From IMG/VR virus record IMGVR_UViG_3300040815_001002, positions 1-48,112 of that record: DNA of 48,112 nucleotides; one strand, 5' to 3'. Numbering within the stretch: the first letter of the stretch is position 1; every line of letters begins with the position of its first letter. The position numbers were made by a program, and so were the translations under genes. The DNA is from a virus. This document shows, one piece after another, positions 1 through 48,112 of the stretch. Below the pieces are notes generated by a model. The model did not search any database, was not told where the DNA came from, and saw only the letters and a program-made list of their open reading frames with translations.

Positions 1-272
1 GTGACACAGCGTGACTTGTAAATATCAGGACGTACCACTTCAATACTAGGATGATTATTTTCTTTCATAGTACTTGATACAATTACATTGTGTCTTCGAG
101 GCATAGGTTTAGGCATATCAGGATCGTTCCATGTTGCTTTACCCATAACTACTGTACTGTTTAGAGTACATTCTTTGAACCATTGTTGGTCTGCAGGGTT
201 GTGTGGCCACGGAAGTGTTCCATCTTTGCCGATCCCCCAATCGTCGTCACATGCTAGGATTGCTCTAATCAT
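1..272 (-). CDS. folA: Dihydrofolate reductase, 3' end outside window
   Basis: Reduces dihydrofolate to tetrahydrofolate with NADPH, feeding thymidylate synthesis. The 90 visible residues carry the DHFR N-terminus: an ILACDDDWGIGKDG segment (the usual A-x-D-x-x-x-GIG-x-x-G/N-x-LPW signature), LPWPHNPADQQWF, a VVMGKATW segment and the NVIVSS strand. The C-terminal part lies beyond base 1. The start ATG (270-272) overlaps the end of the preceding small gene by 8 bases, typical of translational coupling. DHFR is a common nucleotide-metabolism gene of T4-like phages. Confidence 0.93.
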   Translation of the reverse strand, partial: MIRAILACDDDWGIGKDGTLPWPHNPADQQWFKECTLNSTVVMGKATWNDPDMPKPMPRRHNVIVSSTMKENNHPSIEVVRPDIYKSRCV

Positions 273-453
273 TGATAATCCTTTTCATTGTATCAGTTGC
301 AGTAGTTTTAAAAAACCTCGGTGCAATACTATGTATAATTATAACAGGAACTAACATTTGCATTTTAAATGCAATACTAAGTGCATGTTTCATATGCTGC
401 CAACCTGACATATTAACTTCTTCTAAGTGTGCTTTACATTGTTTACTGAACAT
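265..453 (-). CDS. DUF6356-like small protein
   Basis: A 62-residue protein with a hydrophobic central stretch (about residues 30-46, MQMLVPVIIIHSIAP). The pattern HLEEVNMSGWQHMKHA...IHSIAP..FKTTATDTMKRI resembles the DUF6356 family, which I recall as small proteins common in alphaproteobacteria and their phages; function unknown. It sits between ferredoxin and DHFR and overlaps DHFR by 8 bases. Family assignment is from pattern memory. Confidence 0.75.
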   Translation of the reverse strand: MFSKQCKAHLEEVNMSGWQHMKHALSIAFKMQMLVPVIIIHSIAPRFFKTTATDTMKRIIND

Positions 454-807
454 TTAATCTCCTTTGCCCGGTGTTTCTGAAAAATATTGCATCTTATCTG
501 GAACACCCTGCCATTCATTTGCATCAGCTGGTACGTCCTCAGGTCGCATTTGTGTAATAACCGGCCATATTTCAGAATATTTTCTATTAAAAATTGTCCA
601 TTCTTCTGCTTTTGCAGGATCTGTAAATGCTGTATCAGGTACTATAGCATCAGCAGGACATTCGGGTTCACAAACGCCACAATCAATACATTCATCGGGA
701 TGTATAACCAACATGTTTTCACCTTCGTAAAAACAATCTACTGGACAAACTTCTACACAATCCATATGTTTACATTTAATACATGCATCATTTACAATAT
801 ATGTCAT
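454..807 (-). CDS. fdxA: Seven-iron ferredoxin (3Fe-4S plus 4Fe-4S), FdxA type
   Basis: Soluble low-potential electron carrier. Nine cysteines at 9, 12, 17, 21, 25, 40, 43, 46 and 50 match the Azotobacter ferredoxin I spacing offset by the initiator Met: the first cluster motif has the expanded spacing of a 3Fe-4S site, and C21/C40/C43/C46 form the 4Fe-4S site. [20 protein letters not shown] and [16 protein letters not shown] are near-textbook FdxA. The C-terminal tail (residues 60-117) is the usual acidic FdxA extension, so the protein looks full length. Its start overlaps the gp44 stop by one base. Phages more often carry plant-type 2Fe-2S ferredoxins, so this type is unusual; partner unknown. 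Confidence 0.95.
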
Positions 808-1721
808 TAAAGCCTCGCTAATCTAATTAGTGTTGCTGCTAGATTAATCTCTGGATCCACAACTAATGCATGATCAACTAACCCTTGCTTTATAATTAGT
901 ACTGCGGTATCTTGTTGTTCTTCATTTCCGAACAGTTCAATATTATCATATAGCCAGCGATAGATCTCTTCCATCTCTTCTGGCAATACTTGACTACAGA
1001 TAAGTTTACGTGCTTCAGTTATTTTACCTGCCTTAAATAAGTCAACCATTTTTAGTTTATAGTCTTCTGTATTTGCATCACCAGTTTTAGTTACAAGAGT
1101 ACCAGTTTGTGTTTCTAGTTGCACTGTGTTAATACATTTACGTAAATCTGGATAATATGCCTTAACATATGTATCTAAAGTATCTAGCTCAAACTGTACA
1201 CCTTCTGTAATAAGGATCTCTGCCATACGTGCTGTAAACTCTACCTGATCAATCTTAGCAATGTGCATGTGCTGACAACGACTATGTATAGCTGGCATAA
1301 TTTTGTTGGGATAATTACATGTTAGAATAAAACGCACACTGTGACTATAGTCTTCCATCAGATTACGTAGTGCTGGTTGAACTGATTGGATGTTCATATA
1401 GTCAGCTTCGTCAATAAGCACAACTTTAAAGTCACCAAACGGCATAGTTTGACAAAATGTAATTAGTTTGTCAACCCATTCAATCTTACGTGCTTCTTTA
1501 GATCCGTTAGCAATCATAACATCAGTATCTTGCACATCGAGCTGATTAATAAGAATCTTAGCGATAGTAGTTTTGCCTAGTCCTGCACTACCACTTAGCA
1601 AGATATGCGGAATTGATCCACTGTCAATCCATCCTTTGATTTGCTCTCGTTGATTCTCATCACGAAACACATAACCGTCTACTGTTTTAGGACGATACTT
1701 TTCTACCCATAATTCTTTCAT
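807..1721 (-). CDS. 44: Sliding-clamp loader large subunit (T4 gp44-like, AAA+)
   Basis: ATPase subunit that loads the gp45 clamp on DNA. The 304 residues are close to T4 gp44 (about 319). Walker [10 protein letters not shown] lies at 44-52, Walker B/DEAD box at 104-107 (LIDEAD) and the SRC arginine-finger motif at 147-149, as in RFC small subunits. The N-terminus [16 protein letters not shown] is typical. RBS GAGG lies inside the end of the preceding 62-aa gene. The usual T4 neighbours gp45, gp62 and regA are not beside it here. A degenerate copy of its first codons lies at 1921-1949. Confidence 0.95.
1698..1721 (-). repeat. Copy 1 of duplicated gp44 start segment
   Basis: The first eight codons of gp44. 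23 of 24 bases are identical to 1926-1949, and similarity continues a few bases further if a one-base insertion is allowed in the second copy. Confidence 0.85.
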
Positions 1722-1724
1722 TAT

Positions 1725-1913
1725 TTAATCCTCATAATAATCTACCACCATTACATTTTCAGGCTTGTCAGGTAACTGAAACTTTTGTGCAAACTCCATT
1801 GCTTCATGTGCGTCTTCAAACAGTTCAGGGTGTAAGTCCCAGCAATGTTCTGTTTGTTTAGTAATATAAATCCAATCGTCTTTGCCGTCAAGACAAACCA
1901 TCACTGCATACAT
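1725..1913 (-). CDS. Small conserved-looking protein inserted before gp44
   Basis: 62 residues, not assigned to a family. Aromatic and acidic, starting MYAVMVCLDGKDDWIYITKQ, with a predicted beta strand, a central helix (EDAHEAMEFAQKF) and a C-terminal strand (ENVMVVDYYED); it reads like a compact alpha/beta domain. Likely RBS AAAAGG lies inside the relic gp44 start just upstream. It ends three bases before gp44, whose RBS it carries. Its flanks suggest it was inserted between aldolase and gp44. Confidence 0.7.
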   Translation of the reverse strand: MYAVMVCLDGKDDWIYITKQTEHCWDLHPELFEDAHEAMEFAQKFQLPDKPENVMVVDYYED

Positions 1914-1919
1914 TAGGTT

Positions 1920-1949
1920 TCATACCTTTTCTACCCATAAATCTTTCAT
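1920..1949 (-). pseudogene. Relic of gp44 5' end (MKDLWVEK, frameshifted)
   Basis: ATG at 1947-1949 overlaps the aldolase stop as ATGA and opens a 9-codon frame, MKDLWVEKV then TGA. Gp44 itself begins [10 protein letters not shown]. 23/24 bases (1926-1949 against 1698-1721) are identical, and a one-base G insertion causes the frameshift. The simplest reading is that aldolase was once coupled directly to gp44 and that the 62-aa gene entered with duplication of this segment. It may now serve only as leader and RBS. Confidence 0.8.
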
Positions 1950-2749
1950 GCACTTGCTTCTGTTATTTTTTTAATGTTACTGCTTATTGTAGCATTAAAT
2001 TCTTCATCTGTCAAGTCATACCGTAAGCCTTCTGACAATGCTCTACTAAAACTAGCAGTTACATTGTCATTAAGTCCTAGTCTATTACATGCTTCGTTTG
2101 TACTGTATCCACCACTTAGGAATACAACACGTTCTACATTAGGGAATACTGTAAGGTTGTGATACAAGTTAGGTACTTCCGGCGGAGTTAGTTTGAGAAT
2201 ACATTTGCCTGGATACTCATCTAAAAATTCTTGTAAGTGATACATAAGAGCATCTTCAACTTCAGCTTTGATAGGATGATCAATGGGCACTTCAGGTTCA
2301 ATAATAGGCACAAGCCCATGCTCCCAAATAGTACGAGCAAGTGTAAACTGTTGTTTAAGCACAGGATGAATCATTCCTGTACCATGTACAATACTACGCA
2401 TCTTGGTGCCGTAGATTCGAGGACCAATGCCGTTTGTAGCAAACTCTAACATTTGTTTTACTGGAAACTGTTTGAGTGTGCCATCTTCGTCACATCCACT
2501 GTCAATCTTTAGGAACGTGTCAATGCCTTTTTCATCCAAGATGTTAACCATGCCACGTGTAACTGTGTCTTGATAGAGGATTGCTCCCCAGATGTTTTTG
2601 TCGTTGAAGTCAGGACTGTTGACCATTCTAAGACGCATAGCATGAACTTTCTCCATTTTATCTTCTTCTGTGTACGCTTGTCCGTAGCGTTCTAGTACGC
2701 CACCTGTTGAGCCGCCGCTGTGATCCATTGCTGCAATAAATCTAGACAT
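1946..2749 (-). CDS. Class I fructose-1,6-bisphosphate aldolase
   Basis: Cleaves fructose-1,6-bisphosphate to DHAP and glyceraldehyde-3-phosphate through a Schiff base. Strong resemblance over nearly full length to the bacterial class I aldolase of Staphylococcus (Fda type): FIAAMDHSGGSTGGVL, FLKIDSG, YGTKMRS, GLVPIIEPEV, LKLTPPEVPNLY with the probable Schiff-base Lys186, FLSGGYS and SFSRALSEGLR. Length 267 against about 296 for Fda. An auxiliary metabolic gene, probably steering host carbon flux during infection (inference). The stop overlaps the relic gp44 ATG. Confidence 0.94.
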   Translation of the reverse strand: MSRFIAAMDHSGGSTGGVLERYGQAYTEEDKMEKVHAMRLRMVNSPDFNDKNIWGAILYQDTVTRGMVNILDEKGIDTFLKIDSGCDEDGTLKQFPVKQMLEFATNGIGPRIYGTKMRSIVHGTGMIHPVLKQQFTLARTIWEHGLVPIIEPEVPIDHPIKAEVEDALMYHLQEFLDEYPGKCILKLTPPEVPNLYHNLTVFPNVERVVFLSGGYSTNEACNRLGLNDNVTASFSRALSEGLRYDLTDEEFNATISSNIKKITEASA

Positions 2750-2927
2750 TTTTCCTCTCCTCGATTATTTTATCAATTTCGCTAAACCACTCTGGCGGAG
2801 CCTGAGCTATAATTTCGTCTACCACATCATCTAACTCTGATAGACTGCGTCTTTTATTCGTATGTTTCGCCGGTTGCCCGGAAGAAGTTTTCACTCCAGA
2901 ATGCTTTGTCGTCAATCCAGATGTCAT
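2742..2927 (-). CDS. Small hypothetical protein, start uncertain
   Basis: From the ATG at 2927 it would encode 61 residues and overlap the HAD gene by 74 bases in another frame. The convincing part is the C-terminal half (SLSELDDVVDEIIAQAPPEWFSEIDKIIEERK), an acidic amphipathic helical stretch lying in the 105-base gap between HAD and aldolase. No ATG/GTG/TTG is visible in the non-overlapping part. It overlaps the aldolase start by 8 bases, the usual coupling here. No family recognised. Confidence 0.5.
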   Translation of the reverse strand: MTSGLTTKHSGVKTSSGQPAKHTNKRRSLSELDDVVDEIIAQAPPEWFSEIDKIIEERKNV

Positions 2928-3192
2928 AATGCTCTTTCTCCCCTACGCTTAGTTCATGATGCTTTGCACCCCAATCCATTAGTTGTTTGTATGTAAGTTC
3001 GTAATAATCTACACCGCTTACACAGCCACGTGCTGTCATATATTTTATTGTGTGTCCTGCATCGTACAGTGCATTTACTTTATTAATACGGTCTTGGTAA
3101 GGAATATGATTAGCATAGTCTTTTTTACCGGTGCCATCCATAAAGTAAACTTCTTGACAAATAGTGCCGTCGATGTCAATAACGTATTTCAT
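2854..3192 (-). CDS. HAD-superfamily phosphatase-like protein
   Basis: 112 residues with HAD motif I at 6-10 (D-I-D-G-T; nucleophile D6, acid D8), a motif II threonine in YMTARG, and a DIWIDDKAFW motif IV-like acidic pair. It lacks a large cap domain, resembling short phage 3'-phosphatase/nucleotidase-like HAD proteins such as the phosphatase half of T4 polynucleotide kinase. Substrate unknown; a nucleotide or nucleic-acid 3' end is plausible. Not fused to a kinase. Confidence 0.85.
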   Translation of the reverse strand: MKYVIDIDGTICQEVYFMDGTGKKDYANHIPYQDRINKVNALYDAGHTIKYMTARGCVSGVDYYELTYKQLMDWGAKHHELSVGEKEHYDIWIDDKAFWSENFFRATGETYE

Positions 3193-3220
3193 TAAAAGTC
3201 CTTTATATTTTTAATTTTTT

Positions 3221-3358
3221 TCATTCTGGTACTTGCATACCTTTTTTGGTAAAACTTTTTGCTCGGCGAATAATTTCTTTTTCACATAATCGACTATTGC
3301 TCAAATGATACTTCCACTTTTTATATAGTTTAGCATAATTATTATTCTTTCTTGCCAT
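3221..3358 (-). CDS. Small basic hypothetical protein
   Basis: 45 residues, highly basic (starts MARKNNNYAKLYKKWKYHL, then RRAKSFTKKG). The same frame stays open to 3484, but the ATG at 3356-3358 sits one base after the preceding stop (TGAAATG), which suits this operon. No family recognised; the charge suggests nucleic-acid binding (inference). Confidence 0.5.
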   Translation of the reverse strand: MARKNNNYAKLYKKWKYHLSNSRLCEKEIIRRAKSFTKKGMQVPE

Positions 3359-3359
3359 T

Positions 3360-3548
3360 TCATTTACCAGCTTTAGCATCTTTTTCTGCTTTAGATAGTT
3401 TGTTATTCCATTGATTGTTACTAATACCAAGTTCACTGGGCATTGCTTTAGTTTTGCCTTTAGTAATCTCGCCACCTTTAGCAAGAAACTCTGCCTTCAT
3501 TCGTTCAAGTTCTTCATCTTTTTTATTCGGACTATGATTCATTGACAT
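3360..3548 (-). CDS. Small charged hypothetical protein
   Basis: 62 residues, Lys/Glu-rich and probably helical. The core EFLAKGGEITKGKTKAMPSELGISNNQWNNKLSKAEKDAK has the layout of a short phage protein type I have seen annotated as a possible regulator (an EFL-x-KGG-x-ITK core). Starts at 3548 or at the second ATG (3542). It overlaps the MazG-like gene end by up to 17 bases. Confidence 0.6.
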   Translation of the reverse strand: MSMNHSPNKKDEELERMKAEFLAKGGEITKGKTKAMPSELGISNNQWNNKLSKAEKDAKAGK

Positions 3549-3822
3549 TAATTAGTGTACTCCATTTTTTTAGTTTATCTTGTTTTACACTACTACGTGC
3601 ATAAATGTGTTTCCAATCTAAGATGCCATGTTCTGTCATTAGATTAATCATACAATAAACATCACCTACTTCTTCAAGAAGTTTCTCACGTTGTTCATCT
3701 GTTATTTCTTCTTTGTACTTAAACTTGCGTATAATCTTTGAGCATCGCTGTGTAAGCTCACCGCACTCTTCCGCAGTAATAATCATAAGTTGCTGTAGTG
3801 TGTTTATTGGACTATTTTTCAT
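3532..3822 (-). CDS. MazG-like nucleotide pyrophosphohydrolase
   Basis: 96 residues from the ATG at 3822 (a longer frame reaches 3897, but this ATG overlaps the upstream gene's end in the local style). All-alpha NTP pyrophosphatase pattern: AEECGE near residues 17-22 and LLEEVGDVYCMINLM further on, giving the paired EExxE and ExxD metal-binding motifs. Predicted to hydrolyse (d)NTPs or alarmone-like nucleotides to monophosphates; substrate not readable. A second protein of the same superfamily lies at 5287-5640. Confidence 0.8.
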   Translation of the reverse strand: MKNSPINTLQQLMIITAEECGELTQRCSKIIRKFKYKEEITDEQREKLLEEVGDVYCMINLMTEHGILDWKHIYARSSVKQDKLKKWSTLINVNES

Positions 3823-3976
3823 ATTCTTGTTTGTACCTCCAATTACAATATGCTTCCCAACCATATTCATACATAGCATATGCAACAACAAAGCCAACCC
3901 AGGGAATACTAAAAGCAGTAGTCACCATTATATCTGCTGCTAAAAAAGCTGCTGGATAATCGTACCACCGTATCAA
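3812..3976 (-). CDS. Small membrane protein with TTG start
   Basis: 54 residues beginning at TTG (3974-3976), which overlaps the DexA stop as TTGA and has AGGA 8 bases upstream. Sequence is aromatic and hydrophobic: IRWYDYPAAFLAADIM, then a TM stretch around AFSIPWVGFVVAYAMY, ending WEAYCNWRYKQEYEK. One membrane span with a basic C-terminal tail. It ends overlapping the MazG-like start. I recall similar short proteins in marine T4-like phages; function unknown. Confidence 0.72.
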   Translation of the reverse strand: MIRWYDYPAAFLAADIMVTTAFSIPWVGFVVAYAMYEYGWEAYCNWRYKQEYEK

Positions 3977-4500
3977 CGCTGTATTCCTAACTCTTTGTAT
4001 ACCATTTGTACACCTTTAGCTTGGAAATAAGAATCTGCTAAAGCATTGTGCAAATCGCTTTGCATTGCTTTGCGTGGGTCTACCTTTGCCATACTAAACA
4101 ATGTACGTGAATCACGCACTTGCCAAAACTGCCACGGAATAGGCTTACCACGTTGCCGCAACATATCTTCAATGATAGTAATATCAAATCCATAACCGTG
4201 TCCCCACAGTACATCAACACCTACCATCCATTTGGGCAAACTATCTAAGAACACATCCATGTGTTCACGTCCTTCAGTACTAAATGCTTCTTCTTGTACT
4301 TTAGGATCCTGCTTGCTCCACCAGGCAATAGTATCGTCACTAACATCTCTGTCCTGTGAGTCTAGGTCTAGTTTGTAGTAAAATTCACTGTGCGGTTCGC
4401 TGTTGTCTAAAGGATTAAACTTTACACCACCTACTGTTAGCACTGCTGTTCGAGGAGTAGTATGTAGGGTTTCTAAATCAATCATTGCATGTACAGGCAT
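3973..4500 (-). CDS. dexA: DexA-like 3'-5' exonuclease
   Basis: DEDD-family exonuclease. AMIDLET gives the first acidic pair (D8, E10), LWGHGYGFDITIIEDML supplies the ExoII aspartate, and HNALADSYFQA is the ExoIII HxAxxD motif. 175 residues, somewhat shorter than T4 DexA (about 227). TVGGVKFNP and DDTIAWWSKQDP are features of the phage DexA/DUF5051 group. Probably helps degrade DNA for nucleotide recycling. First gene of an operon running to DHFR, behind the 4528-4556 promoter. Confidence 0.88.
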   Translation of the reverse strand: MPVHAMIDLETLHTTPRTAVLTVGGVKFNPLDNSEPHSEFYYKLDLDSQDRDVSDDTIAWWSKQDPKVQEEAFSTEGREHMDVFLDSLPKWMVGVDVLWGHGYGFDITIIEDMLRQRGKPIPWQFWQVRDSRTLFSMAKVDPRKAMQSDLHNALADSYFQAKGVQMVYKELGIQR

Positions 4501-4527
4501 TAGAGTTCCTTAATAGTTTATATTATT

Positions 4528-4556
4528 AAAGTAACACATTTTGATGTCATTGTCAA
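4528..4556 (-). promoter_or_regulatory. Sigma70-type promoter before dexA
   Basis: TTGACA (4551-4556), 17-bp spacer, TACTTT (4528-4533), followed by AT-rich leader and AAGGA before dexA. The spacer holds the inverted repeat ACAT-TTTG-ATGT (4536-4547). Confidence 0.65.
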
Positions 4557-4559
4557 CAG

Positions 4560-5303
4560 TTATCTAAACATAAAAGTATAATTTATTCTTTTATTTTCGT
4601 AACCCGGAAGTGTTTCTACAGGTTGCGACTTATGATAAAATAGTGAATTAAATATTACAGCTTTGTTATATCCATAATTAATTCTAACAGGTTCTTTCCC
4701 TGTAGACTTTAAAAATTCTCTTACTTCATCAGGTTTAAAGTTCTTTTCGTAATAGTCCCAGTCATCAGGTGGCGCTGTGTCCCAAATATATAATCCGTTT
4801 GTTTCGGCATCATGTTTCACTGATTCATTAGGAGTTACCCAAAAATTTAAATTAGCTGAATTTTTTGTAGGTCCTGGATCAGCATGAATATCTACTCCGT
4901 ATGAAGTTTGATTATAAATGAATGCCCATGCTCTTTCTATATCTAGCTGACTTAGAAATGGAAGTTTTTCTTTTGTTTCTTTAACAATATTTGACAGCAC
5001 CGGAAACCAAAGCTCGTTTGGTGTAAAATTAATTGCTGCATAATCTTTATAGTAATCATGTCGCATATTAAAATATAAAACAAAATCTCTTAATCTTAAA
5101 ATATACTCTTCATTTAAAAAATTATCTATTACAACATAACCGAAAGTGTTATATGTGTTATTCAGCATACTCCAATCTAGATTGTGATTTAAAACATTGC
5201 TGTCAATTAAACTACGATTACCTAGTTCTTCCTTAGTTATAAAAACATTGTTTTTTACTAGAAAGTCTAGGTAATCTTTACTATCGTTATATGAATTTTG
5301 CAA
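4560..5303 (-). CDS. 2OG-Fe(II) oxygenase-like protein
   Basis: 247 residues. Double-stranded beta-helix signature with HxD at H140/D142 (VDIHADPGP), distal His H224 (LFYHKSQPV) and a following Arg (R239, KRINYTFMF) suited to binding 2-oxoglutarate. Substrate unknown. It differs from the shorter oxygenases elsewhere in the window in having about 50 extra N-terminal residues. Overlaps the next upstream gene by 17 bases and is the last gene before the dexA promoter. Confidence 0.78.
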   Translation of the reverse strand: MQNSYNDSKDYLDFLVKNNVFITKEELGNRSLIDSNVLNHNLDWSMLNNTYNTFGYVVIDNFLNEEYILRLRDFVLYFNMRHDYYKDYAAINFTPNELWFPVLSNIVKETKEKLPFLSQLDIERAWAFIYNQTSYGVDIHADPGPTKNSANLNFWVTPNESVKHDAETNGLYIWDTAPPDDWDYYEKNFKPDEVREFLKSTGKEPVRINYGYNKAVIFNSLFYHKSQPVETLPGYENKRINYTFMFR

Positions 5304-5640
5304 GTTCAGGTGCTTTCCAGCCTTCTGGCTTTAATACTTTGCCGTCTTCACGCTTGCGTACTTTGCCTGTGTCTGGATCAATCTTAGCAAAGTTTGTGTC
5401 CATCACTTCTTTCCAGGCTGCTTCTCCGTCCCAACCTGCGGCACGTACTGCGCCCATAGTAACTACTAAGATGTCAATGAGTGCGTCGAGCTGTTCGACT
5501 TTGTCATCTGCTGCCACTGCTTCTACAAGCTCGCTTACTTCTTCGTCGATAAGACTTAGATACATTTTGTAGTTTGCTTCACTTGCTGGTTGGTCACATG
5601 CTGTGCCAAAGCGTTCAATATCTTCAAATGGGTTTGTCAT
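5287..5640 (-). CDS. MazG/PRA-PH-like pyrophosphohydrolase
   Basis: 117 residues from the ATG at 5638-5640 (GAGG five bases upstream; an adjacent ATG at 5643 is possible). LIDEEVSELVEAV followed by EQLDALIDILVVTMGA gives the EExxE...ExxD metal site of the phosphoribosyl-ATP pyrophosphohydrolase/MazG fold. Predicted NTP pyrophosphohydrolase; marine phages often carry one such enzyme. The C-terminal tail (DTGKVRKREDGKVLKPEGW) is characteristic of this subgroup. Confidence 0.85.
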   Translation of the reverse strand: MTNPFEDIERFGTACDQPASEANYKMYLSLIDEEVSELVEAVAADDKVEQLDALIDILVVTMGAVRAAGWDGEAAWKEVMDTNFAKIDPDTGKVRKREDGKVLKPEGWKAPELAKFI

Positions 5641-5650
5641 CATTACCTCT

Positions 5651-6055
5651 TTATGCTGTAACAAATGATGAAGGATCAATTGTTGCGTGTTCGCCGTCTG
5701 CATATTCTGCACCGAATTGAATTCCGTCAGGCTTTTTATCTGAAAATGCTAATACACAGTCAGAATCTATCATACGTAATTCTATTTCACCATTGCCTTC
5801 GTCAATTTTAATACTGCGAGTCCAACGACCATGTTCAATAAGTATCCAATCACCTACTTTGTATGTCTCGTTGTTGTTAGGGCCTTTTGAATGTACTCTT
5901 CCCCAACGAGGATAAATTCCTCTTGTTTCTCCATCATCACTTCTTAGAATCAACCCACTTTTTGTAGTCTGTTCTCCAAAGTACATGTCGGAAACTAAAA
6001 CTCTATCATTAATCGGTTTTAGTGTTCCGTGTATTGTATCTAAATTTATAGCCAT
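5651..6055 (-). CDS. groES: GroES-like co-chaperonin (functional analogue of T4 gp31)
   Basis: 134 residues with a Cpn10 N-terminus (LKPINDRVLVSDM) and a mobile-loop-like segment at about 28-38 (GEQTTKSGLIL), plus VGDWILIEHGRWT, the central beta barrel. About 40 residues longer than bacterial GroES, with a C-terminal extension. Expected to cap host GroEL to fold capsid protein. Its ATG overlaps the preceding stop by one base. Confidence 0.88.
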   Translation of the reverse strand: MAINLDTIHGTLKPINDRVLVSDMYFGEQTTKSGLILRSDDGETRGIYPRWGRVHSKGPNNNETYKVGDWILIEHGRWTRSIKIDEGNGEIELRMIDSDCVLAFSDKKPDGIQFGAEYADGEHATIDPSSFVTA

Positions 6056-6405
6056 TATTCACCTTTTTGTACAAAATTTCCATCTGCGTCTTCTTGCCAT
6101 TCATCATCTTCTTCTAACATTTCTACTTCTGCTTCTGTTAGAGGTTCTGCAATGTCATCAACTGGAGTAGTACTTGTTTTATTTTTTACAAGTTGTCCTC
6201 TTTCATCTTTTGCATATTTTTGATAATGATCTTTTACAATATCTTCTCTTTTTCTTTTAATTTTTCCGCCTGGTCCTAATTCATCGCCACGTGCGTTTAC
6301 TTTTGCATTGCCAATCGCAGGAACAAGTTCATTCTTTTTACGTAACAAATCCATGTCAACAACTTTGCCTCTCATAGATCTATGTACAATTTGCTTTCTA
6401 GCCAT
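6055..6405 (-). CDS. Conserved basic/acidic phage protein
   Basis: 116 residues with a basic N-terminal half (MARKQIVHRSMRGKVVDMD, GNAKVNARGDELGPGGKI) and a strongly acidic C-terminal tail (EAEVEMLEEDDEWQEDADG). The N-terminal pattern HRS-x-x-G-x-x-VDM...NARGDE recurs in T4-like marine phages as far as I recall, without known function. Charge segregation suits a scaffold or DNA-associated protein (inference). Confidence 0.75.
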   Translation of the reverse strand: MARKQIVHRSMRGKVVDMDLLRKKNELVPAIGNAKVNARGDELGPGGKIKRKREDIVKDHYQKYAKDERGQLVKNKTSTTPVDDIAEPLTEAEVEMLEEDDEWQEDADGNFVQKGE

Positions 6406-6426
6406 ATTATTCTCCTTATACTCTAC

Positions 6427-6957
6427 TTATCTCAGGAACTCTCGCCAATCCAGGCCATATTGGATTGAGTCTATTTTGTGTACTCCTATCAAATATAGCA
6501 CATAACTAGCCACGCTAGATCCACGTCCTACACCCCATACAATATCATTTTCACGCATAAAGTCTACAAGATAAATCATATAACGTAGCAAGTCTTTCAT
6601 GCCGCGTTCTCTAAAAGCATCTAATTCTTGCCATATGCGATCTTGTACGTGTTGTGGACAAGGTGTTTCTGCTTTGCCTAACACATACTCATATACATTA
6701 ATGTCTTTGTATTCATCAGGCATAAACCATTCACCTTGGCATACACCGTCAAAAGTCTTTTGATCTACATCTAGGGGAATATACTTTTGTAGTTTGTCTA
6801 GACCCTGTTCTTCCATTGCTGTGTTGAACTTGTCTACATCATCGTTAGCATCGCATAATACCACATGGACTTTATCTGCATGACCACTATAGATCATATC
6901 GATAAGATCGCGATTAGAGAATCGTGGAATACCTAAGTCATCTGTTTTCATAAGCAT
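6427..6957 (-). CDS. DnaE-like (Pol III alpha) fragment protein
   Basis: 176 residues. The C-terminal part YMIYLVDFMRENDIVWGVGRGSSVASYVLYLIGVHKIDSIQYGLDWREFLR mirrors the palm-entry region of bacterial DNA polymerase III alpha (GPGRGSGAGS, then the D-P-L-x-x-x-L-L-F-E-R-F-L segment). GVGRGSSVAS lies at 142-151. It stops at the FLR, just before where DnaE carries its PDFDVD catalytic aspartates, so it cannot polymerise alone. I recall DnaE-like annotations in other T4-like marine phages; role unknown. Confidence 0.8.
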   Translation of the reverse strand: MLMKTDDLGIPRFSNRDLIDMIYSGHADKVHVVLCDANDDVDKFNTAMEEQGLDKLQKYIPLDVDQKTFDGVCQGEWFMPDEYKDINVYEYVLGKAETPCPQHVQDRIWQELDAFRERGMKDLLRYMIYLVDFMRENDIVWGVGRGSSVASYVLYLIGVHKIDSIQYGLDWREFLR

Positions 6958-6966
6958 ACATGTATT

Positions 6967-7194
6967 TTACGATATATTGATAAGATTGTCAAGTCCGTTT
7001 TCGTCAGAATCTTCTTCTTTTTTTCTTAAATTCAATCTTCTTGTTTCTTGTTCTATTTTATAGGTATCTATTACTAGAATTATTTGTGATTTTACATCAT
7101 TATTACAGGTATGATAATATCTACTTAATTGTATAATCTTATCTTCAACTTCGTTATCTGTTAGATGAGATAAATCTCCTACACCAGGGTGCAT
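6967..7194 (-). CDS. Conserved T4-like hypothetical protein (HPGVGDLS type)
   Basis: 75 residues; starts MHPGVGDLSHLTDNEVEDKI, has a helical core with a DTYKIEQETRR segment and ends NGLDNLINIS. The start and end patterns recur in marine T4-like phages next to tail genes (recollection). Mostly helical and charged. Overlaps the upstream structural gene by one base (TAATG), so it is probably part of the late operon. Confidence 0.78.
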   Translation of the reverse strand: MHPGVGDLSHLTDNEVEDKIIQLSRYYHTCNNDVKSQIILVIDTYKIEQETRRLNLRKKEEDSDENGLDNLINIS

Positions 7195-7823
7195 TATTTA
7201 AATCTTCCTAAGTAATTAACAAATATATCTACACCACCATTTGGCGACCAAAATTCAATTATTGTTGGACCGTAATCTGCATTGGCTGGCAAAACAAAAG
7301 GTGATGGATAATTTGGACTAAAATGCATGTTTTCAGCATCACTTGTAAAATTTATTTTCCAGTTATCTATAGTTATATCAGTACTGTTTATTTGCAGTGT
7401 AAATTTTGCAAATCTATCCTCATACGTTGGATCTGAACTATTACCTAGGGGAAATCCTACAATTTTAAAAGTACCAGTTTTATAACCGCCATCCTCTACT
7501 AATGCAGCAAAATTTATATCTAAAAATTGATAATGTCCGTTAGTAAAATTAATTTCAGTAACTACAGCACCTTCTTGTGCACCTATATCAAATGTTTTTC
7601 CTGTTACTGATTGCTGATTAGCATCAATAATATAGGTTCCTGCAAAATTATTATTTTCTGTTAGTTTTACAGTTTCGTTTTGTAGAAGTTCAATTTCTGC
7701 TTTTGCTGCTGTAAAGTTATCTTTAATTGTACTAAAGTTATCTCTAAATCCTTGAGTATCATTATCTACTCCAGCAACTGGATATGCTGCATCAATTGTA
7801 CTACTTTGTATATTACTGGCCAT
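7194..7823 (-). CDS. Virion/tail-fibre-associated protein
   Basis: 209 residues. The N-terminal segment AAYPVAGVDNDTQGFRDNFSTIKDNFTAAKAEI is a variant of the short module that begins other fibre proteins in this window (ND-x-G-D...F-x-x-x-N-x-NF). It is followed by a beta-rich domain ending VDIFVNYLGRFK. Preceded by a late-type CATAAATA box. Probably an adhesin or baseplate-attached protein. Confidence 0.75.
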   Translation of the reverse strand: MASNIQSSTIDAAYPVAGVDNDTQGFRDNFSTIKDNFTAAKAEIELLQNETVKLTENNNFAGTYIIDANQQSVTGKTFDIGAQEGAVVTEINFTNGHYQFLDINFAALVEDGGYKTGTFKIVGFPLGNSSDPTYEDRFAKFTLQINSTDITIDNWKINFTSDAENMHFSPNYPSPFVLPANADYGPTIIEFWSPNGGVDIFVNYLGRFK

Positions 7824-7841
7824 TGTCTATCCTCTTTTACA

Positions 7842-7849
7842 TATTTATG
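7842..7849 (-). promoter_or_regulatory. T4-type late promoter box CATAAATA
   Basis: Minus-strand CATAAATA about 19 bases upstream of the 7194-7823 start, with RBS GAGGA in between. Fits the NATAAATA late consensus known for T4-like marine phages. Confidence 0.6.
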
Positions 7850-7853
7850 TATT

Positions 7854-10800
7854 TTACACGTTGTATTGGTAATTTGCGAACAATATATATTGTTCGTTAC
7901 TGTTGTTATTTGTTTGGTCGATTATATATCTATCAAATTCAAAATTAATTTTTGTTTGGTCAAATAAATTGTTAGTTATTGCATTTCTAATATTTAGCAT
8001 TATATTTGCACCTTCTCCTGGTTTACAGAAACATACAGGAATTGCAGTAACATAATCTAATTCCTGTGGAAATGTATTTGCTTGCGGAGTACGCATCCAT
8101 AAAGGTAAATATTCTCTTTCATCCTGGCCAGTTTCTTGTATTCGACTTCTCATGTTATCTATATTAACAATATACTTTTTCTGATCTCTAAAATCACTTG
8201 CTCTTATTGCTGTATTATCTGCTTTTATAGTATTTGTTTTAGGTCTTATTCTATATGGTTCGCTATCAGTAATTCCTAACTCTATTTCTACATCTGAGCC
8301 GTCTCGTAATTCAATTTCAAAATCATTATTGTCAACATCAACAGTTACATTAGAATCTCTAGTTAATATAATAAGATCGTCACCATTCGGAATGACAAAC
8401 TTAACTGTGTTTCTACCATAAACAGGTAGTTCTTGAAATCCTGTACCTGTATTAGTAATGTCATCCTTTGTATCGTACTGTATACTATCTGTAGTTATAG
8501 TTTCTGTAGTAGAAGCTGTAAATGATTTTCTTGCCTTTCCGTTTATAGGTTGTGACGGATCTATTACTTCTAGATAAATTGCTTCATATATTACTTCATT
8601 AGTACCCGGCTGTTTTGCTTCTGCCATTTTAAAATCACCAATTTTAAAATTAGTCCTTTTATGATTAAGAGATGTTGCAGCAACAAAATTAGCAATATCT
8701 TGAGTTTCAATACCTGCATATACAAGCATTTTTATTGTAGTTTGTATACCAAATTCAGGATCGTCTGGTCTATAAATTTTATTATTTGGAAAAATTTTAG
8801 GATTACTTACAAAATTAGTAAAACTTTGACGTTGTCTCGGTTCTAACAAAGGTTTTACATATATGTTACTATATCTAATTTTGTCATCATCAACTACAGT
8901 TATTTTAAATTCTTTAGTTACAGCACTATAACCAAATCTATCTTTTGCTTCTACTGTAAAGACAAAATCTCTATCAAATGTTGAAGACACAGGTTCTAAA
9001 CTATCAAATACTGTAGAATAATTATCAAATGTAGTTAATCCTAACCCTTCATTATTTGCATATTGTCTAGGTTTACCAATAATGTCTCCATCTAGATTTA
9101 ATCTCATTCCGTTAGGTAGTCTTCCAGAAATCAGTCTATATATTAAATTAGTATCCGGAACAGTAGTAGTTGCATTTAATTTAAATGTACTAACAAAATT
9201 AGCTTTTATATTTCCTAAATCACGTTCGGTTAGAAATTCTATTGTACTGTCAATTTCGCCTATTATTCTTATATCAAATGTTTTATCAGTAAATGGTAAG
9301 TCTACAATTTCATCTTGTTCAAGAACTTTGATTAGCTTTGTAAATGAATCACGTTTAAAAATAGATATACTTATATCTGCGCCAGTGTTAATATTTCTTA
9401 AAAGTCCTGGAGTTGCTTCTATATTACTTGTAATGTTAACTCTATCTTCGTTATCTCTATATATAACAAATGATAGGTTTGTTGGTTTCAGATATTTTTT
9501 TACTAGTAAATTATTTCTACTATTTGCCGTAGATGGCATTCTTAAACTCCAGAGCTGAGCTGGATCTGCAGGATAAACTTCTGTTAAGTAAATGTTTGTT
9601 TGATACTGCGGAGACAATCTTTGTAATGCACCCATTGCAAAATCCATTTGTAGTCTTTGCTCAAATATATTTCTATTTACAGTTTCACTAAGTTCTGCAC
9701 TTGTATTTGATATAAAACTCCATTTTGAAGAATTAAAATCAACTACTGGGTTTCCTTCGCTATCATTTATAATAGCACCATTATCGTCTTGTTGTGAAAC
9801 AACTGTGTGTATTCTTGTAGGATCTCCAAATAGATCTAAGTCCGTACTTGATAGTTGATAGATTGCTCCATTGTAATATGCATAATCGCCTAGTATAAAT
9901 TCCTGGCCTACTTTTAAATTTAGAGATGTTTCTTCTATTAGAATAGCACTACTATCCTTCATTTTAATTCTATATTCTAGGTAAGGTAAAATATCCTTTA
10001 TTTCATATTTTTCAACAGCATTAAAATTTAAAAATCTACCTAAGTATCTTGTTTTCTCAGTTTCAGATAGACGATTTACAAAAAAGATTTCATCATTAAT
10101 TACTGCACTTTGGCTTGTAATCAATCTAATCTTAGGAGTTACTGATCTATCTAAAGTTATTAAATCATAATCACTATTACTTCCGTCAACTTTTATAATT
10201 TCGTATTCTTTATCATTAATTCTAATTACTTGATTTCTTAAAGATTCTAGATCATCTACTCCGTCTTCTAAGCCTTGTGGTAATTTTGCTACTTTTAAAT
10301 TATTTCTTCCTATTAATGTATCTTCATTAAATGTACCTATTACTTCAACTGTTCCAGTATCTGCTTCAAATCTTGTTGCTCTAAGTGTAAATTTGTAAGA
10401 GTTTGTTATTGCCGGCTGATACGGAACTCGGCCTGCAATTTCTCCATTGCCCGTATTTAAAGTTAACCCCGGAGGAAGTAAACTAGGAGTACGGTCAGGA
10501 TTGAAATCTAATAATTCGTAAAATACAAAACCTGCAAGTGTATCGCTTTCAATTATATCTGTATATAATGTAACGTAGTTATTTGCTCGTTTAAATCCAA
10601 GATCGCTCGGTGTAAGCCACACTGGATTTCTTAAGTGTGTATTATCTGCTGTAAATACACCGTCAGCTGCTTGCATGATCGTATTATCTGCTCTAAGATA
10701 GTCGTCTCCTACAAGATATATTATAAATTCTCGTCTTACCCAACTATCACCATCTGTAACAGTAACAGCAAATGAATAATATCTATTTAATTTTTTTGGT

Positions 10801-12419
10801 ATTTTTGGTTGACCTGCATTGTCGTAACCTAGTAGATCGTAATAATAACTACTAAATCCAAAATCACTTTTTATACTAAAATCAGTTATAAAAGTATCAT
10901 ATGCTTCGTTATCATATCCACCTATATTTCCTATTCTATCTAATGCTAATAAAGGTTCAACAACACCTGTAATTTTGCCATCTTCAGATAATGACAATCC
11001 AGGCGGAAGTTCACCGTCACCGTTTGCAATAAAATATTCTAACTCATCTCCTGCTGGTAGATCGCTATCTATTGCAGATAACTGAAAATCTACAAGCGCA
11101 TTATCTAAAATATAAAGTGTATTATTAGATCCTACTTGTAGTCTTCCTTTATTTGTGATCCATACTGGATCGTCAGGCCCTACAACATTTATAATAAATG
11201 TTCTGTCGTCTATAATGCCGTTATATTTTGCTCGCAACACAAATTGATATGATGTATCTCGTTCTACTTCAAACGGAGTACCAACTAAATTATTGCCTTC
11301 GATTCTAGTTCCTGACGGAAGATTGCCTGATAGTAATTCTACACTAGGATAAATGTCATCAGTTACAGGTAGTGCAAATATAACAGGTCTTCGTTCAGCT
11401 AAATTAGCAACTACTGTACCGCTACGAACAGACCATAACGATATAATATCCGCTGTGCCTATTCCTGCTGTTCTTTGTTGTTTAGATTGAGGACCTATTA
11501 CATAAGGATAAGCTGGTTCAACCAACCCGTTATCTTTAAATGTTAAAAAATATGCGTAAGTTCCGTTAGGATATTCTGGAGTAATACAATATCTACCGTT
11601 GTGTTCATCAAGTGTACTTAGAGTAGAAACGTATTCATAGTCTTCTACAAATGTACCAAGTGTAAAATTTCTTTCTTGATTATTAATTCTATAAGTATCT
11701 GTAATTTTATATCCGTTAGGTCTATGATCATCGTTATCCCTTAAACGGTAAGCAGACGGTGTTCTTATTGGTCTTGATAACGGCTCGAGTGGATCTTCAT
11801 ATCCAAAAGGTCCGTAAATAGGATAACCATCAAACGCATAACCTACAATTTTAGAATGTCCGTCTTGATGGCGCATAAAATCATTACCATAACTATTACT
11901 ACCATAGTATTCGTTTTTTTGGTATATTTTACGTTCTCTAGAATACACTGTTGGAACAAACGCACCAGTGACATATCTATATGCACCAGTTTCGTCTATA
12001 TAGCCACTTGCTAAATCACCTTTATAAACATCACTGAATACAGAAATGTCCCAGTTTAATTCATCCGGCGGCTTTGTTGCACTATTAAATAAAATATCAT
12101 TACTCTTTGATGTGTATATTAATACTCCATTAGTTGCAATACCTATCGGTCCCTGTTCTACATTTTGAGGATTAGTACTATTTCTGCCACCGCGATAATT
12201 AAATGTAAGATCGATAGTTTTAGTTTGTATGTATGTTCCTAACGCCCATCCAGATCTTTCCGAAACACCGTCATTATTTAAAGGATTACCTGCTTTTGCT
12301 GGATATGGATCTCCATCTGAAACAATTCTTATATTGTTTTCATCTGATGTGATAGTTGTACTACTAGGATATATTCCAGAGTTATTTACAATTCCTGTGT
12401 CTTTAGGATTAAAAGACAT
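7854..12419 (-). CDS. 1521-aa tail/adhesin protein with YHYH-like and Ig-like repeats
   Basis: Large virion protein. Residues about 190-300 (GYAFDGYPIYGPFGYEDP...) resemble the YHYH domain. Putative Ig-type (He_PIG-like) repeats are marked by LPSGTRIEG (about 366), LPPGLSLSEDGKITG (474), LPPGLTLNTGNGEIAG (650) and LPNGMRLNLDGDIIG (1103). No enzyme motif seen. Strong RBS AGGAGG 7 bases before ATG. First of the fibre genes downstream of the 12.4-28.2 kb block; probably host recognition or tail structure. Confidence 0.82.
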   Translation of the reverse strand: MSFNPKDTGIVNNSGIYPSSTTITSDENNIRIVSDGDPYPAKAGNPLNNDGVSERSGWALGTYIQTKTIDLTFNYRGGRNSTNPQNVEQGPIGIATNGVLIYTSKSNDILFNSATKPPDELNWDISVFSDVYKGDLASGYIDETGAYRYVTGAFVPTVYSRERKIYQKNEYYGSNSYGNDFMRHQDGHSKIVGYAFDGYPIYGPFGYEDPLEPLSRPIRTPSAYRLRDNDDHRPNGYKITDTYRINNQERNFTLGTFVEDYEYVSTLSTLDEHNGRYCITPEYPNGTYAYFLTFKDNGLVEPAYPYVIGPQSKQQRTAGIGTADIISLWSVRSGTVVANLAERRPVIFALPVTDDIYPSVELLSGNLPSGTRIEGNNLVGTPFEVERDTSYQFVLRAKYNGIIDDRTFIINVVGPDDPVWITNKGRLQVGSNNTLYILDNALVDFQLSAIDSDLPAGDELEYFIANGDGELPPGLSLSEDGKITGVVEPLLALDRIGNIGGYDNEAYDTFITDFSIKSDFGFSSYYYDLLGYDNAGQPKIPKKLNRYYSFAVTVTDGDSWVRREFIIYLVGDDYLRADNTIMQAADGVFTADNTHLRNPVWLTPSDLGFKRANNYVTLYTDIIESDTLAGFVFYELLDFNPDRTPSLLPPGLTLNTGNGEIAGRVPYQPAITNSYKFTLRATRFEADTGTVEVIGTFNEDTLIGRNNLKVAKLPQGLEDGVDDLESLRNQVIRINDKEYEIIKVDGSNSDYDLITLDRSVTPKIRLITSQSAVINDEIFFVNRLSETEKTRYLGRFLNFNAVEKYEIKDILPYLEYRIKMKDSSAILIEETSLNLKVGQEFILGDYAYYNGAIYQLSSTDLDLFGDPTRIHTVVSQQDDNGAIINDSEGNPVVDFNSSKWSFISNTSAELSETVNRNIFEQRLQMDFAMGALQRLSPQYQTNIYLTEVYPADPAQLWSLRMPSTANSRNNLLVKKYLKPTNLSFVIYRDNEDRVNITSNIEATPGLLRNINTGADISISIFKRDSFTKLIKVLEQDEIVDLPFTDKTFDIRIIGEIDSTIEFLTERDLGNIKANFVSTFKLNATTTVPDTNLIYRLISGRLPNGMRLNLDGDIIGKPRQYANNEGLGLTTFDNYSTVFDSLEPVSSTFDRDFVFTVEAKDRFGYSAVTKEFKITVVDDDKIRYSNIYVKPLLEPRQRQSFTNFVSNPKIFPNNKIYRPDDPEFGIQTTIKMLVYAGIETQDIANFVAATSLNHKRTNFKIGDFKMAEAKQPGTNEVIYEAIYLEVIDPSQPINGKARKSFTASTTETITTDSIQYDTKDDITNTGTGFQELPVYGRNTVKFVIPNGDDLIILTRDSNVTVDVDNNDFEIELRDGSDVEIELGITDSEPYRIRPKTNTIKADNTAIRASDFRDQKKYIVNIDNMRSRIQETGQDEREYLPLWMRTPQANTFPQELDYVTAIPVCFCKPGEGANIMLNIRNAITNNLFDQTKINFEFDRYIIDQTNNNSNEQYILFANYQYNV

Positions 12420-12431
12420 ATATTAGCCTCC

Positions 12432-13151
12432 TTATATAAATGAACCATTATCGATAATTATCGGATCAGGAGAAACTATTGTTCCTTGGTCTACCTCTGT
12501 TTTTGCTACTAAGTATTCTAAGATATTTGAAACTGTACTTGTAATATTTCCAAAGTCAAAAGATTGTGAAATATTTCCTACTGCATTGTCTAAATCTCTA
12601 ATATCTATCCCCCATACATTACCTTGCATGTTACCATTAAGGAACCCTGTAATACTAGATACGGTTATGCTATTAACAGCAGTTATATCATTACCTTGAG
12701 CATCTAATGAGCCGCCTAATTGAGGTGTTGTATCTGTAACTAATGAAGAACTTGTATTAGAAATTGTTAAAGTATCATTTACTATTGATGTTGTAATTCC
12801 TTCGCCACCGTTAACATTTAAAAGCCCCGGCCCTGAAAGATTTAAACTACCACTATCTGAACTAAAGATCAATTGTGTTATTCCAGAAGTAGCATTAATT
12901 GTAACACCTGTATCTGTAGAATTTAGTGTTACATTAGCTCCTGGAACTAATTTTTTAAATTGTAAATCGTAATTTAATTTCTGTGCAAAAACACCTTCGC
13001 CAACGTTACCTAAATTTGACGCCGTTGTTTGTTCGTCATCACGGAGGTCAAGTTCCTCAAAATTTTGATTAACTTTAATAAAGGCTTCTCTTAAATCGTC
13101 ACCTGTACCGTCGTTTGCTATATTCCCGACATTAATTAATTGAACTGCCAT
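12432..13151 (-). CDS. Tail-fibre-like protein with shared N-terminal module
   Basis: 239 residues beginning with the module NVGNIANDGTGDDLREAFIKVNQNFEEL (residues 7-34), also found in the 67-aa and 2935-aa proteins. The remainder is Gly/Ser/Thr-rich beta repeat sequence (GVTINATSGITQLIFSSDSG and others) typical of trimeric fibres. Probably a short fibre or adaptor. Only degenerate late boxes (TATAAATG at 13162-13169, CTAAATA at 13171-13177) lie upstream. Confidence 0.78.
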   Translation of the reverse strand: MAVQLINVGNIANDGTGDDLREAFIKVNQNFEELDLRDDEQTTASNLGNVGEGVFAQKLNYDLQFKKLVPGANVTLNSTDTGVTINATSGITQLIFSSDSGSLNLSGPGLLNVNGGEGITTSIVNDTLTISNTSSSLVTDTTPQLGGSLDAQGNDITAVNSITVSSITGFLNGNMQGNVWGIDIRDLDNAVGNISQSFDFGNITSTVSNILEYLVAKTEVDQGTIVSPDPIIIDNGSFI

Positions 13152-13173
13152 TTTGATTCTCCATTTATAGTAT

Positions 13174-15942
13174 TTAGCTAACTATGATCTGTCCGCCCAT
13201 GGAGTCATCTACACTTGATTGATAATAAAATGTTCCTATGTAGCTAGGTGTCCAGACTATATTTCCGCTTGTTGTTCCTTGTCCTGGTATTCCTAGTACT
13301 TGATTATCTGTTCCTGTAGTAGGCTGAGTTTTAATAAACAAAGGATTACCAGCAGTATTAATATTAAGTATTAGCTGATCACCGTAATCTAAATTGATAG
13401 TTAAATTATCTCCATTTAACAATCCAGTAGAGTCTGTACCAGTTATAGTATAACCGTTTGCGATGCTTATATTTCTACTAACTCCGCTAGGTCTATTTGG
13501 ACTTGTGTCAGATATATCTATGTCTATACTATCGCTACCATTGTCTAGGCTTAGTGTCATAGTTTCTAAACCCTCTGTAGTTAAATCTGGAGTAATTAAA
13601 AAGTTTTGAGATGCACTATTTGAATTAATTGTAAACTGTCCAGTTAAACTTGCAAAGTTCAAATCACTAGATGATACTCCGGTTATTGTATAATTTATAA
13701 TATCTCCGTCATCTTTTTCTGTAGTTAATAACGATACTGTAACACTTGTACCTTCTGGTACTGGATTTATATCTGCACTTAAAGAAAATGTAGGTGTTTG
13801 ACTTGTATCATTTATAACTAAATCTATTGTACTTGCACCGTTATCTAATGCAATAGTAAATGTTTCAGTTGTTTCTGTAGATCTATCAGCAGTAACAGTA
13901 AATGTTTTATCAGCTCTGTTTCCGGATATAGTGAACACACCTGTTAAATTTTCTCCATTAATATCGTCGCTCGATATACCTGTAATAGTATAAGGTATCG
14001 TAGTGCCGTCGTCGACAAAGTTTGTAATTAATGTAATATCAAATGTTTCGTTCTCATTTACACTTACTTCTGATCGATAAAGTTGATAGGTAGGAGAATT
14101 TGCTCCTGTAGAGCTATCTAAAATAAATACCCCTGCGATAGCACTTCCATTGTCTAAAGATATTACAAGGGTTTCATTTCCCTCTGTAAGTATATCCTCT
14201 ACTGTATTCAATGTAATTGATGCTGTATTGTTATTCATAACAAATACACCTGTTAAATCTTGTCCGCCGATATCTTCGCTTGTAACGCCACTAATTGTAA
14301 ATGGCACATTAGTTCCATTTACAACATTTGTAGTATTAAGTATAATTGTAACTGACTGGCCTTCGGATATTGTTTCAGGATTTACGATTAAATTATATGT
14401 TTCAGTATCTGGAAATCTAACATCAATTTGTTTTGAACTATTAAATTTATTAAAGATAAACTTATTGTTTCCGCCTAATAATGACCTTTCATTATTATAA
14501 TCATTGTCTAGTCCACTATCAAATAGCTGATTTGTTTTTATTGTTCTGTCTATAAAATCTTTTGCTTGTGCAGGGGTTGCACCTGGATTCAATTGCAAAA
14601 ACAAAGTAAGCATACCTGCTACTTGAGGTGACGCCATACTAGAACCACTTATATTCATTTGCTTCCAAAAAGAATTACCAAATTGATATGCACCTGTAGT
14701 ATAAAGATTTTGATTACTACTTGAACTCATTATGTTTGTTCCAGGTGCATAATACATAACTCCTGGACCTGTTTCTGAACTAGCAGCTTTTTGTTCTAGT
14801 CCTCCTGAATGTATTTCACTATCTACATTACCTATAATATATGCTTCGTCATCATATGGAGAACCGCCTCTGTTATAATATAGTTGACCTGGATAAATGT
14901 TACTTGTAAAATAATTATCATAATCTAAGCCTCCCGGAACGTCAATTTTTTGAAATGTATTACCAGCAGCTATACAGACATGAACACCTGCATCTATTAA
15001 TTCTTGTATTTCGACATCTATAGCAGCAACTCTTGTAGGATAAGCTATTCCTGTACCATCATCTGCTCCGATCATACCTTTTGTTGCATCCCTAGATGAT
15101 CCGGACCAAGGAGTGCCTCTATATACTCCGCCTGTAACACCTGAAAAGTACGAACTATATCCCCAACTTAAATTTACAACTGTTGGTCGTCTATAACCAG
15201 TAGTAGGCTCAATAGGTTTATTAAGATGCCAGTTTTTAATAAGATCAAAACTACCTATTGCTGGAATACCAAATCCAGGATCAGATGGTCCTTGTAGTCC
15301 CTGTATTTTCATAGAATAAATATTTGCACCTTTGGCCCACCCAAATATTCTTCCTGCAACTATTCCTGCAACGTGTGTTCCGTGTCCGTCATAATCTGCA
15401 TAAAATCCTCCAGGCTGGGTGCCTAATATTCCAGATTCGGTATACCAATTAATACGTTGTAATCTCTGTTCTCCGTTATAGTCATTCCATTCTTCGTGAG
15501 CAAACTGTATGCCACTATCTTGTATAACTATATCGACACCTGTTCCGTCTATAGTAAAATTATAGCCGCCGGGCGCTGTATTACCACTATATAAATTTGT
15601 AGCATCATTTATTCTACGCAATCCCCAGTTTACAAATGCGCCAGAATCACTAGTTGTTTTATCAAATACTGTTTCTTGTATTTTTTTATGCGTAATTATA
15701 AGATCGTCTCTATCTTCCGGATTTACTTCAACTGCAACTACTCTTGAATCATTTTTTAATTCTGTTGCTTCTGCATCTGTTAATGCATAATGTGTAATCC
15801 TATAAGAACCAGGTCTAGCATTAGATACATCAACAGTTCTATTTGGTATCGAACCTGCGCCTGTTGATGTTATCATATCTTGATTAAATTGTTCGGCGTC
15901 TACGCCCTTATGCAAACTTACAATATATTCACGTTCTGCCAT
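13174..15942 (-). CDS. Subtilisin-like (S8) serine protease with beta-sandwich repeats
   Basis: 922 residues. A propeptide-like N-terminus (1-90, Inhibitor_I9-like start EYIVSLHKGVDAEQF) precedes a subtilase domain with intact triad: D142 (VDIVIQDSG), H187 (DGHGTHVAG) and S435 (GSSMASPQVAG), oxyanion Asn N328 (CIAAGN). Then three Calx-beta-like repeats of about 95 residues (515-810, each with E-G-x-S-V-T-I or N-E-N-E-T-F-D-I and L-T-G-x-F) and a C-terminal cupredoxin-like sandwich (GTFYYQSSVDDSMGG) without metal ligands. No signal peptide. Lying among fibre genes and overlapping the next fibre by one base, it is probably a virion protease acting on host surface or on virion proteins. Confidence 0.92.
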   Translation of the reverse strand: MAEREYIVSLHKGVDAEQFNQDMITSTGAGSIPNRTVDVSNARPGSYRITHYALTDAEATELKNDSRVVAVEVNPEDRDDLIITHKKIQETVFDKTTSDSGAFVNWGLRRINDATNLYSGNTAPGGYNFTIDGTGVDIVIQDSGIQFAHEEWNDYNGEQRLQRINWYTESGILGTQPGGFYADYDGHGTHVAGIVAGRIFGWAKGANIYSMKIQGLQGPSDPGFGIPAIGSFDLIKNWHLNKPIEPTTGYRRPTVVNLSWGYSSYFSGVTGGVYRGTPWSGSSRDATKGMIGADDGTGIAYPTRVAAIDVEIQELIDAGVHVCIAAGNTFQKIDVPGGLDYDNYFTSNIYPGQLYYNRGGSPYDDEAYIIGNVDSEIHSGGLEQKAASSETGPGVMYYAPGTNIMSSSSNQNLYTTGAYQFGNSFWKQMNISGSSMASPQVAGMLTLFLQLNPGATPAQAKDFIDRTIKTNQLFDSGLDNDYNNERSLLGGNNKFIFNKFNSSKQIDVRFPDTETYNLIVNPETISEGQSVTIILNTTNVVNGTNVPFTISGVTSEDIGGQDLTGVFVMNNNTASITLNTVEDILTEGNETLVISLDNGSAIAGVFILDSSTGANSPTYQLYRSEVSVNENETFDITLITNFVDDGTTIPYTITGISSDDINGENLTGVFTISGNRADKTFTVTADRSTETTETFTIALDNGASTIDLVINDTSQTPTFSLSADINPVPEGTSVTVSLLTTEKDDGDIINYTITGVSSSDLNFASLTGQFTINSNSASQNFLITPDLTTEGLETMTLSLDNGSDSIDIDISDTSPNRPSGVSRNISIANGYTITGTDSTGLLNGDNLTINLDYGDQLILNINTAGNPLFIKTQPTTGTDNQVLGIPGQGTTSGNIVWTPSYIGTFYYQSSVDDSMGGQIIVS

Positions 15943-18900
15943 TACCAGCTACCTGTTGTTCCCCAGTCTTGCTTGACCCATATGTCACTAAGACCGTCTG
16001 TATAATTTGCAATGCAGTAGTATATGCTTGTTGCATCAAATGCTATCATTCCTGATATGTCTCCTGCTGCACCTACACTATTTGCTGGAGCAGTACTTGC
16101 TATTTGTACATTCTTTATACTGCCAGTTGCGCCGCCGTATATTTTATTTGATACATAAAGATCATTTATGTTAGCATCTTGTAGAGCAACTAAGTCATAT
16201 GCTGTTACACTAGTATTATTAATAACACTAGATCCATTTTCATAATCGCCAACAAGTTTGCCGTTAACACCATCTACTAGCAGTGTACTATCATCTCCAA
16301 ATACACTACCTTGTAAATCACCTGTCACTGTTGCTGCAATCGACGAAGGAACAGCAGTTAGATAACCTACTATAGCGTGGTTGCCCCAGCTTAACGCTGT
16401 GTCTGCATTGTCACCTTGTGCGCTAGTCGCTGCATCAGTAATTCCATAACCTGCAAGTGTAGTTGGAGTACTAGAAATTAGTGACCATGATATATCAAAA
16501 CCTGTTATGCTTCCGGCACCGTCACCAGTTAGTGTTGTAAAGCCACTTATAGTACCACCAGTATCACCAGTGATATTTAAGAACCCACTTATGGTGCCGC
16601 CAGTATCACCTGTGATGTTTGTAAACTGTGTAATGTCGCCACCAGTGTCTCCAGTTAGTGTTGTAAAGCCGCTTATAGTGCCACCTGTATCACCAGTGAT
16701 ATTTAAGAACCCACTTATATTGCCCCCGGTGTCACCGGTTAGTGTTGTAAAGCCACTTATAGTACCACCTGTGTCACCTGTGATGTTTGTAAATTGTGTA
16801 ATGGCGCCACCTGTTGCACCAGTAATATTAAGATATCCTGATAATATTCCTGTTCCAACACCAGTGATAGTAGTAGCTTCGACTGTATCTGCGACAAATG
16901 TTTCTGTACCTATACTCCATTTGTCGTCTGTCTCGTTCCAAACAAATTGTTTGTTAGCTTCGTCGCCTCGCTCAATTTCAATTCCGCCGGACTCGGTTGG
17001 ACCTGCTCCGGTGAAGTTGCTGTTTAATAATATAATATTATCAGCAATATTAACTTCTTCTGTATTAACTGTTGTAGTTGTGCCTTGTACTGTTAAGTTC
17101 CCTTGTACAATAACTTCATTTTCAAATGTTGCTGTACCTGTTACATTAGGAGTAATAATTTTACCAGATACTCCGTCAATAATTGGAGTACTATCATCAG
17201 CAACAACACTACCGATAAGCGAGCCTTCAAATACTCCTGTATGCAAACTTACCCATGCGCCGCTTTGATAAAATTGAAATCTATTCTCAGATGTATTATA
17301 GATAGTATCGCCACTTTGTGCTATAATCTGATTAGCTATAGTCTGATTCATATTTACAAATTTAAGAGGACCACCTTCTATCTTTGCTCTATTGCCGACT
17401 TGTAGTATTAAGTCAGTGGCACTTTCTAATGTACCAGTACCTGTACCACTTAATACAAAGTTTTCTGTTTCAATAGTAGACGCTGTAACTGTATCAATAC
17501 TAAAATTAGACGCTCTTAGAGTTACAAAGTTACCTTCATCGTAACGTCTTGCAACTGTGCCAATCTTTCCTGATCCATTTAAGAAAGGAAAAATCTCGCC
17601 TGTTGTTTCTGTATTTCCTAATGTTACTTTATCACTTGCGTTAATTTGAATAACTGTACCAGTAATAGTACCAATAGCTGTTGGAAATTGTAAGTTACCT
17701 GTAATACTATTACTAACACCGTCAATAATAATAGTTGAATCGTCGCCAAAGAAAGATCCTCTAAAGTTACCTGTAGCATCTTCAAAGTTTGCTCCTATAA
17801 TAGATCCTCCGTTGAGGTCTAAATTACCTGTTGTAACACCTAAGTCGCCTATAACATGAAGTTTATAACTACCTACTACTCCGGTATTGTCGCCAAACAC
17901 GCCCGTGTTTGCTTTGTGTGTTTCACCGACAGCATTACCTGCTAAATCTCCTGATAATGTTGTTGCTTCAATATTGTTTATATAAGCATTACCAAACGCT
18001 GCTCCAGATCTACCAACATTACCATTACCATTTACGTCTGGATAGATATCGTTATTGCCTTCTACTCTAACTTCGTTGACTTCTAATCTTGTTGTTGTGT
18101 CAATATAGATAATATCGCCAGCTAGTGTACCTTCACTATCTTGGTATGTAATTTTATAACCTGATTCTACAGTAAGTGTATCTGTTTTATTTGAACTAAA
18201 ACCTGTAATGTCACCTGCAATACCTGGCTCCCAAACTTGTGTTATTTCATTCCAAACAATTGTTTGTCCATTTAATGCACCATTTTGTGTAAGTCTTGCT
18301 GCGTTAATTCTAGAGTTAAGATGGTCAACAAGTAATGTACTATCTTCTCCAAATACACTACCTTGTAAGTCGCCTCTATTAATAACTTCAACAGTTACTA
18401 ATCCATCTTGTATAAATTCAGGTATTACTGCTCTTAGATCTGTTGCTTTAATATAGCCTTCGTCATTAGTTAAATCACTTACAGCTAAAGGCCTACCTGA
18501 AATTACAGCATAAGGAATTTCGTTTGTAGTAGCATCAAAAACAGTAGATCCATCATTACCTTTTATACTACCTTGAAAGAAGTTTCCGTAGACTCCATCA
18601 AATCTATTAGCAGGACCGCCAACACTTGCTCCAAAATCTGTGTCAGGTAGAATACTTTGACTTACTTGTAGATTTGTTACAAATAATTCTGCATCTGCAT
18701 CGCCAAATTCGTAAAATTCTAACCCTGTTCCATCTGCTTTAACTCTTACAAATTTTCCTTGTGCATCTGTATATGCTGTAGGAGTGTCGTCTAAATCTAT
18801 AAATTCACCAGGTTGTAACTGATTTCCGTTAATTGTAATTGCTTGAGCATTAATTGTACCTAACGCATCAATATTTTGTGCATCAACAATACTAACATTG

Positions 18901-18986
18901 CGTAAGTCTAGATTATCTCCTGATGGTATTTCTTTGATCTTGTTACCATCTGTAGTATCTAGTATTAGGGGAAATCTATTTGCCAT
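15942..18986 (-). CDS. Long tail-fibre protein with 14-residue tandem repeats
   Basis: About 1014 residues from the ATG at 18986 (ATG at 18995 also in frame). The N-terminus MANRFPLILDTTDGNKIKEIPSG is a fibre start type of T4-like marine phages. Contains several copies of an FGDDST-(I/L)-(L/I)-(V/I)-DGV motif, e.g. SVFGEDSTLLVD, SFFGDDSTIIID and SVFGDDSTLLVD, and at residues 721-832 eight 14-residue units of the form (I/L)TGDTGG-x-ISGF-x-x. C-terminal domain ends YCIANYTDGLSDIWVKQDWGTTGSW. Late box GATAAATA 25 bases upstream. Host-recognition fibre by context. Confidence 0.85.
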   Translation of the reverse strand: MANRFPLILDTTDGNKIKEIPSGDNLDLRNVSIVDAQNIDALGTINAQAITINGNQLQPGEFIDLDDTPTAYTDAQGKFVRVKADGTGLEFYEFGDADAELFVTNLQVSQSILPDTDFGASVGGPANRFDGVYGNFFQGSIKGNDGSTVFDATTNEIPYAVISGRPLAVSDLTNDEGYIKATDLRAVIPEFIQDGLVTVEVINRGDLQGSVFGEDSTLLVDHLNSRINAARLTQNGALNGQTIVWNEITQVWEPGIAGDITGFSSNKTDTLTVESGYKITYQDSEGTLAGDIIYIDTTTRLEVNEVRVEGNNDIYPDVNGNGNVGRSGAAFGNAYINNIEATTLSGDLAGNAVGETHKANTGVFGDNTGVVGSYKLHVIGDLGVTTGNLDLNGGSIIGANFEDATGNFRGSFFGDDSTIIIDGVSNSITGNLQFPTAIGTITGTVIQINASDKVTLGNTETTGEIFPFLNGSGKIGTVARRYDEGNFVTLRASNFSIDTVTASTIETENFVLSGTGTGTLESATDLILQVGNRAKIEGGPLKFVNMNQTIANQIIAQSGDTIYNTSENRFQFYQSGAWVSLHTGVFEGSLIGSVVADDSTPIIDGVSGKIITPNVTGTATFENEVIVQGNLTVQGTTTTVNTEEVNIADNIILLNSNFTGAGPTESGGIEIERGDEANKQFVWNETDDKWSIGTETFVADTVEATTITGVGTGILSGYLNITGATGGAITQFTNITGDTGGTISGFTTLTGDTGGNISGFLNITGDTGGTISGFTTLTGDTGGDITQFTNITGDTGGTISGFLNITGDTGGTISGFTTLTGDGAGSITGFDISWSLISSTPTTLAGYGITDAATSAQGDNADTALSWGNHAIVGYLTAVPSSIAATVTGDLQGSVFGDDSTLLVDGVNGKLVGDYENGSSVINNTSVTAYDLVALQDANINDLYVSNKIYGGATGSIKNVQIASTAPANSVGAAGDISGMIAFDATSIYYCIANYTDGLSDIWVKQDWGTTGSW
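16491..16826 (-). repeat. Eight 42-bp tandem repeats within fibre gene
   Basis: Eight tandem in-frame units of 42 bases encoding ITGDTGGTISGFTT-like 14-mers; first unit ITGATGGAITQFTN, last LTGDGAGSITGFD. Third positions differ between copies while residues stay constant, so the repeats are under protein-level selection, but near-identical runs would favour slippage and length variation. Confidence 0.9.
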
Positions 18987-19010
18987 TCGTATCAATCCTA
19001 TTGTTATACA

Positions 19011-19018
19011 TATTTATC
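19011..19018 (-). promoter_or_regulatory. T4-type late promoter box GATAAATA
   Basis: Minus-strand GATAAATA 25 bases before the fibre ATG at 18986, in the gap after the 67-aa gene. Confidence 0.65.
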
Positions 19019-19026
19019 GTATCTGC

Positions 19027-19230
19027 TTAAAGTGCTGCAATCCTAGCTTGGAAGTCTTCGAAGCTTGTTGATGCTGCTACTTCCGTTTTTAGAGTAGCTA
19101 AACTAATAAAAGTTCCATCAGCTGTGTATAACTCATCAAAATTGTCGTTAACTTTATCAAATGCTGTGCGCAACGGATCGCCGTCACCTTTGTTTGCACT
19201 GGTTCCTAAATTAATTGTCTGTTTTGCCAT
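19027..19230 (-). CDS. Stand-alone fibre N-terminal module protein
   Basis: 67 residues: NLGTSANKGDGDPLRTAFDKVNDNFDELYTADG is the same module that starts the 239-aa and 2935-aa fibres, followed by a short helix (SLATLKTEVAASTSFEDFQARIAAL). It has no shaft or receptor domain, so it is either a mini-adaptor or the remnant of a fibre that lost its body. Its start overlaps the 50-aa gene by 20 bases. Confidence 0.72.
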   Translation of the reverse strand: MAKQTINLGTSANKGDGDPLRTAFDKVNDNFDELYTADGTFISLATLKTEVAASTSFEDFQARIAAL

Positions 19231-19363
19231 TCGATTTTCCTTCTACACGAATTTTTATTGTACCAGCTGTTGCAATAACCTGTCTAGTTTGAGGTTGACT
19301 CTCATCTAAGTCAACCGATGCTTTTTGTGTTTTCATTAATTTCTCAAGAGTGCTTCGTTTCAT
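19211..19363 (-). CDS. Small hypothetical protein after giant fibre
   Basis: 50 residues, MKRSTLEKLMKTQKASVDLD..., with a strand-like VIATAGTIKIRVEGK. ATG two bases after the giant fibre stop (TAATAATG), with GGAAAA upstream. Fills the 135-base gap between the fibre and the 67-aa gene. No family recognised; likely translated from the late mRNA. Confidence 0.65.
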   Translation of the reverse strand: MKRSTLEKLMKTQKASVDLDESQPQTRQVIATAGTIKIRVEGKSNGKTDN

Positions 19364-19365
19364 TA

Positions 19366-22300
19366 TTATTTTCCAACTAATACTTCTACAGTGCCACGTT
19401 CACTGTCATCTTTAGAACTAACAGCTTTACCTATTATTGTACCAATTTTAGGTTGATTATTAACAACAGCATATCCTGGTATAGCACTTGTAATAAGTAT
19501 ATCACCTTTTTGTACTTTACCTATAACATTACATGGAACTCGTCCTTGCAATGCTACACCTACAACGTGTTCGCCTTGTAATGCACTGTTCATCAAGTGT
19601 GCTGGATTAGTTGTTACAACACCTGCTACTCTATGATCTTCTTTTATATTAGTTGTAGTAACTTCTTCTTCACCACCTAATACTAAAACTGTGCCGGGTG
19701 CATACTTATCATCTGCTAAGTAATTTTCAGCTAAGTCAGCGTATAATGCTTCAGTTGCTGTTCCGTTGAATACACTAGCATATACTGTATTGTATTTCTT
19801 TGTTGGCGCACCTATGTTATAAATGTTATCAAAGTCAGGAACAACACCGTCTTTATTAAAGATAAACGGTGTAACACTTGTACTTGTACCACTATCGGAT
19901 GCAACAATAGCAATTTGTCCTGCTGTTGTTTTACCTGTATTTCCACCTATTGCAATACCTGTACTTGCAAGTCCCTTTTCTCCTGGTGCTTCTATAAAGC
20001 TACTGTAGATCCAGTCTACTGCAAGATTACTTTGACCGCCTAATACTGAACTTGCTTGAAGTGTACTTTCTGTAACACCTGTGCCGCCTATATTAACACT
20101 ACCTGGTATCTCAAGATCTGGGTATGTAGGAGCAATATATCCTGGATCGCTTGGAGATCCTCCTGTTCCTGCAGAACCGCCAGTCGCTGTAAGAATTGTA
20201 CCTTGTCCTGGTGTTTTGAGTAATAGCTCTGTAGTATCTAATGATAATACTTCGTAATTACTATCCCCTCCGAGTATAAGACTATTGACTTGAATACTTC
20301 CGTCGATATTAGTTTTAACAATACTGTTAGGCTCACCTGCTACTGTTACATTACTAATACCATAAGTACCAGTACCGGTTTTTATTAGTGCTTCACCTGC
20401 GTCTGTTCCAGCAGCAATTAAACTAGTGAAGTCACCGTCTTCTAGACCGCCACCTTCACTTATAACTGTAGCAAAAGGAATTGCACTTACTGAACCATCA
20501 CCTGCTATACTTCTACCTAAAACATTATCAGTTGAAATATGCTGTAATTTTTCAGGAGCAATACCTGTTGAGGTATTTGAACTTGTTTGTAATTCAATAA
20601 ATCCATTTGTTGCAGTAAATTCTGTATCTTTAAACGATGCAACACCTAAATCTGACTGACTTATACCTGTTGCATTTGCTCTTAAACTTGCTGCATTTAA
20701 ATTTAATTTACTTTGTGCAACTGCTGCTGTTGGGCTAACATCTGCATTAACAATAGTTTCAGTTGCAAGTTGAATACTAACTTCAGTATATCTATCTGTT
20801 GGATTTCCACTTCCATCTGTAGTAACAAATCTTTCAGTAGTTATAACAACATCACTATCTGCGCTAGGAACACCATTTGCCCATTCTGATAATGGTCCGT
20901 CTATACAAGGGCCATTTACTACACCTGATACACTTACAGTATCTTGTCCTACAGGAGCACCTGAACTAAAGTCTCCTGTTAATGGTGTATAGGTAATGAC
21001 AATAATATCACCTTCGAAACCTTGTGTTTCTTGTACATCAACAACTGTACCAGTTGCTCCAGAAAGGTTACCTGATATTGTTTGTCCTGGTTTATACGCT
21101 GCTCCAGGCCCTGACGTTGTAATCAAATCTGCATCGATTATAATTTTCTTTAACGATGTTGATACTAATAACTGTCCTTCATCATAATCATTAATATCAA
21201 TGTCTCTTAAATCTGGAAGTGTGTCGTTATTACCTTGACTATTATCTACATAAGCTTTATTTGCAGTATCACTATCTGAAACTGGTGTACTAATATTCGT
21301 TATAGTATTACCAGCAGCATTTATATCTGCTGTCATAGGCACACTACCATTTGGAGCAAGCACACCTGGTCCAATTTTATTAGTAATTGCTGCACCAGTT
21401 TGATCAAATCCTAAACGTCTATTAACATAACCACGTACAGCACTTTCTGTTGGTACTGTGTCCGATGCGTTATCTGTCATTGCTGTGTCTGTTGAGAATT
21501 CAGTAACAACAACACCACGTTTAAAGCCTAGACCATCAACATCCGAAAGCGCAATACTTGCTGAGAAACTAACAGTACCAGTACCCTGATCCACACTAAA
21601 GAATCTACCAACTCTAAAGATACCGTTTTGGTCGGTACTTACATAGAACACACGCCCTTTACCACGTTCGTCAACTTCATTTGACTGATCTGGTGCTCTC
21701 GGCAAACCGAAGATAACATTTGGATAGTTACTTGTGTTAAATCCACCTGTACCAACATCTAAGAAGTCGTGTCCTGTAGCTCTACAAGTAGAAATTGCAA
21801 TAGTAACTGTACCTGGTGATCCTGCTTGTAGACCACTTCTAAGTATCGGAACAACAGTTCCTAATACTAATGTTGAAGCAAGTCCTGCTGCTCTTGCAGG
21901 ATATTGTAAGTCACTTACATCTCCAATTTCAACAATACCGTAATCATCTGATTCTGATGGTATAGCTTGTATTTCGTGATTACCTGATACAGGGTCAATT
22001 TGTACGCCTCTATAATTTGATATAGTATGTTTTTTACCATCCCATGTTGTAATCATAGGAAGTTCGCCTGTACCATTAAAATCACTAGGCCTAAAATCAC
22101 CTGGAGTTATAAGATTATTATTAATACGACGAAGTTCGTTTTCTTCGTATATTCTAACTACAGCAACAGTTGTATCGCCTGCTGTATTTCCTAGTGTAGT
22201 TCCGCCTGTAAGAGGATTACTATCTAGATCTAGTACTGTACCTTTTGTATTTTGCGCATTAACTGTATCAACAACTAAACGCACATAGTCATAAGTACTA

Positions 22301-25300
22301 TCAAATCCTGCTAAAGTAGTGTCTTCTGATAGTTCATTACCTAATGCATCCGCAGTTAAAAATGAAATACTTCTATATACAGTATCTGGATTTTCTCTAA
22401 AGATAACCGCAGTAGATGGACGAATTGTTAAAATATCTGGACGAGCAATATCTTCAAAGATAAATGTTTGGTTATTTCTAACTTGTACATAAGTGCCATG
22501 TGGTATGCCGCCTGTTTCTAAAATACCGTTTTGACTAAACTGACCATCACCTGTTGCAAAGTTAACTTTAATAATTTTACCATTATATCTAGGCGTATCG
22601 TCAGTTATTGCAATAGTGCCAGTGAATGTAAAAGTTTTGAATCCGCCATTACTATCAACTTCGGTTGCTGTAATTACAACATCATTTGCCGGAGTTGCTC
22701 CGCCTAGGTCCGCACCACTAATAGTAATAGTATCACCTACTTCGTAATCTTCTCCTAATAATACACCAGTTACACTATATCCAGCTGTAATTGTTTTAGA
22801 AACTTTAAATGTTGCTCCTGTACCTGTGCCTAAATTAATACCTGCGTAGGTTATAGATATACTATCACCAAATCCAGATATTTCTCCTACTGTTGTGCCT
22901 GTGTCGACAACGTTTGCAATCTCGTATCTAGCAAAAATATCTTTTACCGGATGATAGATATCAAATTCACCTCTGTTACTCGGTAAATATTCAAAATCAT
23001 AAAGGTGTCCAAATAATTGTTCTTCATCATTTGCATATCCTGAAGTATCAACTTCACTAGGTACGCTACTTGCACCTAAAGCGCCACTTGTTGAACCTGT
23101 AAGCTGATTTGTAGTATCAAATACATTAGATACATCTGTTAGATAAATTGTTCTTGTATTACTTGAAATTGTTACAGTACCAGTTGCACCCGTTGATGCC
23201 TGTGTAATTGTTTCGCCCGCAACTGTAGTAACATTATCAGAACAAGTTAAAATAATATCAGCTGTAAATGTTTTTGCAGGATTATTCATATCATCACGTG
23301 TTGAAATTCCGTCTGGAATCTCATTTGGATCTGAACCTTCTGCAACTAGACCATAATTACCATAACAACTTGAACCTGTAAGAGATCTAATCTCAGAACC
23401 ATTCTTAGCATAATACGATGCATGGCAGTAATATGTAAACATACTAACCATTTCTGATAGCGCACCATTTACAACAACTAGTCCATAACCTAAGTCGTTA
23501 ACTTGTGTAAAGTCGTTGCCGAGCATACTTCTGTTACCAGCAGTTTGTAGTGTGATTGGAATAGGAGCATCAATACTTTGCACTGTTCTGGCAACAATCA
23601 ACGCTCTATTATTACTAATATCTACATTTGCTGATATTAGTGCTGCACCTACTGACAATGAAGTTAAGTTTGGAGTAACTTCAGCTGGCAATAATTCTAA
23701 AGTATCAAGTTCAATTACATCTTTGATAATTCCAACTAGATTACTTACTATTGTTGCTTCTGTGCCCGTTGCAGGGTTTGCTGTTACAGGCTGTCCTGCT
23801 CTTGTACCTTGTACAACTTCGCTTACAATAGTTTGCAAATCAGTATATGCTGCTACAGTAGCAGTTTCTTCATCTGTATTACCTAACTGTCCAGCTGTGC
23901 CAACAAAGTAAGATCTTGCATTTATTAAAGTTCCTGAATTACCTCCATAAAGAACATCATATGAAAGTGCATCAACAATATATCCTACATCTCTTTCACA
24001 TTTTGTACTATTATATGTAAGACTCGGATAATTTGTAGTAATAAAACTTGTTACTTGAGCTACAATGAATGCTTTGTTTGCTTGAAGTATTACACTTGCA
24101 TCGTTTGCATTAGTTGTAGGTTGTGTTGCAGGTGTTGGAAAAGTTAGTGGATCTGCTGCGGCATCTGTGCTTACTACACCATTATTTAAAATATCTACAA
24201 CTTCGTCAAATGCTGCTGTTGCTCTTGTTTCAGCTGTAACATCTGCATCAACTGCTGTCAGCGCAAGTACTTCACTTTTAGCAAAATTAATTGCGGCGGT
24301 TGTTTGTGCTAATTGTTGTGCTGTAACAACATCTGCATTTGCACGTTGGTATGATAACCCTGCTGTAACTGCTCTATAGTTTGAACCTAATGCAATATCT
24401 AACCCAACTGCGTCTAAAATTAATCCAGTGTCTCTAGCACATTTTGCTTCATTAAACTCGAACGGAGCAACAGAATCTAAGTCTACTCCAGTTTGTAAAT
24501 TACTTGTTGTACCTGTAAAGCCTTGTCCTATACCTAGTGCATCAGGGTTACTATTTTTATCTAATAGTAGTACCGCAGTACCTTCGTCAGGATCGTAATT
24601 TATTACTGCATTAACTTGGAATCTTCTACCATCAACATAAAATGGGCAAGGTGTTTCTGGTCTACGTACATAAAGACCTTGTGGGTCTTCAGGACTACCT
24701 AAACTTTTTACTTGCAAGACAAATGGATCAGGAGTTGCAGTTACATCTGGAACCGGACTTCCGTCTGAAGGTCTACCAGTTGCTACAACTTGTACTGCTG
24801 TATTTCCAGTAAATGCATCTACAAACATACCTCCTGAAAATACTTGCTTATTTTGCGATCTACTAAAACTTGAACCAGTTTGGATGTATGGTGATTTAGT
24901 TAGAACTTGTCCATATGGATCAAGTGTACATAAAAATCCGCCATGTCCTTGTACAGTCATGTTACGTAGAATTGTAGCATCGTTCATTAAGAACACATCC
25001 ATTTCGTCATTAGGTAACGGTGGATTGTAATCATCGTTGAATGCAAAATTTATTGTATTAATAAAATTTAATGACATTGCTAGTGCAGTTGCTTCGGCTT
25101 CGCCATTAAATAAATCTGCTTGAGGGTATTCTATTAAATTTACATCACCATAGATAGTTGCAGGTTGTGCATTTGCAAATAGTCCTTGTAGAATAGTATA
25201 AATCTGATTTATGCCATCCTCAGTAGCTCCATTTTGTGAGCCATCTTTTGGTAATGCGCCGTAATAATATTCACCTTGTGCTTCTAAAACATTTTCATTT

Positions 25301-28173
25301 CCGCCGAGTACGAAATCTTTTGCCATTGCTTCTACAATTAATCTTACATCTCTATTACATTTTCCTTGTGCAAATGTTAAAGACGGATATGTTGCAGCAA
25401 TATACTGAACTACTTGTTCTGCAATAAACTCTTTGTTATCTTCTAAGATTCTTGATGCTATAACTGCACCGCCAGCATTTTGATATCCTTCACCTACATT
25501 TTTTAATCTATTAGGATATTTTAAGTAATGATAACCGAAATAACCATCTATATCATTTGTTAGTGGATTTATATAAGGCTTACCGCCTGATATTTCTCCT
25601 ACTGTAAATGTAAGATCTGGCGCACCCGTTGCACCGATATCGTCGTCTGAAATAGTAATAGTGTCACCAACTAAGTATCCTGTACCTGGATTATTAATTG
25701 TAACACTACTTAGTAATACACTACCATTTGCATTTACAGTAATATCAAATGTTGCTCTTTCACCATTACCGCTTGTGCCTTCGCTTACTGTTACAGCCGA
25801 AGTAATAGGATCGATTGTTGTAACTGTCGTAGGCGTTACTCCTGTATACGTACCGGATGCGCCTGCTCTAGTGCCATTCGGTGCGCCGCCGATTATTGAA
25901 GAAAGTTGTGTAATTTGACTAGAGACAATTGTTAAATTATCAAATTGTTTATCTCTATAGAAAAATGTATTAGTATATCTAGATTGTGATATACGTTTCT
26001 TAGGACGTATTATTACTCGTCTAAATTCGTCACCTTTAATACTTACGTTTGCAGGGACACGAATTGGATAGTCTTCTTCATAAATGCCTGATTCAATTCT
26101 AATACTACATTGTGTTTCTCTTACAAAATTTCCATACTCTAATTCTTCGCCTGGAATAAATTCAACAGGTTCTAAAAGTTGTAATTCTATAACATCGTTA
26201 TCTGCAGGTAATACTGTATCAGGATTTGCGTCATAATCGTAAGCAATGATTCTACCAACAGCACCTGACTCTTTACCTACAACAACTTTTCCTGGAATAA
26301 TATCAGTATTAGTAGGGTTTCCTTGGTCTACAAAACCATAAGATCCGTTACTTAAATTAATCTTGTAAGTGGTTGCACCATCTACTACTGTAGGTGCATC
26401 TAATGGACCTGGAGTCGGTCCATTTATAATACCTAATACAATATCAAATTTAGCATCAGTTGCACTAGCAACGTTCTCTGCTGTAAATTCATCTGGAATA
26501 AGTGCAGCATTAGTGAATTGAGTATATCTATTTTGATATAATGTACCTGCAACACTATTACTACTTCCTACTGTAACACCCTTGACAATATCTCTAATTA
26601 GCTTTTTTGTATGCTCAATAGATGCAACAGTTTCTACTAACTGTTCTCCAATTGCTTTCCTTGCACTCGGATTAGAATAATATCTAATACCTGCCCATCT
26701 TGAAAGATAGTTTGCATTATCGCCTAATAAAATATCTAATCTAACACTGTTAACAATAAACTCAACATCTCTTGCACAAGTATCTAAATTATATTCAAAA
26801 GTTGGATATGTAGTTTCTATAAATGCTAAAACTTCTTGCTGTATAAATTCTACGTTTTCGGATATAAGAATACTAAAATTTGGTCTACTTACTGGCGGAG
26901 CAGTAAACCCTGCTGTCGTTACTAGTGAAGGTTCAAGGCCGCCACCAAATGTAATTGTTTGCATGTACGGACCAGGCTCAATCGGAGCCGATAGTATAAT
27001 TTCTTCAGCTTTTCTTGCTGCTGCATTTACTGTAGCATATGCCCAACTAGGTGATCTACCTTCTTTTCCCGGCGGTGTATATGTTTGTCTATCATCGCCA
27101 TCTGTTGCTACATACAAGTTAACTTGTGAAGTAGGAGTACCTTTATCAACATATAATTTTGTTGCTGCCTGTAAATCATCTGATCCACCGATATCAGTAC
27201 CTAATCCTGCTAAATCACCTGGATGGTCATTTAAGAAAAGTGTACCTTCCATCCTGTCACCTTGTCTACGTGTAACACTTTCACGTGGCAACGCTACAGT
27301 TGATAACCAGTTCCCTTCAAGTGTAGTATCATAATCTGCATCAACAATAGTAAATGTACCGGTTCCACCCGATAATATTATTCTAGATGAATTGTTAATT
27401 GCATCTGCTTCAGACGTATGAAAAGTAAGTGTGTTTTGATCTACAATTCTTATGTATACAGTTTGCTCGTCAACAATATTTGTAGGAAGATCTGATGGAT
27501 TAGTTGTTCTAAATATAAACGGAGCACCTAAATATTGATCATCTAGTCCGTGTGCTGTAATTACTGGATTGCCAAAACTATTAAAAGATTCAATTGTTTT
27601 TGTATAAAAATCTCTATTTGCAGGTTCTGGATCTAATCTAATTCCAGCACCAGCTCTTTGTTTTTCTTGATAATTTGAATCAGCATATCTTTTGTTTATA
27701 ACAAGATCACCTATTTCAATATCTTCACCGTGTGAGGCACGCCATAAATCAACACTTGATTGATTTATTTCTGCTACATTTGCAATGGGTTGTGTAGCTG
27801 CATTAAGCGGGCCGCCTAGTGTAGGAAATATATCTCTTGATATATCAATAGCATTAATTTTTAATACTAGTTTACCTTCTTCAGAAAAGTCAAATCCTAT
27901 TGTATCGATGTCTGTAGGATCTAAAGCATTATCACTTGCTAAATCAAGAAATACTATTCCTGTTTCAGTATCATTTACTACCGGTACTTTATTTGTTTGA
28001 CCGTCGTATGTATTAGGAGTATCGCCTAAGTCTAAAAGACTTATTTGTCCACCTAGTCCAAATACAGCATATATTTCACTAAAGTTTTCATTTACTTTAC
28101 GAAAACTTTCGCGAATACTATCGCCTGTACCATCATTACCTTCAACACCGATATCAATATTCTGTTTTGCCAT
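19366..28173 (-). CDS. Giant (2935-aa) long tail-fibre protein
   Basis: Starts with the shared module IGVEGNDGTGDSIRESFRKVNENFSEI (6-32). Contains four copies of a cysteine module, F-I-x-x-x-YP-x-x-x-Y-x-x-x-x-C-x-RDV-x-x-I-V-x-A, near residues 465, 940, 1245 and 1390, each followed by D-x-x-x-GGN-like sequence. Around 685-730, CSIRIESGIYEEDYPIRVPANVSIKGDE is pectate-lyase-like beta-helix sequence. About 2190: QNGIFRVGRFFSVDQGTG. The C-terminal 120 residues (YADLAENYLADDKY-x-PGTV...GTIIGKAV) match the C-terminal domain, possibly chaperone-like, of marine T4-like fibres. Transcribed with the IscA gene 12 bases upstream. Confidence 0.88.
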   Translation of the reverse strand: MAKQNIDIGVEGNDGTGDSIRESFRKVNENFSEIYAVFGLGGQISLLDLGDTPNTYDGQTNKVPVVNDTETGIVFLDLASDNALDPTDIDTIGFDFSEEGKLVLKINAIDISRDIFPTLGGPLNAATQPIANVAEINQSSVDLWRASHGEDIEIGDLVINKRYADSNYQEKQRAGAGIRLDPEPANRDFYTKTIESFNSFGNPVITAHGLDDQYLGAPFIFRTTNPSDLPTNIVDEQTVYIRIVDQNTLTFHTSEADAINNSSRIILSGGTGTFTIVDADYDTTLEGNWLSTVALPRESVTRRQGDRMEGTLFLNDHPGDLAGLGTDIGGSDDLQAATKLYVDKGTPTSQVNLYVATDGDDRQTYTPPGKEGRSPSWAYATVNAAARKAEEIILSAPIEPGPYMQTITFGGGLEPSLVTTAGFTAPPVSRPNFSILISENVEFIQQEVLAFIETTYPTFEYNLDTCARDVEFIVNSVRLDILLGDNANYLSRWAGIRYYSNPSARKAIGEQLVETVASIEHTKKLIRDIVKGVTVGSSNSVAGTLYQNRYTQFTNAALIPDEFTAENVASATDAKFDIVLGIINGPTPGPLDAPTVVDGATTYKINLSNGSYGFVDQGNPTNTDIIPGKVVVGKESGAVGRIIAYDYDANPDTVLPADNDVIELQLLEPVEFIPGEELEYGNFVRETQCSIRIESGIYEEDYPIRVPANVSIKGDEFRRVIIRPKKRISQSRYTNTFFYRDKQFDNLTIVSSQITQLSSIIGGAPNGTRAGASGTYTGVTPTTVTTIDPITSAVTVSEGTSGNGERATFDITVNANGSVLLSSVTINNPGTGYLVGDTITISDDDIGATGAPDLTFTVGEISGGKPYINPLTNDIDGYFGYHYLKYPNRLKNVGEGYQNAGGAVIASRILEDNKEFIAEQVVQYIAATYPSLTFAQGKCNRDVRLIVEAMAKDFVLGGNENVLEAQGEYYYGALPKDGSQNGATEDGINQIYTILQGLFANAQPATIYGDVNLIEYPQADLFNGEAEATALAMSLNFINTINFAFNDDYNPPLPNDEMDVFLMNDATILRNMTVQGHGGFLCTLDPYGQVLTKSPYIQTGSSFSRSQNKQVFSGGMFVDAFTGNTAVQVVATGRPSDGSPVPDVTATPDPFVLQVKSLGSPEDPQGLYVRRPETPCPFYVDGRRFQVNAVINYDPDEGTAVLLLDKNSNPDALGIGQGFTGTTSNLQTGVDLDSVAPFEFNEAKCARDTGLILDAVGLDIALGSNYRAVTAGLSYQRANADVVTAQQLAQTTAAINFAKSEVLALTAVDADVTAETRATAAFDEVVDILNNGVVSTDAAADPLTFPTPATQPTTNANDASVILQANKAFIVAQVTSFITTNYPSLTYNSTKCERDVGYIVDALSYDVLYGGNSGTLINARSYFVGTAGQLGNTDEETATVAAYTDLQTIVSEVVQGTRAGQPVTANPATGTEATIVSNLVGIIKDVIELDTLELLPAEVTPNLTSLSVGAALISANVDISNNRALIVARTVQSIDAPIPITLQTAGNRSMLGNDFTQVNDLGYGLVVVNGALSEMVSMFTYYCHASYYAKNGSEIRSLTGSSCYGNYGLVAEGSDPNEIPDGISTRDDMNNPAKTFTADIILTCSDNVTTVAGETITQASTGATGTVTISSNTRTIYLTDVSNVFDTTNQLTGSTSGALGASSVPSEVDTSGYANDEEQLFGHLYDFEYLPSNRGEFDIYHPVKDIFARYEIANVVDTGTTVGEISGFGDSISITYAGINLGTGTGATFKVSKTITAGYSVTGVLLGEDYEVGDTITISGADLGGATPANDVVITATEVDSNGGFKTFTFTGTIAITDDTPRYNGKIIKVNFATGDGQFSQNGILETGGIPHGTYVQVRNNQTFIFEDIARPDILTIRPSTAVIFRENPDTVYRSISFLTADALGNELSEDTTLAGFDSTYDYVRLVVDTVNAQNTKGTVLDLDSNPLTGGTTLGNTAGDTTVAVVRIYEENELRRINNNLITPGDFRPSDFNGTGELPMITTWDGKKHTISNYRGVQIDPVSGNHEIQAIPSESDDYGIVEIGDVSDLQYPARAAGLASTLVLGTVVPILRSGLQAGSPGTVTIAISTCRATGHDFLDVGTGGFNTSNYPNVIFGLPRAPDQSNEVDERGKGRVFYVSTDQNGIFRVGRFFSVDQGTGTVSFSASIALSDVDGLGFKRGVVVTEFSTDTAMTDNASDTVPTESAVRGYVNRRLGFDQTGAAITNKIGPGVLAPNGSVPMTADINAAGNTITNISTPVSDSDTANKAYVDNSQGNNDTLPDLRDIDINDYDEGQLLVSTSLKKIIIDADLITTSGPGAAYKPGQTISGNLSGATGTVVDVQETQGFEGDIIVITYTPLTGDFSSGAPVGQDTVSVSGVVNGPCIDGPLSEWANGVPSADSDVVITTERFVTTDGSGNPTDRYTEVSIQLATETIVNADVSPTAAVAQSKLNLNAASLRANATGISQSDLGVASFKDTEFTATNGFIELQTSSNTSTGIAPEKLQHISTDNVLGRSIAGDGSVSAIPFATVISEGGGLEDGDFTSLIAAGTDAGEALIKTGTGTYGISNVTVAGEPNSIVKTNIDGSIQVNSLILGGDSNYEVLSLDTTELLLKTPGQGTILTATGGSAGTGGSPSDPGYIAPTYPDLEIPGSVNIGGTGVTESTLQASSVLGGQSNLAVDWIYSSFIEAPGEKGLASTGIAIGGNTGKTTAGQIAIVASDSGTSTSVTPFIFNKDGVVPDFDNIYNIGAPTKKYNTVYASVFNGTATEALYADLAENYLADDKYAPGTVLVLGGEEEVTTTNIKEDHRVAGVVTTNPAHLMNSALQGEHVVGVALQGRVPCNVIGKVQKGDILITSAIPGYAVVNNQPKIGTIIGKAVSSKDDSERGTVEVLVGK

Positions 28174-28185
28174 TGCGTTTTATCC

Positions 28186-28548
28186 TTAAACAGCTGGACT
28201 CATTAGGTCCATATCAAAATTTACACTCACTCCACATCCACATGAACTTTGGGCATTTGGATTGCGTATTTCAAAGTTTGCACCTACTAGACTCTTTACG
28301 TAATCTACTTCAGTGCCAATTAAAAACATTAAACTATGTGCTCCAACTACAAACGCAGATCCGTTTGCTGTTTTTACTACTTCATCATCTGCTGCTAAGT
28401 CTGTTGGACTTGCAATTGTGCCCCATTCGTACTCAAAACCAGCACATCCGCCGCCCTTAATGTTTAGTGTAATGCCGTAGCAATCATTTTCTTCACTTAG
28501 AAGATCTATTTGTTTCTCTGCTGCTGGGGTTAAAGTTAGTATGCTCAT
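28186..28548 (-). CDS. iscA: A-type iron-sulfur carrier (IscA/ErpA family)
   Basis: 120 residues with the three invariant cysteines: C35 (GGGCAGFEY) and C103/C105 (SSCGCG). Hallmarks include FLIGTEVDYV and FEIRNPNAQSSCGCG. Binds and delivers Fe-S clusters; inserts are typical of phage HesB-like proteins. The nearest upstream promoter is a late box (28564-28571), so it is probably expressed late with the giant fibre. The phage also encodes a ferredoxin, a candidate client. Confidence 0.93.
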   Translation of the reverse strand: MSILTLTPAAEKQIDLLSEENDCYGITLNIKGGGCAGFEYEWGTIASPTDLAADDEVVKTANGSAFVVGAHSLMFLIGTEVDYVKSLVGANFEIRNPNAQSSCGCGVSVNFDMDLMSPAV

Positions 28549-28563
28549 AGTGTTCCTTTTTAA

Positions 28564-28571
28564 TATTTATT
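28564..28571 (-). promoter_or_regulatory. T4-type late promoter box AATAAATA
   Basis: Minus-strand AATAAATA 16 bases upstream of the iscA ATG, in the 56-base divergent gap. AAGGAAC forms the RBS. On the plus strand the same gap holds TATAAT near 28580, a possible -10 for the divergent gene, with no good -35. Confidence 0.55.
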
Positions 28572-28604
28572 TCTTATTTTTATAATCTTAATGTAAATAT
28601 ACTT

Positions 28605-28892
28605 ATGTTTCTAAAAGAATTTAAAAAACAAACCCGGCATGTACGTAAAAGCAAAACTGGCAAGGAACATGCCTATAAGCGTGAAACTACTATCTGTATG
28701 TTTAGATGTGATAGTTGTGATACAGAGTTTGAACGCACTAGAGGTAGTATGGATCCTAAACGTCTAAGCAATAACTACTTTCACGTATGTAATGCCTGCG
28801 ATAGTAAGAGATTTGCTCAAAAGAAAGGCGTAGAAAAGAAACAAGTATGGAATATGACTGCTTCTAGCTCTACGCCTATTGGTAAACTTTAG
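28605..28892 (+). CDS. Zinc-ribbon-like protein, the only plus-strand gene
   Basis: 95 residues, basic, with two Cys pairs: FRCDSCDTEF and HVCNACDSKRF, separated by RTRGSMDPKRLSNNYF, a treble-clef-like zinc-binding design. Lys/Arg-rich N-terminus. I recall similar proteins in T4-like marine phages, function unknown; nucleic-acid binding is plausible. Divergent from iscA and convergent with a minus-strand membrane gene, the stop codons overlapping by four bases. Confidence 0.82.
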   Translation: MFLKEFKKQTRHVRKSKTGKEHAYKRETTICMFRCDSCDTEFERTRGSMDPKRLSNNYFHVCNACDSKRFAQKKGVEKKQVWNMTASSSTPIGKL

Positions 28893-29056
28893 TCTTCACG
28901 CTTCCAAATTGTCCATGCACCATATGCAATAGCTGCATATGCTACTAGAGCAGCAATAGGTTTAAAAATTAAAAACGCAATTCCTGCGCCAATTAGTACA
29001 GCACCGTCTAGTGTTGTACGTTCGCTTAGTCTTTGATTAATCCATTTTTTGATCAC
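28889..29056 (-). CDS. Small membrane protein with GTG start
   Basis: 55 residues from GTG (29054-29056): IKKWINQRLSERTTLDGAVLIG, then a hydrophobic span (AGIAFLIFKPIAALVAYAAIAYGAW) and a short TIWKRED tail. One or two membrane segments. The start overlaps the preceding gene's end by 20 bases. I recall this LDG-x-x-LIGAG-x-AFL...AIAYGAW type in marine T4-like phages. A holin-like role is possible but unsupported. Confidence 0.72.
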   Translation of the reverse strand: MIKKWINQRLSERTTLDGAVLIGAGIAFLIFKPIAALVAYAAIAYGAWTIWKRED

Positions 29057-29306
29057 GGCTCATTCTCCTTAGTTGTGTTTCAAGTCGAGCAATTCTACTG
29101 TCCTGTGTACGAAGTTTTTCTTCTAGTCCTTGTACATACTTTTGTGAAGGAATAGTATGTTGTACGCCATCTTCTCCTAATACAGTCATTGTATCTACAC
29201 CTTGACCGCGTAATCCTCCTAACACTCTATTAGGATTTTTATCAGATGATGATTGGTTCTGGGGCTTCGACTTTTTGCCGTACATCATGCCCAAATAATT
29301 GCTCAT
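29037..29306 (-). CDS. Small coiled-coil, probably late protein
   Basis: 89 residues from the ATG at 29304-29306, chosen because GGAG lies 7 bases upstream and a perfect late box 18 bases upstream; it overlaps the end of uvdE by 65 bases. MSNYLGMMYGKKSKPQ is followed by a polar linker, then TVLGEDGVQHTIPSQKYVQGLEEKLRTQDSRIARLETQLRRM, a C-terminal coiled coil. Probably a virion or assembly protein (inference from the promoter). Confidence 0.7.
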   Translation of the reverse strand: MSNYLGMMYGKKSKPQNQSSSDKNPNRVLGGLRGQGVDTMTVLGEDGVQHTIPSQKYVQGLEEKLRTQDSRIARLETQLRRMSRDQKMD

Positions 29307-30372
29307 TGTTTTTCTCCATATTGTATTTATATAGTGCAATGCTTGCAAGATTTTTACATTTGCTCTCTACCATAATGTCACCCCACTCTAAATGCGACAA
29401 CGCCCAGTCATTTACAGCCGAGTTCCACATATAATCGCTGTGTGCTCTTAGTTTGCCTTTTTTGAATCCTTGTTCTTCAAGTGCCGCAAAGTCTGGTTTC
29501 TCTGTTTCTGAGTGACCGGGAAGAAGATCTTCTCTGCTAACACTATAATGCATAGCAGGCCTAACACCACGCCAACTGTCAATAATACGGTTGATTCTAT
29601 CGTCATCGGGTTGAATATATTCTCCTCTAGTGTTGCACCAATGGTGATGTATGTCTAGCACCAAAGCGAGATCGTCTGCAAGCTCAAGCGTGTGTTCGAG
29701 ACCCCATTTGTTTTCGTCGTTTTCGATTGTAATACAGTTTCTTGCTTCTGGCGAGAGACGTTTAAGTGCGGCTTTGATACCGGCTGGACCTTGTCGGCCT
29801 GATATGTGGACATTGCACTTGAAGTCCTGGAAGGTTTTGCCGTAACCCATATAGCGGATGACATCGGTGTGATATTCAAATTCTTCTATGCTCCTATCTA
29901 CTATTTCCGGGTTATCACTGGCAAGTACTGTGAATTGTCCGGGATGCATCGAAAGTCGCACATCAAGGGCTCTTGCCGTTTCGCCGACTTTTGCAAACTC
30001 TCTTTCCGCATATTGTACCACGTCAGGACGCTGCCAATAATAACTCCACTCGTGCTGGGTATAAACAGGAAGTACATCAGAACCGAGTCGAACCATCCTA
30101 AGTTCAGGTGGAAGAGATCCCACATATTCAATCAACCTTTTGTATGACGCAATGTTATGGACCATAATGTCCCACAAGCGTTCTTCAGCAACATCACGTG
30201 TCTGTCTGTTTAGCCACTGTACTGTTGTGCTACGAGTATTTAGCGGTCGTTGAATTTCTTCTAGTAGTTTTTTCTTCTGCGTTTGATCTGGGTGCATATA
30301 CTTGCATGCAAAACCGATACGCTTTTGTTGAGATTTCAAGTAATCACCTGCTGTTGTAAATTTTAAATCCAT
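29242..30372 (-). CDS. uvsE: UV-damage endonuclease UvdE/UvsE
   Basis: Nicks DNA 5' of UV photoproducts (TIM-barrel metalloenzyme). RIGFACKY start, LSMHPGQF (141-147), NVHISGRQG, TIENDENKWG, DIHHHWCNTRG, HYSVSRED and HSDYMW motifs are all present and supply the metal-binding His/Glu/Asp set. 376 residues, full length. The start is uncertain: the ATG at 30372 lies only 5 bases after the -10 box, so mRNA would be leaderless; a TTG at codon 12 preceded by AGG is an alternative. Confidence 0.94.
   Translation of the reverse strand: MDLKFTTAGDYLKSQQKRIGFACKYMHPDQTQKKKLLEEIQRPLNTRSTTVQWLNRQTRDVAEERLWDIMVHNIASYKRLIEYVGSLPPELRMVRLGSDVLPVYTQHEWSYYWQRPDVVQYAEREFAKVGETARALDVRLSMHPGQFTVLASDNPEIVDRSIEEFEYHTDVIRYMGYGKTFQDFKCNVHISGRQGPAGIKAALKRLSPEARNCITIENDENKWGLEHTLELADDLALVLDIHHHWCNTRGEYIQPDDDRINRIIDSWRGVRPAMHYSVSREDLLPGHSETEKPDFAALEEQGFKKGKLRAHSDYMWNSAVNDWALSHLEWGDIMVESKCKNLASIALYKYNMEKNNEQLFGHDVRQKVEAPEPIII
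29324..29331 (-). promoter_or_regulatory. T4-type late promoter box TATAAATA
   Basis: Perfect TATAAATA on the minus strand inside the 3' end of uvsE, 18 bases before the ATG of the coiled-coil protein and with GGAG between them. Confidence 0.7.
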
Positions 30373-30377
30373 ATCTT

Positions 30378-30406
30378 ATTATACTGCCTTTTTATATTAT
30401 TGTCAA
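30378..30406 (-). promoter_or_regulatory. Perfect-consensus sigma70 promoter of uvsE
   Basis: TTGACA (30401-30406), 17-bp spacer, TATAAT (30378-30383). The -35 is in the last codons of the upstream oxygenase gene. Transcription would begin at or within a base or two of the uvsE ATG. Confidence 0.85.
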
Positions 30407-30984
30407 CGATAATTAAGTGCAATGCTTATTCTGCCTTGTTTATTTTTTCCTGCCTTTACCATATGTTCTAAATATGATCTAAATATAATTAAACTATTTT
30501 CAGTTGGTGCGTAATTAGTTGCTCCAAATGTTAAATCATTTTGTTGTGTTATGTCTTTTAAAGGATACATATCAGGTGCTTTAGGATCTCTAAAAACAAT
30601 ATCTCCTGATCCTTCGGGTGCTTGTAGATAATACACTGCGCTTACAATATTGTTAGCATGAGTATGAAATTCTTGAAACTGATGTTCAACACTCTCATTG
30701 AACCAGGCTTCAGTACACTCATAAGTTGCATTACTATTATGTTGTCTTGTATATTCATGTACATGAAAATTTATTTTATCAATTAATGTACTAAATTTTG
30801 GATCGTCTACTATATCATATGTTCCAAAAGATGTATATATACTGCCAAACCATTCAGTTCCTCCTGAAGGTATTGTTTGTTTTATATTTTCTACATGATC
30901 TAATAGTTCGTTGTGTTCTTCTGTAGTTAGAATATTCTCTTCAGTGTATATAGTTGTAGGAAACCATAAGTTAATTTCTGCCAT
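30403..30984 (-). CDS. 2OG-Fe(II) oxygenase (2OG-FeII_Oxy_5 type)
   Basis: 193 residues. NLWFPTTIYTEE start, then EFHTHANNIVSAVYYLQAPEGSGDIVFRDP, with H107/H109 in place of a classical HxD, a distal H174 in LIIFRSYLEHMV and the R-x-SIALNYR end typical of this subfamily, which is frequent in marine phages. Substrate unknown. Two bases from the glycosyltransferase gene and probably in its operon. Confidence 0.85.
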   Translation of the reverse strand: MAEINLWFPTTIYTEENILTTEEHNELLDHVENIKQTIPSGGTEWFGSIYTSFGTYDIVDDPKFSTLIDKINFHVHEYTRQHNSNATYECTEAWFNESVEHQFQEFHTHANNIVSAVYYLQAPEGSGDIVFRDPKAPDMYPLKDITQQNDLTFGATNYAPTENSLIIFRSYLEHMVKAGKNKQGRISIALNYR

Positions 30985-30985
30985 A

Positions 30986-31813
30986 TTATGTCCAGTTCTC
31001 TTTTACCCATGGATCATCGCAATTATGTGGATTAGGATCTCCATGGAATACACAAATACTACACTCTTTAGGAGGTGTACAATCTTCTGTATATCTTAAT
31101 TTTCTTTTCCCTCTTGCGCCGCCAGGTTCAAACTCTCTCGACCGTCGTATTTCCCACTTCCAACTTAACACCCATTCGTCGGGCCAATATACTCCCGACT
31201 TATCAATTTCATACATATAGTCTTGATCTCCAAAGTGTTTTCTTTGATAAAAATGTTGGTTACGTTTAAATGTATCCCAGAGGTGGGATAATTGTCCTGA
31301 ATTAAATCTTATAACGCTGCTATTATATTTTTTCCAGTCCGGCCGCATACATCTTGTGAAATCTCTAATAATACACCAGTCAGCTGGTCTAAAAGTAAAA
31401 AACTTATCAAGATTTTCTGATATGACAACATCTAAATCAAGGTATAATATTTTACCATTAAGTGGCAATTTGTCGTTAAACATATACGGTTTACACCACC
31501 ATCCTTCGATACCTTCTGGTAATGGAATAGTTTTAATATCATTATGTAAGTTTTCTGTATTATCAGTAATACAAACAAATTCAAAATCTAATGTGAGGTT
31601 ACGTTTTACCATATTGTAAAGTCTATTTACATATTCAAAATCGTACTTTGTACCATGTTTCAAACATAATACATAATTCTTTTCATCACTAGGCTTAACA
31701 GCACTCATAGCCGGCTCGACAATTTCTAACTTAGCTTTTTTATCAGCTCGTCGTCTATTTCTTATAGCCTGCCATTGTGCTTTCGTATATTGACTTTTAT
31801 CTAACTTTCCCAT
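30986..31813 (-). CDS. Glycosyltransferase, GT-A fold
   Basis: 275 residues from the ATG at 31811-31813 (TAATG overlap with the pterin synthase; a longer frame to 31855 exists). A basic N-terminus (AQWQAIRNRRRADKKAK) precedes a nucleotide-sugar transferase core: NYVLCLKHGTKYDF, WWCKPYMF, and the DxD motif D126-L-D128 in ILYLDLDVVI; FGDQDYMYEI and CVFHGDPNPH follow. Resembles GT8-like/phage glycosyltransferases. May modify phage DNA bases, virion or host surface glycans; acceptor unknown. Confidence 0.82.
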   Translation of the reverse strand: MGKLDKSQYTKAQWQAIRNRRRADKKAKLEIVEPAMSAVKPSDEKNYVLCLKHGTKYDFEYVNRLYNMVKRNLTLDFEFVCITDNTENLHNDIKTIPLPEGIEGWWCKPYMFNDKLPLNGKILYLDLDVVISENLDKFFTFRPADWCIIRDFTRCMRPDWKKYNSSVIRFNSGQLSHLWDTFKRNQHFYQRKHFGDQDYMYEIDKSGVYWPDEWVLSWKWEIRRSREFEPGGARGKRKLRYTEDCTPPKECSICVFHGDPNPHNCDDPWVKENWT

Positions 31814-32259
31814 TATGCCTCGTAGATTGCTGAGTTTGCTCCGTGTTCTGCACATTCACATGACACAACTCGACAACGCCCGTCACTCATTTCATGTACA
31901 AGCTCTTGTGCTTTGTTATATGCATGTTCTGCAAACTTCTCTGCACCAACACCATCCATTATCACAATCTCTGCAAGACCAGCATCTTCAAGCGCACGGA
32001 AATTATCCAATGCCCAGTCTTTGCTGTCTAGTACAACTTTGTGATCAAAGTTATCTTCAAGCCATTTCTTTAGTGGTTTTAATCCGCCAAAATCTACAAC
32101 CCAGTTTTTGTTGTCTAGTTCATCACAACTAAACACAAATTTAAATTGCAAACTGTATCCGTGTAAGAAACGACAATGCGAATGATCGGCGTGTGGTTGT
32201 CTAAAGCAAGCACTTAATCCAATGTTGTGCCCGTATGTTTTTGTGCTATAATAAGCCAT
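31813..32259 (-). CDS. 6-pyruvoyl-tetrahydropterin synthase/QueD-like protein
   Basis: 148 residues with CRFLHGYSLQF (the CxxxHGH region), NWVVDFGGLKPLKKWLEDNFDHK and a CAEHGANSAIY end, all typical of the T-fold PTPS/QueD family. The canonical HGH is HGY here, and the early AAH zinc histidine is not in place, so zinc binding differs from QueD. I recall this variant in marine phages and bacteria. Likely pterin or 7-deazapurine metabolism; no QueC/QueE/FolE in this window. Preceded by both a late box and a sigma70 promoter. Confidence 0.82.
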   Translation of the reverse strand: MAYYSTKTYGHNIGLSACFRQPHADHSHCRFLHGYSLQFKFVFSCDELDNKNWVVDFGGLKPLKKWLEDNFDHKVVLDSKDWALDNFRALEDAGLAEIVIMDGVGAEKFAEHAYNKAQELVHEMSDGRCRVVSCECAEHGANSAIYEA

Positions 32260-32289
32260 GTTTATACTCCTTTATAAGAGTGTGCGGAA

Positions 32290-32297
32290 TATTTATA
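32290..32297 (-). promoter_or_regulatory. T4-type late promoter box TATAAATA
   Basis: Perfect TATAAATA 31 bases upstream of the pterin synthase ATG; AAAGGAG RBS between. Lies just downstream of the sigma70 promoter at 32329-32357. Confidence 0.65.
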
Positions 32298-32310
32298 GAG
32301 GGAACGAACA

Positions 32311-32324
32311 CTAAGACCTCTTAG
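32311..32324 (-). promoter_or_regulatory. Palindrome overlapping predicted transcription start
   Basis: CTAAGA-NN-TCTTAG, a 14-bp perfect inverted repeat starting 5 bases after the TATATT -10 box. Position suits a repressor operator; it could also form a weak hairpin. Confidence 0.4.
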
Positions 32325-32328
32325 TAAT

Positions 32329-32357
32329 AATATACTATATATTACTTATATTGTCAA
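32329..32357 (-). promoter_or_regulatory. Sigma70-type promoter of pterin synthase operon
   Basis: TTGACA (32352-32357), 17-bp spacer, TATATT (32329-32334). The -35 and spacer overlap the last codons of the upstream gene. Confidence 0.75.
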
Positions 32358-32913
32358 GCATTACATTATCTTTTTTCCAGGAATCTGGTTGATTCCAGCT
32401 TTCTTCTGTATATACAGTGAATTGCTTGTTTGGAAAGTATTCAAAAACTTTGCCTATTTGATAAATCCAAAATCTAGGATCAACTGCTTTCTTATCCGCA
32501 GTTTCGTAATTTTCTGTACCTTTATATAAATTGTTAATTTTTTTATCTTTACTGTATAAATCAAATCCTGCTATTTTTATTTTATCAGAAAGAGTTGCAG
32601 CTAAAAGTATAGCATATGGACCGCTACCCCAGTGAAATGGATCGTCAGGTTTTGTGTTGCCAGTATACGGAAGCTCAGGAACTTGATGAACATTTTGATT
32701 AAGTCTATAAGATGCCCACCAATCTCTGCGGGTATAAATTTTACATTTTTTATTATAATTTACTCTAATGGCTTCATTCACCATTCTTCTGTCAACACAA
32801 ATTAAATGATTAACTTGAAAGTCTCTATGTAATGCATTACAGCCAATTTTAGGTATTTTGATATTACTTATATCAATATTTTTTCGACTCTCACCATTTC
32901 CAAATACAAACAT
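32335..32913 (-). CDS. Rossmann-like protein, possible sialyltransferase/DUF115-type
   Basis: 192 residues. FVFGNGESRKNIDI resembles the nucleotide-binding start of GT42-like or MptE-like proteins (V-x-G-NGPS-x-x-x-ID); then IGCNALHRDFQVNHLICVDRRMV, HWGSGPYAILLAATLSDKIKIAGFDLYS and NNLYKGTENY. A role in glycan transfer is an inference from this pattern. Widespread in marine phages as I recall, without known function. Confidence 0.65.
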   Translation of the reverse strand: MFVFGNGESRKNIDISNIKIPKIGCNALHRDFQVNHLICVDRRMVNEAIRVNYNKKCKIYTRRDWWASYRLNQNVHQVPELPYTGNTKPDDPFHWGSGPYAILLAATLSDKIKIAGFDLYSKDKKINNLYKGTENYETADKKAVDPRFWIYQIGKVFEYFPNKQFTVYTEESWNQPDSWKKDNVMLDNISNI

Positions 32914-32921
32914 GGAAATAT

Positions 32922-33401
32922 TTAGCGTGGGTCGATCTTCAAGTAAATATTATCGAATATTTGTTTTTTGTGTGTTTTGAATATCGTGTGTATACACTCA
33001 AATTCACCTGTCATACTAACACGATACTCGCCGCCATGTGCCATACCAGCAGGCACAGCCATATGCCAGCCGTTTTCAACACGTTCGCCAGGTGCTGTAT
33101 TTTGCACATAGCGTTTTGTAAATGTGTCTAAGTTATGTGAGTGTGAGCCGTCTATTGCGTGTGCTACACCATATGCGGCTATGCTATTACACTCGTAACG
33201 CTTTGACCCTACCATATAAAATTCTATGTCTTGTTCTGTTGTCACTGGATTGTTTGTAATGCCTATTTCTGTATCTGTAAATACAAAAGCATTGTCAAAA
33301 CTCATATACATTATTCCTAATGATATAATGGTAACCATACTAAGCCCGCTAACAACATTAGCTGCTGCCCTAATTAAAATATATTTTTTATTTGATGTCA
33401 T
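32922..33401 (-). CDS. Single-pass membrane protein with periplasmic domain
   Basis: 159 residues from the ATG at 33399-33401 (another ATG at 33446). A basic N-terminus (MTSNKKY), a TM helix (AAANVVSGLSMVTIISLGIMYM) and then a soluble beta-rich domain with YECNSIAAYGVAHAIDGSHSH and GWHMAVPAGMAHGGEYRV, probably periplasmic (N-in). The start overlaps the upstream two-TM gene by 14 bases, suggesting the two act together. Function unknown. Confidence 0.72.
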   Translation of the reverse strand: MTSNKKYILIRAAANVVSGLSMVTIISLGIMYMSFDNAFVFTDTEIGITNNPVTTEQDIEFYMVGSKRYECNSIAAYGVAHAIDGSHSHNLDTFTKRYVQNTAPGERVENGWHMAVPAGMAHGGEYRVSMTGEFECIHTIFKTHKKQIFDNIYLKIDPR

Positions 33402-33708
33402 TCTTATATGCCTCCAGGTCAAGGCTAACTGATTTAAATTCATCACGTACTTCAGTTAGATTTTTCGTTGCCCTATTAAGTGTTTTCACCAGATGCCTTA
33501 TGGTGTAAATTGTCCAAAACCACCACGTTACCGCGGTTAGTGCGAACAGCCCGAGTCCCACCCAAAATGCCTGTTCAAAGTCTAAAATGCCTGTTGTTAC
33601 TAATATTAGATTGATTACTAGAAATACTGTTGGCACCAATCGTGCGAACAGATCCCAACGCTCAACCTGTGTTTCTATATTGTCTATATTTATTTGTTTT
33701 TTATTCAT
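33388..33708 (-). CDS. Two-TM membrane protein
   Basis: 106 residues: soluble N-terminus (QINIDNIETQVERWDLFARL), two hydrophobic spans (VPTVFLVINLILVTTGIL and FWVGLGLFALTAVTWWFWTIY) and a cytoplasmic, coiled-coil-like tail (HLVKTLNRATKNLTEVRDEFKSV). Topology resembles small holin or membrane anchor proteins, but no family is certain. Encoded just upstream of, and overlapping, another membrane protein. Confidence 0.72.
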   Translation of the reverse strand: MNKKQINIDNIETQVERWDLFARLVPTVFLVINLILVTTGILDFEQAFWVGLGLFALTAVTWWFWTIYTIRHLVKTLNRATKNLTEVRDEFKSVSLDLEAYKNDIK

Positions 33709-33812
33709 ATTTCTTATGCCTTTTGATTACGGAGGTTCGTGACAACTCCGGCGTACTGTATATTATAGTACACATTATTTACAATTTATTTTGAAAAAAT
33801 TAACTAAGCGGA
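33709..33812 (-). promoter_or_regulatory. Leader region with -10 box and hairpin
   Basis: 104 bases without a gene. Minus strand: TATAAT (33762-33767) with no good -35, then the hairpin CGGAG-N11-CTCCG (33730-33750) and AAAAGG before the ATG at 33708. The hairpin is not followed by a U-run, so it is a 5' leader element rather than a clear terminator. Confidence 0.4.
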
Positions 33813-34679
33813 TTATGAACTAATCTGTCCAAAAGGCTTCCATTCACCCGGCGTTCCATCTCTAACACAAATCCATCCTACATATCCAGTAGGTTTTGGA
33901 TCAGTATTCCATACAATATCACCTTTTGAATATGTGCCCTCTGTAGGAATTTGAGATTCAACTGTAAATTTCTTACCCTCAATTTTGATTGGTCCAGCAG
34001 TACTTAAACTAACTTCATTATCAATATTGTTTACACCAATGCCTAGTCTTCCGTGAATACTTACTTTTGTATCTAGAGAACCTTTAGTTCCTAATACTAT
34101 TTGACCAGTTTTAGTAATAGTTAGTCTTTTAGTATCATCAGTAATAAAAGAAAGATCGTCAGTAGTATATGTACCTACCTTAACACTCGATCCTTCAGCA
34201 TCAACTATAAATTCAGCATCTAAACTTGTTACTGACAATGCACCATTTGGATCTTCAGTACCTATACCAAATCTGTTGTATCCTGAATTATAGAAAATGT
34301 AATCATCTATATTTAGGTTTCCTTGTGTGGCAAGATTTTGTAATGTTCCAGTACGTGTTAGATGTGAATGAATAACTGTAGGACCTAATTCGTTTTCGTT
34401 TATTACAGTAGTATTACCAACTGAGTATCCTTGACCTTGAGCTAAGTCGATTGACTCACTAGAATATATTCTATCAGGATTAGCTTTATATACAAATTGC
34501 TTTGTATTACCCATTCCTTTCCAAAAAAGCCCTTTTCCATAAATTTGCTTTTCTGGATCTGCAAAAAACTCTAGAGATGCAGTTTTTGCTATTCGAATAT
34601 CTTTTACTGTAATTGCCTTAGTGACAATATCATTAATACTATCGCCTAAGGTTTTAATTGCTTGGTCTAAATCTGACAT
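33813..34679 (-). CDS. Virion/fibre-like structural protein
   Basis: 288 residues. A short helical N-terminus (SDLDQAIKTLGDSINDIV) is followed by beta-repeat fibre sequence: IYSSESIDLAQGQGYSVGNTTVI, GIGTEDPNGALSV, LTITKTGQIVLGTKG, GRLGIGV, and a C-terminal GWICVRDGTPGEWKPFGQISS, the usual end of phage fibre/needle domains. A late box lies 25 bases upstream. Tail fibre or decoration protein by pattern. Confidence 0.78.
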   Translation of the reverse strand: MSDLDQAIKTLGDSINDIVTKAITVKDIRIAKTASLEFFADPEKQIYGKGLFWKGMGNTKQFVYKANPDRIYSSESIDLAQGQGYSVGNTTVINENELGPTVIHSHLTRTGTLQNLATQGNLNIDDYIFYNSGYNRFGIGTEDPNGALSVTSLDAEFIVDAEGSSVKVGTYTTDDLSFITDDTKRLTITKTGQIVLGTKGSLDTKVSIHGRLGIGVNNIDNEVSLSTAGPIKIEGKKFTVESQIPTEGTYSKGDIVWNTDPKPTGYVGWICVRDGTPGEWKPFGQISS

Positions 34680-34703
34680 TGTTACTTTCCTGTTCTACTT
34701 TAA

Positions 34704-34711
34704 TATTTATC
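34704..34711 (-). promoter_or_regulatory. T4-type late promoter box GATAAATA
   Basis: Minus-strand GATAAATA overlapping the stop of the 407-aa gene and 25 bases upstream of the 33813-34679 start; same spacing as the box at 19011. Confidence 0.65.
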
Positions 34712-35933
34712 AATTAACCTTTAGAAGAACGGTGTCAGGATTACATCTACCATTAAGTTTTGTATCAGTAGTAGCAATTTCATCCATAAACTTACGTAGT
34801 GCAACTTTGCCGGCGCCTTTAAATGCTTTTAGTTGTTCATCAGGCTTACGCAGTGTCTTTTGTATGCTTTCTTTTTCATTAAAGCCTATGATAGTAGTAC
34901 CTTTGACACCGAGTCCTGTGCCGTCTCGGCCCATACCTTTCGGATCAATATTTTGTGCTACATACTTTCCTAACTTACGTGTCTTTGTATTAAACACCCA
35001 TAACTCATTTGCTCCTACAATTACTGAAGGGTCAATTGATGCAAGTTTGTATTTTTCATCAGTCTTTGAATACTTGAGTTTTTCGACTAGTTTTGTAGCA
35101 CTCTTTGGTTTAGCCTTACGTGGCTTACGATTAGCTTTTGCACTATCAATAATAAAGTCTAGTGCTGCCATTAGTTCGTCAATAGCAGTACGGAATTTTT
35201 TAATATCACCTTTCTTAAGATGTGCATAACCTTCTTTGAGTTGAGCCCACTGATCTTGTGTATACTCGTCCATCTTTTTTAATTGTCCTGCTGTAGGCAT
35301 GCGTTCTAATTCGTCAAAGTCGTCAAGCACATCGTTATAAAATGTTTTCATCTTACGAGCGTGTGCCTGCGATGGCTGTAGTTTATTAAAATGTTTTTTG
35401 AAGTCAAAAGCTTTAGGATCAAATGTTTCTGGATCTGCAATCCAACCTTCAAGCCATTCGTCAATATCTTCAACCATATCTTGCGATTGATCACGAATAC
35501 GTTCTTGAATAGTAGGAACATATACGTTCTTTTTAGTCTTGTCTTCTGCTTTCTTTTCTTCTACTAGAGCAGCACCCTCTTCAGCAAGTTCGAGGATCCA
35601 TTTGTCTAGGCCTGTAATGTGTCCATTAGGCACAAGATCTGCCATATCATTTTCTAAAAGGTAAGCCGCACAAGCCCAATGACTCTTCCCACCAACTTTC
35701 CAATCTGGTAGTTTATTAATTGACGATACAATTTTTTTATCATATTTGTTTTTAATGTAGAGTTTGACACGTGTCAGCCACTCCTTTGATTCTACCTCAT
35801 AATGTGTATAATAGTGTGCTTTGTGCCATGTTAATTTTTTAGTAGGCATTAGTGGAAGCATGTTTGCTCCTCGACGTACTGCTCGTACTGTTTTTTTCTT
35901 AGGTTTTGCTGCCGCTTTATTAACTCTAGCCAT
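34710..35933 (-). CDS. Conserved 407-aa hypothetical protein
   Basis: Basic N-terminus (MARVNKAAAKPKKKTVRAVRRG), a helical and acidic middle (EWLEGWIADPETFDPKAF, MDEYTQDQWAQLKEGYAHLKKGD), a basic linker (KANRKPRKAKPKSATKLV) and a C-terminal beta-like part (ANELWVFNTKTRKLGKYVAQNIDPKGMGRDGTGLGVKGTTIIGF). No enzyme motif recognised. I recall long versions in marine T4-like phages. Basic regions suggest DNA or RNA contact. Overlaps the SWIM gene by 8 bases. Confidence 0.78.
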   Translation of the reverse strand: MARVNKAAAKPKKKTVRAVRRGANMLPLMPTKKLTWHKAHYYTHYEVESKEWLTRVKLYIKNKYDKKIVSSINKLPDWKVGGKSHWACAAYLLENDMADLVPNGHITGLDKWILELAEEGAALVEEKKAEDKTKKNVYVPTIQERIRDQSQDMVEDIDEWLEGWIADPETFDPKAFDFKKHFNKLQPSQAHARKMKTFYNDVLDDFDELERMPTAGQLKKMDEYTQDQWAQLKEGYAHLKKGDIKKFRTAIDELMAALDFIIDSAKANRKPRKAKPKSATKLVEKLKYSKTDEKYKLASIDPSVIVGANELWVFNTKTRKLGKYVAQNIDPKGMGRDGTGLGVKGTTIIGFNEKESIQKTLRKPDEQLKAFKGAGKVALRKFMDEIATTDTKLNGRCNPDTVLLKVN

Positions 35934-36126
35934 TGAATGCTTCCTCTACTTGTTTAATGTGCTTACACTTTTTAAACGCTGGACAGTCGCATGTAAAGCC
36001 TTTGTCCACCATTTCAATGTTATATATGCCTTTTGAACCTTCAGCGTTCCAAATTGTGCCTACTGCCCAGTGTGCATTTGTATTGATTGCATCGCTTGCG
36101 AAAATCTTAGGACCATACTTTGCCAT
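35926..36126 (-). CDS. SWIM-type zinc-finger protein
   Basis: 66 residues. GFTCDCPAFKKCKHIKQVEEAF has the SWIM pattern CxC...CxH (two cysteines, Cys, His binding zinc), preceded by a strand-rich NAHWAVGTIWNAEGSKGIYNIEMV. SWIM domains bind DNA or protein. A minimal stand-alone SWIM protein beside DNA ligase; role unknown. Confidence 0.85.
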   Translation of the reverse strand: MAKYGPKIFASDAINTNAHWAVGTIWNAEGSKGIYNIEMVDKGFTCDCPAFKKCKHIKQVEEAFNG

Positions 36127-36162
36127 TGTGCGCCTCTCATCTAATTTAATAAGAGTATACGG

Positions 36163-36381
36163 TCATTCGCCGTAATAGTCAAGAACTATTTTGAGAGCAT
36201 TCTTAAGTTTAGTATTGTGATCATAATCATCCGGATGGCCTTTTTGATGCAGCACAAAGTTGTCCAACTCGTCCACAGTCATGTTGTAGTGATCTTTGAG
36301 ACTGTGTACTGCCATTTGATCTACTACTTCACTATCCAGTTCATAAGTTTTTGGAATATCAAATTTTCTCGCCAACTTCAA
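36163..36381 (-). CDS. Small conserved-type hypothetical protein
   Basis: 72 residues, helical and acidic: MKLARKFDIPKTYELDSEVV, then SLKDHYNMTVDELDNFVLHQKGHPDDYDHNTKLKNALKIVLDYYGE. No family recognised. Overlaps the ligase end by 23 bases and so is translated with it. Confidence 0.7.
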   Translation of the reverse strand: MKLARKFDIPKTYELDSEVVDQMAVHSLKDHYNMTVDELDNFVLHQKGHPDDYDHNTKLKNALKIVLDYYGE

Positions 36382-37660
36382 ATCCTCTAAATGTTTTAAA
36401 GCGCGGGAAGCGCAAACTATATGTGCCGTCTTGATTTTGTGTAATAGCGTCTGCTCTTACCTCTACAAGATTTCCCTTAACACTATCGCGGTGATTCCAA
36501 AAATCATCACGATTAGCATCAGTGAAACCACTGCCGACATTAACAGCAATATGTCTGTCATCGTCGACTCCTTCGCAGACAAACGCTCCAAGGCGCCCTT
36601 CGTTGCGACCAGTACCTTCTTCAATGTCAGTCACCTCCAATGTTACTTCAATAAATGGTTTTGCTTTAAGCCAAGCATGTGTGCGCTTACATTCGTATGG
36701 CGCATCAATGTCTTTGATCATTACACCTTCATAGCCACCGTCTACAGCCGCTTTATTAAGCTCTACAAAGCGTTCTTGTCCTTCTAGGGTATCCAAGTCA
36801 ACATCTTCCCATTCACATGCTTGTACATGCTCTAAGATATCATTATTTTCTAATACCCAGTACTTGACTAGGTTGCTGCGATATGTTTGTGGTTTGTCCC
36901 AGCCACCTTCTAAAAAGTCTTTGAGCGGAATAAAGTCAAACAAGTGTAGTACAGCGTCAGTTGCTTTCTTACCATCTTTACGTTGCAGTTGCTTCATAAG
37001 GTCTTGAAAGTCAGCACTCATTACTTCGCCATCTAATACACAATCATATGGCGCAGGTTTTGCTGCTAGTACTGCTTCAATCTCTTCAATGATGTGCGGA
37101 AAGTTATGAAACTGTTTACCGTTACGTGAGAACAGTTCTACTTTGCCTCCGCGGCATACTGCTAGTACTCTTACACCATCTAGTTTGACTTCAATCTGCT
37201 TCTTACCCTTCATCTTCTTTTCATGTTTAGCACTGTCGTGTGCTAGTGCGCAGGTAAACACAGGCACAGTGCCAGGCGCTACTTTGTTTACAGTTTTTTC
37301 ACTTACACCACAGCGTAGATCTTTAATAAGGATTCTACGATAGAAGTCATTCCACTGTTTTACAGTTGCAGTATCCTTACACAAAATAATTGCATCACGG
37401 GCAGCGTGTCCTGTAAGACTACGATTAATAAGTTTACGGCATAGTTCTTTAAATGTAGGCCATGTAAGTCCTTGACCATCTACAGTTGCTTCGGGTACTT
37501 GTTTAACGCCAAATGTAACAAGCGGATCAAGTGCCATAGTAAGGCCTTCGAAAAACTCTGGCAACCCTTCATCCATTGCTTCTAATAAAATTGCCTCTTT
37601 TGCTAGACGACTGTTGTCTGCTTCTAGAAGTTTAATAATATTTTGTGGCTGTGTTCTCAT
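36359..37660 (-). CDS. 30: ATP-dependent DNA ligase (T4 gp30-like)
   Basis: 433 residues. Adenylation motif I KLDG with nucleophile K159 (QIEVKLDGVRV), motif III-like SRNGKQFHNFP, motif IV LDGEVMS, motif V YEGVMIKD, then the OB-fold with FIEVTLEVTDIEEGTGRNEGRLGAF. The N-terminal DNA-binding domain (1-145) includes GLPEFFEGL and SLTGHAARDA. Slightly shorter than T4 gp30 (487). Seals nicks in replication and repair. Confidence 0.95.
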   Translation of the reverse strand: MRTQPQNIIKLLEADNSRLAKEAILLEAMDEGLPEFFEGLTMALDPLVTFGVKQVPEATVDGQGLTWPTFKELCRKLINRSLTGHAARDAIILCKDTATVKQWNDFYRRILIKDLRCGVSEKTVNKVAPGTVPVFTCALAHDSAKHEKKMKGKKQIEVKLDGVRVLAVCRGGKVELFSRNGKQFHNFPHIIEEIEAVLAAKPAPYDCVLDGEVMSADFQDLMKQLQRKDGKKATDAVLHLFDFIPLKDFLEGGWDKPQTYRSNLVKYWVLENNDILEHVQACEWEDVDLDTLEGQERFVELNKAAVDGGYEGVMIKDIDAPYECKRTHAWLKAKPFIEVTLEVTDIEEGTGRNEGRLGAFVCEGVDDDRHIAVNVGSGFTDANRDDFWNHRDSVKGNLVEVRADAITQNQDGTYSLRFPRFKTFRGFEVGEKI

Positions 37661-37670
37661 GTTAAATCCT

Positions 37671-37862
37671 CTAAAAGGCTTCGGAATAGCCTTCTTTCAT
37701 AGCATTTTCATAAAATTTATTTGCACGATCGAGTTCACACTCGATTTGATAGTCAAGTTCACTATCAGTAAAATAATCAATAATTGCTTTATTTTTTCTG
37801 CGTTGAACGTTAAAGGCAATTGATTTATTATTATCAACTAGGATCATGTTTTTTGCTTTCAT
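37671..37862 (-). CDS. Small hypothetical protein upstream of ligase
   Basis: 63 residues: a strand-like N-terminus (KNMILVDNNKSIAFNV), a basic QRRKNK, and an acidic helix (DSELDYQIECELDRANKFYENAMKEG). No family recognised. Ten bases upstream of ligase in the same operon. Confidence 0.65.
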   Translation of the reverse strand: MKAKNMILVDNNKSIAFNVQRRKNKAIIDYFTDSELDYQIECELDRANKFYENAMKEGYSEAF

Positions 37863-37870
37863 AGTAACCT

Positions 37871-38494
37871 CTATATTTTAGCAAGTGGGATATAATTGTG
37901 GATTAAGTTATGTGTAAACGTCTCTTGTTTTCGTAATACCTCGACTGGAATTACATCAAAGGCAATAGTAACTCTATATTTGTCATTATTAAGCCATTCA
38001 GAGCTTCGATGACCATCACCGTCAGATTTTCCAAAGACACAAAGACCATCTTCACTCATTACACGAATAATATCTTTTTGACCTGGTATATCGTAATCAG
38101 TATGACTAGGATGTTCGCCTTCACTATTTACACAATAAAATCCGTGATAGGTTTTGTATTCTGGAGCCCAGTGACTGTGCCAGTCAATATTCATATCTTT
38201 ATCAAATAAGTTTGCCCAGCATCTTACATAGTACGTAGTATCTGGGTCTAATACTTCTTGAAAGTTTGTTACTAAATTAGTATATAATTTTTGTAATTCT
38301 TTACAAGGAAATGCAAAAAGATTATACCTTTGATGATAGTAACTTGTAAAACATCCATAAACGTTTTCGTCTTGTATAGGTGGAAAATGCTTACGCAGTT
38401 CGTCCTCTACTGCTGTACATGTTTTATATAATGTTTCATTGTCAATGTCTTCAAACTTCCAAAGCCAAAGATAATCTTCTACAACTTCTTTCAT
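37871..38494 (-). CDS. 2OG-Fe(II) oxygenase-like protein
   Basis: 207 residues from the ATG at 38492-38494, chosen because AAGGA is 6 bases upstream (it abuts an earlier ATG at 38500). Core TTYYVRCWANLFDKDMNIDWHSHWAPEYKTYHGFYCVN carries the HxH-type metal site; a later HRSSEW may supply the distal His, and YRVTIAFDVIP the last beta strand. Resembles phage putative 2OG oxygenases. First gene after the 38516-38543 promoter. Confidence 0.75.
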   Translation of the reverse strand: MKEVVEDYLWLWKFEDIDNETLYKTCTAVEDELRKHFPPIQDENVYGCFTSYYHQRYNLFAFPCKELQKLYTNLVTNFQEVLDPDTTYYVRCWANLFDKDMNIDWHSHWAPEYKTYHGFYCVNSEGEHPSHTDYDIPGQKDIIRVMSEDGLCVFGKSDGDGHRSSEWLNNDKYRVTIAFDVIPVEVLRKQETFTHNLIHNYIPLAKI

Positions 38495-38515
38495 AACCAT
38501 TCCTTATTTTTTATC

Positions 38516-38543
38516 ATAATAACACCTATTGATAAGATGTCAA
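38516..38543 (-). promoter_or_regulatory. Sigma70-type promoter
   Basis: TTGACA (38538-38543), 16-bp spacer, TATTAT (38516-38521), then a 20-base leader ending in AAGGA before the 37871-38494 oxygenase. Confidence 0.75.
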
Positions 38544-38548
38544 CCATT

Positions 38549-39214
38549 TTATAGAAAATTCTTATGACGAGCAATCGGCGGCAAAATATCTGTATCTACA
38601 CTGTGTACAAAAAACACTTGTGTTAATCTATCCTGGTCCTGGCTATTATAAAAACTATTAACTCCGTGATAACACTTATGATCAAAAATTATACACCTAT
38701 TATATAGATTTTGGAATCGAACACTTTCGTCAAAAGCAGAATTATGTGCAGTTATAGCATTATCATAATCAGTATCAATCCCATTGACATAAAAATTATT
38801 TTTAGCGTCACTCCAATCTAATTTGTTTTCGTCTTCTAAAGTAAAAAGACTGGTCCCACATTTTCGATCAATGTTAGGTGTTAAAAAAATAACTCCTGCA
38901 AATAAAACACCATCATCTTCGTGTATCCATCCTTTATTTTTAGGACTATTTGAATCACTTTCAAATGTAGGAATAATTTGAAACATTGATTGAACTTTTG
39001 CAGTAATATCTTCCTGCACTGGCATAAACAACGAAAATATTTTATTTATAAATTGCTGGTGAAATATTGGATCTATTACTTCCAGTTCACGTGTTCTTTT
39101 TCCAGGCCAAGCACCTTGTTCTTCTCTAGCAAATTCATGTTGGAGCGCCCAGTTTCTTACTCCGTCTGGATCACTATAAAAATTATCAACTACTATGCCG
39201 GGTATATTATCCAT
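38549..39214 (-). CDS. DUF6445-like putative 2OG-Fe(II) oxygenase
   Basis: 221 residues. VVDNFYSDPDGVRNWAL is the typical opening; KGWIHEDDGVLFAGVIFLTP gives HxD (H-E-D); IIFDHKCYHGVNSFYNSQ gives the distal His, and DRLTQVFFV the last strand with Arg. The GW-(I/V)-H-x-D-x-x-x-x-FAGVI-x-LTP pattern matches DUF6445 as I recall it. Substrate unknown. Confidence 0.8.
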   Translation of the reverse strand: MDNIPGIVVDNFYSDPDGVRNWALQHEFAREEQGAWPGKRTRELEVIDPIFHQQFINKIFSLFMPVQEDITAKVQSMFQIIPTFESDSNSPKNKGWIHEDDGVLFAGVIFLTPNIDRKCGTSLFTLEDENKLDWSDAKNNFYVNGIDTDYDNAITAHNSAFDESVRFQNLYNRCIIFDHKCYHGVNSFYNSQDQDRLTQVFFVHSVDTDILPPIARHKNFL

Positions 39215-39223
39215 CTGTATTCC

Positions 39224-39844
39224 TTATAATAATGTAAACAGCTCTTCCGAACCTATACTATTTTCAAACCATGTATTAAATGCTAACGCACATCTTAGTT
39301 TATTACTATAATTTCCTTCAACACTATGCCTGAGCCAACTCGGAAATAATATTAATACTCCAGTCTCTATAGGAAACTGTACTTGTGCCCACGCATATTT
39401 ATTATTAACTACTAATTCTTGATCTTGTTCCCATTTCACATACTTTTCAGTCTGATCATCATCTTTATAAAATTTGATGCCGGTATCTTCTTGTGTTGCA
39501 GAAACATAAAATGACCCACTTACTATACTGTTTTGATGACGATGTTGAAAAGTTTTTTGTTCTTGATCTTGATGCTTTGTAAGCCAACTTTGTGTAAATT
39601 TAAGTTTATTGTTTGTAGCTAATGTTTTTTTTGAATATTCGTCTAAACTATCCTTAATAAAATTATATGTAAGAGGAATTTCTTTTTGTCTATTTGTTAA
39701 AATACTTGTATCTGTCGATACAATCATATCTGTATAAATTTTATGATTAGCAAATTCGGCATTCAAAAGAACAGATTTTTCATGTTCATCTAAATCAATC
39801 TTATATATTCCTATCGGCGTAGGAAATAAATCAATTATTTCCAT
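39224..39844 (-). CDS. 2OG-Fe(II) oxygenase (2OG-FeII_Oxy_5 type)
   Basis: 206 residues. IIDLFPTPIGIYKIDL start, TFQHRHQNSIVSGSFYVSA (H-x-H-x-NS-x-x-SG-x-FY), TGVLILFPSWLRHSVEGN with distal His, and LRCALAFNTWF end, the full signature of this subfamily. Adjacent to a DUF6445-like oxygenase and followed by one base-overlapping small genes. Confidence 0.88.
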   Translation of the reverse strand: MEIIDLFPTPIGIYKIDLDEHEKSVLLNAEFANHKIYTDMIVSTDTSILTNRQKEIPLTYNFIKDSLDEYSKKTLATNNKLKFTQSWLTKHQDQEQKTFQHRHQNSIVSGSFYVSATQEDTGIKFYKDDDQTEKYVKWEQDQELVVNNKYAWAQVQFPIETGVLILFPSWLRHSVEGNYSNKLRCALAFNTWFENSIGSEELFTLL

Positions 39845-40070
39845 TAGCTCGTTCCGTTATATATGCGCCTTCTGCTTTATGATATGATGCCATCATTTCT
39901 GTAAACATGTTAGGACTTAATAATATAACTTCAAATCTGTCGTCGTCTTCGTTCCATTGTCGTATTACACAAACTTCGTCGTACAGAAACATTCCAACAT
40001 CCTCATAATTACCTTTGTCGTCAAGGATCTGTACTGAAGTTTCATCAGCATCCATTTCAATAGTAAACAT
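39831..40070 (-). CDS. Small acidic hypothetical protein
   Basis: 79 residues; MFTIEMDADETSVQILDDKGNYEDVGMFLYDEVCVIRQWNEDDDRFEVILLS reads as an acidic beta-barrel-like small protein, then a helix (MFTEMMASYHKAEGAYI). No family recognised. It starts with a TAATG overlap and overlaps the oxygenase by 14 bases. Confidence 0.72.
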   Translation of the reverse strand: MFTIEMDADETSVQILDDKGNYEDVGMFLYDEVCVIRQWNEDDDRFEVILLSPNMFTEMMASYHKAEGAYITERANGNN

Positions 40071-40231
40071 TACTTCTCCGTTATTACAACATCTGATTTA
40101 TCGCCACAATGCGGACAAAACTTGTGTCCTCTTTCGATACAATATCTTTCTTCCATTGTAGCATAACTCCAATGATTCTTGCATTTTGTGCATGTGAGAT
40201 GATAAATGATTTCCTTTTGAGCTCTTATCAT
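40070..40231 (-). CDS. Small zinc-ribbon protein
   Basis: 53 residues with CTKCKNHWSYATMEERYCIERGHKFCPHCG: two CxxC knuckles (C14/C17 and C39/C42), a rubredoxin-like zinc ribbon. Ends TEK then TAA overlapping the next ATG. RBS is weak. An AATAAATA sequence (40237-40244) lies only 6 bases before the ATG, too close for a late promoter with a normal leader. Confidence 0.75.
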   Translation of the reverse strand: MIRAQKEIIYHLTCTKCKNHWSYATMEERYCIERGHKFCPHCGDKSDVVITEK

Positions 40232-40248
40232 ACTAATATTTATTTTAG

Positions 40249-40902
40249 CTATTTGCCTATTCGTCGATTTATGATAGACTGTTCGTCTAAGGTTCTATCC
40301 ATATTGTGATCTAAAGATGGATCTGTAGATTCAAAAGGCATACCTAACAACGGACGTCCGTCCCAGCCAAAATTTGTACTATCACCTTCGGCATCTACAT
40401 ATTGTATAAATGCTTGTACTATTTCTTTTCCCTTATACTTTCCAGGTCTCCAGTGCATTTGATCTCTTCCACTATATAACAATGCATCACCTACATCTAG
40501 TGTTGTTTCTAAAACTGTATGATTATACATTTCTACAGACAATGGCCATTTATCGTTATCGTTATCCTCTAATGTAATACTTAGAGTATATTCAGAACTT
40601 CTACGATCTAAGTGCTCTGTTAAAGATGCTCCTGTACGATATATTCTGCAATAACTGTATGTTGGAATTAATTTTCTTTCTAGTTTTTCTTCTATTGTAC
40701 TTTGAATATGTGTTGATAATATTTCAGTACAAAACGGACTATATAAACTTAGGCTTTCAGGATGACGTTCATCTGTAATATTATTTCCATTTAGGTTTAT
40801 ATGTTTATCTATTAGTCTAATCTCACTTGATACAAAACTACAGAGTTCTTTTGATACTAGATTTTTAATGACAATACCTAAATCTTTTTTTGTATTATAC
40901 AA
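40249..40902 (-). CDS. Prolyl-4-hydroxylase-like 2OG-Fe(II) oxygenase
   Basis: 217 residues with classical P4H-type motifs: YSYCRIYRTGASLTEHLDR (H97, D99), SEYTLSITLEDN, GDALLYSGRDQMHWRPG (distal H150) and a downstream Lys in KGKEIVQAFIQYVD. The most canonical oxygenase of the set. Ends with LLGMPFESTDPSLDHN and a basic tail. Overlaps the metallophosphoesterase gene by 8 bases. Confidence 0.87.
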   Translation of the reverse strand: MYNTKKDLGIVIKNLVSKELCSFVSSEIRLIDKHINLNGNNITDERHPESLSLYSPFCTEILSTHIQSTIEEKLERKLIPTYSYCRIYRTGASLTEHLDRRSSEYTLSITLEDNDNDKWPLSVEMYNHTVLETTLDVGDALLYSGRDQMHWRPGKYKGKEIVQAFIQYVDAEGDSTNFGWDGRPLLGMPFESTDPSLDHNMDRTLDEQSIINRRIGK

Positions 40903-41416
40903 TTCTTAACTCCTCAATGTTTACAGGTTTATAGTCTGTTTGCTCAACGCACACACACTTGTACGGGCCTTCTGGTGAAGGGTTAGTGTGTATGTGTCCG
41001 TGAATGTTCAACAACGGCTTGCTGCCAAACCTATGCGATTCAGCAAGAGTACTAGCATGTTGTGGAGTGTGACTGAACAACAACCCTTTGTCGCTCATGT
41101 CTATCCACATCTGCATGTCTTTGAAGAACGGCGCAAGATGCTTTGGGTTATCGTGGTTACCAAGAACAAGTCTTTTCTTACCAGGTAACTTAGCAAAGTT
41201 TGCAGTTAACCAATCAACTTTGTCAAGTCCGAACAATACGTCACCACAGTGGATAACAGTATCGTTAGGACCAACTGTATCGTTCCAGTTATCTAACATA
41301 CACTGGTTCATATGATCAACACTATCAAACTCTCTACACGGCTTACCGACATAATCCTTAAAAGTAAGTATCCCTGCGTGGTTAAAGTGTGTATCACTAA
41401 TAACGAATGTTGCCAT
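40895..41416 (-). CDS. Calcineurin-like metallophosphoesterase
   Basis: 173 residues with all five blocks: D8-x-H10 (ISDTHFNH), HCGDVLFG, LGNHD, FSHTP and NIHGHIH. Phage enzymes of this type are often phosphodiesterases of unknown substrate. First gene behind the 41446-41473 promoter. Confidence 0.92.
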   Translation of the reverse strand: MATFVISDTHFNHAGILTFKDYVGKPCREFDSVDHMNQCMLDNWNDTVGPNDTVIHCGDVLFGLDKVDWLTANFAKLPGKKRLVLGNHDNPKHLAPFFKDMQMWIDMSDKGLLFSHTPQHASTLAESHRFGSKPLLNIHGHIHTNPSPEGPYKCVCVEQTDYKPVNIEELRIV

Positions 41417-41445
41417 AGACTTGTGCCCTTCTAGTTAATAAAATT

Positions 41446-41473
41446 ATTATAGCATCTATATGCTGTCTGTCAA
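41446..41473 (-). promoter_or_regulatory. Sigma70-type promoter of phosphoesterase operon
   Basis: TTGACA (41468-41473), 16-bp spacer, TATAAT (41446-41451). The spacer region holds the inverted repeat AGCAT-CTAT-ATGCT (41451-41464). Located just downstream of tRNA-Pro. Confidence 0.8.
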
Positions 41474-41481
41474 CCTGTATA

Positions 41482-41558
41482 TGGTCGGAGTAGTAGGATT
41501 CGAACCTACGACCTCTGGTTCCCAAAACCAGCGCACTACCAAGCTGTGCTATACTCCG
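41482..41558 (-). tRNA. tRNA-Pro(UGG)
   Basis: 77 bases, cloverleaf with 7-bp acceptor CGGAGTA/TACTCCG, anticodon loop TTTGGGA (anticodon TGG), T-loop TTCGAAT and encoded CCA at 41482-41484. Confidence 0.95.
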
Positions 41559-41563
41559 TAATT

Positions 41564-41637
41564 TGGCATCGGTGCAGGGAGTCGAACCCCAGCTTGCTCT
41601 TTTGGAGAGAGCCGTGCTACCGTAACACTTCACCGAC
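41564..41637 (-). tRNA. tRNA-Trp(CCA)
   Basis: 74 bases, acceptor GTCGGTG/CACCGAT, anticodon loop CTCCAAA (anticodon CCA), discriminator G and encoded CCA. T arm contains two weak pairs but keeps TTCGACT. Confidence 0.92.
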
Positions 41638-41651
41638 ATAACTTTTTTAAA

Positions 41652-41725
41652 ACTACACTATCTTTGACCCTTTCGAGGCCTCTGTCTCTGCAAAGACACC
41701 TTATTGCAGTAAGGCGTAGTGTAGT
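41652..41725 (-). ncRNA. Candidate structured RNA with complementary hairpin loops
   Basis: 74-base tRNA-sized element between the terminator and tRNA-Trp. A perfect 9-bp closing stem pairs 41717-41725 with 41652-41660. Inside are three hairpins: 41699-41714 (stem CCTTA/TAAGG, loop CTGCAA), the directly adjacent 41683-41698 (stem TGTCT/AGACA, loop TTGCAG) and 41666-41680 (stem GGCC/GGTC, 7-nt loop TCGAAAG). The first two loops are exact reverse complements, allowing a 6-bp kissing contact, an alternative duplex or dimerisation. No tRNA D-loop GG or T-loop; not a normal tRNA. Could be a degenerate tRNA or an analogue of the stable RNAs C/D in the T4 tRNA region. Confidence 0.6.
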
Positions 41726-41728
41726 CAT

Positions 41729-41764
41729 AAAAAAAGCCCCTAACCGAATTAACTGCTAGGGGCT
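41729..41764 (-). terminator. Rho-independent terminator
   Basis: Minus strand GCCCCTA-N13-TAGGGGC-like stem (41736-41764) followed by TTTTTTT (41735-41729). Ends transcription from the promoter at 41889-41917. Confidence 0.9.
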
Positions 41765-41794
41765 TATCTAAAATAACTTTATTAAAAAGTCACG

Positions 41795-41857
41795 TCAAGA
41801 CATACCCCAACTTAATGGCGGCCAACATGTAATATATGTTGTGTTAGTCTGTGACAT
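41795..41857 (-). CDS. 20-residue peptide in its own transcription unit
   Basis: ATG at 41855-41857 preceded by AAGGAACATTAAC; 20 codons, polar N-terminus (MSQTNTTYIT) then a Cys-Trp-Pro-Pro stretch and Trp-Gly, stop TGA. It lies alone between a consensus promoter and a strong terminator, giving an mRNA of about 150 bases. Could be a tiny membrane/inhibitory peptide, an attenuation leader, or fortuitous within an sRNA. Confidence 0.5.
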   Translation of the reverse strand: MSQTNTTYITCWPPLSWGMS

Positions 41858-41883
41858 GTTAATGTTCCTTATTTCTTATTATG

Positions 41884-41917
41884 TATTTATAATACACTCT
41901 TATTTATCGTTTGTCAA
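41884..41917 (-). promoter_or_regulatory. Overlapping sigma70 and late promoter
   Basis: TTGACA (41912-41917), 17-bp spacer, TATTAT (41889-41894). A perfect late box TATAAATA (41884-41891) overlaps the -10, and GATAAATA (41901-41908) lies in the spacer, so the unit could be read both early and late. Confidence 0.8.
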
Positions 41918-41952
41918 CCACTATTTGACAATTTAGATAGAATATTTTAAAT

Positions 41953-42027
41953 TGGTATCCCGTAGGGGAATCGAACCCCTCTTTACAGGTTGAAAACCTG
42001 TTGTCCTAACCGATAGACGAACGGGAC
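41953..42027 (-). tRNA. tRNA-Glu(UUC)
   Basis: 75 bases; acceptor GTCCCGT/ACGGGAT, anticodon loop TTTTCAA (anticodon TTC), T-loop TTCGATT, encoded CCA at 41953-41955. Confidence 0.95.
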
Positions 42028-42029
42028 AA

Positions 42030-42386
42030 AGGTAAGCAGTTTCTAGTCCTGCTTAGGACCGCCATCATCCTGGGCACCATTTGCTCAGTTGTTTTACAAG
42101 GGGAACAAAACCCTTTATCCCGCTTTATCAGTGCGGTGCTGACTGCTATACAGTCTGCGTGATTAATATGATAGGGAGGATTGCAGTCTACCTCCAACAA
42201 CCTAGTAAGTATTATCATACGTTCGGTTGCGCCTAGTATCAAACAGTTACGTTCGAAATACACATCTTCGTGTCTCCACGCTCATGTGCTGCCACTACAG
42301 CTACTAGCCAAGTTATCGTCCTTACGAAACGACATTTCCTTGCACTATCTTTCCAAACCCCGTCGGGTTGAAAATTCTTAAAACTT
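42030..42386 (-). ncRNA. Long untranslated structured spacer between tRNA-Leu and tRNA-Glu
   Basis: About 357 bases with no convincing gene. Minus-strand hairpins in order: AACCC-GACG-GGGTT; a two-step CAAG...CTTG stem enclosing TCGT...ACGA; a CTAGTA/TACTAG helix enclosing GCTG...CAGC and CACAT-CGTG-GAGA-CACG-ATGTG (GNRA-type tetraloop); TATGATA/TATCATA enclosing GGAGG...CCTCC; GACTG-TATAG-CAGTC; AAGGG...CCCTT; and a final TAAGCAG...CTGCTTA stem just before tRNA-Glu. Not recognisable as tmRNA, RNase P or an intron. Could be one RNA or several degenerate tRNA-like elements. Confidence 0.5.
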
Positions 42387-42471
<85 letters not shown>

Positions 42472-42518
42472 ATTCGCAAGCTAACCATTGGCTTACACGA
42501 GCGTATTGAGCCGCTACA

Positions 42519-42593
42519 CTATCTTTTTACTCTGCAACTAGGACAAAAATCTCCATGCCCTAGTTCTGTTTTACATTCGCTGCATGTTTTCAT
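42519..42593 (-). CDS. 24-residue zinc-knuckle peptide
   Basis: ATG at 42591-42593; the peptide has CSECKTELGHGDFCPSC, two CxxC pairs 11 apart, in a basic frame ending RVKR. Despite its size the metal-site design is unlikely by chance. No clear RBS. Lies between the 87-aa gene and tRNA-Leu. Confidence 0.5.
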   Translation of the reverse strand: MKTCSECKTELGHGDFCPSCRVKR

Positions 42594-42603
42594 ACAGTAC
42601 TTA

Positions 42604-42867
42604 TTATTCGGTACTGTTTTCCATTAAGGTTCTGAGTTCATCTTCAGGTGTAACTTCTACAACAACTTCTTCCTCAATTTCAACTTGAAAAGAACGTATC
42701 ATTTGCTCTTTTAAGTCATCGCTGTTGAATGTTCCGGATGCAAGTTTCTTGATTGCATCGTGTTGTCCTGTTGCTTGCTTTGTTCTAATTAAGTAAGCAC
42801 ATACTGATACTAACTCTGTCCTGTTAACGCCCGATACTTGTATTGCTTCTTGTACATACGAACTCAT
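42604..42867 (-). CDS. Hypothetical protein inside tRNA array
   Basis: 87 residues; N-terminal helical domain (SSYVQEAIQVSGVNRTELVSVCAYLIRTKQATGQHDAIKKLASG) and an acidic tail rich in Glu/Val (VEIEEEVVVEVTPEDE). RBS AAAGG. No family recognised. A 5-bp GTAAC/GTTAC repeat lies in its leader. Confidence 0.7.
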   Translation of the reverse strand: MSSYVQEAIQVSGVNRTELVSVCAYLIRTKQATGQHDAIKKLASGTFNSDDLKEQMIRSFQVEIEEEVVVEVTPEDELRTLMENSTE

Positions 42868-42898
42868 TATTGTAACCTTTCATTGTTACTTATTGTTA

Positions 42899-42972
42899 TG
42901 GAGCGGGTGAGGGGAATCGAACCCCTATCATTAGCTTGGAAGGCTAAGGTCTTACCATTACACAACACCCGC
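42899..42972 (-). tRNA. tRNA-Gly(UCC)
   Basis: 74 bases; acceptor GCGGGTG/CACCCGC, anticodon loop CTTCCAA (anticodon TCC), T-loop TTCGATT, encoded CCA. Confidence 0.95.
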
Positions 42973-43145
42973 AATTAATGTGTATGCGTGGGAGGTTCTC
43001 AACGCTTTCGCTCCGCCTATCCACACTAACGACAAACACATGCCGGCATACTTGCATCGAGCCTTTTGTTGTGATTGCGACACCACTTCTCATCATATGG
43101 GACTTGCTAACCCATACTAGTCAAGGAGCAACCTCAACACGTCTT
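42973..43145 (-). ncRNA. Untranslated structured spacer between tRNA-Ser and tRNA-Gly
   Basis: 173 bases without a convincing gene. Minus-strand pairings: TATGGG/CCCATA hairpin near its 5' part; then a nested domain closed by ATGTGT/ACACAT and GTGTGG/CCACGC around a GC-GAAA-GC hairpin; GAGGTT near the 5' end can pair with AACCTC near the 3' end. Possible second stable RNA of the tRNA region. Confidence 0.45.
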
Positions 43146-43233
43146 TGGCAGAGAGTGTGGGATTCGAACCCACGGAACCTTTCGGTTCGGCGGATTAGTA
43201 ATCCGCTGCCTTCGACCACTCGGCCAACTCTCC
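43146..43233 (-). tRNA. tRNA-Ser(ACU)
   Basis: 88 bases, type II with variable arm GAACC-GAAA-GGTTC; acceptor GGAGAGT/ACTCTCT, discriminator G and CCA encoded, as for serine. Anticodon stem GCGGA/TCCGC, loop TTACTAA, giving anticodon ACT. Bacteria normally use GCT here; A34 is unusual. Confidence 0.9.
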
Positions 43234-43237
43234 ATTT

Positions 43238-43312
43238 TGGCTCCGACGGTAGGGGTCGAACCTACGACCAATTGATTAACAGTCAACTGCTCTACCACTG
43301 AGCTACGTCGGA
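43238..43312 (-). tRNA. tRNA-Asn(GUU)
   Basis: 75 bases; acceptor TCCGACG/CGTCGGA, anticodon loop CTGTTAA (anticodon GTT), T-loop TTCGACC, encoded CCA. First tRNA after the array promoter. Confidence 0.95.
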
Positions 43313-43313
43313 A

Positions 43314-43355
43314 TATTTATAAAACTATATTAGCATATAATATTTAGATTGTCAA
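43314..43355 (-). promoter_or_regulatory. tRNA-array promoter
   Basis: TTGACA (43350-43355), 17-bp spacer, TAATAT (43327-43332), start expected near 43320, a few bases before tRNA-Asn. A TATAAATA sequence (43314-43321) abuts the tRNA; its start point would fall inside the tRNA, so it is probably not a functional late promoter. Confidence 0.75.
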
Positions 43356-43975
43356 GTAAAATTTATTTTAGAATATGGTTTTTTAACTTCACTTTTTGGC
43401 AATGCTGTAAATGCTAATGTAATTCTTTCATCGTCTTTAAAATCCGTACTGTTAGAAACCATATGTGGGATAGAACTATCCCACATTATCATTTTTCCAT
43501 TTTCTGGTTTCGAAAGATATTGAATTTGCTGTTCTCTCATTTGTTCTTTATAATCAGGTTGTATCATTGTATAAATTCCGCCAGGTCTACCGAAAGTAGT
43601 TGGAGCAGAATTATCACTGACCTGCAAATATATTAGTCCACTAAAATAGCTATTAGGATGCACATGGGTTTGATGAAAATAATCATTAGCAGTAATGTTT
43701 GCCCACATATTGTTAATAATTACATCATCATATTCAATTTGAAGATAATTAAATACTTCCGCTACTTCTGATTTAATAACGTTGTATATGTCTGAAAATT
43801 CCGTATCAAGAAAAAGTTGATCATTAGTTTGCCAATAATAAAAACTTTTTTGATTACCTTTTCCGGATTTTCTTTGTGATTTTAACTCTGATACAATATT
43901 TTGTCGTAACTCCTCTGTAATAGTTGTTACAAATAGAGGAGTTACAAACATGTGATCTACATATCTATCACTCAC
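43352..43975 (-). CDS. 2OG-Fe(II) oxygenase (2OG-FeII_Oxy_5 type)
   Basis: 207 residues. FHQTHVHPNSYFSGLIYLQV (H-x-H-PNS-x-x-SG-x-IYL), GKMIMWDSSIPHMVSNST with the distal His, and RITLAFTALP end. Same subfamily as 30403-30984 and 39224-39844 but clearly diverged. The end overlaps the -35 of the tRNA promoter. Confidence 0.88.
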   Translation of the reverse strand: MSDRYVDHMFVTPLFVTTITEELRQNIVSELKSQRKSGKGNQKSFYYWQTNDQLFLDTEFSDIYNVIKSEVAEVFNYLQIEYDDVIINNMWANITANDYFHQTHVHPNSYFSGLIYLQVSDNSAPTTFGRPGGIYTMIQPDYKEQMREQQIQYLSKPENGKMIMWDSSIPHMVSNSTDFKDDERITLAFTALPKSEVKKPYSKINFT

Positions 43976-44198
43976 ATATTACTCCAATATCTTTCAACAT
44001 TTTACGTGCTAAAGCAGTAGTACGAAGTTGATCTTCGAGTTTGTTCATACAGTCTACAATTTCGTCTACTGCATTAAGACGAATCATTTCTTCAGTAGCC
44101 ACATACTCTGGACTGGGTTGATAGAAAGGATTATAGTCGGTAGGCAAATACGGCTGTGTCCAACTATGCTGAATCGATTCAAAAGACTTATTACCCAT
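43968..44198 (-). CDS. Hypothetical protein
   Basis: 76 residues: proline/aromatic N-terminus (HSWTQPYLPTDYNPFYQPSPEYVA) and a helical second half (RLNAVDEIVDCMNKLEDQLRTTALARKML). No family recognised. Overlaps the oxygenase start by 8 bases, one base after the glycine-zipper gene. Confidence 0.7.
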   Translation of the reverse strand: MGNKSFESIQHSWTQPYLPTDYNPFYQPSPEYVATEEMIRLNAVDEIVDCMNKLEDQLRTTALARKMLKDIGVICE

Positions 44199-44199
44199 A

Positions 44200-44697
44200 T
44201 TAGTTAGCGTTGATTGAAACTGTTACAGGAATACGATCGCCTACATTATATCGATTATATGTATAGCTTTGACCAGTAACATTTTTCCACCGATAAGTAA
44301 TTGTGTAATTTTTAAGTTGGCGCTGTTGTTGCTGATTCATTACTTCAGTACATTGACGTTCAATACGATATCCAGTAACTACTCGACGGCCGTTATTGTT
44401 ATCAGCAGCAATAATACCACCTAGTACAGCGCCGGCCGCAGCACCTTTATCGTTGCCGCCTACACCTTTGCCTAGTAGCCCGCCGATAATCATTCCGCCT
44501 AGTACGTCAGCACCACTAGCACCGCCACCTGTGTTACCGTAGATAGGAACTTGTACATCTTGACATTGTGTCGACGGTACGTTCTGCCAAACAGTTTCAT
44601 AGTTAGGTATTACGTTTGTAATATTTGCATAATATGTTTCAGCTTGAGCTGATGATGCAAAACCAATTAGTGCTATAGTTGCTAGTGCCTTTTTCAT
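44200..44697 (-). CDS. Secreted glycine-zipper (2TM, 17-kDa antigen-like) protein
   Basis: 165 residues. Sec signal peptide MKKALATIALIGFASSAQA with an A-x-A cleavage site near residue 19. Mature part has QCQDVQVPIYG, a glycine zipper (about 60-97, GADVLGGMIIGGLLGKGVGGNDKGAAAGAVLGG) and CTEVMNQQQQ...YTITYRWKNVTGQSY. Resembles Rickettsia 17-kDa antigen-like domains. Exported to periplasm or outer membrane of the infected cell; possible roles are envelope modification or superinfection exclusion (inference). Confidence 0.85.
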   Translation of the reverse strand: MKKALATIALIGFASSAQAETYYANITNVIPNYETVWQNVPSTQCQDVQVPIYGNTGGGASGADVLGGMIIGGLLGKGVGGNDKGAAAGAVLGGIIAADNNNGRRVVTGYRIERQCTEVMNQQQQRQLKNYTITYRWKNVTGQSYTYNRYNVGDRIPVTVSINAN

Positions 44698-44734
44698 AAT
44701 TATCTCCTAAGTGCCTTAGTTAAGTTATACATAT

Positions 44735-44763
44735 AATATACATTCTATTTAATAGTATGTCAA
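44735..44763 (-). promoter_or_regulatory. Sigma70-type promoter of glycine-zipper gene
   Basis: TTGACA (44758-44763), 17-bp spacer, TATATT (44735-44740). The upstream gene's TGA stop is inside the -35 box. The spacer holds CTATT-T-AATAG (44745-44755). RBS TAGGAG follows. Confidence 0.8.
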
Positions 44764-45125
44764 CCATTTTCTTTCCAAAATTCACCGAGTCTTACTTTGT
44801 AATCTTCTTTAGCAATAACCTCTACTTCAGTAACACGATCATATCTAAAACTACGAAAGCCTTTTGATTCAACTGCCCATACTGCACAAACCTTATCTGA
44901 TATCTCACGCACTTTCTTTTGTGTGATTGCGTCATCTTTTTTAGCAGGTGGAAGAAACTGTGGAATAAGTGTGCAAGGCATCTTGCGTTCGTCACCATTC
45001 AATTTCTTAAATGTTACTACTGCTACTTCCTTTTGTAGGAGTTCTATTAACTCCTCTCTTGTAGGAATACCTTTTAGAGCTGCTACAGTATCAGCGACTT
45101 GTGACGACTTTGTCTGCGAGTCCAT
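44760..45125 (-). CDS. SH3-like beta-barrel phage protein
   Basis: 121 residues from the ATG at 45123-45125 (GGAGG 9 bases upstream, within clpP; overlap 35 bases). The core [39 protein letters not shown], then [25 protein letters not shown], is the common phage small-barrel type (L-x-K-x-x-V-x-VTF-x-K-x-NG-x-x-R-x-MPCTL). Function unknown. Confidence 0.8.
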
Positions 45126-45708
45126 ATTCAACTGCCTCCTCTGCTGTAAGGAATGTATCAAACTTCATAGTTTCAAATAGTTCTTCATATCCTTTACCTG
45201 CTGTATTGTGCTTAACGTAAAGCTCTGTAAGGCGTTTGTTAACCTTCTTCGACTCTTCGAACGCTCGTTGTGCGTCTTCAAACTGTAGCTCTTGTACGTG
45301 TACACTGCCGCTTGTACCTCGTGTGCCACTTGACACTCTATGGATCATTGTACGTGACTCGGGTAACACTACACGCTTGCCTGCTGTGCCTGCTTGTGCT
45401 AAGAATGATCCCATTGAGCAAGCTTGTCCCATTACAATTGTACGTACATCGCACTTAATGTACTGCATGGTGTCGTAGATAGCTAATCCTGCTGTTACAG
45501 CGCCACCTGGTGAGTTAATGTACAAGTTAATGTCTTTGTCCGGATTATCACTTTCTAAAAACAATAATTGTGCTACAATTAGATTAGCCATGTTATCTTC
45601 TACTGGACCGTTTAACATAACAATCCGGTCTTTCATTAAGCGGCTGTAAATATCGTATGAACGCTCGCCGCGAGCTTCTTGTTCAACTACCATAGGTACT
45701 AGTGGCAT
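45091..45708 (-). CDS. clpP: ATP-dependent Clp protease proteolytic subunit
   Basis: 205 residues, full length. Catalytic S98 ([14 protein letters not shown]), H123 ([10 protein letters not shown]) and D184 ([16 protein letters not shown]). [20 protein letters not shown] and [11 protein letters not shown] are standard ClpP. Starts mid-way through the usual mature N-terminus with no long propeptide. Needs host ClpX/ClpA; could mix with or replace host ClpP. GGAG-like RBS before the ATG. Confidence 0.96.
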
Positions 45709-45717
45709 ATGTATCTC

Positions 45718-45924
45718 CTATATTTCTTTTGGGCCATTTGTTGTAAATTCTAATCCGATTTTTTTACATACATAGTTATTTTGTTGCGGATTGTATTTTA
45801 ATGTAAGTTTTATCGATCTTTCTAGACTTACTACGCAAAGATTCTTACTTTTAAAATCTAAAATCTCAGCTTCTACAACTTTGCCAGATTCTAAATTTAA
45901 CACTTCACATCTATCGTCATACAT
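45718..45924 (-). CDS. Small beta-rich hypothetical protein
   Basis: 68 residues, MYDDRCEVLNLESGKVVEAEILDFKSKNLCVVSLERSIKLTLKYN..., predicted small barrel; ends GLEFTTNGPKEI. No named family. Overlaps the next gene upstream by 8 bases and precedes clpP. Confidence 0.72.
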   Translation of the reverse strand: MYDDRCEVLNLESGKVVEAEILDFKSKNLCVVSLERSIKLTLKYNPQQNNYVCKKIGLEFTTNGPKEI

Positions 45925-46183
45925 TTTTTTGCATACCTTGAATGATTAATTGATAATATAAATTTTCTACAAGTAATTTTACAATTGTTGCAAGTGCTAC
46001 AACAGTTGCTTCTTGTTCGTTTTGTAATTGTGCAAACTGATTATAAACATTGTTTGCCATTGTTTCATATGCTTCTTCTTCATTAAACGGAACCATATCC
46101 CAGTTCATTTTATTACTATGTTCATTGTTAATCTCACTAGCTAATGTTTTTAACTGATTGACAATTTTCTGTTTATCTTCCAC
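45917..46183 (-). CDS. Helical hypothetical protein
   Basis: 88 residues; helical throughout (EDKQKIVNQLKTLASEINNEHSNKM, then NNVYNQFAQLQNEQEATVVALATIVKLLVENLYYQLIIQGM). The last half may form an amphipathic bundle. No family recognised. Confidence 0.7.
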   Translation of the reverse strand: MEDKQKIVNQLKTLASEINNEHSNKMNWDMVPFNEEEAYETMANNVYNQFAQLQNEQEATVVALATIVKLLVENLYYQLIIQGMQKNV

Positions 46184-46194
46184 GTCTATATCCT

Positions 46195-46425
46195 TTACTG
46201 GTCTGCAAATTTTCCCATTGCTATTTTAAATTTTTGTGCAGACTCGTTGTGTTCAAAATGAAATGTATGTTCATAGTTATCTGTCCAAGTTGTGCAACTC
46301 CACTCATGACGATCACATTGTCGTTTACAGAATGTTTTTCCTTGGTCTGCAAGATCGCTATGTAATCTTACTGTAAAGCCAGGCTTCCAACGTTGCTTAT
46401 ACTCAAATACTTCAGCTGGTGTCAA
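46195..46425 (-). CDS. Hypothetical protein
   Basis: 76 residues: MTPAEVFEYKQRWKPGFTVRLHSDLADQGKTFCKRQCDRHEWSCTTWTDNYEHTFHFE, rich in aromatics, with three Cys and several His; a C-terminal helix follows. The cysteines are not in a clear zinc pattern. Overlaps the upstream gene by 4 bases (ATGA-type). Confidence 0.7.
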   Translation of the reverse strand: MTPAEVFEYKQRWKPGFTVRLHSDLADQGKTFCKRQCDRHEWSCTTWTDNYEHTFHFEHNESAQKFKIAMGKFADQ

Positions 46426-46613
46426 TGGATTGTCCTTTCGTCATTATTTGGATCTAACCCGAAATAATTTTTACATAGCTCTACTATTACTTCTGGAATC
46501 TCTTCTTCATCGTGTGTTTCAGGTATCCAAACACCTTTAAGCATTCCGTCCTTACTAATAATTAATCCATAATCATCTTCGTCTAAAGTACTACCAAATT
46601 CTAAATCATGCAT
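46422..46613 (-). CDS. Small acidic hypothetical protein
   Basis: 63 residues, acidic (FGSTLDEDDYGLIISKDGMLKGVWIPETHDEEEIPEVIVELC). First gene after the 46635-46663 promoter, with AGGAG RBS. Acidic, small and early-transcribed, so a host-takeover function is possible but not supported by any motif. Confidence 0.72.
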   Translation of the reverse strand: MHDLEFGSTLDEDDYGLIISKDGMLKGVWIPETHDEEEIPEVIVELCKNYFGLDPNNDERTIH

Positions 46614-46634
46614 ATTATCTGCTCCTGCCCTTTT

Positions 46635-46663
46635 ATTATATAATCATTAAATGATTTTGTCAA
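46635..46663 (-). promoter_or_regulatory. Perfect-consensus sigma70 promoter with palindromic spacer
   Basis: TTGACA (46658-46663), 17-bp spacer, TATAAT (46635-46640). The spacer is almost entirely the perfect inverted repeat AATCAT-TAA-ATGATT (46642-46656), a candidate operator. Confidence 0.85.
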
Positions 46664-47260
46664 CTAGATATCAGTTACAATCTTTTTACGTATAGTCTTA
46701 TGAATACCTGGATTAACTTTTAATACCGAAGGCATCATTTCGTGTCTAATAAAATTACGTGCATAGTGTATATCCTCATTACTATTGTCCTCAATCCAAG
46801 GTACATTTTGTAATGCACACCACATCTCAAAGTCACGCTTTCTATTTAACCTAAAAGGACGAATTACGTTTCGATTACGGTAAGGGATCCATTTGCCAGT
46901 TCCATGCATACTACTCATTAACCAGGTTTCTACACAGTCATCTAAGTGGTGGCATGTAATTACAGGAGCAACCTCATATCTATGTAAAAATTCATAACGT
47001 TTTTCTCTCCACCATGCTTCTCTACTAGGGCCTGGAGGTATAGTTTGTTTTACTTTATCAACAACATACGAAATATCGTTAGCTCTACAGTAATCTTTAA
47101 CAAATCTTTCAGCTAAATCACCATGTGCTGTACCATGATTAAAGTGTAAAACTTTTACATCGTGTTTTCGTCGTAGAAAGTCAAGTGCTGCCATGCTATC
47201 AACACCACCTGAACATGCTAGATAAAGTTTTTTAGGTAATTTACTTTGAACTTTGATCAT
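46664..47260 (-). CDS. tilS: TilS-like PP-loop ATPase (tRNA-Ile lysidine synthase N-domain)
   Basis: 198 residues. PP-loop SGGVDS at 17-22, VLHFNHGTAHGDLAERFV, PGPSREAWWREKRYEFL, HHLDDCVETWLMSSMHGTG and RPF; RNFIRHEMMPSVLKVNPG match the TilS catalytic domain. Bacterial TilS is usually 300-430 residues with additional C-terminal tRNA-binding domains, absent here. Predicted to adenylate and modify a tRNA wobble base; the substrate may be host tRNA or another base, since no tRNA-Ile(CAU) is in the window. Its end abuts the next promoter. Confidence 0.85.
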   Translation of the reverse strand: MIKVQSKLPKKLYLACSGGVDSMAALDFLRRKHDVKVLHFNHGTAHGDLAERFVKDYCRANDISYVVDKVKQTIPPGPSREAWWREKRYEFLHRYEVAPVITCHHLDDCVETWLMSSMHGTGKWIPYRNRNVIRPFRLNRKRDFEMWCALQNVPWIEDNSNEDIHYARNFIRHEMMPSVLKVNPGIHKTIRKKIVTDI

Positions 47261-47465
47261 CAGATTCGTTATATTTCAGTAATTCTGTATTCTTACCTTT
47301 ACCTTTGGACTTTAAATATCCATCTTTTATTAACGTATCTAATACATGTTCAATAACATTTTCCATATGTTCTCGTTTTGTCATTTGTCTTCCAACAAAT
47401 GTAAAGATAATTGCAGTAACTGCCAACCACCACGTCATTTCATTTGATAAAATATTATAAATCAT
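47241..47465 (-). CDS. Small single-TM protein
   Basis: 74 residues with an N-terminal TM segment (MTWWLAVTAIIFTFVGRQM) and a basic/acidic helical tail (EHMENVIEHVLDTLIKDGYLKSKGKGKNTELL), cytoplasmic by charge. Overlaps the tilS start by 20 bases. Resembles short T4-like phage membrane proteins; role unknown. Confidence 0.72.
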   Translation of the reverse strand: MIYNILSNEMTWWLAVTAIIFTFVGRQMTKREHMENVIEHVLDTLIKDGYLKSKGKGKNTELLKYNESDDQSSK

Positions 47466-47650
47466 TATTGTTCTTCCATTTCAAAATGTCCCCAGTAGTC
47501 CTCTGGCTCTACTATATCCTCTTCCATCTGGCGCTGTACTTCTTCCCATACATTACCTTGTGCAACACCATGCTTACGGCAAAACACTTCTTTGCTTGAC
47601 CATGCGGCATCTTCTTGCATTTCTAGTACCCAATTTCCAATCTTGCTCAT
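47465..47650 (-). CDS. Small hypothetical protein
   Basis: 61 residues, MSKIGNWVLEMQEDAAWSSKEVFCRKHGVAQGNVWEEVQRQMEEDIVEPEDYWGHFEMEEQ; acidic, with a possible short helix-turn-helix-like middle (SKEVFCRKHGVAQGNVWEEV). Start overlaps neighbour by one base. Confidence 0.7.
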   Translation of the reverse strand: MSKIGNWVLEMQEDAAWSSKEVFCRKHGVAQGNVWEEVQRQMEEDIVEPEDYWGHFEMEEQ

Positions 47651-47654
47651 AGTA

Positions 47655-48095
47655 TTATACCTTGTATAGTTTTACATAGTTGAGTCGTGTTTCGTCTGCA
47701 CTAAACATTCTGTTCTTAGTCTGTGCTTTGACCTTTGCTTTGATACGTTTCATATCACCTACATTGTGTTCGAACTTGTTCATAAAGCTAACCAAGTTGC
47801 CGTCTATAACTGCTGTGTAGTTATAGCTCTCCCACTGTGCGCTGTAACGCTTGTCAAGTATCTTAGCAACACCTTCAACAACATCTTTCTCTTTGCCTAG
47901 GTGCTTGCTGTCACGGTACTCGATACGGATAGTTTTCTTTAATCCGCTTTCATGCTGATCGCGAGCAATAAACTCTGGAGCATATGCAATACGACCCATG
48001 CTCTTAACAGCTACTTCATCTTGCGATAGTTCTTTAACCATGTCTGCTTTGAAGCCATCAAGCTCACCCAAGCCCAGCATCACATAACGCTTCAT
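47655..48095 (-). CDS. Hypothetical protein, possibly extending past window
   Basis: 146 residues from the ATG at 48095; the frame remains open upstream to the window edge (a further Glu-Ala-Leu-Lys-Trp in frame), so the true start may be outside. Alpha/beta with basic character: YVMLGLGELDGFKADMV, KTIRIEYRDSKHLGKEKDVVEGVAKILDKRYSAQWESYNYTAVIDG, RIKAKVKAQTKNRMFSADETRLNYVKLYKV. No family recognised. Confidence 0.7.
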   Translation of the reverse strand: MKRYVMLGLGELDGFKADMVKELSQDEVAVKSMGRIAYAPEFIARDQHESGLKKTIRIEYRDSKHLGKEKDVVEGVAKILDKRYSAQWESYNYTAVIDGNLVSFMNKFEHNVGDMKRIKAKVKAQTKNRMFSADETRLNYVKLYKV

Positions 48096-48112
48096 CCACT
48101 TGAGTGCTTCCT

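Follow-up and report, generated by a model that had tools for sequence, protein, structure and literature searches.

A probable intervening-sequence-type RNA spacer and an apparent Trp-codon attenuator upstream of a tRNA-Trp gene in a viral genome fragment

The window, as the whole stretch of 48,112 nt analyzed here is called (IMG/VR record IMGVR_UViG_3300040815_001002), carries on its minus strand a tRNA operon preceded by a leader and by a structured RNA element. The element region lies near a clamp loader protein, typical of T4-like phages. In the direction of transcription, the features are:

41889..41917, minus strand: leader promoter TTGACA-17-TATTAT, 11/12 consensus positions
41795..41857, minus strand: leader ORF MSQTNTTYITCWPPLSWGMS*, 20 codons with Trp codons, AAGGA Shine-Dalgarno (SD) about 7 nt upstream
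41759..41808, minus strand: predicted antiterminator, formed by the GGGG region of the ORF and the terminator's left arm (-20.2 kcal/mol for the window sequence)
41729..41763, minus strand: intrinsic terminator and putative attenuator, GCCCCTAGC..GTTAGGGGC followed by T7 (leader fold)
41652..41725, minus strand: family I spacer RNA element, 74 nt (fold, covariance model R1, covariation)
41717..41725, minus strand: 5' arm of the outer stem P1, ACTACACTA (covariation)
41698..41715, minus strand: hairpin H1, GCCTTA-CTGCAA-TAAGGT, loop 41704-41709 (covariation)
41684..41697, minus strand: hairpin H2, GTCT-TTGCAG-AGAC, loop 41688-41693, complementary to the H1 loop
41666..41680, minus strand: hairpin H3, GGCCTCGAAAGGGTC, tetraloop GAAA, GCAA or GTAA in many relatives
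41652..41660, minus strand: 3' arm of P1, TAGTGTAGT (covariation)
41642..41648, minus strand: A-tract AAAAAAG, a predicted partner of the terminator U-tract that would extend P1
41564..41637, minus strand: tRNA-Trp (CCA), ARAGORN, Rfam 50.6 bits
41482..41558, minus strand: tRNA-Pro (TGG), next gene of the operon, ARAGORN and Rfam

Read 5' to 3' (41725-41652), the element consists of ACTACACTA, C, H1, H2, AGA, GGCCTCGAAAGGGTC, AAAGA and TAGTGTAGT. The initial annotation had described a 9-bp perfect stem closing three hairpins, of which the first two abut and carry exactly complementary 6-nt loops, CTGCAA and TTGCAG; all of this can be read directly on the minus strand. Its position between a terminator (41763-41736, U-tract 41735-41729) and tRNA-Trp (41637-41564) is also correct, as is the lack of tRNA identity: neither ARAGORN nor RF00005 finds a cloverleaf in the element. 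The terminator is present where it had been placed but is more than a landmark, as it belongs to a conserved Trp-codon leader. Rfam, searched at gathering and relaxed thresholds, has no family at the element and gives just weak chance matches to the leader. The RNAfold energy of the element, -24.0 kcal/mol (z = -2.6), is modest evidence when taken alone because 4 of 200 dinucleotide shuffles are equally stable; the covariation evidence for the fold is much stronger. RNAfold draws H2 with a 4-nt loop, and the homologues fit a 4-bp stem with a 6-nt loop instead.

The covariance model R1, at a threshold of 56.8 bits, identifies 43 sources (42 related viral loci and the window), and the 22-nt loop core is matched in 57 stretches of IMG/VR DNA. 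Since the core search requires the loops, it was repeated with patterns that fix only the surroundings: either the tmRNA ends, or the terminator U-tract and the downstream A-tract. A near relative (L001) has two base differences from the element, with pairing kept at both. In an alignment of 35 distinct homologues, pairing is kept in 97.0% of cells, and both partners have changed at 14 of the 30 pairs. The covariation score of 0.308 falls to 0.159 in column shuffles and to no more than 0.069 with slid partners. Most of the covariation is carried by P1 (both-sided changes at 5 of 9 pairs) and H1 (4 of 6 pairs), and compensating changes are found in the outer stem, in all three hairpins and at the last loop-loop pair; e.g., the H2 arms appear in homologues as GTCT/AGAC, GTT/AAC, GCG/CGC and GTG/CAC. 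It is these compensating changes that identify the element as a genuine structured RNA, as had been proposed. Short variants of 60-61 nt (L008 and L143) score about 21-22 bits with R1, keep P1, and retain CTGC/GCAG, as a hairpin, despite the loss of the long form. The identity of the element core is 95-100% in most copies, vs 66-91% for the leader or the tRNA. Searches of isolate phage genomes return no significant match to the element or to the Trp leader, and the exact core pattern has 0 matches in GTDB cellular genomes. The tmRNA-flank pattern has 11 matches in cellular genomes, in unrelated bacteria, and none of them matches R1. An artifact of the U-tract, considered as an explanation of the element, is ruled out because the element also occurs in tmRNA contexts that lack this tract.

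The loop complementarity, for which a check across relatives had been suggested, is preserved by compensating changes at the sixth pair: CTGCA/TGCAG is invariant in every R1 match of at least 56.8 bits, and none of these matches breaks the loop pairing. One of the six loop-loop pairs varies (A-U, C-G, U-A, U-G) and five are nearly invariant; where a loop has changed, its partner has changed too, as in CTGCAC/GTGCAG (L257), CTGCAT/GTGCAG (L309) and CTGCAT/ATGCAG (L352). When the loop-loop helix is forced as a simple hairpin, the cost is only 0.5-3.5 kcal/mol (six examples), so that a switch, a pseudoknot and a contact between element molecules are all possible. A full 6-bp intramolecular kiss with both stems intact looks strained, in our judgement, because H1 and H2 are joined without a linker. 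Two copies are predicted to cofold at -63.5 kcal/mol, vs -48.0 kcal/mol for two monomers, a difference inflated by self-complementarity over the full length.

The core of the element recurs in contigs of T4-like phages, where it forms the intervening sequence (IVS) of permuted tmRNA genes (RF04321, RF01849). About half of the relatives have CTCCACCAAA on one side and TTTGATGGGG on the other, sequences that form the ends of a circularly permuted tmRNA gene; element-bearing tmRNA loci (L083, L091, L094, L095 and L104; also L257, L270, L295 and L309) score 100-113 bits with RF04321, or 83-107 bits in divergent cases, and ARAGORN reads in them tag peptides such as ANDNFVSSDYALAA. Neighboring proteins are again of kinds typical of T4-like phages, presumably helicase-like, UvsX-like and gp32-like, names that we read from their sequences. 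In the permuted two-piece tmRNA, the same core connects the acceptor piece, at its CCA end, to the 5' end of the coding piece; by contrast, the window copy precedes tRNA-Trp and has no tmRNA around it, and neither ARAGORN nor Rfam finds a tmRNA match in the 48-kb window. The remaining relatives occupy terminator-to-tRNA-Trp spacers or, in L084 and L106, precede tRNA-Cys. With the loop-blind patterns, the element is found in 15 of 105 distinct tmRNA IVSs among the matches listed, and also in 18 spacers (70-74 nt) that separate a terminator from a tRNA; nearly all IVSs among the listed tmRNA matches, whatever their core, are bounded by complementary arms of the type AGYACA...TGTRYT. Many relatives lack the element at the same spot before the tRNA. 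A tmRNA match is present in 7 of the 36 whole records searched: one (L121/G034) is a tmRNA locus with the element as its own IVS, and the six others, with the element in a tRNA context, have a tmRNA IVS that is of another type or unmatched by the model. Neither the covarying core nor its occurrence in tRNA spacers is captured by the Rfam tmRNA models RF04321 and RF01849 or described in the literature searched.

Stable RNAs C and D of T4 are non-tRNA RNAs in the tRNA cluster of a T4-like phage, and the element had been proposed as a possible counterpart or a new class. The likeness to RNAs C and D is one of cluster position. The element is bound to a tRNA/tmRNA context and has no fixed gene of its own, as it is found either as a tmRNA IVS or as a spacer before tRNA-Trp or tRNA-Cys and is absent from many relatives, so the idea of a stand-alone gene is not supported. 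Sequence comparison indicates instead that the element is homologous to the IVSs of permuted phage tmRNAs. It is most likely an IVS-type structured spacer in a tRNA operon, which would be excised during tRNA/tmRNA maturation.

The same stem ends enclose a second element, of 58-59 nt, that is unrelated to family I. It occurs as a 59-nt spacer at the pre-tRNA-Trp spot (L013, 3475-3533; L160; L203), as the IVS of a permuted tmRNA (L375, 1622-1676), and before tRNA-Ser (L184, 3515-3572; L190, L193, L009 and others), and a compensating change in its hairpin, from TGCTT..AAGCA to TGCAT..ATGCA, is seen by eye. A scan for stem ends finds the P1 ends AAGCACACT...AGTGTGTTTT around several other cores, in tmRNA as well as tRNA contexts, including tRNA-Leu. 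Because several cores share these ends and contexts, their common property is that of a stem-bounded IVS-like spacer, not a particular core. Alongside IVS homology and compensating changes in the stems and at the last loop pair, the sequences show interchange with a second spacer family. Two further arrangements were noted. In some relatives, as in L048 (3534-3598), a different 65-nt piece that could encode MTDSEYWRWMKSQVE lies between the terminator and tRNA-Trp; in L093 (about 11300-11430), the element and AGGGGCTTTTTTTATG with it follow another, different terminator, as if moved by recombination at the terminator.

In most contexts P1 is predicted to be lengthened by flanks that depend on the context: CCAAA/TTTG and the acceptor stem in tmRNAs, the U-tract and A-tract before tRNA-Trp, and ATATTA/TAATAT in L408. 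Extension by the element's own flanks averages -11.7 kcal/mol, vs -6.7 kcal/mol with flanks swapped between contexts; swapped flanks were used because shuffled flanks also pair fairly well owing to their A/U content, making that test uninformative. In some pre-tRNA-Ser contexts the extension is weak, 2-6 bp. In read-through transcripts, P1, lengthened to about 16-24 bp, may serve as a processing handle, a role suggested by the long helix adjoining the RNase P site: the extended helix would be cut by an endonuclease such as RNase III, RNase P would generate the 5' end of the tRNA, and the compact core of H1, H2 and H3 would be removed as a folded by-product, its invariant complementary loops perhaps keeping it in a single fold by way of a pseudoknot or kissing contact. 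Given the weak pre-tRNA-Ser extension and the pairing of A/U-rich shuffles, the RNase III step is tentative.

The leader upstream of the element folds at -38 kcal/mol in full (z = -4.7), and predicted folds of full leaders contain hairpin 1:2, a central hairpin and the terminator. With a ribosome placed at the Trp codon (12 nt masked from that codon), the left arm of the terminator is predicted to pair with the ORF in 68/68 leaders, giving a 2:3 antiterminator that excludes the intrinsic terminator. A Trp codon is present in each of 78 distinct leaders, always at most 11 codons from the stop; Trp makes up 5.8% of leader residues, vs 1.0% in window proteins. The first tRNA after the leader terminator is tRNA-Trp in 68 of 70 cases, the two exceptions being a contig that ends early and a doubtful ARAGORN call. 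In L093, changes in the terminator are accompanied by compensating ones in its pairing segment of the ORF (by eye). Since loci chosen by the leader pattern are biased, the counts were redone on loci fetched by an unrelated neighboring phosphoesterase. In this set, a terminator and Trp mini-ORF are found at 25 of 26 tRNA-Trp genes, and an upstream terminator at 3 of 141 other tRNAs; an SD and mini-ORF with TGG is alone a weak signature, present at 40 of the 141, and what sets the tRNA-Trp genes apart is the terminator together with the conserved Trp position.

Taken together, these sequence features make the leader an apparent case of ribosome-mediated, trpL-type attenuation of a phage tRNA-Trp gene. 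Like the trpL and his attenuators, it has an ORF with cognate codons, 1:2, 2:3 and 3:4 hairpins, a stop codon near region 2 and an intrinsic terminator; unlike them, it would control a phage tRNA-Trp rather than a biosynthetic operon. The his leader shows the ribosome-mediated mechanism, and Pro-Pro codons relieve attenuation there (PMC11805395). A shortage of charged tRNA-Trp would stall the ribosome at the Trp codon, so that the antiterminator forms and tRNA-Trp is made; with an ample supply, transcription of tRNA-Trp would be attenuated. Pro-Pro codons after the Trp codon could cause an additional stall. None of the Rfam leader families reaches its cut-off in the window, and literature searches on the attenuation of phage tRNA genes and on structure in tmRNA IVSs yielded no description of either. 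This attenuator of a phage tRNA gene is unusually clear and, apparently, not previously described.

Cys or Pro codons in the leaders have no strict correspondence to the Cys and Pro tRNAs of the operon. Cys is strongly enriched in the peptides of the 70 leaders (5.7% vs 0.65% in window proteins), and tRNA-Cys is often in the same operon. In L084 and L106, an ORF MKLITENFYSWCFMHVLGSLPYEYMRNEGQM, with tandem Trp-Cys codons, lies upstream of the element, followed by tRNA-Cys and likely tRNA-Trp; here the terminator sequence GGCCCTC is a potential partner of GAGGGTC, and the arrangement is perhaps a second kind of tRNA attenuator.

The whole reading, a tmRNA-IVS-type spacer removed under the direction of P1 and adjoined by a trpL-type attenuator, is in our estimate probable, though by no means assured. 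It counts against it that only 1/6 loop-loop pairs varies. So does the conservation of the core, far above that of the leader and the tRNA: a throw-away spacer need not be so conserved, and this favors either a function in trans or recent exchange. The former would make the element an independent small RNA, released by tRNA/tmRNA processing and acting through kissing-loop dimerization or protein binding. Conservation exceeding that of the surroundings, tRNA included, invariant CTGCA/TGCAG loops with a compensated sixth pair, and the cofold energies, inflated as they are, fit such an RNA; yet the element has no promoter or terminator of its own, the same spot is empty or filled by a different spacer in many relatives, and the six contigs with a tRNA-context element and a tmRNA match carry other IVSs or none that the model recognizes. 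We regard this alternative as rather unlikely.

Another proposal is a mobile or recombining cassette with P1 as terminal inverted repeats, tolerated only where tRNA processing removes it. The P1 ends common to unrelated cores, the AGGGGCTTTTTTTATG-element of L093 behind another terminator, and (T)TATG on both sides of several copies are consistent with it, but it is improbable: P1 varies by compensating changes, as an RNA would, there is no transposase or consistent target duplication, and TATG may merely be the end of the terminator. Still less likely is that the element is part of the attenuator, a second regulatory structure for tRNA-Trp transcription. In tRNA contexts it usually comes right after the attenuator U-tract, with which it is predicted to pair, but by the time it is transcribed termination has already been decided, and it is absent from most leaders and is also found in tmRNA genes without such a leader. 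A decayed tRNA or chance fold, to which the tRNA size and the moderate z = -2.6 might have pointed, is refuted by covariation and further contradicted by the tmRNA IVS homology and the lack of a tRNA match.

The IVSs that interrupt split tmRNA genes are regarded as waste. One of them has here a conserved, covarying fold that recurs before ordinary tRNA genes, which makes a role in processing directly testable. With the leader, a phage tRNA gene would respond to how much of its product is available, which is relevant to the question of when phages express tRNAs and why, e.g., after host tRNA depletion or cleavage. A bolder combination, to which we give a small chance, is that in T4-like marine phages a family of interchangeable stem-bounded cassettes moves between tmRNA IVSs and tRNA spacers and, once freed by tRNA processing, acts in trans as kissing-loop RNAs, in an operon that senses tRNA-Trp depletion during infection via the leader peptide, the phage thus making its own tRNA-Trp only once the host supply runs out.

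Another structured RNA of T4-like marine phages, the manA RNA (RF01745; PMC2864571), is unrelated to the element in sequence and structure. The window contains at 42165-42373 (minus strand), between tRNA-Leu and tRNA-Glu, a match to RF01745 of 49.6 bits, under the cut-off of 55.2, and in L395 a manA-like sequence follows a stem-bounded spacer (by eye).
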